64,000 nt of DNA from Impatiens glandulifera (Eukaryota; Streptophyta; Magnoliopsida; Ericales; Balsaminaceae), in assembly GCF_907164915.1 (NCBI RefSeq), contig NC_061868.1, positions 43,291,774-43,355,773 on the forward strand, given 5' to 3'. Under the pieces are notes generated by a model. That model was not told where the DNA came from. It saw only the letters and a list, made by a program, of their open reading frames with translations, and ran no database searches. The translations under genes were made by a program, and so were the position numbers. This document shows, piece after piece, positions 1 through 64,000 of this stretch (within the stretch, counting starts at the first letter, position 1; each line of letters begins with the position of its first letter).

Positions 1-2180
1 CATGGATGTTGCCTTTGTTAGAAAACTTTGCAATCTAGTATGTAGGGTAATCAACCTCAGCCTGCAGACTAAGTGATAGTATTTTCAAGCTAAAAGAATT
101 AAGCAACTTCCTTTCTGAAAAATGAAATGTGAGCATCAATCAACAAGTGTAATATGTCTTAAATGAGATATGCTACCTTGGTGGGTTTTTCTTTCAAGGA
201 AGTAACTGCATTTCTGGCAATATGGTCCCTGATGCCTCAAACAGGGCATGATTTCAGGACCCCCCATGTAACAAACTTCAGCATAATAAATCATTCAGTG
301 CTCTCCTAGTAATCACTGATGTCATCTTTCACATAAGTGCATATCCTCGCATTAAGTTTATATTTCTTTCAATTCATCTGAATTCCAAATGAAAATTGTT
401 ATTCGGTTGTGATTCAAAGACAGTTCAAGGCTGCTTGCATGTCCGAAAACTCTTTTTAGCCATACTCTTCCTCAAAAGGAACAGTCAGTGTAAATTGGGA
501 GTTTTTTCAGCTGACAGATATCATGACATAAGTGTATTAATATTGCACAAGGTTGAATCAAATTCAAACCTAGATGCAACAGTTGACAAGCAATTCATGA
601 GCTAGTATATCTTCTTATATTGAGATCACAGAATTCAAGTTGTCTGAATATTGATACCCAACTTGCTTGAAACAACCATAAATCATGGATGTAACAACTA
701 ACAAGCAATCAAAGGCTTAAACATAGAGTATATTACTCTGGCCTCTTTCCCTTTGGGAAGGCAACAAAAGAGAAATGAAAAAGAAAAAACAAGATAATGG
801 GACCACTCTACCTAGTTTATATACCACATTAATGGAATAAACTACGAATCTATCTAGCTCTCTCCCAAGTTGAAAAGAACCAAATTGGTGTAATAAGTTA
901 AACCTAATACTACGTGGGAATTCATTAAAAAGTGAATCTGGTTAAAATTCCAATTTCCATAATCCAAATCATGTATTATATATAGGATAAAGATACGTCA
1001 GTATGTGTATGCATGAGTAATCATGTATTATATATATATTGAAATAAGAAAGGAACATCAAATCACATCTGCCTAGCTACTACCTCATTGCATGAATCGA
1101 TCTGGTGCCGAATTGATTACAAGAGGGCAGATTATCGCCGATATTGCTTACAATCTTCCGATCGAGCTTCATTTCTTGGCAATTCTCTGTTAGATTCATG
1201 CAACAATATGCATTCGCCTTCGCCGAAGATTGAAGTGATCAATGAACACTGTAAATTGGTAAAACACAATTCATCTTATTTGCAAGAATTACTTCAAATA
1301 TATTATTACTTATTATCATAATAAAATATATTGAAATTATGATTTTATTTTTTTTATTTTTCTAATAAAAATAAAATTACAATTTTATATTATAATATAA
1401 TTTGTGAATGTCTGCTCAAATAATTTCAAATAAAATTATTGTTTAAAAGTATTTATTCAAATTATCATTTTATATATAATATTTGTTTAGTAACTATTTC
1501 TTTAATTATTCTAAATAAAATATAATAAAAATTAGAATTTTAATCTTATTCATATTTTATAATAAAATATTTTATTTAAATAGTCAATTAATATTAAAAA
1601 ATGATAAGAATAATTTAAATAAAAATAATATCAATTTTAAATAAATTATATAGATAAATTAAAACTATTGATGTATTAAGTTTTGACTGATATATGTTTG
1701 GTCAACATATTTATATTTTTTTAGTGTCATAATTTATTATATATATCTAAATTTTTTTTTTAAAAATGACATAAATGGATGAAAATAATTATAATTAATT
1801 TACATGTGATAATATTATTTTATTTAAATCAACTCTCTTATAATATTTTATTAATTTATGTGTCATAAATAATTACTAAGAAAAAGGATTGATATTTTTT
1901 TTCCAAAATCCAAACCAAATTGAATTCTACCCGGCCCATTGTAGGTTTTTTTTTTCGGTAAAATAAAGCGTGACCCAGCACTCAGGAGTCAGGCCCAGCC
2001 TGAACCAAATTAGTAAAAGTGATCGAGCCGATCCAACATTGTGAATAACAAGGGTTTTCTATGAAGCACACACAATGAATGACCCATATTATTATATAGA
2101 GCCGGTTTGAACCCGTTTGACAAAATCCGGTCCAAGTGGTCCTACCTTGGTTCAGTTTTTCTCATCTTGTCAATTATATA
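1..2180. other. Intergenic stretch with no certain gene
   Basis: No convincing coding region. Two patches are less AT-rich than the rest: about 160-330 and 1080-1260. On the minus strand the first has a short open stretch starting at about 305 that carries several cysteines and ends near a GT donor-like site at about 174. It could be a remnant or the end of a gene lying to the left, but I recognise no family. The patch at 1080-1260 looks like an untranslated exon or old coding DNA. The rest (1320-1900) is simple AT-rich sequence. Confidence 0.4.
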
Positions 2181-2374
2181 TGTTGGGTTTGTGGGAGGGT
2201 GTACTGTAAAAATAATAAATAACGGTTTAATAAACCGTTAATTAGTTAGTAACTGATTAGTTAGTTTGGTTAATTAGTTAGTATTGAATTCCTATATAAG
2301 GGAGACATGTAATGTTTGAATAACAACTTTGAATAATACAATTTCAGTTTACACTTCTCCTTCAAGATTTTAAC
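2181..2374 (+). mobile_element. Possible solo or truncated copia-type LTR
   Basis: The segment opens with TGTTGGG and closes with TTTTAACA, the TG...CA form of LTR ends. It contains CTATATAAGGG (about 2292-2302) followed by AT-rich sequence with AATAATACAATTTCAG, a layout common in the promoter/R region of short copia LTRs. No internal retroelement sequence adjoins it and I see no matching target duplication at these ends, so the boundaries are uncertain. It lies about 460 bp upstream of the R3-MYB start codon and could influence that promoter. Confidence 0.4.
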
Positions 2375-2837
2375 ATGTACCAATCCACTTCAACAAACAT
2401 GGCTGGCTAGCTAGCTAGTTAGCCTTGACTATATAAATTTAAAAAATAAAATAAAAAATAGAAACCATATGGCCATGCATATATGTATATGGGTTTGTCA
2501 AAAAAAAAAGAAAAGATGTATTAAAAATATTTGGTAAAAACAACTGCAAGTCAAAGTCAAAGAAACATAAATATAGGAGTCTGTGTCTTAATTTTGGTTG
2601 AGTTGAGGAATCATGACATTTATATATATCCTAACTTGTTTGTTCAATCAGCCGTTCCACTTTTCAACCCTATCAAGCTAGCTAGCTACATATATATCTC
2701 TAAACTAAAACTAATATTATCATCATTCCATTGCCTTGCTACTTAAACATTCTCTCTTTTATCCAATCTCTTAATTTCTACTACTTAAACATTATAATTA
2801 TATATATTTGATCGATCGAGCTAGCTAGCTAGCATCA
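2375..2837 (+). promoter_or_regulatory. Upstream region of the R3-MYB gene
   Basis: No coding content. The stretch holds GCTAGCTA clusters at about 2402-2420, 2677-2690 and 2818-2833, and a near-duplicated CTACTTAAACATT motif at about 2739-2751 and 2779-2791 just before the start codon. A TATATATAT tract at about 2800-2808 may serve as a core promoter or lie in the leader; this cannot be settled by eye. Confidence 0.35.
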
Positions 2838-3354
2838 ATGGATACCCGGCGTCGTCGTCGTCCTCGGAAACAAGCCAAGATCTCAAATCATCACAACATG
2901 AATATCATCACTACTAGCTTCTATGAAGAAGGTGCGTGGGGGTTGGTTGGTTCATATTATATATTCTTTTTAATTAATTAGTTTAATAAATATGTTAAAA
3001 ATTATTTCTAATATTAATTAGCTATTATATATAAGGAATGTAACTAATTAATTAATGAATTAATTAGCAGAAAAGGAAAAGAAAATGGAAGAAGAAGAAG
3101 TAAGTAGCATAGAGTGGCAGTTTATAGAAATGAGTGAACAAGAAGAGGACATGGTTTACCGAATGCACAGATTGGTGGGAGACAGGTAATTAATTCAATT
3201 ATGTTAATTAATTAATTATAATTCAATTAATTTAATTTATTTAATTAATTCAATTAATAGGTGGGAGTTGATAGCTGGACGGATACCGGGGAGGAAGGCG
3301 GAGGAGATAGAGAGATTTTGGCTGATGAGACACACACACACGGCCACCAACTAA
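2838..3354 (+). CDS. CPC/TRY/ETC-type single-repeat R3-MYB repressor
   Basis: Three exons, 2838-2931, 3071-3185 and 3261-3354, with GT-AG introns, encode 100 residues. The N-terminus is a basic Arg-rich run (residues 4-8), then an acidic linker and one R3 MYB repeat (about residues 43-94) with SSIEW and VGDRWELIAGRIPGR. Such proteins lack an activation domain and compete with R2R3-MYBs such as GL1 or WER for bHLH partners, repressing trichome or non-hair fate. The bHLH-contact pattern reads D58, M59, R62, L66, L73, R77; the first leucine of the consensus is methionine. The Trp and Met needed for cell-to-cell movement in CPC are present (W90, M92). The linker before the repeat is longer than in TRY. 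I cannot tell which of CPC, TRY or ETC3 is the ortholog. Exon joins were made by hand but keep one frame. Confidence 0.9.
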
Positions 3355-4349
3355 CAACAACACTAATAATAATAAAAAAACTTAATCATTTCTCCCACTT
3401 GGATGATCTTCATTTCTTGTTCAAATATATATATATATATATATATTATCACTTGTTATAAGATATGTAGCTTCATTTCTTTTAGTTCAATCTTAGCTAG
3501 CTAGCTAGCAATTTTCTACTGGTTGACAACAATTTAAACAAAATTTTATCTATTATTGTGTATTCTATTCTTACAAGTTAATTTGAGAAATACAAGAACA
3601 AATTAGAGAGAAAAATAATGATTAAGTAATATAACAAGAATTAGAAAGTCTAAGATATTATTAAACTTTGTGATATGATCGTCACAACAATGCCACAAAA
3701 AACCACATTTACGAAGTGAAAAACTCGCACTACTTCGGTCGAGAATGAAAAAGAATATTTCACTTAGAGGAAAATCGTATATTACATGAGGAAAAAAATT
3801 AACGTCGACAATGAGAAATGTATCAAATCTACTCAGAGTTTCAGGTTTACGGGTCAGATTAGTAGGTTAACTCGAAACCTGACTAATTTATGTCAAAATT
3901 GCTAAGTTGAACCTAACCGGTTTATTTGTAATTAATTAACCTAAACCCGACCTAATTGAAGGGATTTTTCAAACTCAACTCTCAAAGTAAACACAATTTA
4001 ATTAATTCACATGTATATGTTTCAACCTGAACAAAAAAATACATAACCTTAAAGCTGATTTTTTCGTATTTGTTCGGGTCATGTTTACGTGTCATCTCGA
4101 GTCCAAAATTGCCGACCCTAAGGTGGAAGAAACTAATAAATATGGAAGAGCACGAGCCATTAGATTGGGCCAGTCATTGCCGTTCAGGCCCGGAGATATG
4201 GGCTCAAGAGACATGGCGAAATGGTCCATTGGGCTAGTCATTTAATGTTTAGGATTTGGAGGGAGGGAGGGAGAGAGAAAGAGGAATTCTGCTTATTCAG
4301 AGATCATAGAAGAAGAAGAGTTCTAGAGAGAGAAAACTCAGAAGAGAAG
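3355..4349. other. 3' region of the MYB gene, then a possible transposon remnant
   Basis: A (TA)n tract at about 3424-3446 and a GCTA cluster near 3496-3510 follow the MYB stop. From about 3830 to 4125 the sequence has the look of a decayed hAT/MITE-like repeat: on the minus strand it begins with GGGTCGGCAATTTTGGACTC and runs through GTGACCCGAAC-like words, similar to repeats common in plant genomes. I found no matching terminal repeat. The 4140-4349 part is the promoter and leader of the next gene, with a GA-rich run (GGGAGGGAGGGAGAGAGAAA) at about 4259-4280. Confidence 0.35.
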
Positions 4350-5287
4350 ATGATATACCGAAAATGGAGTTTGCTAACGGGGCCAGCTGCAATACTTGGC
4401 GGAATCGTCGTCACTTTCGCCGTCGGCAACTACATCTTTGTAAAAGAAGTATGTTTCAATATCCTCTTTTTTCAAACCCTAGATTTCTTCATTTAGATCT
4501 TCTTCTGTCCAATCTCAACAATCATCTTTCATTTTTGCGTCCTTATCTAGCTGTTACGTTTACTTCTTAATCGATCTTCATTTAATTCAATCTGCCGTCT
4601 CCCAAAAAATCTGCCTATGTTCATGATTTGTATTGGATTTCTCGAGGAAGAGATGACGTTTATTCGTATTTTTATAATTGATTAGACCTTCAAAATGTAA
4701 GAAACGATTCTAGTTTCATTCAAATGTGCAATTGATCTGGACACCTTCATATCATACATAACATGAAGTTTTTGTTGGCAAATCGTGTGCATCATATTAA
4801 CAGAAGCTTTAGCCCTATGGGAACAAAAGAATACTAAATGGAGGATTCATTGATCTTACAATTGATGATTGTGTTTCAACAATAGTGGGTTTTAACATAA
4901 TGAACACTAGTTTTGAATAAAACATGCAATTCTTGAAGGTTGATTGTTGATAGTAATGGTTTCTAAGCTCAAATTGTTATTTTGTCTTCTTATTTGGAAA
5001 TGATTTGAAATTTGTTCTTCTACAAGCTAGTTTACTGTAATATGATCTAGAATAAAATTAGAAGCAGGTAGGAGCTTCCAATTAGACTAAATGTTAATCT
5101 TATGTATCAAATGAATTCGTTTTTCTCTCTGATTTGTATGGATGATTCAAAATTAACTAATTTTCTACTGGTAATCTTGTCAAGAAAGGGTTATTTTGTC
5201 GTAGTGTGACATTTTTCTTATGTTGTTTTGCAGGATCCTTTCCTTAAACCAAAGGCAAGGAACCCAGCAAAGCCTGCTTCAACCTAA
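4350..5287 (+). CDS. Conserved-looking small single-pass membrane protein, 50 residues
   Basis: Two exons, 4350-4448 and 5234-5287, joined across a 785-bp GT-AG intron (GTATGT donor, TTTGCAG acceptor), give a 50-residue protein. After MIYRKWS, a Gly/Ala/Val-rich hydrophobic segment (about residues 8-31, including GPAAILGGIVVTFAVGNYIF) would span a membrane once. The tail DPFLKPKARNP is hydrophilic. The protein has the form of small subunits or assembly factors of the mitochondrial inner membrane and recalls an Arabidopsis protein of unknown role (At2g46540, from memory). Support for coding: correct splice sites, a GA-rich leader and a stop followed by AT-rich UTR sequence with AATAAA-like words near 5384. 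Function not assigned. Confidence 0.7.
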
Positions 5288-5790
5288 TAGTGTGTCATGT
5301 AAACTTGCTTTGTTTCAACCGTTAATTTTTTTTATTCGCAATCTTGTTGCAAGATTCTGTCTTGTTTGTAAAACTCTTGGCTGAATAAAATCTACTTGTA
5401 ATGGTTCAAACAAAGAACTAGAGTTTCATTTTCCATAAATAAACATTATTTGTCAATCTTACCTCTTCTTTTTCAATACTGTTTCATTCAAGTTCCATGT
5501 TCAAGTTCGATTCAATTTCAGAAAATGTGTCAAAACCCTGATATTGTAGGGATGGTTCAAGGAACATTTATTCCATTGTTTAATCTGGGAGAATGTTTTG
5601 GTGATTCTGACCAGAATTGAAGCTAGATTGAGAGAATATGAGCAAAAATAGACACTTGAGGTAATTCATAAACTCACTTTCCCTTCTTTTTCTGTTTTTA
5701 TTTGCATTAGAACAAATATATGACTGATCCGCGTTGGTAACACATTCGTTGCCAAAACATATTGCATTTTTATTGTTGCTTGTTCTTTAA
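5288..5790. other. 3' UTR of the small gene and spacer
   Basis: Contains the likely polyadenylation region of the 50-residue protein gene (GAATAAAATC near 5383) and AT-rich spacer. No gene seen. Confidence 0.5.
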
Positions 5791-6415
5791 GCCCTTGATA
5801 TTATCTCAGTAAATCGTTAATGGAATCCATAGGGCCAGGCAAACAATTCCTTTGAACTTTTGCATTTTTGTCAACAGCAAAAGGCTCAAACTGTCTATAC
5901 GGCCCAGGATGTCTTCATGTAGTATCTAACCTTTTCCATACTCATGAGTTCAATATTACGCATAACTTCATCCACGCTCCTTAAATCAACCTCGGTTCCT
6001 TGAATAGGAGATGTTCTATTGCAATTACCTTCACTAAACCATTTCCCATTCTCAAAATGGTCTGGAATTATTGTTCTGAAGAGGACACACCCTGTACTAT
6101 TCGAACTAGTCATGAATTTGAATACAAGCTGTAGGGTTTTCGATAAGCATATGTTCGAACCCTAACTCTGTTAGATCCTTACCTGGGCAGTAATGACAAC
6201 CACCGATCCTGTCAATCTCATAGTAAACCACAGTTTTATGAAACCATTTCCCACCGGAATTTACAATACAGTTGACCCGTCTAGCTAGTCGAGATGAATC
6301 AGATTGACTTGTGATGAAAAACTGTTTACATCTTCGAATATTTTAGGAGGAATGGTGTCCAAACTGTAAAGATTTCTTCAAATCTCTTTTTCCATCAATT
6401 CATGATAAATATGGT
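5791..6415 (-). pseudogene. Broken duplicate of the TBL gene 3' exon
   Basis: On the minus strand this stretch aligns with exon 2 of the intact TBL gene at 6885-7655, from the stop-codon end to the GGTGTCCA region near the exon start. It carries many small deletions and frameshifts. For example, about 20 bp are missing beside 5912, so the DGHPGPYR block is broken, and bases are lost around 6260-6300. Only a 72-residue piece stays open (5895-6113). The exon carrying the GDS active-site block has no counterpart here, so it cannot make an enzyme. It is a partial tandem duplication in the same orientation that lost constraint. Confidence 0.85.
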
Positions 6416-6884
6416 ATTTAACCCAATATTTAACACCAAACAAAAATACTACAATATTTTATTAAAACTAACTAATGTTAATTTAGATCAAAAACATATG
6501 AACTATATTACTTTAAAATAAGTTTTTTTTATCATAATAATAATATCATCCATTCAAGTTATGGGAGTTAGTTGAACTTTATTAATTATACTAGTCCATA
6601 AATTTGTAAGTGGCACATCCATTTCATTCTTTCCATTCTTCTTATTTTTATTTTATTATTATTCTTTTGGGTAGCTGAGTTATCTTTTCATAAGATTAAT
6701 AATGACATTACATTTATAAACATCACGGCTGGAAGTGGACCACATTCTAATAATGATTTTTAATATCGATTAAATTCAATTAAAATTGTTAAATACAACA
6801 TTTAAATGTAAGTGCATGAACAAATATATCACTCTTCCTCAACTGTTCTTGTGTTCTTCCTAATCCCGTTTGATTATTCAATCT
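6416..6884. other. AT-rich spacer between TBL pseudogene and TBL gene
   Basis: No gene. The right end probably contains the 3' UTR of the minus-strand TBL gene. Simple AT-rich sequence otherwise. Confidence 0.5.
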
Positions 6885-8268
6885 TTAACCTCTTGATATC
6901 ATCTCCAAGAGTAAATCGTTAATGGAATCCATAGGGCCGGGCAAACACCAATGCAAACAATCCGTTTGAACTTTCGCATTGTTATCGATAGCAAACGGTT
7001 GAAACTGTCGATATGGTCCAGGATGTCCATCGGGTCTAAGCAACAACATTCGGGTAGTATCTAACAATTTTATCGACAACCCTCCTTCAATTTTACTAAA
7101 CTCTTCGAGTTCAATATTACGCATAATTTCATCCACCCCTTTCAAATCAACAATCTCGGTTCTTTCAAAAGGAACCGTTCGATTGCAATAACCTCCGCTA
7201 AACCATTCCCCATTCTCAAAATGGTCTGGAGTCGTGGTTCTGAACAGTACATTAACGTTATAATGGTTTGAACTGGTGATCATGAATTTGAATATCAACT
7301 GTAGGGCTTTTCGATAAGCATGTTCGAACCCTAACTCCGTTAGATTCTTCTTACCCGAGCAATAATGACAACCCGTGATCGTGTTGTTCTCATAGTAGAC
7401 AGCTGTTTTGAGAAACCATTTCCCACCTGCGATTACAATGTAGTCGAAATCGGCAAAGTGTTGAGTCCATATCTGGTCTAGCTTGTCGAGATGAAGCTGA
7501 ATTACATCTGATGAAAAACCATTGGCATCTTCAAAGATTGAAGCTTTTAGGAGAAACGGTGTCCATATTACTGAAAGAGTAAAGTTGTGTATGGGAAAAT
7601 GCCATTTCTTTGATCTGTAGTCTTTATCATGGTAGATTTCATTTGCTTGTTCCACCTATATTACATTCATGAAGAAGAAAACTGTCAAGCTTAAATGATT
7701 GAATGCTGGATCAAGATTCAATTACCTGATAAAGGGAGCATAATAGAGATTGAACTTGATTGCGTGAAATGGAATCGCCAACAAATGCCCATGATTTATG
7801 TCGCATGAGATTGAGAAATTTGGTTGGATCGAACTTGGGTAAGTCGCAATGAAGAGGTTTCCATTTCCAGAAAAGGTAATCGAAATCTGGGCGGCCATTT
7901 TTAATGCAATTCTGATGATCTTCTATGAATGGACAAGTCTCATTTGTGTAAGCTGGACCGGAAGAGTCTTCTTCTTGTTGAACCCATAACCCATTAAATA
8001 TATCGCATTCCTGATGGTTGTGTTGGGATTCTGTTGAATTTTCCGGAGAATTGACGGTCGGAAACACTTGTTGTTGTTCGTTTTCCGATGTTGTAATTGT
8101 CTGAATAACAGAATCCTGGTCGGGTGAAGTATAGAACTGAATTGGTGTTGAGAAAAGGAGGAGAATTGCTAGAATGAAGAAGAGGAAACAAACAGTGAGT
8201 CTTAGGATTATGAGTTTTGGTTTTTGACCCAAGAATTGTCTCCTAATGAATCCATTATCAAGCATCAT
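6885..8268 (-). CDS. TRICHOME BIREFRINGENCE-LIKE polysaccharide O-acetyltransferase
   Basis: Two exons, 8268-7726 and 7655-6885, separated by a 70-bp intron, encode 437 residues, the usual TBL length. Residues about 19-40 are a hydrophobic signal anchor, as expected for a type II Golgi protein. The TBL domain starts near ECDIFNGLW. The PC-esterase domain has the nucleophile block FVGDSISRNQ (Ser166) and the C-terminal DCLHWCLPG block with Asp413 and His416, which complete the Ser-His-Asp triad. TBL proteins move acetyl groups onto hemicellulose in the Golgi. The second exon resembles the AXY4/TBL27 clade, whose characterised members acetylate xyloglucan; the position beside an R3-MYB and a GBF gene makes a TBL26-like ortholog likely. 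A broken copy lies just downstream. Exact substrate is inference. Confidence 0.9.
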
Positions 8269-10118
8269 TTGCTTTAGAATTAGAATGATTCAAAAAAATG
8301 AATTAGTCTTTTTTGCAATGAAGACCAGAAAAACAGATGGAGGGTGGTAGTGATTATGATGTTTGAAAATCAAACCAAAGAATATAACCCTTTTCTTATG
8401 AAGTTTAGGACTAGTTTGTTTTAAATTTTAAATAACTTAGAGTTTGTTCGGTAAAAGTTTATTTTCGTTAAATATTTTTATAATAAAATGAAATTTAAGA
8501 TATTTTAATATTTTTTAATGAAAAAGTGAAGTAATATTTGATTTTGGTTAATTTAAATAAAAAAGTAAATAAGGCCTTAATTTTATTATTAAATATACTC
8601 TCTTTTTTTTAATTCATATAAATCTTTAAAAAATAACTAAAATCAATTAATGAAGGAAAGGAAAAGTAGGTCAAAAAGTTTTGTTTTGATTAATATTTAT
8701 AAGTTTTGTTTCTTTAAAAATTATTGTTATTATTTTACTAATTACTATAACTAACTATGTAACAAAACCCAAATTAAATGTTCTAGATTAAAAAGATAAA
8801 CACAAATGAGTACATAAAATTAAATATCAACAACTTTAACAGCTTTATTATTTATTTATTTTATATTATAGTGGGTGAAGGGTTGGGTTGGGTTGAGTGG
8901 AACCCATCTTTCAATAAGAATAGGATGGCTTTCTTTATTATTCTATTTATTATTATGCACATTGCTATTTGTTAGATTTGGGATTTCATTGAAAAAATAG
9001 ATTATTATAATATTTATTTGTATTAAAAATTTATACTTAAAAAAGTTATTTTGATATTTTAATTAAAGAATGGAATGATTAAATAATTAAAGTACATGTG
9101 TTAAATAATTTTTTAATATAGTAAATCAACATTAAACAACTAATGATGCCACTTGCCTATTTCATATTAATATTATTTAGTTCTATTTTTTTTTTAAATA
9201 ATTATAAAGATGAACAGAGTCTTCCCTTTACTTACTAAAAATAATTATGATATTAATGGTGGATGTGGCAGCTTTAATTTATTTTAACATCATTAAGATT
9301 AAGAACTTGTTTGATCTTGAGTTTTTTTTTATAGATTTTTAATAAAAGGTAGGTTGAGATTTTATAGGATGAATTATTAAAAAAAACATTTATTTAAAAA
9401 TTAAATTTAATGAAAGTAAAATAAAAATATTTTGATTATTTAATAGATAAATTAAGTAATTATAAAAATGATGTTGATAAAAAGTTTTTCAAACTAAAAT
9501 TTGTATAAAAAAAATAAAAATAAATCAAACTAGCTTTAAGTGAAAAAATGAAATTTTGAAATATTGAGAAGAAAATAAATATTTTTAAAGATTTTCTAAG
9601 AGACAAGGAGGTTATACAAACAAATTAAGTCTAATTAATATGGATGGGCCTATGTTAATCTTAGGTGAAGATATTTTTTAAATCTTAGAGGCTTAGAGAT
9701 CTCTTAATATGAATTTGTTTATTTTTTTATATATTAAAAAATTCTCATTATATTAAATTACTATCATTTTAACTGCTAAAATATTCTTACTTTACATTTA
9801 TTAATTTTAAATAAAAAATATTTAATAATTAAATTAATTAAAAACTTAAATAAATTTACTTTATTTATCTTATAAATTTTCTAATAATTAAACTAATTAA
9901 AAACTTACTTTATTTATCTTATAATTTCTTTTTTTTTGACAAAAACCCTCCAAACCAAGATCAAATAAGCTATAGAATTTTTTTTTTAGCAAGTTAGTTT
10001 GATCTTTATAATTTTTTCTCACCATATTTTATTATTATTAGTGATGAGTCATCAATTCTTATTCCCATCAAATAATAGTTTATAGTGATGTGAGCTGTTT
10101 TATTCATGTTTTATTTTG

Positions 10119-10206
<88 letters not shown>

Positions 10207-11364
10207 GTGATTTATTACCATAAAAATGAAGAGTTGGTTAGTGTGGCATCTTATTAATATGAATTTTACACAAATGTATTAAAGTAGGTTATTTGTGTTG
10301 AATTTTTGTTGGCAGATTCTATTTACATTAACAATTAGACAAACAAGATAAGCAAATTTAATCATTATTTTCGTTTAAACAAAAGAATATAAATTAACAC
10401 GAAGAATATATTTTGAATTAAATGGGATTGCAAATTTGTATTGAATAATATATATTTTGTTCTAGAATTTTAATTGATTATATTTAAAAATGAAGAAAAA
10501 AAATAGTGATTTTACATTAGACTTGCACTATACGACACTTAAAAGAAAAAAAAAAATTGATCGACTTCTCGAGTTTTTATTAGTTTTAATTTATTTGAGA
10601 TAATGTAAAATAATGTTTTTTTTTAACTATGATTTATTTTATTTTGAATATTTATTTGGAAAAAAAACAACTTAGATGAAAAACAAGGCCCATAACCATA
10701 TGATATATAATATTATCTACTGATTATTTTATTTGTCAGGCCCAATATAAAGGCACAAATCTCATCATAACAAACATTGTTTTTATCAACACTATTCGAT
10801 TTTTTTTTTAAAAATATTTCTAAAAATATAAGTCATTACTTTTCAAGAGTCTTTTATTTTTATAAGTCATCTTTTATTTTTATACTTTACTCTTTCATTT
10901 TTATAATACTCGGATAAACTACTCTTTGTCATAGACGATTATCACATCAACTAAACAAAACCAAATGAGTTAATTTGATAGGTAATAGAGAAAGAGTTCC
11001 ATTATGAAGTTAATCTATATATTAAACAAACATGGGTTTGGGTAATAAACAACATACATTAATTAGTAGTAAATAAGAGTTACAACAAGCCATATATTAA
11101 TTAGTCTAAATAATGTAGCAATTCTCATAAAACTATAGTAGTAATAGTAGTTCACTAGAGTAGTGTTTCCAAATGCTTTTATGCATTTATCTCACACTTC
11201 TCTATGCATCATATAATAAATCTATATATCTCCTAAGCATTAATCCTCTTCTTCTTCTTCCTCTTTTATAGAAAAAGCACCAATTTTGGGCCAAAACTAA
11301 ATTACTACATTATATTATCAACATAATTATCCATTCTACCTACAATTTATCACTTCAGTTCGGT
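8269..11364. other. Long AT-rich intergenic region with a (TA)40 tract
   Basis: No open frame of note on either strand. The left end is the promoter of the minus-strand TBL gene and the right end is the 3' UTR of the bZIP gene. The stretch 8880-8905 has GGGTTGGGTTGGGTTGAG, a short direct repeat. The rest is simple poly-A/T and AT-rich DNA plus the microsatellite listed separately. Confidence 0.5.
10121..10200. repeat. (TA)40 microsatellite
   Basis: An uninterrupted run of TA dinucleotides about 80 bp long in otherwise AT-rich intergenic DNA. Tracts like this form cruciforms readily and are often mis-sized in assemblies. Confidence 0.95.
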
Positions 11365-13217
11365 TCATCCCCCAGCTACCGCGTTCACCAGTAACTGACG
11401 GAGCTTCACTCCCGCCTTAGACTTTGGTTCCGAAATTCCACCTTTTTTTACCTTCTCCTGTCATTTTTAATTTAAAACAATCCATCAAAATGCTTTTATA
11501 TAACCTACTGGATTTATTATTAATAATGGTTCAATTCAATATGTGACACATACTGATAGTGTAACATTTTCCAGTTTCAGTTTCTCTGATTTCTCTCTTA
11601 AGCTCTTGATTTCAGATTTTAGACAACTGTTGTCTGATAACAGGCTATCCACTCTTTTAGATAGTTCTTCAGCTTCAGCCTACTCAAATTAAACCATACA
11701 AATTAAAACAACAATACAAATTTGAAAAAAAATCATGGTTTGATATTCCTTTCAAACATTTACCTGCTTCCTCAATCTGGACCTCCTTGCAGATTCGCGG
11801 TTGGACTGTTTTCTTCTCTCCCTTTTCAACTCCTTCTCGTTCTAAAACATAACACATTCAAAGTTAATGTTATATTGTTACACAATAATCAGGCCAGTGA
11901 TTCATTATTTCATTTCTCATGCATACCTGTAACCACGTTTCACTTGTCACTATGGCACAAGGCTGCAGGACATTTCTTGTAGTCGGTTTTGACCCAAGCA
12001 GGACTTCAGATTTATGTATTTCAGTGTTTCCATCTCCATCTATAATTTAACATTAATTGAGTCAGAACAATATACACATTCATATAAACACACAATCAAT
12101 CTTTACCAGTTGTAGGTGTTTCTTCACGCCTTCGCTTTTTATTACCATTTCGTCGCACCTATAGCATAACATAAATTCTCTGTAAATTTTTGTTAAAGAA
12201 ATCAAATCCATCTACCAAAGTATAAAAATCTTAATTACCCCTGCAGTATTCCCGCTACTTCCACCATTACTAGACCCATCTGTTTCTGAACTGCTGATAA
12301 AATCATACAACTTGAGAAACTAAGCTTAAAGAGAAGCTAGCCAGCAAAACAAACAAACCAAACCAACCTGTTTGATTCAATACGGTTAGCTCCAGCATCA
12401 CCACTACTGTCAGCATTGTTGTTACCTATAGACATAGCTAGTCCATCAAATCCCTTCATTTTCTTCACTAAACCTTGCTCTGTGTTATTTGATGACTTAG
12501 TATTAGGGGTTTCTACATCTGCAATTTGAACCTGCTTCATCACCAAAGACTCAATTGATGTCCCTCTGTAAATCTGAAATGAAATGACAGTTTTAAGTAA
12601 CTTACAACAGGAACACCACCAGGATGAGCATGACCATAGATGCCTCCTCCATGTGCATAGATTGCCGCATAAGGTACCCCATAAGGTGACATTGGCATCA
12701 TTGACTGACGAAAAAATTGTGAAATTTTCAGATCAAGAAGATGATAACTGAAAAGTATTATTATGAAACAAATTAGCAATTCTAAACAGCTTAATTATAC
12801 AGAAACATATGAATCCTAGTGTTACTAATTTGTGCTCGATACCTGTGGCGGTGGCCCCCACATGAACGGGTGAGGGGGGTGATCAGATGAAACAACAGCC
12901 GAATTGAAGAACTGAGGCATAGCAACCCTAGGACCATAATATGCCTGAAATTGTAATCAAACCATACAGACATTATTCAGCAATCTTCTTTACAACTATT
13001 ATAGACATGAAAACTTTAGTTATAAAGAAACCTGCATAGCAGCCCAATCAGGATAGACTTGGACATTAGGCTGATCCTGTAATAGAAGAACATATATGAG
13101 ACACTACAAGTATCAAGAATTGAGATAAATGTTTTTGTTCATCGTCTTACTTACCACCACTGGAGGTGAAGGGACCTTCTCAGACTTGGAAGTCTTTGAT
13201 TCCATATCATTTCCCAT
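11365..13217 (-). CDS. G-box binding factor (group G bZIP, GBF2/GBF3-like)
   Basis: Eleven coding exons on the minus strand: 13217-13155, 13076-13032, 12944-12843, 12704-12606, 12573-12368, 12293-12239, 12158-12107, 12039-11927, 11841-11764, 11679-11554 and 11457-11365. They give 343 residues in one frame. The N-terminal half is the proline-rich MFMR region, with VYPDWAAMQAYYGPRVAMP (about residues 28-46), HPFMWGPPPQ and MSPYGVPYAAIYAHGGGIYG. Next come a Ser/Asn-rich region (FDGLAMSIGN, SSSETDGSS) and a basic stretch. The bZIP basic region (246-271) has NRESARRSR with the invariant N-x7-R (N259, R267), followed by leucine heptads in exon 10. GBFs bind CACGTG as homo- or heterodimers in light, ABA and stress-responsive promoters. 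The C-terminus (KLRQLLVNAVAGG) is shorter than I recall for GBF3. A non-coding first exon seems to lie at about 14050-14230. Confidence 0.9.
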
Positions 13218-14250
13218 TTTGCACCTTCTTTTCTAATTGTACTCTTAAGAGAAATTTACTTTCTAGGAAACTAGATGTTCTCCTTCTCTGTTGATCTCAC
13301 TCAACCATACTCAGCTGCATATAACATTAAACTCTAAAGAACAGTTCATATAAAGAGTATTCTAAAACAGTCATGAGATTTGGTTTGATTTATTATATAA
13401 GATAATCTTTTCAAAGAAAAGATTTGATTATTAATTACTTTCTATCATGATTCATGATCCATTCAAAAAGGTTTTCTAAGTATGAAACTGATAGTTTGAA
13501 CTAGATTTAGAACAATAGGGAAAGAAAAGAGGAAAACTGTGGGCTGATTTTGTCCTTTCCTACACACAGACAATAATAGAGCCAAGCCAAATCGATTAGC
13601 AACGTGGATGCCTGCCACCATAATCTACTTAGTAATTGACAATATTACCCTCCGTCGTCATTAATGCTACAGAAACCTTCCTACTTTGAGATTGATACAA
13701 AATTTACATCGCCAATCTTCTGATAAACAAATGAAAGTGTATTCAATTCACCGTAATCTTCTTCTTCTTTGTCATCGCCAAACTATCACATACTACTATC
13801 TATATATCTCTCTCTCTCTCAATCTATCTATATATATATATATATGTATGCCGATGAAAATATCGTGTTAAACATTGCTTTGATCAGAGCATCGGACACA
13901 TAAACAACAAAAAACGACTAGGAATTGAGAGATCCACGTGAATTCTAGTTGAACAGAAGCAAATTCTACTCCAAAGTCTCCAAAATCTATGTATATTGAT
14001 ATGATATATAGAATGAGTTTCGAATTTCGAACCTGAAAACCTCTAATCGAAGAAGAAGATTCCAAAAACTTGCAGAAAATCAGAGATAAGCAGTAACAAA
14101 GGCTTAAGAAGATTGAAGAAAAGGCGTTCCAATTGACACACTCAATTCCACTGGTAGATTATCGCTTTACAGTTTCTCTCTCTAGCTGAAGAAGAAGAAG
14201 AAGAAAGCTGCGCTTTCGCAGAGTTGAAGAAGAGAGAGATGGAGGAAAAG
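13218..14250 (-). other. 5' UTR, leader intron and first exon region of the GBF gene
   Basis: Upstream of the GBF start codon the sequence reads as a short leader exon segment to about 13315 (acceptor-like TGCAGCTGAG on the minus strand). An intron-like AT-rich segment follows, then a GA-rich leader exon at about 14050-14230 containing runs of CTTCTT on the minus strand. This matches the usual plan of group G bZIP genes with a non-coding first exon. Exact ends cannot be fixed by eye. Confidence 0.45.
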
Positions 14251-14269
14251 GGGGGCGCCAAGGCGATAT

Positions 14270-14290
14270 CCACGTCATAATATACACGTG
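14270..14290. promoter_or_regulatory. ACGT elements (CCACGTCA and G-box) in the GBF promoter
   Basis: CCACGTCA at 14270-14277 and a perfect CACGTG at 14285-14290 lie about 50 bp upstream of the GA-rich leader of the GBF gene. CACGTG is the core site bound by GBF-type bZIPs. The placement suggests autoregulation or cross-regulation by other bZIP or PIF factors; that is inference. Confidence 0.6.
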
Positions 14291-15340
14291 TTCGATTAAT
14301 ATTTAATCGCATTATAATTCATTCATTAAACTATCTTCTCTTTAATATATTAACAACTTTTACAAATTAAAAAAAAAACTTTACATTTTAAAATATTATT
14401 ATATTAATGTTTTTTTAGCTAATTAATTATTTTAAAATTAAAATACTATAATATGTCACACTTGATCCGAACCTACCTGGAAGTTGAATATTCATGGGGC
14501 CTTTGTAATTTTTTTTTTAAATCAGCATATATAATATATTATTTATTAGATTGATACATACAAAAGCAATATATTATTTATTAGATTGATACATACAAAA
14601 GCTTGAACGTAATATATTAATATAGTATAATTTAAGTAAAGTAAAGTCAGACTTTTAAATTATTAAAAAAAACTAACTCAATTAAATGTACACTTTATTA
14701 ATATATTACATTCAAGTTTTTGTAAATTTGAGTGAGGGAATGAAAAGGGAAAGCATGTTATTATATTACATACGAGAAAAATGATAAATAGTGAGTAGAG
14801 AAAAGAGAAAAAAAAAATGTTATTTTTTCAGCTAATCAGATAGATTGAGACACGTAACTTCCTATTAAATTTCATCTTCCGAATTTTATGTCCCTATTAT
14901 TTCTCTAATAAATTATTTGAATTTTTAATTAAATAAATTATTAAAATATTTTTTATTTAAATATTACAAAAATAAATTTAAAATAATTTAATTAAATGAA
15001 TGAATGATTAAAAAAACAAGATATACAAGAATTTCAAATAATAAAAAACATCAACTAGCCCTAAGAGTAATTAATAAAAAAAAATAAGTTTAATTGTTGA
15101 ATAATATTTTATTTTCATGATTTGTATTGCATTTGAAGATTGCTTAATGTCTTTATCCTTATTTACTATTTTTTTTTATGGTCAACATGTTATTAGTTTA
15201 TTTTAATTTATTACAAAAATGAGAATTTATTAATAAATAATGGTGATTAAAATGTTAAAAATATTGAAATAATGTTGAAGACAGTTTTGGTGGTAGTTGA
15301 GCTGGCCCATCGAAATAGATGATAATGCTTGAATATTATA

Positions 15341-15440
15341 TTAGCCGTCCACGTGTCTAGTCATGACTCGATCTACGCGTCCTTGATGTAGGCTGCGCAT
15401 GGCCAGCGAATAACCATACCGTTGGCTCATGACGTGGCAG
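15341..15440. promoter_or_regulatory. ACGT-motif island
   Basis: A short patch clearly richer in GC than its flanks. It holds CCACGTGTC (G-box at 15350-15355), CTACGCGTCC and GACGTGGC (15431-15438). No ORF is attached. It could be a distal regulatory element of the GBF gene about 1.1 kb away or an old promoter fragment. Confidence 0.35.
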
Positions 15441-15900
15441 ATTAAAAAATATTATTTTTACAGAATTTTGATTTTTTGTCTCCTCAAATCTTACACCTTG
15501 TTTGATTTAGAATTTTATACTGAAAACTGTTAGTTTATTTGTCTATTTATTTTAGTTATAATAATAAAATCAGAACAATTCAGCTAAATAAATCATTTAT
15601 AATGTCTTAATTAATATTCATTTTGGTCTTCCAACATTATAAATTAAAGTGAAAACTATAACTGTAGAGTTTAGTTAAATTATACATTTTAGCCTGTTCT
15701 TTTTGATTTTTTTTTAAAACTCATTTAAAATCAATTTTTAATCAATCATTCTCAACCATCACATCACTTATTTTATTAACCAAAATACTAAAATATCCTC
15801 TATTTGAAATTAATATTTTTCATTTTATTCATATATATCAATACCTTTTAAATCTTTTTACCAAAAATAATCATCACCTTCTTAAAATTATCATCAATCA

Positions 15901-16008
15901 TTACTTTTTTCCCTCCCTAGGTTTTTTTCAAAAACCACAATACAAAAAATGCCATTACTTTTTTCCCTCCCTAGGTTTTTTTCAAAAATCACAATACAAA
16001 AAACGCCT
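15901..16008. repeat. 54-bp tandem duplication
   Basis: Two near-identical adjacent copies, about 15901-15954 and 15955-16008, each with CCCTCCCTAGGTTTTTTTCA followed by CACAATACAAAAAA. Only a few bases differ, so the event is recent. Confidence 0.85.
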
Positions 16009-16930
16009 TAGTGATAAATGTGAGTGAAGTAAGGGTTAGTTGATGTTGGTTTTTAAGTATATATGATATAAATATATTTAGTTTGTTTAATAATAAAATT
16101 ATAAAATATTTAAATAAAAATAATTTAATATTTTATTTAATGAATATAATATTTGATTGATGAAAATAAAGAAGATGTAATAGTTGAGTTTTTAGATAAA
16201 ATCTTCAAATGAAAGAAGCCCTAAAAGTTATTTAATTGAAATAATAAATGATATTGATATTTAAATAGCATTGATAGGATCTATAGAGTCCACAATGGCC
16301 AAATCATCATCCACAATGACCTATAGAGTTGCTTTAGCGCCGTTTTGGAAATGGGAATTATTTGAATATAACTCTCAATTAAATAAGCATGTAAACAAAT
16401 CTTAGAAATTTAATATGACCTACCTCAATTTAAAACAATAAATCATTCAAAATTATAATTAGATTTAGGCGTCGTTTGAGATTATTTTAATAACCATAAC
16501 AAAAAATAAATACATCATTTATATTATTATCAATCAAATCACTTAATTAATTAATTAATATATTAAAATATAATATAATTTAAATTATTAATTTTTATTT
16601 TATTATTTTTAAAAATATTACCAAAAAATACTCAATTCTTCAAAATCATAATTAATCATTATTTTTCAAATAATCATGTTATTATATTAACCCAAATATG
16701 AAATAGCCCATCAACCACAAATGAGTTTGCTTTTAATTTTATTATCTTTTCAAACATGAACACTTTTACCGGTGAATAGTAAATTAACTTAAGAAATCAA
16801 TACTTGTTGATGTATATTAGTTATATACTATAACATAATAAATTATATAAAATTCATTTACTTACATTTAAATTATAAAACATTAGGAATTTTTTTATCA
16901 TTACCTATAAAGAAAATATAGGTTTATTAA

Positions 16931-16933
<3 letters not shown>

Positions 16934-16979
<46 letters not shown>
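16934..16979. repeat. (TA)n microsatellite
   Basis: An uninterrupted TA run of about 45 bp. Confidence 0.9.
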
Positions 16980-16985
<6 letters not shown>

Positions 16986-17395
16986 AATGGTTTCCGTACG
17001 TAATAATAGTTGGTAGATTAGATAAACTTAAAAGTTTTATAAATATAAACAAAATAAATTTAATAAAAAAATTATAATAATAAGTATTCAATATTTAAAA
17101 TTCGTAATAAATCACGAATAATATATTAAAATAAAAAATAGAACACTCTCATTTCATATTTTATTTATTTCGATAAAACAACTCATCTTTTCATATATCT
17201 CATCACATATTTTTTTCCATTTAATCTCTTGTCTCGAGACCGTAAATTTCACTTTGATCTATCAAATATTTGATTCATATTGTTTAACATTTAACATCGT
17301 GACCTCACACTTTGGTCAATCAAATATTTGATATATATTTTTTAACCACTTTCAATTGTTACCGGCCTATTATCAATCGACAAACCACATCACAA

Positions 17396-17598
17396 TCACA
17401 TTTGGTTAAAGGATTTACTTGTTTTGTTAGGTTGTAAGTTCGAAACATACATAACTTTTTTAAGTTTATAGACGGGTCAACCTACAATCTGATCCAATTA
17501 TCCATTTACTCTCACATATATATCCAAATTAACCGCAACTCTCGATCCGGCTATCCGGAAACTTTGAAAATTAAGCATATTATATATATATATATATT
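17396..17598 (+). mobile_element. tRNA-derived SINE copy 1 (left of organellar insert)
   Basis: Shares its body with the copies at 18395-18638 and 61955-62190. It has a partial A-box (TTGGTTAAAGG), a B-box-like GTAAGTTCGAAAC (17434-17446), then GACGGGTCAACC, CTCACATATATATCCAAATTAACC, CCGGCTATCCGG-like words and a (TA)n tail. A- and B-box spacing plus a simple-sequence tail are hallmarks of tRNA-derived SINEs. The 5' end is truncated or diverged. Confidence 0.6.
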
Positions 17599-17651
17599 AG
17601 TTAGTTAAAAAGTTGAACTTATATTGTTAAAAATGTCCCGTGTTCACAAAT

Positions 17652-18385
17652 TCAGCGCTGGCGGATTTCCCCTCTCTCTATACCGGCGCTATTGTCTTTT
17701 CTAGTCTTGCCATTTCCGTATATTGATAGGCCTTCTCCCGATCCCTCAGAAAAACCATAAATAGTAGTTACCACTAAAGTATCCTCACCCAGGATGAATG
17801 GGATTGGTCTGACCTCTCGCTCGGATGTAAGACTCCCGCCGCCGACAGATGTCCTATGCCACGTTTCGTGAACAGCTATGCCCGAGAATGAATGAATTGT
17901 GATATAGCGCCGAATAAGCCACAACTCTATTCCCGACTCGAAATCCATAAAGGTCGGGCTTTATGATTAGCTGGTGACTCTATAAAGGTAAAAAAATAGA
18001 TAGCAAGGAGGGACTCTTCTTAACTAGAACAACCAACCTCGCGGCTTCTTTCTATAAGGCTTCATAAAACCAAGTCCCTTCGTGCTTGGTTGCTTTCACC
18101 CCTGTGCGCCGGGTCAAGGTCAATCAATCTGGTCTCTGTCTGGTAGTAGGTCGCCAAAGAAGGAAGTGAGAGCCTCGAGTTCGTTGGAGCTCAATGGTGA
18201 TGTGAAAGCGATAAAATTGCCTTCAATTTATCACTGCATTTCTCCTTGCCATAAAACAGAACTAGCTATACAAAGCTTTCTGGAACGAAAGTCGCTGGAG
18301 CTTAGTATTACTTTTTATTACAGAAAATGGGTTTAAATTTATATTTAACTTGCTTAGTAAACCGGAAAGTAGGAATCGGAAAATT
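17652..18385. other. GC-rich mitochondrial-DNA-like insert (probable NUMT)
   Basis: About 730 bp with a base composition near one half GC, in sharp contrast to the surrounding AT-rich DNA. The style matches plant mitochondrial non-coding DNA: words such as TAGCAAGGAGGGACTCTTC and CCCTGTGCGCCGGGTCAAGG, few A/T runs, and open frames without recognisable domains (98 residues on minus, 84 on plus). It splits the linker that joins two SINE-like units, because the left and right flanks match the two halves of the uninterrupted linker at 61876-61954. Best explanation: a fragment of mitochondrial DNA captured during break repair. I have not matched it to a mitochondrial gene, so the origin is inference from composition. 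Confidence 0.55.
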
Positions 18386-18394
18386 TGAAATATA

Positions 18395-18638
18395 AAGTCT
18401 TATTAGCCTAGTTTGTTAAAGAGTATTACTTGTTTTGTTTTATTATGTTGCAAGATCGAAAAATATATAGTATTTTAAATTTAATTTTTAACCGTTTTAA
18501 ATTTATGAACGGGTTAACTCACAATCCGATTCAAATATCTATTCACTCTTACATATATATTAAAATTAACCATAACTATCGACACGACAATCCGGATACT
18601 TCAAAATTTTAACATCATATCATATTATATATATACAG
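18395..18638 (+). mobile_element. tRNA-derived SINE copy 2 (right of organellar insert)
   Basis: Begins TTATTAGCCTAGTTTGTTAAAG with an A-box-like TAGCCTAGTTTG (18404-18415) and a B-box relic GCAAGATCGAAA near 18450. The 3' body is the same as in copies 1 and 3 (TTTTTAACCGTTTTAAATTTATG, then CACAATCCGATTCAAATATC and CGACAATCCGGATACTT, each partly diverged). It ends in a TATATATATA tail. Confidence 0.65.
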
Positions 18639-18639
18639 G

Positions 18640-20050
18640 CTAAGTCATTTAATGGACCAAATTTTAGCTACTCGAAGGATTATAAATTAAAAATCATATA
18701 TGGTTTCAGTTAGTTTTAAATAATTTCTTCTATTTCATTTATTTTATACACTTATTTTCTAGCTTTAATTTTTATAATAATAAGTATTTTTTTTCATTCA
18801 AAAGAAAAATTCATCTTCAATTAATAAAGTCAGGCCAAACAATTTGCTTGCATTGAATCAAAACTACATATTACCAAATAAATAAATAAAGTTAATGAAA
18901 GGAACATGCATGTATCTAATTAAAAAAAAAAACTTAGAAAGTTGAAGTTAATTAGCATTATTCGAATCTGTTAACTTTTATAAAATTAGTAATAAGAAAA
19001 AAGAAAAAGACCAATCATATTTATTTATTTTAAAACATTTTCTATTCATGTAAGATTATTTTTATATCAAATTTTTGTATGTAGAATAAAATAACAAGAT
19101 GTTTTCTTCATTGAATATAATTTTTAATCTTGTGTTATCGTATTGAATTGAAAATTTAAAACAATGATTATAAATTTGTTTGATTAATATGAAAGATAAC
19201 GTGATAGAATTTTAAATTCCAAAAAGATTTGATTATAACATTTTAACAAGATTAATAATAATAAAAAAAAAGTAAAAAGATGAAAGAGGGTAATATAGTA
19301 ATTATAAATGTTGGCATCCGACGCGTCTAGCACTCAATCTGACGCACACTACTTTAAAAATAATTCAATCTCAGCCGTTAAAATAATACATCTTAAATCA
19401 TCGAGTTCCGCGTCACGTCAAAAGTGAACCACGTGTCAATCACAGATTTGGTATTATAAAATATGGAGTGTGGTCCCCACTACCTCACCTATAACAACTG
19501 TGAGTCACCTCCTCCATCGGACGGCTGAAATTGGTTAAATCGAAGGGTGTGTAGGTATGACACGCCATGGTCTGGTCTCGGATAGGAAACACGAGAATGG
19601 TCCCCACACGGGTGATGTCGGTGAATTTTAATGTGGTCCAGATGATGACGTGTCGAAGGATTCGGCAAGCATTGGGACCCACAAAGGGGACAGCCTTGCA
19701 TAAGCATAGCCAGCTCACGGATCACAAAAGATCGACTTTTCTAGAGAATCATACATTAATGGCCCACGTGTCATTAGCCCTCTCTCCACGTGGTATCCCT
19801 TCCACATTTTGTCCTATCATTTCCTATCGTGTCGACCTGTCCTCTCTTTTTTTTAGATTAACAAATTAAAAATACATTAATCATACTAGATTGTTTAATT
19901 TAAATTTAGTTATTAAGGAATAAATTAAATAATATAGAAAATAAATTAAACATTCTAATGATAAACAAAGCTAATATTTTTGGACTTGTTATCAATAGTC
20001 ACTAAAGGTTTATAATGTGTTCTAGTCAAATTTAAAAGAAAAAATAAAAT

Positions 20051-20087
<37 letters not shown>

Positions 20088-20098
20088 ATATGTCTCAA
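18640..20098. other. Intergenic region with a G-box-rich island and no supported gene
   Basis: AT-rich to about 19310. From 19310 to 19860 the GC content rises and ACGT motifs cluster (listed separately). Open frames of 77-100 residues there overlap on both strands, have no domain and are not supported as genes. A (TA)n run lies at about 20055-20082. Confidence 0.5.
19310..19860. promoter_or_regulatory. G-box/ABRE-rich island (promoter-like)
   Basis: Contains perfect CACGTG at 19430-19435, 19765-19770 and 19787-19792, GACGTGTC at 19647-19654 and CGTCACGTCA at 19411-19420. A TATAAAATATGG element lies at about 19455-19466 and CATCGGACGGCTGAA at 19515-19529. This density of ABA/light-type ACGT elements with a TATA word is typical of a promoter, but no coding gene follows. 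It may drive a non-coding transcript or be a stranded promoter; the downstream sequence is the decayed remnant at 20.1-21.7 kb. Confidence 0.45.
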
Positions 20099-20099
20099 C

Positions 20100-21720
20100 T
20101 TTATTATAACACATACGACAACGACTCACAATAATCATGCATTTTTTCTACCGTCAGTTAGAATTCCGTCGTTATTAATATTTCAACACAAAAAAAAAAA
20201 TATCTTGGTAGAAATCTTAGACTCACATAAATTTTTCCCAACAAATATCAATCGGACTAATATTAATGAACAAAGTGTAACACTATCCCATATGAAAGTT
20301 ATTAAGATCACGTCACCATATAGAATCCCAAGAAAATGAGTTTAACCCCTTATTTCTAACAATGAACAAAAGTTTATCAATGGACATGTCCTAAGGAAAG
20401 CATGTCGGATAAACTTTTGGGTTTAACCCATTATTTCTAATAATGAGATTCATGAGATTCCTCCACTTCCGTATTAACAACAAATATGATCATAGAAATG
20501 AGTCACCACTAATTCCTTATGTCGTCAGATTTTTAGGGTGAACTGTCAATAAAGGTTAATAAGGATATCATTGTTATGACCAGAACAAGAAACTAATATT
20601 CGTCGTTATTAAAATCTCAGTAGAACGTTCTGGCCAAACTATAACCTTACAATTACATGTTTTGTTATCCACAAGAGAGACTTCCGGATATCTTACATTC
20701 GACTCAAGAGGGGGCACAAGAATTCGGACCCATCCTTCATCGTTCTCGTTTTGATAACTCTCATTACACTCAATGAACCCACCAAGATCATCCCCTACTC
20801 TATGGAGAAAAATAGAGTTACATTACAATATAGACATTACAAACAAACGAATCCAAATACCATTATGAGTTGAACCTGGTTCAAAACTCCTAGTGACATG
20901 CTTCGTTACATACATTTGATTATTCACATCCACAACATTAGAAATGTCACTCTTAATCTGCAATTTCTCAGTGACAATCGTCGACCATTAATAAGTCGAC
21001 GGAGTCTATCCTCCACCAATGGAATTAAACAATTTGTAATAGGCATTATAAATGTTATTTTGAACTCACACCATAAAACAATGTATCTTCTATGTGAATT
21101 ATAGTCCGACCAAAATGATCCATTATTAGGATTAGAACCAAGTCTCTCCTTCTTCCATGATGATGTTCGAAGAGATTTACGAATCAACTTTAAATGATTC
21201 TCATTCACTTCAATCGATCTCCTCTTTTTCATCTTTAAAATAAACACAACTCTAGGACGATCTAATAAGGTTTGAAATTCGAAACACTTATCACTGACCA
21301 CTAACTTTTTTGTTCAGTCCAACCATACAATTTGCCTTCCTAAGTTAACATGCAATGCATATGATGGTGCGAACTGACATCTTCTCCACCTAGTAGTTTC
21401 GGATTGGATGGGTTGGATTTCCCACCAAGTATTGACTCCTTCCATTATCATTAATAATATTTCTAATTCTAGTTTGCTGCGTATTCACTCCAAAACTAGA
21501 CACGATAGGTGTCCTAAAAGGTAGACGAGACAACCGATTGAAGACCGACACTATACGAGACCATTCAACTCCTCTTGTCCCTTTTGAGATTTCATCATTT
21601 CTTTGGTCACCTAAGCGAACCTGAGGTCGGCTGTCCACTAGACGGACAACGCGCCCTCCCCTACCAACCAAATACCAATCATCCTCTTGAATAGGACAGT
21701 CGATGCAAACTCCACCAAAA
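20100..21720 (-). pseudogene. Decayed protein-coding remnant, unidentified
   Basis: Less AT-rich than the flanks. On the minus strand it shows broken but protein-like reading frames: 21671-21390 (93 residues, with an Arg-rich VGRGGRVVRLVDSRPQVRLG start), 21301-20924 (125 residues) and a shorter stretch around 20900-20700 with GWVRILVPP. That last block faintly recalls the DUF4283-type N-terminal region found in many plant retroelement-derived proteins, but the match is weak. Frames switch and stops are frequent, so no product is expected. The copia element begins about 90 bp to the right. Confidence 0.4.
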
Positions 21721-21808
21721 AATAATGAATTAAGAACGTCACCACTTTTCTTATAACCAATAATGATTTATAAGAACTATAAATGGTGTAATAAACACAA
21801 TTAAAAAC

Positions 21809-22051
21809 TGTTGAATAAACTTAAATTAATAAGGTATTTGGTTTTTTTTATGTTTAATATTTCTAGAGTAATAATAAGAGGTGAGTGAGATAATCAAGAG
21901 TTTTGAGTGCAAACTATTTAATATGCAGAATAATTTATTTTGTTATTTGAAGAGTCAAGCATATGAAGAGTCTATGCTTTCTTATAAAAATTTGTAAAAT
22001 TCATTTGAGATGAATATAAGAAAGATATATTTTGGCATCTTGTTATTAACA
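21809..22051 (+). repeat. 5' LTR of the copia element
   Basis: 243 bp, starting TGTTGAATAAAC and ending CTTGTTATTAACA. It pairs with the LTR at 26235-26477. Confidence 0.95.
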
Positions 22052-22054
22052 AAT

Positions 22055-22066
22055 TGGTATTAGAGC
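22055..22066 (+). other. Primer-binding site of the copia element
   Basis: TGGTATTAGAGC directly after the 5' LTR. It matches the usual copia site complementary to initiator tRNA-Met (TGGTATCAGAGC) with one C-to-T change. Confidence 0.85.
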
Positions 22067-22204
22067 TATTGTGTGTGAGGTGAGCGTGAGAAAACCTGTT
22101 AGTCTCAAAAGAGAACGCCGCATTGTGCGCTGGTCGAGAGAGAAAAATAAGAGCGATCGAGAGTCTTGTGAGGTGTGTGTGTTGAGTGTAAACACTTGAG
22201 AGGA

Positions 22205-25200
22205 ATGACAGGTCTAACCAATGGAATCCCTCTACCCAAGTTGACAAAAGGCGTCAACTACGACAACTGGAAGGTGCAGATGAAGGCCTTTTTCGGTTTC
22301 CAAGATAACTGGGATGTGGTCGAGACTAGGCATGAGGAACCGGAGAACACAGATGGGTATTCAAATGCCCAGTTGAACACATTGAAGGTCGTTCGAGCTA
22401 AAGATAGGGCGGCTCTATATCTACTATACCGATCTGTCGACGAATCTGGTTTTGAGAAGATAGCTGACGCAAAATCTTCCAAAGTGGCATGGGATACACT
22501 CTAAATAGCAAACAAAGAAGATGAACGAGTGAAGCAAGTCCGACTTCAAACCCTAAGGGGCGATCTGGAAAATATGAGGATGAAAGAGTCTGAAAGCGTA
22601 TCTGAGTTCATTACTCGAGTGGAGACCGTGGTGAACAAACTAAATCGGAATGGTGAAAGTCTTTCATCAAACCGAGTTGTTGAAAAGATTCTGAGGTCAT
22701 TGACAGATAGTTTCGAAAATATTGTGTGCGCAATAGAGGAATCTAAGGATCTATCAACGCTCACCATTGAAGAGCTTGTTGGGTCTTTGGAAGCGAATGA
22801 GCAGAGAAAAAAAACAAGAAGGGGGAGTTTCTTGAACAGACTCTCCAGGCGAAGGCGACAATAAAAGAGGAGAAGGTACTTTATGCTCAGAGTACCAGAG
22901 GCAGAGGAAGAGGCATAAGCCTAGGTGGTAGAGGTGGACGAGGAAGTGAGCAAGTCGTCCAACAGAACTAGCATGGCAGAGGTCAAGCTCGGGGTGGCCG
23001 GACAAACACAAATAATAATATTGAGTGTTATAACTGTGGAAAGAATGGACATGTTGCCAAGGATTGTTACTCGATAAAATGTTACAATTGCGGAAAGCTG
23101 AGTCATATTTCCAAAGATTGTAGATCCGAGAAGAAAAATGAGGAACCAACAAACTTTTTTACTGAGAAAGAAGATGAAGGGTTGTTGCTGGTGACAAAAA
23201 TTCCAGAAACTGAGATCAAACCAAGCTGTTCTGATAACTCATTTTGGTACTTGGATATTGGGGCAAGTAACCACATGTGCGGCGACAAGAGCTTATTCAA
23301 AATACTCTCAAAGGTGGAGTCCGGATCCATTTCTTTCGGCGATGCTTCAAAAGTAGTCGTCAAAGGTCGATGAACGATCAGATATCAGCAGAAAAATGGG
23401 GGAATCGGAGAGATCAGAGATGTTTACTACGTACTTGATCTCAAAAGCAACATACTGAGCATGGGACACTTGATGGAGAAAGGGTACTCGGCTATAATGA
23501 AGGACCGAGAAATGCAGCTGAAGGATAAACTTTGGAGACTCATTGCCCAGGTAGAAATGAAGAAAAATCATATGTACAAACTTGAGCTTAAAATAGTTCA
23601 AGATAAATGTATGCAACTTGATCTAGAGGATGAGGCCATGAAGTGGCATTATCGGTTCGGTCATCTTCACTTCGGGGGGTTGAACGAGCTGGTGAAAAAG
23701 GAGATGGTTCTTGGACTGCCTAACATTATATTCGAAAAGAGGTTCTGTGAAGAATGTGTGATCGGGAAGCAAGCGAGGACTTCTTTCCCAAGCAGTTCTG
23801 AATACAGAGTAAATGAGCAACTCGGACTGATTCACACTGATTTATGTGGGCCAATAACTCCAGAATCATTTAGTGGTAAGAGATACTTCCTTTCTTTAAT
23901 TGATGATTTTTCGAGAAAGACGTGGGTTTATTTTCTGAAGGAGAAGTCAGAAGTGTTTGAAAACTTCAAGAAATTTAAAGTGATGGTGGAGAAAGAAACA
24001 AACAAAGTTATCAAAGCAGTCCGATCTGACAGAGGAGGTGAGTTCACTTCTAACGAGTTCAACAAATACTGCGAGGAACATGGAATCAAGCGTTTCTTGA
24101 CTGCTCCATATTCTCCGCAGCAAAACGGTGTAGCATAACGAAAGAACCGAACTATTCTCGATATGGTTCGATCTATGTTGAAAGGAAAAAATATGCCGAA
24201 ACAGTTTTGGGCAAAAAAGTACAGTGCGCAGTCTATGTGCAAAATAGATGTCCACATGCAAAGCTAGGAGAGAAGACGCCTCAAGAGATTTGGAATGGTA
24301 TGAAGCCGAGTGTCTTTCATCTCAAGGTATTCGGTAGTGTGGCCTATGGGAAAGTACCAAGTCAGCACAGGACAAAGTTAGAAGATCGAAGTAAGAAGTA
24401 CATATTTATCGGGTATGATGAAAAATCTAAGGCATATAAATTGTTTGATCCTATTAATAAGAAATTGGTGGTGAGTCGAGATGTTCACGTGGAAGAATCA
24501 ATGACATAGAACTGGAGTAACCCGATTGAAGAAGAAACAAGTTCAGAGGCTGTTATGCCTCCGACATCAACAACCACCGAGCTTTCAGAAGATGAATCTG
24601 AGCCTCTACAGCCCAGAATGAGAAGTCTACGGGAGATATATGACACTATAAATGAAGTCCACATTGTATGTCTTCTCGCCGACTCAGAAGATTTGAATTT
24701 TGAGAAAGCTGTACAAGACGAGAAATGGAGATCGGCTATGGATGAAGAAATTGGGGCAATTGAACGCAATAAAACCTGGGAGCTAACCGACCTTCCTGAA
24801 GGAACTCGACCCATTGGAGTAAAATGGGTGTACAAAAAAAAATGAATGTCGAAGGAGAGGTTGAGCGTTATAAGGCTCGACTTGTGGTGAAGGGCTATAG
24901 ACAAAAAGAGGGAATCGATTATGATGAAGTTTTTGCTCCTGTCATGAGAATGGAGTCAATCCGACTTCTGATCTCGTTAGCTGCTCAAAACCAATGGCTA
25001 ATTCTACAGATGGATGTGAAATCAGCATTTTTAAATGGAGTGTTGAAGGAGTAGGTGTACATCGAGCAACCACTTGGGTATATGAAGAGAGGTGATGAGA
25101 AGAAGGTGCTGAGATTGAGAAAAGCCCTCTATGGGCTGAAGCAGGCTCCTCGTGCTTGGAATGAGAGAATTGACGAGTATTTCAAGAAAAACGGGTACCA

Positions 25201-26218
25201 ACAATGTCCGTACGAGCATACCTTGTACACAAAGAAATCAGAAAATGATATGATGGTAGTCGCTCTCTATTTCGACGACCTCATATTCACCGGAAGTAAC
25301 ACTAAACTAATTGAGGAGTTCAAGGAGGTAATGAAGAAGGAGTTCGAGATGACAGACTTAGGTTTGATGAAATATTTTCTTGGCCTAGAAGTGAAGCAGT
25401 CGGAGGAAGGGATTTTTATATCCCAAGAGAGATATGCGCTTGAAATTTTAAAGAAGTTTAAAATGGAGGGCTGCCCTAGTTTCAACTCCAATGGAACCAG
25501 GCACTAAACTCTCAAAGTTTGATGGAGGAGAACGAGCTGATGCTGGGAGATATCGAAGTTTAGTCGGAAGTCTAAGGTATCTTACAAGCACGAGACCCGA
25601 CCTGATGTTGAGTGTTGGAATAACAAGCAGATTCATGGAGGACCCAAGCTATACACATTGGAAGGCCTTGAAGAGAATTCTGAGATATGTTCGAGGAACT
25701 CTTTCACTTGGTATTTTTATTCAAAATCAGATAACTACCGATTAGTGGGTTACTCTGATAGTGATTGGTGTGGTGATGTTGATGACCGGAAAAGTACTTC
25801 GGGTTATGTATTCCTACTCGGAAATACGGCTTTTACTTGGTTGTCAAAGAAGCAGCCTATTATAACTCTGTCGATCTGCGAGGCAGAGTATGTGGCGGCC
25901 TCTTGGAGTGTGTGTCATGCAGTATGGCTTTCAAATCTACTAAAGCATTTGGGAGTGATCCGAGATGAAGAGACTGTGATTCGAGTTGATAACAAGTCGG
26001 CGATCGAGTTGGCAAAGAATTCAGTTAATCACGGAAGGAGCAAGCACATTGACGTACGATTTCATTTCATTCGAGAACAAGTCAAAGAAGGAAAGGTTGA
26101 GTTGGAGCATGTTGAAAGTCGAGCTCAAGCCGCTGACATATTCACCAAGCCATTACCGACCACACTGCTGGAGAGTTGTAAAAGGCTAATTGGAATGAGA
26201 GATGGGAAGAATATTTAA
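22205..26218 (+). pseudogene. Copia gag-pol polyprotein, multiply interrupted
   Basis: Starts at ATG 22205. Gag core with NYDNWKVQM is followed by two CCHC zinc knuckles (23026-23121), and the protease active-site block reads DIGAS near 23254 instead of D-T/S-G. Next come the HHCC zinc finger with CEECVIGKQ, and an integrase core with HTDLCGP and SDRGGEF. The third catalytic residue, Glu in the NGVA-E-RKN block, is a stop codon (24136-24138). Reverse transcriptase spans about 24770-25500 with [11 protein letters not shown] and a YFDDL active-site box. RNase H spans about 25740-26130 with SDSDWCGD, ending in the KHIDVRFHFIRE block. Other interruptions: stops at 22502, about 22861, 22969, 23371, 24507 and 25052, a poly-A frameshift at about 24831-24842 and further shifts near 25505 and 25743. 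No active product is expected. Confidence 0.93.
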
Positions 26219-26222
26219 GTTT

Positions 26223-26230
26223 AAGGGGGA
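26223..26230 (+). other. Polypurine tract of the copia element
   Basis: AAGGGGGA lies just upstream of the 3' LTR, as expected for plus-strand priming. Confidence 0.85.
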
Positions 26231-26234
26231 AATT

Positions 26235-26475
26235 TGTTGAATAAACTTAAATTAATAAGGTATTTGGTTTTTTTATGTTTAATTAATCCTAGAGTAATAA
26301 TAAGAGGTGAGTGAGATAAGCAAGAGTCTTGAGTGCAAATTATTTAATATGCAGAATAATTTATTTTGTTATTTGAAGAGTCAATCATATGAAGAGTCTA
26401 TGCTTTTTTATAAAAAGTTGTAAAATCCATTTGAGATGAAAATAAGAAAGATATATTTTGGCATCTTGTTATCAA

Positions 26476-26477
<2 letters not shown>
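26235..26477 (+). repeat. 3' LTR of the copia element
   Basis: 243 bp, TGTTGAATAAAC to TGTTATCAACA. Near-identical to the 5' LTR. Confidence 0.95.

Positions 26478-26519
<42 letters not shown>
26478..26519. repeat. Poly(A) run next to the copia 3' LTR
   Basis: 42 consecutive A bases between the LTR end and CTGACC. It probably grew by slippage from an A-rich target-site duplication. Confidence 0.9.
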
Positions 26520-26521
<2 letters not shown>

Positions 26522-28680
26522 GACCTTATAAAAAGATTATAATCAACTCTTTAGACAGATCATAACTAAGATATTGAATCGAATCATTAGTTAAACTAGA
26601 ACAATATGATTAACAAAAATTAACAAAAACATAAACTAAAAGGAAAAAATCTGAAAAAAGAAAGAAGGAAGAAAAACTCATCACCTATTTCATTGTCTAT
26701 TTAGTTCTCATTTTCACTCACTATAATATTTTAATCATCTTAAAAGAACTAGTTAATTTGGTTTGGACTAGTACAAGTATTTAACAAATAAATTGAAACA
26801 AAATAACCAAACTAAGTAATTTTTAAAATTAAATCAAACTAATATTTTCATGCAGGTAGTTGTTATGAAGTTGTCATCGGTGAAATTGGTCGGAATTATT
26901 TGTATAGGCTATTTAATTTTTTTAATTAAATTAATAACACTTTTATAATTACATTATTTAAATTAATTTTATTATAATAATTCAAATAAAAATAATATTA
27001 CATTATAAACAAAATAAAAAAAAATCTATTAAACACATATATTTAAAAATCTAAAAAAGTGGAGAATATCATATTAATTTTTACGAAAATGATGTAATAT
27101 ATATTATTAATAAACTATTTTAAAAAATTATAATATATTTATATATGCAGTTTTTATTATATAATAATTTCAAATAAAAAAATGAAAAAATATTTATTAA
27201 ATGAAATTAGTCAAGCCGTTAATTTAAAATAATGAGAATAGTTAACAAATAATTAATAAGAAAGCCCATGTGACAGGTGGCCGGGAGTATGACAAAAGCA
27301 TCGTAATGGGGTCCACGTAGGTGAGCGATGTGATGCTGGCCATTGGATGCACTAATGAACGGACGGAGATGCGTGATTATTGGTGAGATCTGACTGACTT
27401 ATATATGAAAAAAATATATATTAAATTTTTAATCAGTGAAACGACCAATTTATCTAAAACTTAATATTTAACTTCATATATAATACAATTTAATCTAATC
27501 TTTTATATTATTAATTTTTTTTTATTGTATACATAACTATACCAAAATAATAATTTATATTTAACCCAATATAAATAATAATCTCACAAAATACTCCTTT
27601 TTTATTTTATTTTTTGGTATGGTAGTATTCATGTTTCATTATTTAACATGTGGATATAAGAGGTGATAGTGGGTTGTGTCGTGTTTCTAGAAGTTTAAAT
27701 TTAGTATATTATGTCCCTTATATATTCAATAGAGATAATATATTTATGGATAAAATAAAAAATTATAGTTAATATGCTTGAACATAATGTAAAAAAAAAA
27801 AGTTAAGGAGATTTGAACTTAGTTTAAGAAAAAAAATGTACCTAAAAGAGAATTGATGCCAAGATGTACACTGTTTATCTTAAAATCCTTCCTTTACTAT
27901 TAGCATACTAAAGTTTTAAAATATTTTGATGCATAAAAGTTAAGTTGATAATATTTTTTCCCTCGTGTTTATACATAGTACAACTAATACATAGATTCAC
28001 TATTATATATATATATATATAAGGTATTTGGTTGTTTTAACAATTGTGTTAATATTCAATAATTTTTATAGACATATTTTTAATTAATTTTAAATTAACT
28101 AAGTAACCAAACCAAAAAAAAAAAGTGAAGGAAAATAAAAAATTTAAAACAAATTTTCTTATTAAAAAAATTATGTCTGAATCATAACATTAATATATTA
28201 GGTGATTGATCAATGGAGACCTTATATTGAGTTCTACTAGTGTCTGATTATTTGGATGGAGTATTGTTATAATATAAAGATAATATATATGTAAATTGTA
28301 ATAATATTATTAATATAATATTTAATATAATTTCTCTATATTCTAACACAGTTTAAATCAATTCAAACAATGTCAAATAAAGATCTTGGAACTAAATATG
28401 TCTCATACTCAATAATGAAGTAAAATTTTTGAAACCTTATTTATAATAGTAAGATATTTTTCTAATCTAAACATTCTCTATTGTCATTGAGAGCTATTTT
28501 ATTTGGACCATAAAGTAAATTAACCCACAGCCCATTATCCCCTGATTGGTAATAGAGCCCATATTTAGTTTCTTAAAAATAAAAAGTAATATAACAAAAT
28601 ATACATAAAACTGAAAATATAAATCCACTAATTATTATTCACTTTCCTCAAATTGAAAATGTAAGATCAAATGTACCAAT
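26520..28680. other. AT-rich intergenic region
   Basis: No gene. One GC-richer patch lies at about 27265-27400 (AGGTGGCCGGGAGTATGAC, GGGGTCCACGTAGG, GAACGGACGGAG), similar in style to the islands at 15.3 and 19.4 kb. A short (TA)n run lies at about 28002-28020. Confidence 0.5.
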
Positions 28681-28799
28681 CTTGTTAAAATTTGACAAAG
28701 AATTCTTATATAAGAGTAGTATCCCTTATATATTCTCAATTTTTTTCTTAAAAAAGGTTAAAAAACACTTATATCCATTGCTCAAATGTAAGCATGAGG

Positions 28800-28870
28800 T
28801 AGTACTAAAACGTGGATATGCCGGATATAGGATTAGCCAATCAGGAACCTTTGATTCCTCCACGTGTCAA
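28800..28870 (+). promoter_or_regulatory. CURT1A promoter elements (CCAAT, G-box, GGATA words)
   Basis: A CCAAT box at 28837-28841 and CCACGTGTCA at 28860-28869 (perfect CACGTG at 28861-28866) lie about 170-200 bp before the CURT1A start codon, with GGATAT and GGATAG words around them. G-box plus GATA-type I-box pairs are typical of light-regulated photosynthesis genes. Confidence 0.55.
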
Positions 28871-29034
28871 TCTGAAGAAACATGGGCGAAAAAACCTAAA
28901 ATTGTTTGGATAGGCAAAGAAAATGCAACCACCCAGAAAATAAAAAACCTATCTTTCCCCCAATTCAAAGCAAAGACAGCAGACAAGAGAAATCTGAGAT
29001 ATTTTGATTTTGATTTTGTTTTGTTTTGTTTTAC

Positions 29035-29830
29035 ATGGCAACAGCAGCATATTCAACGTCCGCCGTCTTCAGCCCCTGCCGCCTACCCACAACCGCAGGA
29101 ACCACCCGCAGCTCCGGGACACCTTACCTTCCTTCATTACCTCGTTTCTCCAGTTTGGTTCTTTCCACATCCTCAAAGAAACGGAATTCAGGTAATTTTA
29201 CAGTTTAGTTTAGTTTAGTTAATCATTTGTAGACTTTAATCATAAAATACAAAAATCTACTATTTTGCAGAAGAATTCAAGAGGTTTCAAGTGAAAGCAT
29301 CTTCATCAGATAGCTCTGCTGATGCAAATGAACTATTGACAGATCTTAAGGAAAAGGTACATTTATAGATTTTACCTCTTCTTTATCATCTTACATCATT
29401 GTCCTGGTTCCTATAGTGGGATGCTGTGGAAAACAAATCCACTGTGATTGCATATGGAGGTGGTGCCATAGTTGCAGTGTGGTTATCTTCTGTTTTTATT
29501 GGCGCAGTCAATACAATTCCACTGGTAAATGAATAATTTAAGCAGAACAAGTAGTATTCTATATTGAAAATGGAGAATTGATTCTGATAATGAGAAGAAA
29601 CAATACAATCAATCAATGACAGCTGCCTAAGATACTTGAGCTGGTTGGGCTTGGATATACAGGATGGTTTGTTTATCGGTATCTTCTGTACAAGGTAATA
29701 CCACTTTCCTTTGTTTTTCACATATATCTTTCTGGGTTTTGAACATTATTGTGGTTGGTGGCAGGATACTAGAAAAGAACTTGTAACAGACATTGAAGGG
29801 TTGAAGAAGAAGATTGCTGGTACTGAATAG
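29035..29830 (+). CDS. CURT1A: CURVATURE THYLAKOID 1A (CURT1A), chloroplast
   Basis: Five exons, 29035-29191, 29271-29356, 29417-29524, 29623-29694 and 29765-29830, with GT-AG introns, encode 162 residues. Residues 1 to about 60 are Ser/Thr/Arg-rich with few acids, a chloroplast transit peptide. Then follow ANELLTDLKEKWDAVENKST (amphipathic helix), a first transmembrane helix with YGGGAIVAVWLSSVFIGAVN (about 94-113), a second with LELVGLGYTGWFVYRYLLY (about 122-140) and a C-terminal amphipathic helix (KELVTDIEGLKKKIAG). This is the CAAD/CURT1 fold; the match to Arabidopsis CURT1A is stronger than to CURT1B. CURT1 proteins oligomerise at grana margins and bend thylakoid membranes. ATG 29035 was chosen because it opens the transit peptide; the longer upstream frame has no ATG. 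The gene converges with eIF1A. Confidence 0.95.
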
Positions 29831-30198
29831 AGTATGTGTTTATTTGAAATTGGTAATTAGTAGTAATATAGAGTTTGATATGTATGGTATGTGTATGAAT
29901 TGAATTGAATTGAATGACCTTTTCTAGCTAGCTCCTCAAGAATGTAACTTTCGGGTAATCAATGAAAACCCATATATGTTTGGAATAGCAGTTCAAGAAA
30001 TACCTGCATCATCATCATCATCATCATCAGTTGCCAATTGATCAACTTGAAGGATGATTGGAAATACCCACAAAACCCAAACGATACAAAGTGAAGAGAA
30101 ACCTCATAAAGGCTGCATTTCATGAATGAAATCATTAACCATAGCATAAATTGAAAAACACAATGATAATATTCACAACAAATTCCAAGTAAGAAAGC
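29831..30198. other. Convergent 3' UTRs of CURT1A and eIF1A
   Basis: About 370 bp shared by the two 3' ends. Contains a (CAT)n run at about 30005-30029 (CATCATCATCATCATCATCA). No separate gene is seen. Confidence 0.6.
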
Positions 30199-30636
30199 CT
30201 AGATTTTATCAATGTCCTCATCTTCGAATTCAATATAATCATCACCAGCACCATCATCCTCTTCATCCAACCCACCAGCGATGCCTTCATTAAGCCTAAC
30301 ATTATCCGGAAGCTCTCCGTAAGCCTTTAGAAGCCTGGCCTCATCAGGCATATACTTTAGAATAACATCTGCCTTGTCATCTTGATAATCTCTGAGACCC
30401 ACAAGTATAATATCACCTGCAGCAATCCAGACCTTCTTATGCATCTTTCCGCGGATATGGCAAAGGCGTTTGGTACCGTCGATGCAGGTGGCTTCGCAAC
30501 GACCGTTTCCTAACATACGAAGGACCTGAGCATACTCTTGGCCGTCTTCCTTGAAAACAAGCTCTCGTTTTTCATCGTCAGCCTCGTTCTTACCTCTTTT
30601 ACGGTTCTTACCACCCTTACCCTTGTTCTTCGGCAT
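30199..30636 (-). CDS. EIF1A: Eukaryotic translation initiation factor 1A
   Basis: One uninterrupted frame of 145 residues, the standard eIF1A length. The basic N-terminal tail ([18 protein letters not shown]), the OB-fold core (about residues 28-95, with [34 protein letters not shown] and [19 protein letters not shown]) and the acidic C-terminal tail ([14 protein letters not shown], then DEDIDKI) are all present. eIF1A binds the 40S A site, promotes scanning and start-codon choice, and contacts eIF5B through its C-terminal residues. No intron lies in the coding part. GA-rich leader on the minus strand at about 30650-30700. Nothing is missing, so this should be functional. Confidence 0.97.
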
Positions 30637-30719
30637 CTCTGAAAACCCTAGATCGGAAGTTAGTTGAATAGCTAGCTAGAAGAAGAAGAATGAAGAAGAC
30701 TTCTTGTGATTTCGAATAG

Positions 30720-32675
30720 AAAACAAGATAAGTTTTTTATAGGTTCCTTGAAATTTCTCAAACGCACGTTTTGATTTGCGTACAAGTAACGAAAACCAAC
30801 CATTCCATTTATATATTTAAGAAATATTTTAAAATATAAAATTATTTGTTTCTTATTTATTGGAATAATTTTATACTGTTAAAAATATATTATATATTAT
30901 AAATAGAATTATTTATTTTATTTTATTCTTAAATAGTTTGGATGGATATTTATTTAATAATTATTTTAAATAAAATATATTATAAATTTGGTTGATTATT
31001 AAACCCCATAAATTTAGTCTTGGGTTTGAATAATCAAGTAATAATGTTATTTGGTATTCAAATGTAAAAAAATATTAATACCTATCATAATTTTTTATTT
31101 ATTAATTGAATAAATATTAACATAGTATATTCTTCCCGAATATTAGTGATATTTATTCGGTTATATTAGAAACTATATGAATCCGGAAGGGACTTATTGG
31201 GATCTTTAAATTTACCATCAAAATCTATAAACTTAAATAAAATAATAAAAACAAAACTATAGGGATTGAAATAAATTAAATTAATAGTCAACCTTCTATT
31301 TTTAAAGATACCAAAAATATTTTATGTGTATAAACATAATTTGATTCTAATTGAGTTTCCCGTTTGATAATACTTGTATCTAAAATTAAAATTTAAAAAA
31401 TAAATCAAATAGACCATTTTTAATTTTTTTAGTTGGAACTTGTCTAACACCTTTCAGAGTGGTCAATCATCGACATAACTCTCATAAAAAAAATATTTTT
31501 TTGGTTTAAAAAATCCAACTATTGTTTTAAGAATAGAAACATTAACTTCATTAACTTAACTAGATTCATAATAACCGAAATAAAACATTAAACAATAACT
31601 AGTTGCACATTTTGATCATTTTTAAAACTAAAATTCGAGGCTTCTTAGCCATTTTTAAAACTGAAATATTAGACTTCTTTAGAACTTTTAGAAATTAGAC
31701 AAAGATGCTTTATTTGCCTTGGATTTGATTTTAAAATATTCCTAACATCTGAATCATGTTATGAAACTTTGCACAATAGATCTTGAGCCAAAACTCAATA
31801 ACATAAACTTATTTTTAAGATATTTTTAAATTTACAATTTTTTTTTTTTATTTAGTTTGATTCTTTTTTAATATAATATAGCTTTTATAAATGATGTCGG
31901 AATTAATTTTAAATAAAAAAAAATAAATCATATTAAAAAACGTTTGAACTAAAATATAAGAATTTCAAGTTTTATTCATGACACTACATTAATTATTATA
32001 TGAATAGAATCTCACACAATGAGTCGCAAAACATCTACACTTTTTCTAAATTTTTTGGAAAAATTAAAACTGACCTTAAAAGCTATGTTTTAATGACAAT
32101 TTTTTCAAAAAGTTTAATTGATGACATGTAAGTTCTTTTTATAGTCTAAGGCAATTCAGTAGTCAAAATAATTGAGTTCGGGACAAAATCATTAATGACT
32201 TTTATTTTGCGCGATTGATTTTTATCCACTTAAGTCATAATTGAACATACGCTGAGGTAAAATGATAACCATACTAAAGTGATCACTTCTTTTTGAATTT
32301 TATCAGAAGTGATATTCATTTTTGAAAAATCAAACTTTTGGGGCATGTTCTTGATGATATAACTTCAAGTTGAACACCAATCACTAATAGACTAAATGCC
32401 TTCAAATATGCTAAGTATGACTTTCAACTATGAGCTTTTATTATTATGTTAGATAAAGTGAAAAAAATATTATCCTAACCAACTAATGAAATTGAAATGA
32501 TGTAACATGAAATTATGATTGAAAAACAAATATAAAGACCAAAATGATGAATGAAATTTCTTTTGGTAAAGGAAAAAAAAATAGTATGAAATTGAAATGT
32601 GTAACATGAAATTAAAATTGTCTGAAACGATCAAACATTGTGTATAATTCGAAGCCTCCAATCTAAACCGTTTGA
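30720..32675. other. AT-rich intergenic region
   Basis: No gene. Mostly simple AT-rich DNA. The left end is the eIF1A promoter and the right end the 3' UTR of the C2-domain gene. Only short unsupported frames occur. Confidence 0.5.
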
Positions 32676-33464
32676 TCAATCCTTTCTCTTCCACATAGAT
32701 GATGTAAACGCTCGAATATTTTCATCCGACGGTCCAAAATGAAGCTTCCTTTGATGCAAGAATAGACCACACAGCATAGCACCACCACCGTCCGATTCCA
32801 TCTCTTTTTTTCCCGCCAATTCTTCTCCAATCTCATTATTCATCTCCTTCAACGCCATAGATGAGATCGACGACGAAGACGTCGTCGATTCACCGCCGTC
32901 GGATGCATCATCACCGTCGCCGGACGATTTCTCACTCTTGTTAGAAGATCCCTTCCTCCGATGACCTAACCGTCGCCGTCGATTATCTCCGTTAAGATCT
33001 CGAAAACTAATCGCTTGTAATCCATTAATCGATGCTAAACCTAATCCTCCGTTATGAACAGTTGCGGCGATGTTGAGAACGCCTTGGAATCTACCGGAAG
33101 GACGGCGGATCTGAACGGCGGTGAAAGCAGGGGTGGCGGCGCCGCCTCCGTTAGGGATACAACTGCTGAGGAGAAATCGAACGGTGCCGAGGAGAGGATC
33201 TTTAATGTAACCGATTGAGTAGATCTCGATTGTTATACCGGAGGTTTGGCTTGAGAGGAAATGGGCGGTGACTCGAAATAGGAATTTCTCGTTCCATGTA
33301 GGGTTTTCACCGCCGACGATGTCGAGTCTTGTTCGAAGCTTGGAAGATGGATCGATCCAAGCGATTGCGTAGGTTTGTAAACGGCGGAGATTGGTGGATG
33401 GAGTTTTGAGACCTTGTGCGGAGATTAGGTTGATCTCCAAAAGATGATCATTTTCGTTCTCCAT
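32676..33464 (-). CDS. C2-domain protein (SRC2/BAP-like)
   Basis: An intronless 262-residue frame. Residues about 5-110 form a C2 domain: LLEINLISAQGLK, YAIAWIDPSSKLRTRLD, GGENPTWNEKFLFRV, then EIYSIGY and DPLLGTVRFLLSS. This is the layout of plant SRC2-type and BAP-type proteins that bind membrane lipids, often with Ca2+. The acidic Ca2+-binding loops are only partly kept (the NPTWNEKF loop is present), so calcium binding is uncertain. A second block follows (about 118-150, FTAVQIRRPSGRFQGVLNIA). After it come a basic stretch (RRRRLGHRRKGSS), a Ser/Asp-rich disordered part and a C-terminal GAMLCGLFLHQRKLHFG. The C-terminal half is unlike BAP1, so the role is open; membrane-associated defence or stress signalling is a family-level guess. 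Confidence 0.8.
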   Translation of the reverse strand: MENENDHLLEINLISAQGLKTPSTNLRRLQTYAIAWIDPSSKLRTRLDIVGGENPTWNEKFLFRVTAHFLSSQTSGITIEIYSIGYIKDPLLGTVRFLLSSCIPNGGGAATPAFTAVQIRRPSGRFQGVLNIAATVHNGGLGLASINGLQAISFRDLNGDNRRRRLGHRRKGSSNKSEKSSGDGDDASDGGESTTSSSSISSMALKEMNNEIGEELAGKKEMESDGGGAMLCGLFLHQRKLHFGPSDENIRAFTSSMWKRKD

Positions 33465-36400
33465 CTGTAGCTTGATATCTTGAAATTGATGAAGACAAAT
33501 ATATATAAGATCGATTCTTGCTTCAGTTCTTCTCTATTGACAATGATTCATTGGAAGTTTACATTCAATTCAAGAATGAAGAAGAAGAAGATGAAGAAGA
33601 AGAAAGGAGGAAGGAAACATAGTTAAAGAAATTATTGTGTGTGTGAGAAAGAATTCTTATATTTATTAATTGATTAGTAATTCTTTTACTCTTCATTTTC
33701 AATTTTTCATCCAAAAAAATATTTAAATTTAAGTTTATAAGTGTGTAATTAATTAGGGTGTGTCATCCATTGTAACAAAATTTTGGATTAAGAAAATTTT
33801 ATATCAATGCCAAATAATTGGAAAATGATAATAAATCAAAATAAGTTAATTTCGGTAAGGAACAATATGTTATCGCCTTTAGGCTACGGACAACAACGTT
33901 AGAAAGTTTAGGATTATCGCCTTTTAGGCTACGGAAGTGTGAGGCCGAGACGTGACGACAACGTTATAAAGTTTAGGACTATCGCCCTTTAGGCTACGGA
34001 AGTTTGAGGCTGAGACGTGGCGACGGACGACAACGTTAGAAAGTTCATAGACGTATAATTATCTTTTATCTTTAATAGTCTGCCCAGTCAGCTCAGTCAG
34101 AAGTAGGATCCAACGGTTGGAAGAACACTGCACATCGCATGTGTAAACAAGTTGGTTATGTTCATACCGAAATTACGAACTTATTTATTTATATATAAGT
34201 TTATAATTTAAGTTTTACTATTTAGAAAAAATAAAAATTATTCATATGTAAAAGAATAAATAAAATAAATAGGATGATAAAAACAGAGAAATTTTCCAAC
34301 TTTTTCAATCCCATCTTTACTCCACTGTATATGCATATATTATTTCAGTATTTTTAAGTTAGTTCAACTTTCGAATTATTTCTTCAAGTTCTTACAAAAA
34401 AATAAAATTAAATCCATTCAAAAATTGAACCGAATAAATTTTAATAAAATTGAACCAAATTCGATTTTTTAAATATTATATAATAAATTATATTTAATTA
34501 AAAGTAATAAATTATATAATAAAAAATGAATTCGACTTAATTTTAGAGTTGAAACAACAAATTAAATAAAAAATATATATATTTGAATTCAAATTTAGAC
34601 CAAATATTAACATTGCCTACCTCGTCAATTTACTTTTTCAGGGTGGGTGGTTACCCATTTGGAAAACTTACTCAATTTGGATTTAGGTGAAAACCCTAAA
34701 TATTATTTATTAAATACTAGTATCTTAATTATCTGTAGATGAAAACGTATTAAAAATATTATGACATTTTTAATATACAGGATTTTCAAATGAGCATCTA
34801 ACTTATAATTAAGTATTTTTAAAAGATACATCTTTTAAAATTTTATTTACTAATATCTTATAACAAAAATTAAAGTGGAAATTGAAATATTTAATCTCTT
34901 ATATAATATTAATTTTACTTAAGTTATACAGAGGATTAAAAAATATATACATTTATTTTAATAAATATCTCATTTTACTTACTATTAAGTATTAATAAAG
35001 AATCTAATAAATTAATTTGACCTTAAATATTTAATATATGAGATAAAAAAAATATACAAATATATTTGCAACTTGATTCATGCTCAATGTAGTAGAATAT
35101 ATTAACTCATCTCTCTTCATGTAACAATGCTTAAAATTATTATAAAATTATATTTTTCAAAATATTTCATTTTCTTATATAGTGTACATTCCCTTTTATT
35201 TATTTATGAATTCTTATGCTTTGATTTCATGGCAATTCAAATTAGAGAAAAAAAATGTTTGTTATTTTATAGGAAAAATTAATTTAGGGAAATTCAAAGC
35301 ATTGTTTTTTTTTTTGTCTTAAAAAACGGGCAAATAGCCAACCAAGTACTAATGAAAAAATAAGTAATTAATAATGTGTTCCTTTTCAAAATAATTTATT
35401 AATTACTTTTCTTTAAATACTTATATGTTTAACAATTAATTACATATGCTAATTGCAAAACGACATAATGGCTTCAATATATATATATATTTAACCTTTT
35501 CTTAGTTAAACGTTATATTGCCGGTGATCTAATATTTAAATGGATTATTCAACTAGAAAACAAACCAAATTTGTAGAAATAAATAACTCATGATTAGTGA
35601 GGCCAGTTACAGACTTGTTTGATTAAATTAAAATAAATTAATATTCAATCATTAATTATTTATTTCTTGAAATGATTCAAATCATGGACTGAACTGTTTT
35701 ATCTTTATTAGTATTTTAAAATATTAACCTTAAATGTAACCTGACCACTCCATTATAAGAATCATAAAAATAAACACTTTTCAACATATAATTTGCTCAA
35801 AAACAGTTTGTTTCTTAAAAAAAAAATATAAAATGTGATGCACATCTTAAGTAGAATTATGATAAGGGATTTAGATCAGGGTATCTGGTTTGAGTTTGAA
35901 TATTTTAAATTAAGTTTGAGGTCAGGAATGGACAATAAAAAATGATATCCGAGATCGAAGAGTTTGTAAAATAAAACCGATATAGGCTATACTAATATTC
36001 AAAAATATTTATATATTTTCTTACTCAGTATTAATTTCACATTTGAAATCAAAACATTATATTCATAATAATAATTGCATCATTTAACTTTGTTTTATCT
36101 ATATTTTACACTAACTTCTTTCTAATCTTCATCTTTATTTCAACTATTAAGATATTATTTTTCTTTTTCTCGTCATTTTTTGCGTTTTATTATTAAATTT
36201 TCTTTAACATTTACTCTATATTTTCTTCTTGGTTATGTGTTATATTTTTTTTTTACTTTTTACAATATATAATTAAGTGTTTTTATTTTTTTTAATATTA
36301 TTAGTTTTAAAATTATTTTGTTATTTTCAATCTATTATTTCTAATTTTATTTTAATAAAATGTATAAATTCACCCTTTAATCCGGTCAAGTTCGAAGTCC

Positions 36401-37184
36401 AGTAATAAAATAAAATTTGGGATTATTATAGAGTACTTCACTGCCCATTGTCCTCAATTAGACTAATAATTAAACAATCTTAGATCAACTTTTTCATTTA
36501 AAATAACTCCTATTTTTCATAATAGTAAAAAAATAAGAAGGATTAATAAAAAACAGTTTTTATTAAAAATAAAAAACAATATTATTAAATTTATTAATAT
36601 ATATTTGAGAAAATTATTATTTATCTAAATTAATATTATGATGAAATATTTTGATATAATTTTCTTTTTGACCAATATATATATAGTTTATTGTGATTTT
36701 AAAAAACAAGAGTAATAATTTATTTATTAAATTTATATAATTGCTCACTTAATACATTTATAAAAATTGTAAAAAACTCTGTCCAATTTTTTTAAAATAT
36801 TAATAAAAACAATAGTAAAGTATGCTATTAATAAATTCGTTTGAAAATAATAAAATTAGTCTATAAATTAAATAAAACTCACTTAATTTTAGGAACCATA
36901 CAACCGATTAACAACATTAAGGTATTTTTTTTGAAATTATTAGAACTTAATTATTTTATAATAATATAATATTTCTCCTAAAAGGAAAAGAATTATATTT
37001 ATTTTCTTTAAATATGTAATAAATATAGAGAGAATATTATTCAGCAAGAAATACGAAGGGTTTTCGATATCCAGAGTAGTTGATTTCGTCTTCCATTGAT
37101 AACTTCAACAGTCAAAATCAAGCTTTGAAGATAGAGAGAGAAGAGAGATCATTACTGTAGATCCTTAAGCAAGTTCCTTCATCA
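33465..37184. other. Intergenic region with a minisatellite
   Basis: The left end is the leader and promoter of the C2 gene (AGAAGAAGAAG runs near 33580-33600). A GC-rich tandem repeat sits at 33871-34047 (separate entry), followed by GATCCAACGGTTGG at 34107-34120. From 34150 to 37030 the DNA is simple and AT-rich with no gene. The last 150 bp are the URT1 leader. Confidence 0.55.
33871..34047. repeat. 65-bp minisatellite, about 2.7 copies
   Basis: Three adjacent units start at 33871, 33915 and 33980, each opening TATCGCC(T)TTTAGGCTACGG and closing CAACGTTA(G/T)AAAGTT. The first unit lacks the internal GTGAGGCCGAGACGTG(A/G)CG part (44 bp against about 65). The array is much richer in G, C and CpG than its surroundings. 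Each unit carries a GCCTTTAGGC near-palindrome. Confidence 0.85.
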
Positions 37185-39571
37185 ATGACCGGCGGCGGAC
37201 AGGATCTGCCGCAGGTTAACGGTGGCGAATTCCTTCTCCAGTTACTACAGAGACCGCAACAGCAGCGGGTGGAGACGGTCGTGCCTCAGAATCTATCCAA
37301 TGATCCGCTACAGATACCGTTCAACACTCCTTATCATCCTAATCCATGGTCTCATTCTCCTAATTTCACGCCTCTTAACTTCTTTGGTTCGTTTCCCCAA
37401 AACCCTAATTTTTCTCCAAATCCTTCGCCGCCTCGCCATCCTGATTTCTTCCATGGTTATCAGAACAATCTTAATTTGAATCAGCGACTACCTTTCCCTC
37501 CTTACAATCCTAATCCTAGACCAGAATCAGGTTATGAGCAGCACGATTTAGGCATCAACTTTGGCTCTTTCCCAGTCGGAATCAGGGTTAATGAGAAAGG
37601 GACTAGCTTACTTAATGAACGTGAATTGCCGTCGACTTCACATGAATTTCAGAGCCAAGAGCAAGATCGAAGAGGAAGTGGTGGAGTAGGGGGATTCAGA
37701 AGACAGGATTTTGGTGGGGGGAATTCGAATTACAGGTCAACTACAAAACCTCAAGGAGTAAATCCGCCGCCTGGGTTTCCGAACAAGATAAATTCCGGTC
37801 CAATTCAGCAAAATTACATTGCTTCCAGCAGCGGTGATAGAAGGGAGAGATCCTTGCCTAATACCCAACGAATGCCAAACGATTTTTCGGTCCCAGCCAC
37901 AGGAAGTAAGATGAATTCAGTTTCAGCAACCGCGATAGAAGAGACGATCTCAGAGTTGCATGATAAGACTGCTGCAAATGGGACTACGGTTGTTTCAAGG
38001 GACAATGAATGTGATGATTTGGAAGAGAAGATTAGAGGTTTATTAACACTAGAAGATAACAATGTAGACAAAAACACTAAAAAGAAACACTTTAAGGTAA
38101 GGTTTGACTTGAATCAAAAGAAGATTGTAGTTTTTGTTTCTAGATAGGTTATTTATCCAATTTGCACTTTTATTAGGATTACAGGTCAGACACCAGAGGA
38201 CAATTGGCACTTGATCATAGGGCGAGGAACATGAAAAGGCAAATTAGATGCCGTGATGATATAGATTTATTTAGTGCTCATTTTCTTGATATCTACGATT
38301 CCTTGGTGCCTCCTGAAGAAGAGAAAGCAAAACAAAGGCGGTTGATAGCATTACTGGAGAGACTTGTTAAGAGTGAATGGCCTGAAGCTCGGCTATATCT
38401 TTACGGATCGTGTGCCAATTCTTTTGGAGTTTCCAAAAGTGATATTGATGTTTGTTTAGAACTCAAGGACCCGAATATAAACAAGGCAGAGGTCTTGTTG
38501 AGACTGGCTGAAATATTGAAGTCAGATAATCTTCAGAATGTTCAGGTAATTTGTCTGGTCCTTGTGTTTCACTTCTTTGCTGTTTGATGTCAATTGGCTG
38601 AAATGTTTATTTCGATGCACAGGCTTTGGTACATGCTAGAGTTCCGATAGTAAAACTTTTGGACCCGGTTAGTGGGATCTCATGTGACATATGTATTAAC
38701 AACTTGTTGGCTGTTGTTAATACAAAGCTCTTAAGGGATTATGCACAAATAGATGTGAGGCTTCGACAGTTGGCTTTTATTGTGAAACACTGGGCTAAGT
38801 CGAGAGGAGTGAATGAAACTTATCAGGGAACATTGTCAAGCTATGCGTGAGTTTTATACTTTTGATTCATCGCGATGGTTTAATAATTTAAACCTAACTT
38901 CTTGTGATCTGCATTTCAGGTATGTCTTAATGTGCATTAACTTCTTACAATTGCGAAGACCTGCCATTCTCCCTTGTTTGCAGGTGTGTATGATAATAAA
39001 TTGAGAACTTGTACTTAATTTGAGTAGAATGCAATAATGGTATTAACTAGGAATTGGTCATAACAGGAAATGGAGGCAACATATTCAGTTTATGTTGAAG
39101 ACATTCATGTTTCTTATTTTGATAAAGTTGAGAAACTTTCTGGTTTCGGGTCAGCAAATAGGGAAACAATTGCTAAGTTAGTATGGTCATTTTTCAACTA
39201 CTGGGCGTATTTTCATGATTATACGCACAATGTTATATCTGTTGGAAACGGATGCCTCCTCAGGTTAGAAGAATAGATATTATTACTACTACTACTACTT
39301 CTCCTCTGAATTGATCATGATTGATTATAATTTTTATAAAATAATATGCAGAAAGTTCGACAAGGACTGGACAAGAAGGATAGGAAACGATCGACATCTG
39401 ATATGCATTGAGGACCCGTTTGAGAGATCTCATGATCTGGGCCGAGTTGTTGATAAAAGGAGCATAAAAGTCCTCAGGGAGGAATTTGAAAGGGCTGCTG
39501 ATATCATGCAGAATGCCCCTAACCCATTTGTGGCCCTCTTTGAGCCCTATATTCCTCCTACTTCTAGCTAG
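37185..39571 (+). CDS. URT1: UTP:RNA uridylyltransferase 1 (terminal uridylyltransferase)
   Basis: Six exons, 37185-38096, 38177-38545, 38623-38846, 38920-38983, 39067-39263 and 39352-39571, join in frame to 661 residues. Residues 1-304 are a disordered Pro/Asn/Gln-rich region. It has a [10 protein letters not shown] segment (13-22) and an NPPPGFPNK segment (193-201) that fit the short motifs known in URT1, the first of which binds the decapping factor DCP5. The catalytic part starts near 305: nucleotidyltransferase signature [11 protein letters not shown] (GS at 381-382), catalytic Asp393, Asp395 and Asp449 (ISCDICINN), and the PAP-associated domain with [17 protein letters not shown] [12 protein letters not shown] near the C-terminus. 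URT1 adds uridines to deadenylated mRNAs in the cytoplasm, limiting excessive trimming. For exon 1 the strong GTAAGG donor was chosen with the TATTAG acceptor at 38176, giving [10 protein letters not shown]; an alternative (donor at 38102, acceptor at 38184) also keeps frame. Confidence 0.95.
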
Positions 39572-41527
39572 TTCAATTTTCTTCTTCCTTATTATTATTA
39601 TTATTATGGTGTTGTTGGTTCTTCTTCTTCTTGGGTTTGTAAATTTCAGATAATGACTACTGGTTTTGCCTTATTTTGTTGTGGTTTGATTTCCTTTACC
39701 TTGTTTGCTAGTTTTTTGCGGGTTTTCTTATGGGAAATAAAATAAGGTAATTTATCCAGCCTAAAATGTTCTCAAATTTATGTCAAACCTATATGCATCA
39801 TCAGGATTGTCACAACATTCAGAGGGTTTTTTCAAAAGTTTGATAGGATATTTCATTATAATGCAATATTGAATTTGAATCATATTTTGGATCATAGTAA
39901 ATCATTTTTGGTTTTGAATATGTGAAATTGTATATAATTTATTTAATATTAAAATTAAGATGAAATATAAATATCCCTTTATAATAAAATTCAAACATTA
40001 GAATGGTATAGATGGCTGGCCGCGGGAAATCTTAGATAATCTTTCTTAAAAATATTTTTGTTATATTATCTATTAGAAACATATTAAAATATATTATACC
40101 TAGTTTAATTAGGTTAGTGACAACAACATGAGTTATTTCTTAAACAAGATGATGTTAAACTGATAATCGTGACTTCATCCAATGAAAACATATGTCAAAT
40201 TATCAAATTAAGTGATTACAAATTATAATTTCAGACTTTTTCTTTCTATACCTTAAAATATACCAGACAAGGTTTTGTTTTAATGGGTTCAAATGTAAAT
40301 GTAGTTAACTTATTATTTAATAGAACATGAATTTCAGCAAATTAAAAATTTTGATTACCAAATTTCAGAGAATTGTTATTTAATAAGTTAACCGTGTTTA
40401 AAATCGTAAAGAGAAAGCTCGTTTTTGTATATTTTTAATAATAAAGAGTCTCCAACTTTAAGGTTTGAAAAAAGATGTTCCAATCTCGTTTAGTCCCCAA
40501 TAAAGACCTTAATTTGACAATTCGATATATATAATTTTGATATAATAAAATTTCATTAAGTTCAACTTGAGATTTGAAATTTTGATACATATTTATAAGT
40601 TTATTTAAAATCAGACTCGTTAACTAAATGTGAAATCGTAAAATCGTAAGATTTTAAGAGTTAATTTGAGATTTTAACATCCTTATACTCAATTCATTAA
40701 TAAAAATAAAAAAATAACTTGGAGAGAAAAAATGATGATGATGATTTTGAGAAGATAATATTTTTTTTTGTTAAATGACTTAAATAGTATTAATATATAT
40801 AAATAAAATAAAATAATAATAATTTTAAATAAAGAATATTTTAATATTTTGATTAATGAATTAATTAGTGATTTGATGAATAAGAGGGCGAGTAAATAAT
40901 GTTTGATTTTATTAGATTATTAATTATTTAAATAACTTAAAACCGAACAGGACCTAATTCAAACAAGCTTGATGCTTTTATATTTTATTTTGTTTAATTA
41001 ATTATTTAAAATATAAATATATAAGGTAATATATTTAATCAATATCAAATTGATCATCTAATATATTTAATCAGTCCATAATCCTTAATCTTGAATGTTT
41101 TATACATGTTATAATTAATTTGAATGTACTATGATGTTAATTCGCTAATTCATAAAAATTGTGGAACTATTGAATTTTGAGATTAAATAGATTATTAGGT
41201 TCATTTCCAACAATGATCGAGAGCTTTAAGAGAGAATATGAGAAAAAATATTCCATTTTCCGAATGAAGGTTGGGTCGACACTCAACGACTTCATCGGTC
41301 TTCCTCTTCGGGGTATGAACTTTCTCTTACCCATGTAAGTCTGAGACGAAACACCCTGATTTAAAACAAAATTTTGTTTTATGTCAATATAAGTAAATTA
41401 TAACGAAAATAATGTCACGAATTTGATATATACTGCTCATGTGTAGTATAGAGAAAAAAATAATTATATTTTTAGGAAAAAGTCCATGTATTGGAGAGAT
41501 AATAAAAAATTCGGAAAAATAGTCGTT

Positions 41528-41652
41528 TTCGAAAATTTTTGTCCTGAATATGGCCATGTTCGAAAGTTTTTGTCCTGAACATGATAATATTCGGGAGTTT
41601 TTTTTACAGAACATGGCCATATTTAAGTTTTTTTTCAAACATGACCTGCACA
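41528..41652. repeat. 31-bp tandem repeat, four copies
   Basis: Units start at 41528, 41559, 41590 and about 41622. The consensus runs TTCGAAAGTTTTTGTCC then TGAACATGGCCAT. The fourth unit is the most diverged. Confidence 0.8.
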
Positions 41653-41949
41653 AAAATTTTCGAACAATTTTTTTTATTATAATTTTTTTTTCTTTCTTAC
41701 ATGAGTGAACTATCACATCAAATTTGTAGCTTTATTTTTGTTATTAATTTGTTCATTACAAATGTTCACGACGAATGTTTCGAGATTGTTCTTTTAAGTT
41801 CATATTTTAAGTTTATATTATGAAACAATACAAACAAGTCTTTAAATAGTGATATAATAAATTTATTTTTACATCAATAAAATATAACTATTCTCATTTA
41901 AGTTCATATTTTGTGGTTTTAGGAATACTTTTTGGATTTTATTTTTCAT

Positions 41950-42205
41950 TTTTTTATATATTTTTTTATATTGTTAATCGGTTTTAGAGAACTTTCTATA
42001 TTATACTAGATTTACATAATAATTTTCAGATATTTAAAATTTACTATAGTTCATAATTTGTAACTTTGGATTTATAAAATCTATTTTATCTTAAAATATA
42101 TTACAAAATCTTGAATGAGATGCAGTCAATCCAATCCATGGATTGCCCAATAATTTCCTCACCCTATTCTCAGACAAGTAAAGAAATTACAGCTTATAGG
42201 ATTTA
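41950..42205. repeat. Non-coding block related to 51115-51345
   Basis: Shares many stretches in order with 51115-51345: TTTCAGATATTT, AGTTCATAATTT, GGATTTATAAAA, TATATTACAAAATCTTG, ATGGATTGC, CAATAATTT and CTCACC. The copies differ by many substitutions, so the duplication is old. Function unknown. Confidence 0.65.
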
Positions 42206-42877
42206 TAATACTTGTAAAAAAAAATGATAATTATCTTCATAAAAGATAAATTATATAATTATTAAAAAAACCAAATAAAAAATTATTTCTTATTAAATAA
42301 AAAAAAAATTATATATATAACATTAATTTATAAATATAAAAACTAACATCTATAAAATCAAATTAATCAAATAAAATTTTAAAAGTTAAATAATACAAAT
42401 TTACAAACATGAAAATTCTAATAAAAATTATCAACCAAGCACACAATTTGTTTCCAGTGAGATAAACTAAGCAATCTAACGTTTTAGCGACAATAAAAAT
42501 TTATTTTTATTAACGCCGAAAAAAATTTAGCTATATTTCGATAATATTACTGTAAAAAAAACTAACATGAACTCAAAAGATTGTCATAAACACGATTGGA
42601 GGGTAGGTAAAAAAATGACCCATCAAAATAAAGAGTATTTTCTTCGAATTAAAAAAATTTAAGATAATAAATCTAATTGAGCTAAATCGATTATTACACA
42701 AAATAAAACACAACAATGATTCATATCTGTGTGTTAAAAATGAGAAAGAGACCTTCGAATTTAAAATAATATTGATAAATAATATAATTTTTTAAACTTC
42801 TTTAAAGATGTTTTTAGAGAGATAAATCATCGTTTTGATGGGACCATTTTTATATAATTATAATTCTTAAAATTATA

Positions 42878-42923
<46 letters not shown>

Positions 42924-43193
42924 TATTTATATATATAAACGTAATAGTCATTATAGGAGGATGAATAGTACTTAAATAAGAAGTTACATTTAAAAAAATT
43001 ATTTTATATTAAAAATATACAAAATTAAAACAACTAAACTAAACGATCATCTAGATTTTAAATAATATAACAAAAATTGATTGAAGGTAACTATAACTTG
43101 AACAAACTAATTCGGTCTAATTGCTTTTTAACAAATATGTTGAGTGACATTTATAATTTTCAATGCACGTGAGGTGGTAAGTAACGCCTAAAA

Positions 43194-44043
43194 TGTTAGA
43201 ACTTATTCTATTCGTTGTTAGTGTTATTGTCTTGAAATAACAGAAAATATATATACATACGATGTTACAAATAAATAAAAATAAAATAAGATATACGAAG
43301 AACAATATCACCGTATTTGATGTTGATTCGAGGTATGTGCTTGACACATTTCCCATAAAACAGTTCCACCATCTCCCGTTTGTGCTGGAGCTTATCGTAG
43401 ATGGCTGTCTCCCAGGGTACAACGAATCCAGTAGTGATTCTGCACTGAAATCACTACTCGTCGAGCTTGATCAGTGTACCTGAACTATCACCGGGTTTCA
43501 ACGGAAAATATCGAGCGAAGAACTCAAAGAACACTCATAAAATTAGAAGAGGACTTTTGGAATTCTAGAGTGAGAAAAATTAAGGATGAAGTGTTTTGTA
43601 AAATGAATAATGAATGGGTATATATTGTTGAAAAGTTAAACCATTAAATAAAATCATCATTTGATCCAACGGTTGACATTGTTTGCCTCTTCATTACCTT
43701 AACGTTTTTCTCTTCATTATAGAGTAATTGTTTTCCAAAACAATTAAGGCATTTACAATTCAATACTAACGTTACATGGTTTTCCAATTTGTTAATAATA
43801 ATATTAATTATCATAACAAATAATAATAATAACAAACTCATGTAATTTACACTACAAATTAACAACATTTTATTAATTGGTCATCAAAGTATTTTAGATC
43901 AATTAATTTAAATTATACATTTGGATCAAATTTCACATTTAATTCACGTTTGAATTTCATGTGAATTTGATTTGATTTTATTACCCACATTCTAATTTCC
44001 ATTCATTAATGGAATTTATAGAATCAGTTTAAAAATTCCAACA
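43194..44043 (-). repeat. Left LTR of the non-coding element
   Basis: 850 bp. Near-identical to 48229-49082. Includes GATCCAACGGTTGA (43663-43676). Small open frames within it (43262-43483 plus, 43117-43422 minus) recur in the other LTR only because the DNA is duplicated. Confidence 0.93.
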
Positions 44044-45779
44044 ATCCCCACATTAATGGAAATTGAAAGATTAACCCGGTGAAAGGTTCAACAGTTGAAT
44101 TCTACATAAGATAGGTAGGTGTAATCCTTTGAACCTTCCCTTGTGAAAGCATATAACTTTACTAGCTGATTAGTAGACTCGATGTCCTTGAACTATTCTG
44201 CCTTTTGTGTAAACGATTACACACACTTTCACATAGAATTCTCCCTGATAAATGTCAAGCTCTCATGGTTGTGTCCGTTTTGGCCATGGAACACGCGCCT
44301 GGTTCTGTGAGAGGGTCTAGAATTGAGCCGTGCAATTCCTTCAAAGCGGCCCCACTTCTCCCTCACATAGGTGATCTCTTTGTTCACAAAGAATCATTAA
44401 AAGCGATATGCTTATTATCCTTGTCAAAATATATATTGTTTCATTATAGGATTAATCCACAACAATAACTTTCCAAGTCAGTACAATTAGGTTGTCCCAT
44501 TGAACCTAGTTCTTGGGATCTCCAGTCTGCATAGGTTGGGTTTTCCTTCATACCAACTTATAGTAGGCTAATGTCTCAAAAGACTTCAAACTATCTCTCT
44601 ATTCAATAATCTGATTAGTGGATCCACAATGTTATCTTTGACTTACATAGTCAAATTTGATAACTCCATTAGAGAGTATAGTCTAATGACATTACGTCTA
44701 AGACGTGTATGTCTAGACTTGTCATTGACTCTAAGCTTGTCCAATTTCTAATTACTATCACAATAATTAGAAATTTATGTTGGTACATTCTTAGTTAACC
44801 TTGGAACATCTTCTAATAAGAAACATAGTCATTCGTACATGCTTATCATTTAATTTTTTATGAAAATATTGTTTACTTGGCTAACTAGTAGACAAAATGT
44901 CTTTGAACTATTCTGCCTTCGTGTAAACGATTATATATTTTACATAAAAATATTTTATTTTTCGACATAAGTCAAAAATATAGATTATAACGTTTAATAT
45001 ATCAATCATAAATTTCTTAGAAGATTTCCATACGTAGATTGCACTTCTAAGTGTAAACATATTCACTTTAAGACGTAAAGTCTTTCATTTAATAATATCA
45101 ATATATCATTTGATAACAACATGATATTTCGTTTAGTGCAATTCATATCCTTTATGGATTTAATCATTTTTATCGCAATTTTCAACGATAAAAATATCGT
45201 ATAAAAGACACGTAATAAAATAATTTTCATTGTCTTCATGATATATATAATTGTCACATTCACTTTTTAATAAAAGTATGATCAAATTTTCATATCATTA
45301 TTATAAAATTTGTTATAAGTCATATCAAAACTTTATAAACTTTCATTTTCATTTATTTCATAAAATCCTTTTGAAGACATTAGTTCTTCCTAGTTTTATG
45401 AAAATAATGTCAAAATATGACACGTTACTTGATTTCAAAATCCTCAAATCTAAAATATCGATTTGAACACTAACTCAGCAAATATAAAGTTTTCTTTTTG
45501 TAAAGTTGCGCAACTTTATCTTTTATAGAGAACATATTTCTCTAACAATAAATTATCTTTTTATTTATCATAATATACACAATCATTTTTGTGTTATAAT
45601 CAATAAAAATATTTGCCCCCACATTCGTGTTGGTACCCTTTTTTAAATCACACACTTATATGATTTAAATCAATGATTTTATAATCAATAAATTGTCACA
45701 CAATTCTTTTACAAATTTCTTTTGTTATACTTATCATACAATGAATAAGATAACTATATCATAAATATTTAATTGAATA

Positions 45780-45975
45780 AAATATAATTTCTACACAAGA
45801 GATTAGAATGTTTATTCATATATAAATCATTCTTCACATAATCTCTTCATAAGAAATTAAAATATTTAATCAATTAAAATATTTATTTCAACACTTAATT
45901 TCTATAAAAGAAATTAGAATATTTAATCAAATAAATATTCACCATATCACATGATTTTTACAAAAGAAATCATAA
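45780..45975. repeat. Hairpin motif cluster 1 in the LTR element
   Basis: Short inverted repeats of the form (A/G)ATTTCTA-loop-GAAAT(T/C): near 45787-45806, at 45897-45915 and at 45953-45971, spaced by AT-rich DNA and often followed by AGAATG or ATAATG. Confidence 0.75.
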
Positions 45976-46972
45976 TGTTTCAAGCATTTTTGACCGAAGC
46001 CGCTTAAACATTTATTTTCGATTGCACGTTTGCATCCCGCAATATCGGCACGTTTGCCACATTATTCTCAAATCAAACAAGACTTTTCTTGTAATTATTT
46101 GATTTCAAAATATCAAATCCAATAAATCTTTATGATACAATTAAACAATGTATATCAAATATATTATATTATACCAAATTTAATATATCCATATATATGA
46201 TATTATATATTATTGCTTCATGAATTTTTGTCACCACAACAAAACAACTATAATATATATAGTCAATAACATAGAAACGTAATCAAATAAATAATATGTC
46301 ATATATTATTAAACAAATATATATACAATTTCATTTATCATTAAAAATACGTTTAAAAAATACATGATAATTAATTAGAATATTAATTATTACACTTAAT
46401 TAGAATGTTGATCATTTATATTTAATCGAATATAAAACTAACTAATTATAAAAATAAATATTCATGTCATCAATTATTCGTTTCTTAATTAATTAGGTGA
46501 CCTTTAATATTCTATAACAAATCTTTGTCAATCAAAGAACACATGTGACAAATTTTAAAATTATCTATTAAAATAAAAATAGATAGAAAATAAATCTTAA
46601 TTTATATATATATAAATTTCTAGATAATCATACTTATTATGAATAACATGAATCATCAAATTATTAGCTAATATGCATGATTGATATTAATAATCAATTA
46701 GCACATAATCAAATTAAATATAACTACAAATATATTTCATATCTTAATCGAAGCACTTACATTGCCATGTTTTGAACAATAGACGTTAAACGACTATGCA
46801 TGCTCAAAATAAGTCTGAGTAGATTATTCTCATCAAGACAATTTTTGCGAAGACAATTTCGACTAACATAGTCGTGTCTCTTTGAATGCATGATTAGAAT
46901 AAGTTATAAAACAAATAACTTATTTAATCTCATTATACATATGACCTTCATTTTCTGTCATTATGAATCATA

Positions 46973-47347
46973 TAATTTCTATAGTGCCCCATTTCATTTC
47001 ATTTAAAGAAATTAGAATGATTCTAACATCCATGGTTAATGTCATTTAGACAGATGTATTATATATTTACATATATATTTTTATAAAAATCATTATGAAC
47101 CCATTAATCTCATAATTTCTACACAATAAATTAGAATGGTTTCAACATCAATGATTTTAACAAGTCTGATTTCTACCAAAAAAATCATTGACTACCCATT
47201 CATCTCATAATTTCTACATAAGAAATTAGAATGGTTTCAACATCAATGACTTTATCAAGTCTGATTTCTACAAAGAAATCATTGACACTCCAATTCATGA
47301 CCATAGTCATTTTAATAAATCTGATTTCTACAAAAAGAAATCAAATC
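46973..47347. repeat. 94-bp tandem repeat with two hairpins per unit
   Basis: Unit A 47101-47194, unit B 47195-47288, a partial unit at 47301-47347 and a diverged partial unit at about 46973-47100. Each full unit has an AATTTCTA...AAATT hairpin (47115-47133, 47209-47227) and a GATTTCTA...AAATC hairpin (47168-47186, 47263-47280, 47323-47342), with AGAATGGTTTCAACATCAAT between them. The same hairpin occurs at 48199-48218, directly inside the right LTR, in the opposite reading. Confidence 0.85.
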
Positions 47348-47354
47348 ATCTCAT

Positions 47355-47440
47355 CAGCCGGATTTGAACACAGGACCTCCTTTCCTTCAAGCACCATTGC
47401 GTCTGAACATTGAAACACTGCGCCAATGCACATTTTCATA
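47355..47440 (-). other. tRNA-like relic inside the LTR element
   Basis: On the minus strand the segment reads TGGCGCAGTGTTTC (A-box-like) and, about 55 bp later, GTGTTCAAATCCGGC (B-box-like), with GCAATGGTGCTTGAAGG between. This is the layout of a tRNA gene or SINE head. The arms do not close into a clean cloverleaf by eye, so it is more likely a SINE or tRNA fossil than a working tRNA. Confidence 0.45.
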
Positions 47441-48228
47441 GTTGTACCGCTTTTATGACCTTTGTCTTCTTTCTAGAGACAACTTATACTTCATATTTTA
47501 CTAGACTCTGTCAACCAATGAATATATAGACATTTAAAACCATAACTTATTACCATAATAAAATGTAATATATAAAACAATGTATAAATAAAGATATCAT
47601 CTCTTTATTTATTAAATCATCCTACCATATTCTTATCAATTATATTGTTTAATTAAAAAGAATGTATATATTATAATTAATTATTTTAAAACTGAAACCA
47701 TATGTTTTAATTATAATTAATTTTAACACCATAAATTTTATAAAAATTGAAAGCTAACATATTAGTTACTTTCTTATTTTCATTCATTATTATTAATAAT
47801 TTTAATAACCAAACAAATCTTTAAATAAGACTAGAACAAATTAAATTATTGTGTTCTAATTTATTTTCTATATAACATTTGTATAATGAATATACAAATT
47901 AATGTTTCTTGAGAAAATTTTCATATCAAAATATATTAGTTTATAAAACTAAGCTTTAACAGTATAAGAACATATGTGGTAATAATCAAACATATTTATA
48001 TGCAATAAAGACTTATCTTTATTTGTTGATTCCTTAAGATGAATCTTTTTCATTTTTTCGAAATGAACATCATCTCTTCCGCAACACCGCGACTCGTATT
48101 TCTACAACATCAAAGACAAAAAAATATATTCGATGGTGCAAGCTCTTAAATAGCTTAGCACAAAGAAAGTGTTTTAAGATTGACAAAGATTTGTTTTTGA
48201 TTTCTTTTTGTAGAAATCAGATTAAGAT

Positions 48229-49082
48229 TGTTAGAACTTATTCTATTCATTGTTAGTATTATTGTCTTGAAATAACAGAAAAATATATATACATACGATG
48301 TTGCAAATAAATAAAAATAAAATAAGATATACGAAGAACAATATCACCGTATTTGATGTTGATTCGAGGTATGTGCTTGACACATTTCCCTTAAAACAGT
48401 TCCACCATCTCTCGTTTGTGCTGGAGCTTATCGTAGATGGCTGTCTCCTAGGGTACAACGAATCCAGTAGTGATTCTGCACTGAAATCACTACTCGTCGA
48501 GCTTGATCAGTGTACCTGAACTATCACCGGGTTTCAACGGAAAATATCGAGCGAAGAACTCGAAGAACACTCACAAAATAAGAAGAGGACTTTTGGAATT
48601 CTAGAGTGAGAAAAATTAAGGATGAAGTGTTTTGTAAAATGAATAATGAATGGGTATATATTGTTGAAAATTTAAACCATTAAATAAAATCATCATTTGA
48701 TCCAACGGTTGACATTGTTTGCCTCTTCATTACCTTAACGTTTTTCTTTTCATTGTTTTCCAAAACAATTAAGGCATTTACAATTCAATACTAACGTTAC
48801 ATGGTTTTCCAATTTATTAATAATAATATTAATTATCATAACAAATAATAATAATAACAAATTCATGTAATTTACACTACAAATTAACAACATTTTGTTA
48901 ATTGGTCATCAAGGTATTTTAGATCAATTAATTTAAATTAATTGATTTAAATTATACATTTGGATCAAATTTCACCTTTAATTCACGTTTGAATTTCATG
49001 TGAATTTGATTTGATTTTATTACCCACATTCTAATTTCCATTCATTAATGGAATTTATAGAATTAATTTAAAAATTCCAACA
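48229..49082 (-). repeat. Right LTR of the non-coding element
   Basis: 854 bp. It differs from the left LTR by an 11-bp deletion near 48754, a small AATTGATTTAAATT duplication near 48940 and scattered substitutions. Under the minus orientation this is the 5' LTR. Confidence 0.93.
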
Positions 49083-51352
49083 TAAAATATTTCGTCTAGT
49101 GAGCCGTATAAGAGTATATATGTAGGAGGGAATCCAAATAAAATATTACTTACGGTAACCTTTTATAAAACAAAAGATAAACAACTCTAGGATTAACAAT
49201 TTTATCTCTTCAACTGCTAAAAAAAATTGATGAACACAAATTCGAGAAATTATCACAAAAATAATTGAAGAGTATAAATAAGTGAATAACAAATAACCAT
49301 AAAACCGATAGTATTATTCAAATTATAATAATCTATTACGAAAAATTCAATTCGATTAAACAGTATATAGAACCGAACAAAGTACAACACCAAGTTCTTG
49401 TTGATTTGGGGTTATTTGAATAATAAAAAATATCACATCACTTAATTATTAATCAAAATACTAAAATATATTCTATTTTAAATTATTATTTTTTATTTTT
49501 TATTTTATCATTATATATTATTACTTTTAAATTCTTTTAAAAAAAATAATCACCTACTCAAAATCATTACCAATTATTATTTTTTTGAAATAATCAAATT
49601 ATTACACTAACTCAAATTCAAACTAGCCTAACAAAAATTTGAGCCATGAAAAAAAAAAGACACTCTATTATGTTAAATAAACTATAAGAGGGGAAAATGA
49701 TTTTTTTTAAGAAACAGTTTCAACTTTTTTTTTGAAAAGGATTGATGCATTCATTATTATTTTATTCACTTTTTCTTTATTTTGTATTTATTTTGATTTA
49801 TTATTATATATTTTGTATTATGTAGTGTGTATTACTATGAAAGAGATATTATATAATATAATAAATAAAGGGATTCATTTGATTCAACTTTTAAAAGAAC
49901 GTTTGTAATAAATTGCTGCATTAATTTTGCGTAATAAGTTTACTCAAATTTTTTTAATCAAATACATTTTGCGTTTAAACTCAATTTTCTCTTTATTTTC
50001 CTTTCAACGTTTTTCTCTCATCCCTTTTAAATATTTTTTATTCACTTTCTTTTATTTATTTCATTCATTTGTAATCATTTTATTCCTTATCTCTCATATA
50101 TTTAATATTTTTTAATCATTTTATTTATTCTCTCATCTATTTTATCTATTTTTAATATTTATATAAAATTATTATAATAATAAAATATATTTTTATTTAT
50201 TAATTATAATATATGTATCTTAATATATAAAATAATTAAGCAAAATATGAAATATAAATACATGATAATTTTATAATTATAAATTTGGAAATAGAATTAG
50301 TCTTAATTAATTATCTAAAATTAACTATTACATTCAGATACATCAAATGGACGAAATGAATGATAATAGTAAAAGTATGAGAGAATTAAAATATTGAGTG
50401 AGAAATGTTGAAATGTGAAAAGATATATAATAATAAATCATTTATTTTATTGACTATGATAAGTTATACGACTGTCAAGGTAAATTCATGAATGAATAAT
50501 TTAATTATTTTTTGAAAAAATTATAAATAGTAAAAAAATAAAAATGGAGGCAAAAAGGATTTTCAAATAAGTGAAAATAAGGAGATTGAGAATTTTAAAA
50601 TATTATATCATATTTATATTAAATATATTTAAAATTATATATTTATAAAAATTAATATATTCACATCATTTATTTTAAAATATATTATTTTTTAATTTAA
50701 GTTATTTATTAATATTTAAAATTATATATTAACAAAAAATAATATATTAATATAATTTATTTTCAAATATACTATTTTTTAATTTAAATTATTTATTAAT
50801 ATTTAAAATTAAATATATATATATATAATATTATATATATATATAATAATAATAATAATATTATAAATATCAAAATAAATAAACTGGACAAATGAAACGT
50901 ATCTGATTAAATAATCAGATATTATTAGATGTACCTTCAAATAAATGGGTGACGTCAATAAATTAAGATTAAACTAAAACAAACTCTAGACTTAAATTAT
51001 CAAACAAGTTATTTACAAGACTTAACCCTAAAGAAACCGTGCAATTGAAATTATATTACAATTACAACCTAATTATGTTAACATATGATTTTATTTATTT
51101 GTAAATATATTTTTTATTGTTTCTCTGGTTTATGTACTTTTAATATTCTACTATATTTACATAATTTTCAGATATTTGAAATTTCCTACAATAGTTCATA
51201 ATTTTTAACTTGGATTTATAAAACCCATTTAATCTTAATATATTACAAAATCTTGGATGAGATTTATTCAATCCAAACTATGGATTGCACAATAATTTGC
51301 TCACCTTATTCTCATACAAGTAAAGGAATTATAATAGGTTGAATCTTAAAAG

Positions 51353-51355
<3 letters not shown>
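49083..51355. other. AT-rich non-coding region with a duplicated block
   Basis: No gene. The part 49690-51130 is related to 52900-53460 (shared TATGTTAACATATGAT, CTAAAGAAAC, ATGAAAGAGA-type words) and 51115-51345 to 41950-42205. Otherwise it is simple AT-rich sequence with TA-rich runs near 50810-50870. Confidence 0.5.

Positions 51356-51356
<1 letters not shown>

Positions 51357-51431
<75 letters not shown>
51357..51431. repeat. (TA)n microsatellite
   Basis: About 75 bp of uninterrupted TA repeats directly left of the foldback structure. Confidence 0.92.
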
Positions 51432-51434
<3 letters not shown>

Positions 51435-51454
51435 TGTTGTGAAAAATAGTAGTA

Positions 51455-52160
51455 CTTTATTTAATTAACTCTAAAATTACTTATTTATCCTCTTCTCATA
51501 TTCTTATCCCACACTCAGTCCTTAATTAACTCTAAAATTACTTATTTATCCTTATTACTTTTATATATTTACCTTTTTTATTTTATTTATTTTATTTTAT
51601 TAAATATAATTAATTAATTAATTAATTTTTAATATATTTTTTTAACTTTATTTATTTAATTAAAAATACAAAATGTTATTATTTTTATATTATAATTATT
51701 TAAAATATATTAAATATTGAAATATATACTAATTTAATAAAATATAATTTTATTAATTAAAATAATAATGATTAGACTAATTATTAATTATTATTTAATA
51801 GATAATTTTATGTATAAAAAAAGTTGAATCATTCAACTATTATTTTTATAAATATTTTAATATATATATATATAATTAATATAATAAAATATTAAATATT
51901 TATATTTTATTAAATCAAGACACACTTTAATATTTTATATTTTAAACAATTTTAATATAAAAATAATAATATTTTATATTTTTAATTAAATAAATAAAAT
52001 AAAAAAATATTAAAAATTAATTAATTAATTATATTTAATGATAAAAAACTTAATAATTAAATAAAATAAAATAAGTAAAATAAATAAGATAAGAAAGGTA
52101 AATATATAAAAATGAAATGGATAAATAAGTAATTTTTGAGTTAATTAAGAAGTGGGGCGG
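51455..52160. mobile_element. Long inverted repeat (foldback/MITE-like element)
   Basis: Two arms of roughly 300 bp meet at a perfect palindrome, GTTGAAT-C-ATTCAAC, centred near 51830. The left arm word TTAACTCTAAAATTACTTA (about 51524-51543) reappears as its inverse near 52125-52145 (TAAGTAATTTTTGAGTTAA). The same order of words (ATATATTTACCTTT, TAATTAATTAATTTTTAATA, TTTAATTAAAAATA) is mirrored along the arms. The outer left end is also tandemly repeated (51457-51489 and 51521-51553). There is no coding capacity. The terminal duplication could not be defined. Confidence 0.75.
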
Positions 52161-52164
52161 GAAC

Positions 52165-54399
52165 GTGAATATAGAAGGGGTGGGAAAAGCAATTTACATA
52201 AACTATAGTGAAAAAAATAACTTTTATTAATTAAAATAATAAGTTACCCATAACAAAAAAAAATAACTTACAAAGAATACAAAATAACCTAATAAAATAT
52301 TAAAAAAAAAGTTCGATTAACTCAAAATAAACATCATTTCACTCCACTTATAATTCAACACAATTTATTAACTAAGATAATATTTATTTTAAATTATTAA
52401 TTTTATTATTATATATTAACCACCTTTAAGTATTTTTTTTAAAAAAATCACCTCTTTAAAATTATTATTATTTTTTCTCTCCGAAATTCCTAACAAAAAC
52501 TTAATATTAAATAATATTATAAATAAAAGTGGAGAGAAATTCAACCATTTTAAAATTTAAGTAAATCTCTAAATACAAACTCGTTTGAGTTTTATAATTA
52601 TAAGTGGGGAAGTAGAATAAATCGAACAAACTAACGGTATCAAAAAAATCTCAACAAAAAATATTCTGAAAAACATTGAAAATTGTTCTTATTCGTGGTT
52701 GATAAACAACGCCGAATATATAAGAGGCCAGAAGGAATGTATGATACATATAAGAGGCCATTCAAAAAAATATATCAATTACAATCATTCATTATAAAGC
52801 AAAAGAAAAACAATTTCCGTTCATACAATTTCATCTCATTTACAATTGACGGGTACTATCAATAAGCAAACACCCTGATACTAGAAGAAGAAGTCATACA
52901 AAAAAAACTTTTGACTAAGGATTTTTAATATTTTTGAAAAGATGATGCATTTCTATAAAAAAAAACTAGTTTATTCGTTAATTTATTTATTTATTTTGAT
53001 TATATAATTTGTATTTTGTAGCATGTATTATGGTGAAAGAGACATGGACGGATATATATATATATGTTGGGGGCCAAAACATGATTATATCTTTAATTTT
53101 TTTTTAAAAATTAATATAATTTATTGTTTGTTTTCTTAATTATTAAAAAAATGGTAAAATTTACCTTTATCTATTTGTTTTATCCACAATTTTCTCGTTA
53201 TATTTTAAACTTATCTTAATTTTTTTCAAACTTAATCCAATTATGAATCATGGATTCATCCCTAGAAAGAGATCATATTAACATAGTACATTATAAATAA
53301 ACAAGATATTTACTTAGAAGTAACACTAAAGAAACAATATAAATTTGAAATTAGATCTCAAATCTATCTATATTTGAAAATAGATCTCAATTCTAACTAT
53401 AATTATAAATCCAACTTAACTATGTTAACATATGATCTGTTTAATTTGTAAGTGTCTTTAACCATGATTCTTTCAGTTGAATCCCAATTATTCAATTTTC
53501 CATTGATGTTCTCAATTCTCATAGAGTTGTTATATATAATATATATATATATACATATAATATGATGCAATCTTGTTTAAGTTATTGTAATAAATATTGA
53601 GATTTTATGTCACAAAGAAGGGATGTAATCTCTATAGATATTAGCCCATTTAAAAAAATATTGTATTTCCTATTCTGGTAAATAAATTCAGGTAATCTGT
53701 GTAATCTGGACTATATTTTAAAATCTTAATCATCAACTTATTTTATTTTTCCTTTTTCTTTTTTTACTTTATCACACAAAATATTACAGGAATCTGCTTA
53801 ATATACACACAATTTGGGCATATAATCTACAACAATTAGAAACATTAATTAATTTTCATTTCTTGTAATCTTTTTTGGCATCATTCTTGAAATCAAGAAG
53901 ATTGCTACAAAGTGTTGTTTGATTTTGTTCCTTTTTTTAAAATAAAAAAAAATCACAAATTGCATTTTTTTCCTTTCAAATATTCAATTAATCCATCAAA
54001 ATACCTTTATTTTAATTTTATAAAATTTAAATTTTAAATATAAAAACTTTATAATTCAACCAACTAAAACTCAAATCACATAATTTTTTTTATTAAATAT
54101 ATATTTTTTAAATTAATAAAATATTAAATAACCCAATATCAAACAAGCTCTTACACAAATCTTTGTTAGGAGCATAAGAGCCGTAATCAATGTGCAAGAA
54201 AACCATATAAATAATTTAATTAACAGCTGTATAATAAAAATAGTTTATTTGAAATATATATATTTAATGTTTGGAGTTCACCTTATAAATAAGGTTAAAT
54301 GAGATTACAATAGATTTTGGCAATCCAATAAGAGTATATAAATACAATTTCTCATAAACATAAAATATATATTCTTGTCACAAATTGTTGTCCCATTGT
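52165..54399. other. AT-rich region upstream of the response-regulator-like gene
   Basis: No gene. The part 52900-53460 is related to 49690-51130. The last kilobase is the promoter of the response-regulator-like gene; AGTATATAAATACAA at about 54332-54346 is a plausible TATA box about 60 bp before the start codon. Confidence 0.5.
54332..54346 (+). promoter_or_regulatory. Candidate TATA box of the response-regulator-like gene
   Basis: AGTATATAAATACAA, a good match to the plant TATA consensus, about 55-65 bp upstream of ATG 54400. It would give a very short leader. Confidence 0.4.
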
Positions 54400-55797
54400 A
54401 TGGACCATAAAATGAATCCAACTGTCGCCCACCACCAAGATCTTGGTCACAAGTCTTCTCGGTCGGGATTGTGCGTGCTCGTGGTGGATTCTAGTCGCGT
54501 ATGTCTTACAATCACGTCAACAATTCTTTCGATTTACAAATATAAAGGTACAATTGTGTTAAGATTTGTGACGTTTTATCTTTGACACAACAATTTGTAA
54601 ACAATATTGTGTACACGTTTTGTATATAGTTATCGTTGCTCGATATGGTGTACAAGCCTTGTCTATGATACGACAAAGCAAGATTAAGATTGATCTTGTC
54701 ATGACGGAGTTTCTCTTGCCCGACATGTGTGGAATTGAGTTAATGGAAAAAGTCCGTGAATTGAAAAAAATGCCGATTGTTTGTGAGTATCATTAATCTT
54801 CCTTTAATTGTTTTTTTTCTTCTTTATTTGATAATGCTAACGCAATTGTTTGTTCTAATTTTGTAGTTCTTTCTAGTTTTAGAAATATTGGAGAGAAAAT
54901 GCAATGTTTGTCGAAAGGGGGTGATTTTTGTTATGAAAAACCGATGTCCATGAAGGAAGCAAAGTTGTTATGGCAGTTTAAGATTTTAAATGTAAGAGGT
55001 ACGACATATGGTAATGTTAAGGAGTTGCCTTCGTTGAAACTAGAAGAGGTTGTCGAGGTCACCTCGAAGAAGAGGAGGATCTTTTGGGCGACAGAATTTT
55101 ATGGTAAATCCATTAAGGCTGGTGAAGGAACAAGCATGAAAGGTATGTATATAATATTTGTTCAATAAGTTGTTTGTTTTGTGTTCAATAGTTTTTGTTT
55201 TGTACATTTGATAATGTTGAAAATTTGTGCTTAATTAGATGTTCGTGCCAATAATGCACCTAAAATTGCGAAGATCGACAATCAAATTTGTGGCAGCATC
55301 TCAAGCCGTATGCAGGTTTGATTAGGCTAGAAGAAATCTCAATTAAGTTTATATCTAATTTAAAACATTCTTTCTCATTTTGCGAAAATTTTATATTTGG
55401 CATGAAACAGAACCGAAAGGAAGGTTTGCAACATGCGGATTCTATAAATGCAACTCGAATCGATACAACCTTAAGATTACGTGTCGGATCACATGAAGAT
55501 CTTTGTAATCTTAAAAATACCCAATTCAGAAGGACCGTTAATGACATCAAAAAACAAGATGATGCGATCAAAATCAAAGAGGAAAGTTTGTTAACTCTGA
55601 GTTTGCGCTTTGGATCTCAGATCTCCGACGAGAACATGAACACTAACAGCAAAGTAGTCGATGATTCAAAATTAGAGGCGAGTGATGCTGCAAGTTCAAG
55701 CGCTGCACAAGAAGATTGTGTGGCTTATAACCCAATTAATCGTGGTCGGATTCCAAGAATGGGGAACATTGATCTAATGAGCCATCATCATGTCTAA
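54400..55797 (+). CDS. Diverged type-B response-regulator-like protein (pseudo-receiver)
   Basis: Five exons, 54400-54547, 54630-54782, 54867-55142, 55239-55315 and 55411-55797, join in one frame to 346 residues. Residues 24-137 are a receiver domain: LCVLVVDSSRVCL, IDLVMTEFLLPDMCGIELM, IVFLSSF and DFCYEKPMS. The acidic pair is reduced (D30 kept, next position Ser31) and the phosphoacceptor is Glu76 instead of Asp; Ser103 and Lys125 are kept. So it should not take phosphate from cytokinin-type phosphorelays. After it, KKRRIFWATEF (168-178) and SSRMQ (214-218) occupy the places of the GARP/Myb motif start and its SHLQ helix, with an intron exactly after the Gln, as I recall for GARP genes. The 128-residue tail is Ser/Asn/Lys-rich and unrecognised. 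Either a fast-evolving pseudo-response regulator or an old gene losing function. Joins were made by hand. Confidence 0.72.
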
Positions 55798-56214
55798 AGC
55801 CATAGAACAGATGATTTGTTGGTCCATTGGTTGGTTTGTTTTGGTTAAGAATTTGAAGAAATGTTGTGTTGTCTTCATAAATTTTGGTTTCTCTAGTAAT
55901 AATGATAAGTATTGCTCTATGTTACATTTAGTTTATATATTTCATTTCCAAGCCTATTTGTTTTAGATTATAATGATATTATATAAGGTCATTTTCAGTG
56001 GTTTTCGTTCTTTTCTTTTGTACCATAATTCCTCTTCATTGACAATGAATGAGTAAAACAGTGTTAAATTTTGTATTAATAGATCCAAGGATCATACAAA
56101 TGTTGCTAAGTAAATAATATACAAAAGAGTAACAATCAAACACAAGTACAATCAAAAGACTCCATCTTTCCCATTTCCATTCATCTTGCTTCAGATATGA
56201 ACATCTCAGCATCA
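55798..56214. other. Convergent 3' regions of the response-regulator-like and RING genes
   Basis: No gene. It contains the 3' UTRs of both flanking genes. Confidence 0.5.
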
Positions 56215-56899
56215 TCATCTTGAGTCTTGACTAGCCTCTCCCACGGCTACATGATGATGATGAAGAGGCGATTCGGGTGATGAAGGTAGTATTGGCGATC
56301 TAACATAGTACTTTGTTATGAAGGATTCATGATGAATTGGGAGGCGACAAACAGGACAAGTTGAATGTTTCCTCAACCATAAATCTATACAACCTATGTG
56401 GAAATTATGCCCACAACCAGGCAATATTCTCAACACCTGTTTCTCCTCATATTCCCCAAGACATATACTGCACCTGCAATTGTCAACCAATTCTTGAATC
56501 AAAAACAAAAACATAAACAAAAACAAACAATAGTTTTCATTCTTAATCAAATCACTCACTCTGCATCTTCTATGGAGCCCAAACCCTGTTGACTGAACTT
56601 CACAGTCGGTATAGCAGCCACCACACCATCTTCAAGTCCATCCCTCCTTCGTTGCTCTGCAGGCTGCTAGTTTAACAATCTCATTAAACTAATCTAATAA
56701 TGAAGATGGGTTCAAATCAAATTTTCATTTTTCTTACCTGTTCAATATCATTAATAGAGATCTCCAACATCTGCCTTGATGATTCTGCTCTTCTTCGAAT
56801 TCGTCCACAGATCAGTCTGCTGCATACAAATATGATGAAAGTTGCACTCATGCCGAACCCAATTATTGTAGTGATCAGATTTGTGCCTGAACCAAACAT
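56215..56899 (-). CDS. Membrane-anchored RING-H2 E3 ubiquitin ligase (ATL-like)
   Basis: Three exons on minus, 56899-56738, 56666-56560 and 56473-56215, give 175 residues. A hydrophobic segment near the N-terminus (about residues 8-31, LITTIIGFGMSATFIIFVC) is a membrane anchor, followed by a basic RIRRR. Then a GLEDGVVAAIPTVKF block, in the position of the GLD region of ATL proteins, precedes the RING-H2: CSICLGEY, then CGHNFHIGCIDLWL and HSTCPVC, with the C-C-C-H-H-C-C-C order and the Trp after the sixth ligand. The tail is His/Ser/Pro-rich (SPESPLHHHHV). Such proteins transfer ubiquitin from E2 enzymes at membranes. Exon 2 starts at a tandem acceptor (TAGCAG), so two isoforms differing by one Gln are possible. 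The substrate is unknown. Confidence 0.88.
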
Positions 56900-59400
56900 C
56901 TCAACTCTTCTGAAACAATAACAAGCTATGAAATGATGATGATGATGTTGATGATGATGGGGAGGAGGAGGAACAGTTATTCAATCTGAAAAGAAAAGAA
57001 TGAAGAACCCAGATCAAGATTGATCCAAATTCTAAACAAAGCTGCCCAATTGGAAATTAAACAGATTTCTTCAGTTGGGGTAAAAATCGGAGCTTGGGGA
57101 GCCATGAACAGATGGATGTGGTTAAGAAATGAACAGAGAAGGGTCCGAATTAGATTGAAGAAGAAAAAGAAGATCTGATCCTCTCCTTTTCTTCTTGTTT
57201 TGAACTTTCTTCAATCAGGGGTGGGTCATAATTTCAAGTCATTGTCATGTGGGGGATCGGACGGTTAAGGTATTCACTTTGGGAATATGACGGCTGGTTG
57301 AGATATCATCGGACGGTTGGATGTCAATTGTGGATTCATTACCTTCTTAGTGACTATTTTTAGATAAAAGAATCTACAAAAAGACTTTCCCTCATCGGCA
57401 ACCTACAACCAAATATTGTTTTTAATTAATCAAGGATTAACAAAATAGAACCAAATGTATTTCAAGATTTTCAATTATAACTTAAAAGTTTTTTTACATT
57501 CACAATTTCATCTTGCTCATTTATTGTTTTGATTTGAGTTCCAGAAAATTAATCCATCAAAATATCATTCATAATAGAAGTCAATTTAGGTTAAATTCGA
57601 TTCATGATGAATTACTTTTTTTCAATTATAGAGACATAATTAACTTGTAAAAAAGCTAATCATGATTACCTTACCTACATTCACTCATTAACACAGCTAT
57701 TTCTTAATTATTACACTATTTTATTTTACAAATAAAATTTATTATTTGCATAAGTAATTAAGGCCAACACAAACCCTGGTTATCAAGTTCACCCTCTTAA
57801 ATCATATTTTTTTAGTTTTTTAAAGTGTAAATTGAATTTAAAATATTTTTTATCTAAGATGTATTGAGTTATTAAATTATTTATAATTTTTATGCAGTTA
57901 TTATAATGATTTGATATTACTAGTTAATCTTTAAAAACAATACTCATTTTTTTAGTAAAAGGTTCATGTTTGTTCATCTAGCATACTTGTGTATATGGAT
58001 TTAATATTTGGTGTCTAACAGTAAAAACGATCGAATTCGAATAAACTGAATTTAATTTTTTTTTTGTTTTTTAATTTAATTTTAAATTAAAAATATGTTT
58101 TTTATTTGATTTTCAAGTTAAGATTTTAACTCGAAAACCAAACCAAAATTATTTTTTATTATATAATTTATTACGCATAATTAAATAATTATATTTAATT
58201 TATTATATAATATATTAAAAAAATCGTTCGAATTTGAACGAAAATTAAATTCGAATTCGGTTCAATTTTATTATAATTTATTCGAATTTGGTTCGGTTAA
58301 CAAAAATAAAATTCAAAGAAATTGAACCGGATAACTTATATAACTCGAAAACAGATTCGAATACCCCTATTTGTGTGCAAGTAAACTTGATTAATGTCTT
58401 ATTTGTTCGTACCAATTTTGGTTTTGTTTATATATTTATGTAAAATTGAAATGAAATATTTAATGGTCCTTGTTCTTAGGCTCGATTTTGGAGTAAGCCC
58501 AATACACCCTCAGGATAGGGCAGTTCATTTAATAAAACATATAAGATATTTAGAAAATTATATAGTTTTTAAAAACATAAAATATTCTAGCTTAGAGGTT
58601 GATGATATAAACTTAGAATTTTTATTTAGTTATATGTTTAAATCTCATTAAATTTCTTTTATTTTTTATTAATTTTTGAAATTAGACTTAGGACAACATA
58701 AAAAAAATTAAATCTCACCTAAAAAAAATTATTTTACAGAAGACTAAAGCAGTCCAAAACTTAGAACTATTCTGTGTTCTTATTTGTTGAAATCAATTTT
58801 GGTTTTATTTATATATATGTCTGTAAATATTAAATGAAACATTCAATGCTCCTAGTGTGGTGTGAACATAATAATTTATTGAAGACATTTTGAATTTGGT
58901 TGAAGTCCAAACTATATACTATTTCAAATAAAATCAAGAAAATAAAAGAATCATTAAGTTTTTGGAGTTCGATTCTATACCATATGAGGAAGGTAAAACT
59001 AAAAACAGGAAATGGTAAATAATTATATTAGGTAAAAATTCCAACTGTAATAAATAAATGTCAGTAGTTTAACTTATTTGTAAATATTCAAATGAAAAAA
59101 TATGCATGGATGCCAAATTTCATTTGAATTAAACTATTTTGAATCATTGCCACGAACACACGACAGCTTATTCTTGGAAAATGAGCAATCTTTTTTAACC
59201 GTTTCCATAATCTATACACATGGCCTGGGCTGGATTTCTAGGAACAAGTTTTTTATTCTAAAATTCAAATTTCATTTAACAATCTCAACGGTCAAATTAC
59301 TGTTTCCATTTCAAATAAATTACTGTTCCCATCTCAAAATCACAGCCGTCGGATCCTTTCATGGCCCACACTAGTTATTAACACTTTCCCCCCATTCTAG
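56900..59400. other. RING gene leader and promoter, then AT-rich intergenic DNA
   Basis: The part 56930-57200 is the leader and promoter side of the minus-strand RING gene (GATGATGATG run near 56936-56960, AAGAAGAAAAAGAAG near 57157-57172). Two GATCGGACGG/CATCGGACGG motifs occur at 57255-57268 and 57307-57322. From 57360 to 59380 I see no gene. Confidence 0.5.
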
Positions 59401-59804
59401 AGAGAGAGTGTGACGTGTCTCCCGACAGGAGTGCATCCTCTCTGACATTTTCTCCGAGAAAAATTTGATTTTTGAATTATGATCGTTGTTTTGTTGGAGG
59501 TCCCCCTTCCATCTTCTTCTTCTTCTTTAACCTAAAGAAAGCTCTTTCTCTTTCCTCGCTTCCTTTTCAAGATTCACTATCTACGGCTAGGAAGGATCAA
59601 GAACCCATCGGAGCTACCTTCCCTGTTTCAGAAACAGAAGAAGAAGAAAGATTGATTCTTTCTTGTTTATTTTTACGAACAGGTAAGATTCATAGCTTCA
59701 ACCAAGAGGGTTTTCTTTTCTTTTCTGCATCTTGTTTTCATGGTTTCTATTTTCTTAATAAATTCATTCATGCAGCTGTTTATATTCAATCTAGACTAGT
59801 AACA
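59401..59804 (+). other. Promoter and leader of the armadillo-repeat gene
   Basis: A GA run (AGAGAGAGAGTG near 59400) and TGACGTGTC at 59411-59419 precede the leader. Within the leader CAGGTAAGATTC near 59680 and TTCATGCAG near 59768-59776 look like a donor and acceptor, so a leader intron of about 95 bp is likely. The frame open upstream of the ATG is therefore probably untranslated. Confidence 0.5.
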
Positions 59805-61481
59805 ATGGCGGATGATGATGATTACGTGTGTAACGACGACGTTTTGATCTCAACTGAAGATTTACTATCCTCTGCCTTAAAGCTAGTTCCAACGGCGGTT
59901 GAAAAGGCTAAGCTTGTTAAAGGGTTTCAAGCAAAATGGAAGATGATAATTTCAAAACTTGAACAGATCCCTTCACGTTTATCAGATTTATCATGTCATC
60001 CATGTTTTTCCAAGAACACTCTCTGTAAAGAACAATTACAGACAGTTTCCATCACTCTGAAAGAAGTAATCCAGTTAGCTGAAACGAGTATCGCCGAGAA
60101 ATTTGAAGGGAAACTTCAAATGCAGAGCGATTTAGATGCCTTGATCGGAAAACTTGACTTGAATTTGAAAGACTGTAGCTTGCTAATCAAAACCGGCATG
60201 CTTGTAGACGTTACAGTCCCTGTTTCAATTCCAATTTCAATTTCTCCGTCGCCGCATGGAAATATCAGGGAACTACTAGCCCGTCTGCAAATTGGGCATT
60301 TGGAATCCAAACAGAAAGCTCTCGAAACGTTAATCGAAATCATGCGAGATGATGAAAAGATGGTTTTTTCCGTTCTGGGTCGGAGCAATGTCGCTGCTTT
60401 GGTTCAATTACTAACAGCAACTTCTCCTCGTATGCGAGAAATGACGGTTTCTGTTCTTTGTTCTTTAGCCGAATCAGGAAGCTGCGAGAATTGGTTGATT
60501 TCAGAAGGTATTCTTCCACCTTTAATCAGACTACTTGAATCCGGTAGTTCATTCGGTAAAGAAAAAGCTGTTATCTCCCTTCAAAGACTATCAATGTCAC
60601 CGGAAACCGCAAGATCAATCGTCGGCCATGGAGGAATCCGACCACTAACAGAAATCTGTAGATTTGGCGATTCCGTTGTTCAATCCTCCGCCGCTTGTAC
60701 TCTGAAAAACATATCAACCCTACCCGACGCCAGACAAACATTAGCAGACGAATCAGTGGTAAAACTAATGATTGAACTCTTAAACATCGGATCATTATTA
60801 GGCACGAAAGAATACGCAGCCGAATGTCTACAAAACCTAACATCAACCAACGACAGTCTCCGGAAAGCTGTAATCTCCGCCGGCGGTGTCAAGAGTTTGT
60901 TGGATTACATCGACAGTCCATTCCCACAAGAACCGGCGATTGGGGCGGTAAAAAATTTGGTTAGTTTAATGTCAATTGAAGTTCTGACATCTATGGGTTT
61001 GATTCAACGTTTAGTTCATGTTTTGAAATCTGGGTCGCCGGGTGCTCAACAATCGGCGGCGGCGACTGTTTGTAAGATTTGTGGGTCGATTGAGATAAAG
61101 AGGTTGATGGGTGAAGCGGGTTGTATTCCGTTTTTGATAAAGATGCTTGAAGGGAAAACTTATACAGGTAGAGAAATGGCGGCTCAAGCTATTTCGATCT
61201 TGATTGTTGTTCCTCAAAATTGTAGGGAAGTTAAGAAGGATGATAAGAGTGTTCCTAATTTGGTTCAATCGCTTGATCCGAGTTTACAGAATACGGCTAA
61301 GAAATATGCGATTGTTTGTTTGACTGCGATATCGACTAGTAAGAGATGTAAAAAGGGTATGATTTCTTATGGGGCAATTGGGTATCTTAAGAAGCTAAGT
61401 GAAATGGAAGTGGTTGGGGCTAAGAAGCTTCTAGATCGATTGGAGAGAGGGAAGATTAGAAGTTTCTTTAGTAGGAAATGA
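59805..61481 (+). CDS. Armadillo-repeat protein without U-box
   Basis: An intronless frame of 558 residues from ATG 59805. Upstream in-frame sequence is interrupted by a probable leader intron, so this ATG, followed by MADDDDYVCNDD, is preferred. Residues 1 to about 150 are a helical N-terminal region like that of plant U-box/ARM proteins, but no U-box is present. From about residue 160 a run of roughly nine to ten ARM repeats follows. Clear examples are NIRELLARLQIGHLESKQKA, AALVQLLTATSPRMREMTV, ILPPLIRLLESGSSFGKEKA and GGIRPLTEICRFGDSVVQSS. The C-terminus is basic (GKIRSFFSRK). It recalls Arabidopsis ARM proteins such as At2g45720 (from memory), whose role is not established. Expected to be a protein-interaction scaffold. 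Confidence 0.88.
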   Translation: MADDDDYVCNDDVLISTEDLLSSALKLVPTAVEKAKLVKGFQAKWKMIISKLEQIPSRLSDLSCHPCFSKNTLCKEQLQTVSITLKEVIQLAETSIAEKFEGKLQMQSDLDALIGKLDLNLKDCSLLIKTGMLVDVTVPVSIPISISPSPHGNIRELLARLQIGHLESKQKALETLIEIMRDDEKMVFSVLGRSNVAALVQLLTATSPRMREMTVSVLCSLAESGSCENWLISEGILPPLIRLLESGSSFGKEKAVISLQRLSMSPETARSIVGHGGIRPLTEICRFGDSVVQSSAACTLKNISTLPDARQTLADESVVKLMIELLNIGSLLGTKEYAAECLQNLTSTNDSLRKAVISAGGVKSLLDYIDSPFPQEPAIGAVKNLVSLMSIEVLTSMGLIQRLVHVLKSGSPGAQQSAAATVCKICGSIEIKRLMGEAGCIPFLIKMLEGKTYTGREMAAQAISILIVVPQNCREVKKDDKSVPNLVQSLDPSLQNTAKKYAIVCLTAISTSKRCKKGMISYGAIGYLKKLSEMEVVGAKKLLDRLERGKIRSFFSRK

Positions 61482-61603
61482 TGTTTTTGTTTTTGTTTTT
61501 GTAATCGGATTGTTATCTGTTATGTTTCGTTTCATATGCTGTATGAAATATTAATCAAGATTTGGTAAGATCTATGTAAAAATGCTTCCTTTTTATTTGG
61601 GTT

Positions 61604-61800
61604 CTTCTAGTTTTGAAAGTAGAACAAAATTGTAGAACAAAATTGATCAAAGTGTTTTTTAAAGTTTAAACCATAACATAATGAAATTTCATGATTTTAG
61701 TACTTCTAGTTTTGAAAGTAGAACAAAATTGTAGAACAAAATTGATCAAAATATTTTTTAAAGTTTAAACCATAATATAATGAAATTTCATGATTTTAGT
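61604..61800. repeat. 99-bp tandem duplication downstream of the ARM gene
   Basis: Two copies, 61604-61702 and 61703-61800, each starting CTTCTAGTTTTGAAAGTAG and containing the internal doublet GTAGAACAAAATTG. A few substitutions separate them. It lies just past the likely polyadenylation site of the ARM gene. Confidence 0.88.
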
Positions 61801-61801
61801 A

Positions 61802-61954
61802 ATCACTTTCACATATATTCAAATTAACCACAAATATATATAGATTAGTTATATATAGATTAGTTATATTATAGATTAATTAGTTAAAAAGTTAAACTTA
61901 TATCGTTAAAATGTCACACGTTTATCAAATTTTAGGTTGAATTTAAAATATAAA
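61802..61954 (+). mobile_element. Truncated SINE unit and linker
   Basis: The 3' end of the SINE body (CTTTCACATATATTCAAATTAACC, partly diverged) followed by an AT-rich stretch, then a linker at 61876-61954 (TTAGTTAAAAAGTTAAACTTA to AAATATAAAGTG). The same linker, split by the organellar insert, appears at 17597-17655 and about 18380-18400. Confidence 0.55.
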
Positions 61955-62190
61955 GTGTTATTAGCCTAGTTGGTTAAAATATTGTACTTGTTTTTGTTAG
62001 GTTGCAAGTTTGAATCATACATATAGCATTTTTAATTTTATTTTTAACCGTTTTAAGTTTATGGGCGGGTCACCCCACAATCCGACTCAAGTATCCATTT
62101 ACTCTCACATATATCCAAATTAACCACAGCTCTTGACCCGGCAATCCGGACACTTTAAAAATTAAGCATCATTATATATATATATATAGA
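61955..62190 (+). mobile_element. tRNA-derived SINE copy 3
   Basis: The best-preserved copy. A-box-like TAGCCTAGTTGG at 61962-61973, B-box-like GCAAGTTTGAATC at 62004-62016, then TTTTAAGTTTATGGGCGGGT, CACAATCCGACTCAAGTATC, CTCACATATATCCAAATTAA, GACCCGGCAATCCGGACACT and a (TA)n tail at about 62173-62188. Confidence 0.7.
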
Positions 62191-64000
62191 TAGATTTTGA
62201 TTGCACAATAAAATAATAAAATAATAGTGGGTTGGTTTGATTTCACTTATTCAAAATTTATGTTATTTTTAGATTATTTTTTTATTTCAAATATATTTTA
62301 TAATATTTTTAGCTTATTTAATATACTAATAAAAGATTCAAAGTTATTTTTTTATTTATATATTTATTAATTAAATATTAATATATTTTTTATCTTATTT
62401 TTTATTAATTAATCTAACTCTTTATTTTTATTTTTGTCATATATATATATAACACAAAAATAAAAAATTTAATAATTATAACAACTCATTCATCAAAAAT
62501 AAAAGAGTAATAATTAAATATTAGAAAAAACAATATTTTTTACTATTAAACTAAGTCATGAATCAAAAATTAAATAAAAACTTATTTATTATATTTTTTC
62601 ATATTAAATTAAATAAGAAATAAACTCTTCATAAGAATATTAAAGTATAACAAAATTTATAAATAAATCGTTAAAATCTCTTTTTGGAATAAGATAAATA
62701 AAAACGGATAAAAAAAATATGAAATAAAGGAAAAATAATCTAATATAAAAATAATAAAAAATTTAAAAATGAAATAAATTTAAATAGTTTAATTAATGAA
62801 AAAAAATATTAATATTCAATTAATAAATATATAAATTAAAAAATAAAATTAACTTTGTTTAATAATATATTAAATGAGTATTTTTTTATATATGAATGTT
62901 TTAATGATTTTTTATTAAGTCATATATATGTTTAAGTAATCTAGTTGTACAAATATATATATATATATATAAGTGTGTTTTTTTATATATTATTTATGAT
63001 TAATTAATTAGTGGTCTAACAAATAAAATAAAAGAGAAAAATTACTAAGTTAGAGATTTAGCTTATTAGATATTGTTATTGTATTTGCTTATTATGAAGA
63101 AATATGGTGAATCAAACAAGTATATGTTTAGTTTACTCGGAAAAAAAAATTATTTATAATTGTGTGTATTAAAAAATTCAACCTAATTAATTAGTATAGT
63201 ATTATTGAAATATGAAAAATAATATATTTTAAAAGTATTTTAAGTTAAATGTGAAGTCATTAATGTTGTATTTGAATATTGGTACTAATTTAAATAAATA
63301 AAAAATCATGATTTTTGTTTAAGGAAGTGTTTGACTAAAATAAATTTTATGTGATTGAGATTTGTACAAAAGATTATGTATTCTTAATTTATTGATGATA
63401 TTTTTGTTGTTTGTTAGTTCATTTAACAGTATTTGTTTGGCAATATGAAGACTTATTACTTAAATTGGTGTGAATATACTTAAATTGTATCTTTTTCTTT
63501 ATTTACTTGACACATATGTCCATTTTTAAAAAAAATTGTATGTATTTTTTTATTATCATTTTAATAGAAAAATATATTTATAATATTAAATTTAAAAAAC
63601 TTAAGGCATTAGGAGAAATAAAAAAAAAAAAAAAATAGGAAATCACAATTTCAAAACCATAAATCTTAATCATAGTTCAATTCATTTAAGAGTATAATAA
63701 AATATCTAAGATCACTAATTAATTCTCAATAAAAAAACTATTAGAAATGAGGAAAGAGTAAGATTGTATTCTTTTTAGTATAAGTTTTTTTAGTTTATTT
63801 TTTCTATATTCATCGGATTTATTTGATATGTTAAAATTATTTAAAAAAAAAAAAGTAATATTATGTTAATATCTTATAAACAAAACTAAAAACACTCCAA
63901 GTTACTGTTAAATTATTGTACTATAAAAAGAATTAAATTTAAATAAGAAATATCTAATACATGTTTTTAAATTTTATTCTATTTTAATTAAACAAACTTT
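62191..64000. other. AT-rich intergenic DNA at the right edge
   Basis: No gene, repeat family or regulatory motif stands out. Short TA runs occur near 62443 and 62957. Confidence 0.5.

What the first reader, a model, noticed from the sequence alone, without database searches (positions are those of the whole stretch)
54400..55797. Five-exon response-regulator-like gene with a Glu phosphoacceptor and an eroded GARP domain
Seen: hand-joined exons stay open for 346 codons. The receiver fold is recognisable, but the second acidic-pocket residue is Ser and the phosphoacceptor is Glu76. The GARP motif is reduced to KKRRIFW at one end and SSRMQ at the other, with an intron directly after the Gln. 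Known: Glu at the acceptor marks pseudo-response regulators, and GARP genes as I recall have an intron after SHLQ. Inference: a type-B ARR descendant that no longer takes phosphate and may no longer bind DNA, yet keeps a full frame. That makes it a candidate constitutive or dominant-negative regulator, or a gene early in decay.
Basis: partly seen in the sequence, partly recalled or inferred. Interest (0 to 1): 0.75.

Follow-up and report, generated by a model that had tools for sequence, protein, structure and literature searches.

The report
Phosphate-blind response regulator that lost DNA-binding
This is an intact, already catalogued balsam gene that looks like a decayed form of a plant hormone-response switch: it has lost the site that takes phosphate and most of its DNA-binding part, and similar degenerate copies lie elsewhere in the same genome.

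Summary
Five GT-AG exons at 54400-55797 give a 346-codon frame. NCBI holds the same protein from Met5: Impatiens glandulifera "two-component response regulator ARR10-like", 342 aa. All four intron positions coincide with break points in annotated plant type-B response regulators. The receiver is clear (Pfam E 1.2e-14). Ser31 and Glu76 stand where 120 of 120 and 112 of 120 type-B relatives have Asp. The GARP region keeps its length but only 9 of 51 consensus residues.

The genome explains it. Ten other loci share the DS motif and the Glu and form one clade (eight rows tested, 100/100), so both changes are inherited. Two siblings are open with a better-kept GARP, two show no GARP, six are broken or shifted. 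Window-sibling dN/dS is 0.38-0.44 in the receiver, 1.0-1.3 in GARP (dS near saturation, intervals overlap slightly). Most likely: a phosphate-independent receiver protein whose DNA-binding domain was released from selection. Glu-bearing type-B regulators are already known (PMC6518804). A second, apparently independent loss of the Asp in this genome is the more interesting by-product.

The parts
54335..54341 (+). TATA-like sequence, with CCAAT at 54325, 65 bases upstream of the first ATG
   Evidence: consensus only; TATATAT and TATAAAT also occur nearby in this AT-rich stretch, so weak
54400..54547 (+). exon 1: N-terminus and first part of receiver, D30-S31; the NCBI protein starts at the second ATG (Met5, 54412)
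54630..54782 (+). exon 2: receiver core with Glu76 at the phosphoacceptor site
54867..55142 (+). exon 3: end of receiver with K125-P126, linker, GARP N-terminal arm and helix 1 remnant KKRRIFWATEF
55239..55315 (+). exon 4, 77 nt: eroded remainder of GARP, ending SSRMQ
   Evidence: a 77-nt exon also in the intact paralog L033
55411..55797 (+). exon 5: 128-residue C-terminus without a recognised domain, and the stop codon

Best explanation
The gene is an intact member of a family of degenerate type-B-like response regulators in Impatiens glandulifera. Shown: all ten siblings found also have DS in place of DD and Glu in place of the phosphoacceptor Asp; in this member the GARP region kept its length and exon but lost most consensus residues; the receiver is confidently foldable, and over the divergence from its siblings it evolved under constraint. 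Inferred: the protein cannot take phosphate on Asp and cannot bind type-B target DNA. If made, it works only by phosphate-independent contacts of its receiver (with phosphotransfer proteins or other regulators), as a weak modulator and not as a transcription factor. The family undergoes birth and death.
For: Receiver: Pfam E 1.2e-14; AlphaFold block pLDDT 86-97 over P0001 residues 21-130, against 34-54 for the blocks that hold the GARP region (161-220). A GARP-intact control (P0090, itself a Glu-bearing protein) folded with the same 40 sequences gives 92-97 over residues 221-270 of its GARP. Family: 10 paralogous loci, all with Glu; clade support 100/100 for the 8 rows used. L033 is an intact five-exon paralog with the same 153-nt exon 2 and 77-nt exon 4. 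GARP consensus matches: window 9/51, L033 17/51, L026 22/49, L032 25/49. dN/dS window-L033: receiver 0.38 (bootstrap 0.15-0.65), GARP 1.30 (0.56-2.68); window-L026: 0.44 (0.22-0.70) and 1.00 (0.52-1.94); L033-L026: 0.38 and 0.59. In a neutral simulation of point changes the frame carries 3.6 stops on average after 0.1 substitutions per site, and none in 2.1% of runs. ARR2 with W221 and HLQ263-265 replaced by Ala did not activate (PMC10454580, passages); by my mapping the window gene keeps W174 and Q218, has Arg for that His and Asn for the next Lys.
Against: No transcript evidence was available. Pairwise dN/dS averages two lineages and receiver dS of 1.1-1.5 is near saturation, so recent loss of constraint is not excluded. 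GARP intervals for the window gene are wide, include values below 1 and overlap the receiver intervals at the edge. Low pLDDT of the GARP region may partly reflect lack of close relatives in the alignment. The Glu form of ARR22 had no dominant effect, so receiver-only action may be feeble. Contact with phosphotransfer proteins was not tested in any way.
Confidence: 0.6

Rival explanations
1. The gene is a dying duplicate: constraint ended recently and the open frame is only a leftover.
For: Of ten sibling loci, five carry stops or frameshifts (L025, L027, L028, L029, L032), L024 has a frame change in exon 4 under the exon mapping used, and L030 and L031 show no GARP match in 6 kb. The protein cluster has one member sequence on one contig. 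GARP dN/dS about 1.
Against: All five exons, eight splice sites and the frame are intact after a long divergence; the fraction of 2000 bootstraps with receiver dN/dS of 1 or more is printed as 0.000 for both window pairs.
Confidence: 0.27
2. A constitutively active transcription factor, Glu76 acting as a phosphomimic.
For: [quoted passage not shown]
Against: That needs a working DNA-binding domain; here 9 of 51 GARP consensus residues remain, Pfam finds no Myb/GARP and the fold is not predicted with confidence. Ser31 also alters the acidic pocket.
Confidence: 0.05
3. The family descends from the APRR2-like pseudo-response regulators, where Glu is usual, and not from an ARR1/10/12-type gene.
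For: Siblings L026 and L032 match the GARP of APRR2 (letters recalled) at 39% and 42% identity. Summed over the two separate BLAST pieces APRR2 reaches 98 bits for L026 and 102 for L032, about as much as the best ARR-type single alignment (96 and 105). In a 12-row tree APRR2 lies on the path between the family and the canonical proteins. APRR2 has Glu (PMC6518804).
Against: By best single alignment ARR types win: window 75 vs 33 bits, L033 92 vs 42, L030 (receiver only) 74 vs 54. Long branches meet in the tree, so it decides nothing. The search for the Impatiens APRR2 ortholog did not complete.
Confidence: 0.3
4. A splice-model artefact or an unrelated family.
For: None found; no RNA reads could be mapped.
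Against: The NCBI protein agrees; intron positions match type-B break points; paralog L033 has the same structure.
Confidence: 0.02

Closest known systems
Type-B response regulators ARR1/ARR10/ARR12 (Arabidopsis) and plant relatives
   Same: Receiver, linker, GARP position, 51-residue GARP length, all four intron positions
   Different: No phosphoacceptor Asp, Ser31 in the acidic pocket, GARP 9/51 consensus, short C-terminus
Non-canonical RRBs of Medicago and other legumes (PMC6518804; sections 7 and 10 read, passages elsewhere)
   Same: D-to-E at the acceptor, tandem clusters, members without DNA-binding domain (MtRR31 and MtRR32 are receiver only with Glu), some possibly decaying
   Different: Impatiens is not a legume; here Glu is combined with an eroded but full-length GARP region
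ARR23 (Arabidopsis), as described in PMC7402358 (passages)
   Same: Type-B receiver without a complete GARP; suspected pseudogene
   Different: ARR23 has 145 residues and a typical receiver; this one has 346 residues and a non-canonical receiver
APRR2
   Same: Glu at acceptor plus Myb-like (GARP) domain
   Different: APRR2 keeps its DNA-binding domain; whether the family descends from it is open (APRR2 letters recalled)

Membership tests
Type-B response regulator (canonical) | Receiver domain | tested here: met
   Pfam PF00072 54.8 bits, cut-off 30.2; ARR1 best solved match
Type-B response regulator (canonical) | Phosphoacceptor Asp and acidic pair DD | tested here: not met
   E76 and S31
Type-B response regulator (canonical) | GARP/Myb DNA-binding domain | tested here: not met
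   No Pfam match at E up to 1; 9 of 51 consensus residues; not folded with confidence while the control is. DNA binding itself not tested
Type-B response regulator (canonical) | Long transactivation region (200-500 residues in authentic RRBs, PMC6518804) | tested here: not met
   128 residues after the GARP, commonest Ser, Asp, Asn, Leu
Non-canonical type-B response regulator (D to E/N) | Groups with type-B proteins, acceptor replaced | tested here: met
   exact root and placement relative to APRR2 open
APRR2-like | Groups with APRR2 in a tree | tested here: inconclusive
   with a recalled APRR2 sequence
Clock pseudo-response regulator | C-terminal CCT domain | tested here: not met
   No CCT among Pfam matches at E up to 1
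Functional expressed gene | Spliced transcript | not testable with these tools
   No reads available; only the NCBI protein

The most novel reading that the evidence does not exclude
Impatiens has at least twice independently turned type-B regulators into multi-copy, phosphate-blind receiver families: the window family (Glu), and a second one, mostly on contig C5, in which the acceptor is Glu or the site is deleted. In the window gene the receiver is kept by selection while the DNA-binding domain is shed, giving a class of receiver-only modulators outside legumes.
Probability: 0.4. Interest if true: 0.5.

Novelty: new member of a known kind. Interest (0 to 1): 0.33.

Why it matters
The authors of the legume survey left open whether enrichment of non-canonical type-B regulators is legume-specific (PMC6518804 section 10). 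Among 36 loci that I examined in this asterid genome and count as type-B-like by their receiver (window, L024-L043, L064-L078), the acceptor was readable in 35: 15 Asp, 14 Glu, 6 with a two-residue deletion at the site. These are loci, including fragments, pseudogenes and one possible assembly duplicate, found by two searches that score only the best candidates, and not a census; GARP-only matches, an exon-1-only match on C367 and the weak matches at C3:24.35 Mb (L079, Asp) and C4:60.38 Mb were left out. They suggest that the answer is no, and they give a graded series of GARP loss in one genome.

Tried and rejected
Glu76 as a new step in this gene: rejected, all ten siblings have it. A frameshifted but otherwise good GARP: none seen in the other two forward frames. 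Homolog search: of 37 hits only the gene's own entry bears a plant name, the other 36 are at most 33% identical; the receiver-only search gave 1 hit among 28 candidates, itself. So relatives had to come from the genome itself. Literature, listings only: one search gave one paper holding Impatiens, type-B response regulator and cytokinin, on adventitious rooting by its title; the seven papers do not mention Impatiens; one search listed 12 of 379 papers, of which only the legume paper looked relevant. Bacterial promoter scan: uninformative for a plant. Rows dropped from the tree: L025, L027, L028, L036, L070 and L078-L083 (broken, partial or other classes).

Full report
Joining 54400-54547, 54630-54782, 54867-55142, 55239-55315 and 55411-55797 gives 1041 nt with GT-AG at every intron and an open frame of 346 codons. 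Of 37 hits in the protein search one bears a plant name: an NCBI entry of Impatiens glandulifera, two-component response regulator ARR10-like, 342 aa, identical from Met5 on. The style of the name suggests a RefSeq prediction; that is my inference. The length of its contig, 50,848,190, equals that of contig C7, on which the window lies. So the gene is already annotated, with a protein that implies these exons. One search gives the taxonomy: asterids, Ericales, Balsaminaceae.

The receiver is unmistakable: Pfam Response_reg at E 1.2e-14 over residues 26-131, and the best solved-structure match is ARR1 (8xat, E 4.4e-12). The eight Glu rows are models from Solanum dulcamara (2) and Citrus sinensis (6), which otherwise keep DDD and a GARP.

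The GARP region is a true remnant. The 51-residue register 168-218 scores z 5.6 against shuffles and ranks first of 296 registers, but the signal is in exon 3 (KKRRIFWATEF, z 5.7); exon 4 alone gives z 2.0. The intron positions give independent support. The four introns fall at codon 50 phase 1, codon 101 phase 1, codon 193 phase 1 and codon 219 phase 0. Annotated models of other plant type-B proteins carry insertions or deletions that start or end exactly there: P0057, P0061 and P0062 at 49/50; P0062 and P0079 from 102; P0082, P0084, P0085, P0087 and P0088 at 192/193, with P0083 lacking 159-192; P0081 lacking 183-218. The other ends of those deletions (158/159, 114/115, 182/183) match no intron of the window gene, and linker insertions were not counted. 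I read the matching ends as retained or skipped exons.

The same 40 sequences were used to fold the window protein (as P0001) and, as a control, P0090, a Glu-bearing type-B protein with an intact GARP. Both receivers reach block means of 90 or more over most of their length. The control GARP reaches 92-97 over residues 221-270. The blocks that hold the GARP region of the window protein (161-220) reach 34-54, and block means of its C-terminus stay below 50. The contact residues listed for ARR2 (PMC10454580, passages read) map, by my ungapped alignment, as W221 to W174 (kept), S262 to S215 (kept), H263 to R216, Q265 to Q218 (kept), K266 to N219, R268 to K221, I269 to E222, R272 to Q225. An ARR2 mutant with W221 and HLQ263-265 replaced by Ala did not activate its reporter.

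The genome search with P0001 found paralogous exons, 38-53% identical over the exon-2 matches, in clusters on C6, C4 and C5 and singly on C7 and C1. Ten loci were fetched. All ten carry Glu at the acceptor and DS in place of DD. L033 is an intact five-exon paralog of 307 residues with exons of 145, 153, 333, 77 and 216 nt; its 77-nt exon reads AVHAKKIQQVMNVSDVTLGQIAIHLM, clearly GARP-like. The other nine were read by mapping the exons of L032 through an alignment, so alternative starts or splice sites were not tried. L026 is open with a recognisable GARP and stops soon after it. L030 and L031 keep receiver and linker, and no GARP match was found in their 6 kb. L024 has a frame change in exon 4, L032 a stop in exon 1. 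L025, L027, L028 and L029 carry stops or frameshifts. GARP consensus matches are 9/51 for the window gene, 17/51 for L033, 22/49 for L026 and 25/49 for L032.

Selection was estimated by NG86 on pairs. Window against L033: receiver 0.38 (bootstrap 0.15-0.65), GARP 1.30 (0.56-2.68). Window against L026: 0.44 (0.22-0.70) and 1.00 (0.52-1.94). L033 against L026: 0.38 and 0.59. The C-terminus of window and L033 gives 0.44, on 71 poorly aligned codons with dS 2.9. Receiver dS lies between 1.1 and 1.5, so absolute values are unsafe. The contrast between domains within a pair is less exposed to that, but its intervals overlap at the edge. In a neutral simulation of point changes (no indels) the frame keeps no stop in 2.1% of runs after 0.1 substitutions per site and in none of 1000 after 0.5. 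I infer that constraint lasted over most of this gene's history; whether it lasts today is not shown.

A search with an Ericales ARR12-like protein (P0130) found the ordinary type-B genes and two further divergent groups. Reading the acceptor in 36 loci taken as type-B-like by receiver (window, L024-L043, L064-L078; L070 unreadable) gave 15 Asp, 14 Glu and 6 with a two-residue deletion at the site, which the aligner shows as a gap in five and as Gln in one. A tree of receiver exons 2 and 3 (37 rows) puts the window family on one branch (8 rows, 100/100) and the C5 group on another (9 rows, 100/99), the latter joined with four Asp-bearing C4/C2 loci (95/97). On this tree the Asp was lost at least twice. 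L034 and L035 are identical in the compared exons and may be one locus assembled twice; the long stem of the window family (about 1.9 changes per column) makes its exact root unsure.

Origin within the type-B class is open. With a recalled APRR2 sequence, the best single BLAST alignment favours ARR types (75 against 33 bits for the window protein, 92 against 42 for L033), but APRR2 aligns in two pieces whose sum equals the ARR-type score for L026 and nearly so for L032 (98 against 96, 102 against 105). In a 12-row tree APRR2 lies between the family and the canonical proteins, with long branches meeting. The decisive search for the Impatiens APRR2 ortholog did not complete.

Compared with what is known: Glu stands at the acceptor in 25% of 138 RRBs of the legume survey, and receiver-only members with Glu exist there (PMC6518804, sections 7 and 10 read). 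ARR23 is an Arabidopsis case without a complete GARP (PMC7402358, passages). ARR1 D94E is a strong constitutive activator (PMC3907372, passages), but that needs a DNA-binding domain. The glutamate form of ARR22 was not dominant negative; the same text cites an occasional dominant-negative effect of ARR5 D87A (PMC6370222, passages). The window gene is therefore a further member of a known kind. Its value lies in the graded family around it and in the hint that such expansions occur outside legumes.

Noticed in passing
L068, L069, L071-L077 (contigs C5 and C7 of the same genome): A second multi-copy group of type-B-like receivers with Glu or a two-residue deletion at the acceptor (IIEAKLLDMD / ITQTKHMVDF), on a separate branch from the window family.
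   Followed up: partly
L064-L067 (C4 and C2): Four divergent type-B-like copies that keep Asp but have MNEMDG or MNEIDG for MPDMDG; sister to the C5 group.
   Followed up: partly
window 56215-56980, minus strand: RING-H2 finger gene next to the finding (Pfam zf-RING_2 E 2.4e-14 in the frame at 56218-56631).
   Followed up: no
window 59469-61481, plus strand: Long open frame with DUF7032 and armadillo repeats.
   Followed up: no
window 23374-26218, plus strand: Copia-type retrotransposon pieces (integrase and RVT_2), with 245-base stretches 95% alike at 21809-22053 and 26235-26479 that look like LTRs.
   Followed up: no
window 43194-44043 and 48229-49082: Direct duplication of about 860 bases at 95% identity.
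   Followed up: no
window 5784-7655: Tandem-like repeat (69% identity) over a PC-esterase gene.
   Followed up: no
window 61604-61801: Two head-to-tail copies of a 99-base unit, 96% matches.
   Followed up: no
P0080 (Solanum dulcamara) and P0086 (Citrus sinensis): Both annotated proteins match the window receiver twice, at 35-153 and 385-501 in P0080 and 16-131 and 481-596 in P0086: possible two-receiver models or fused predictions.
   Followed up: no
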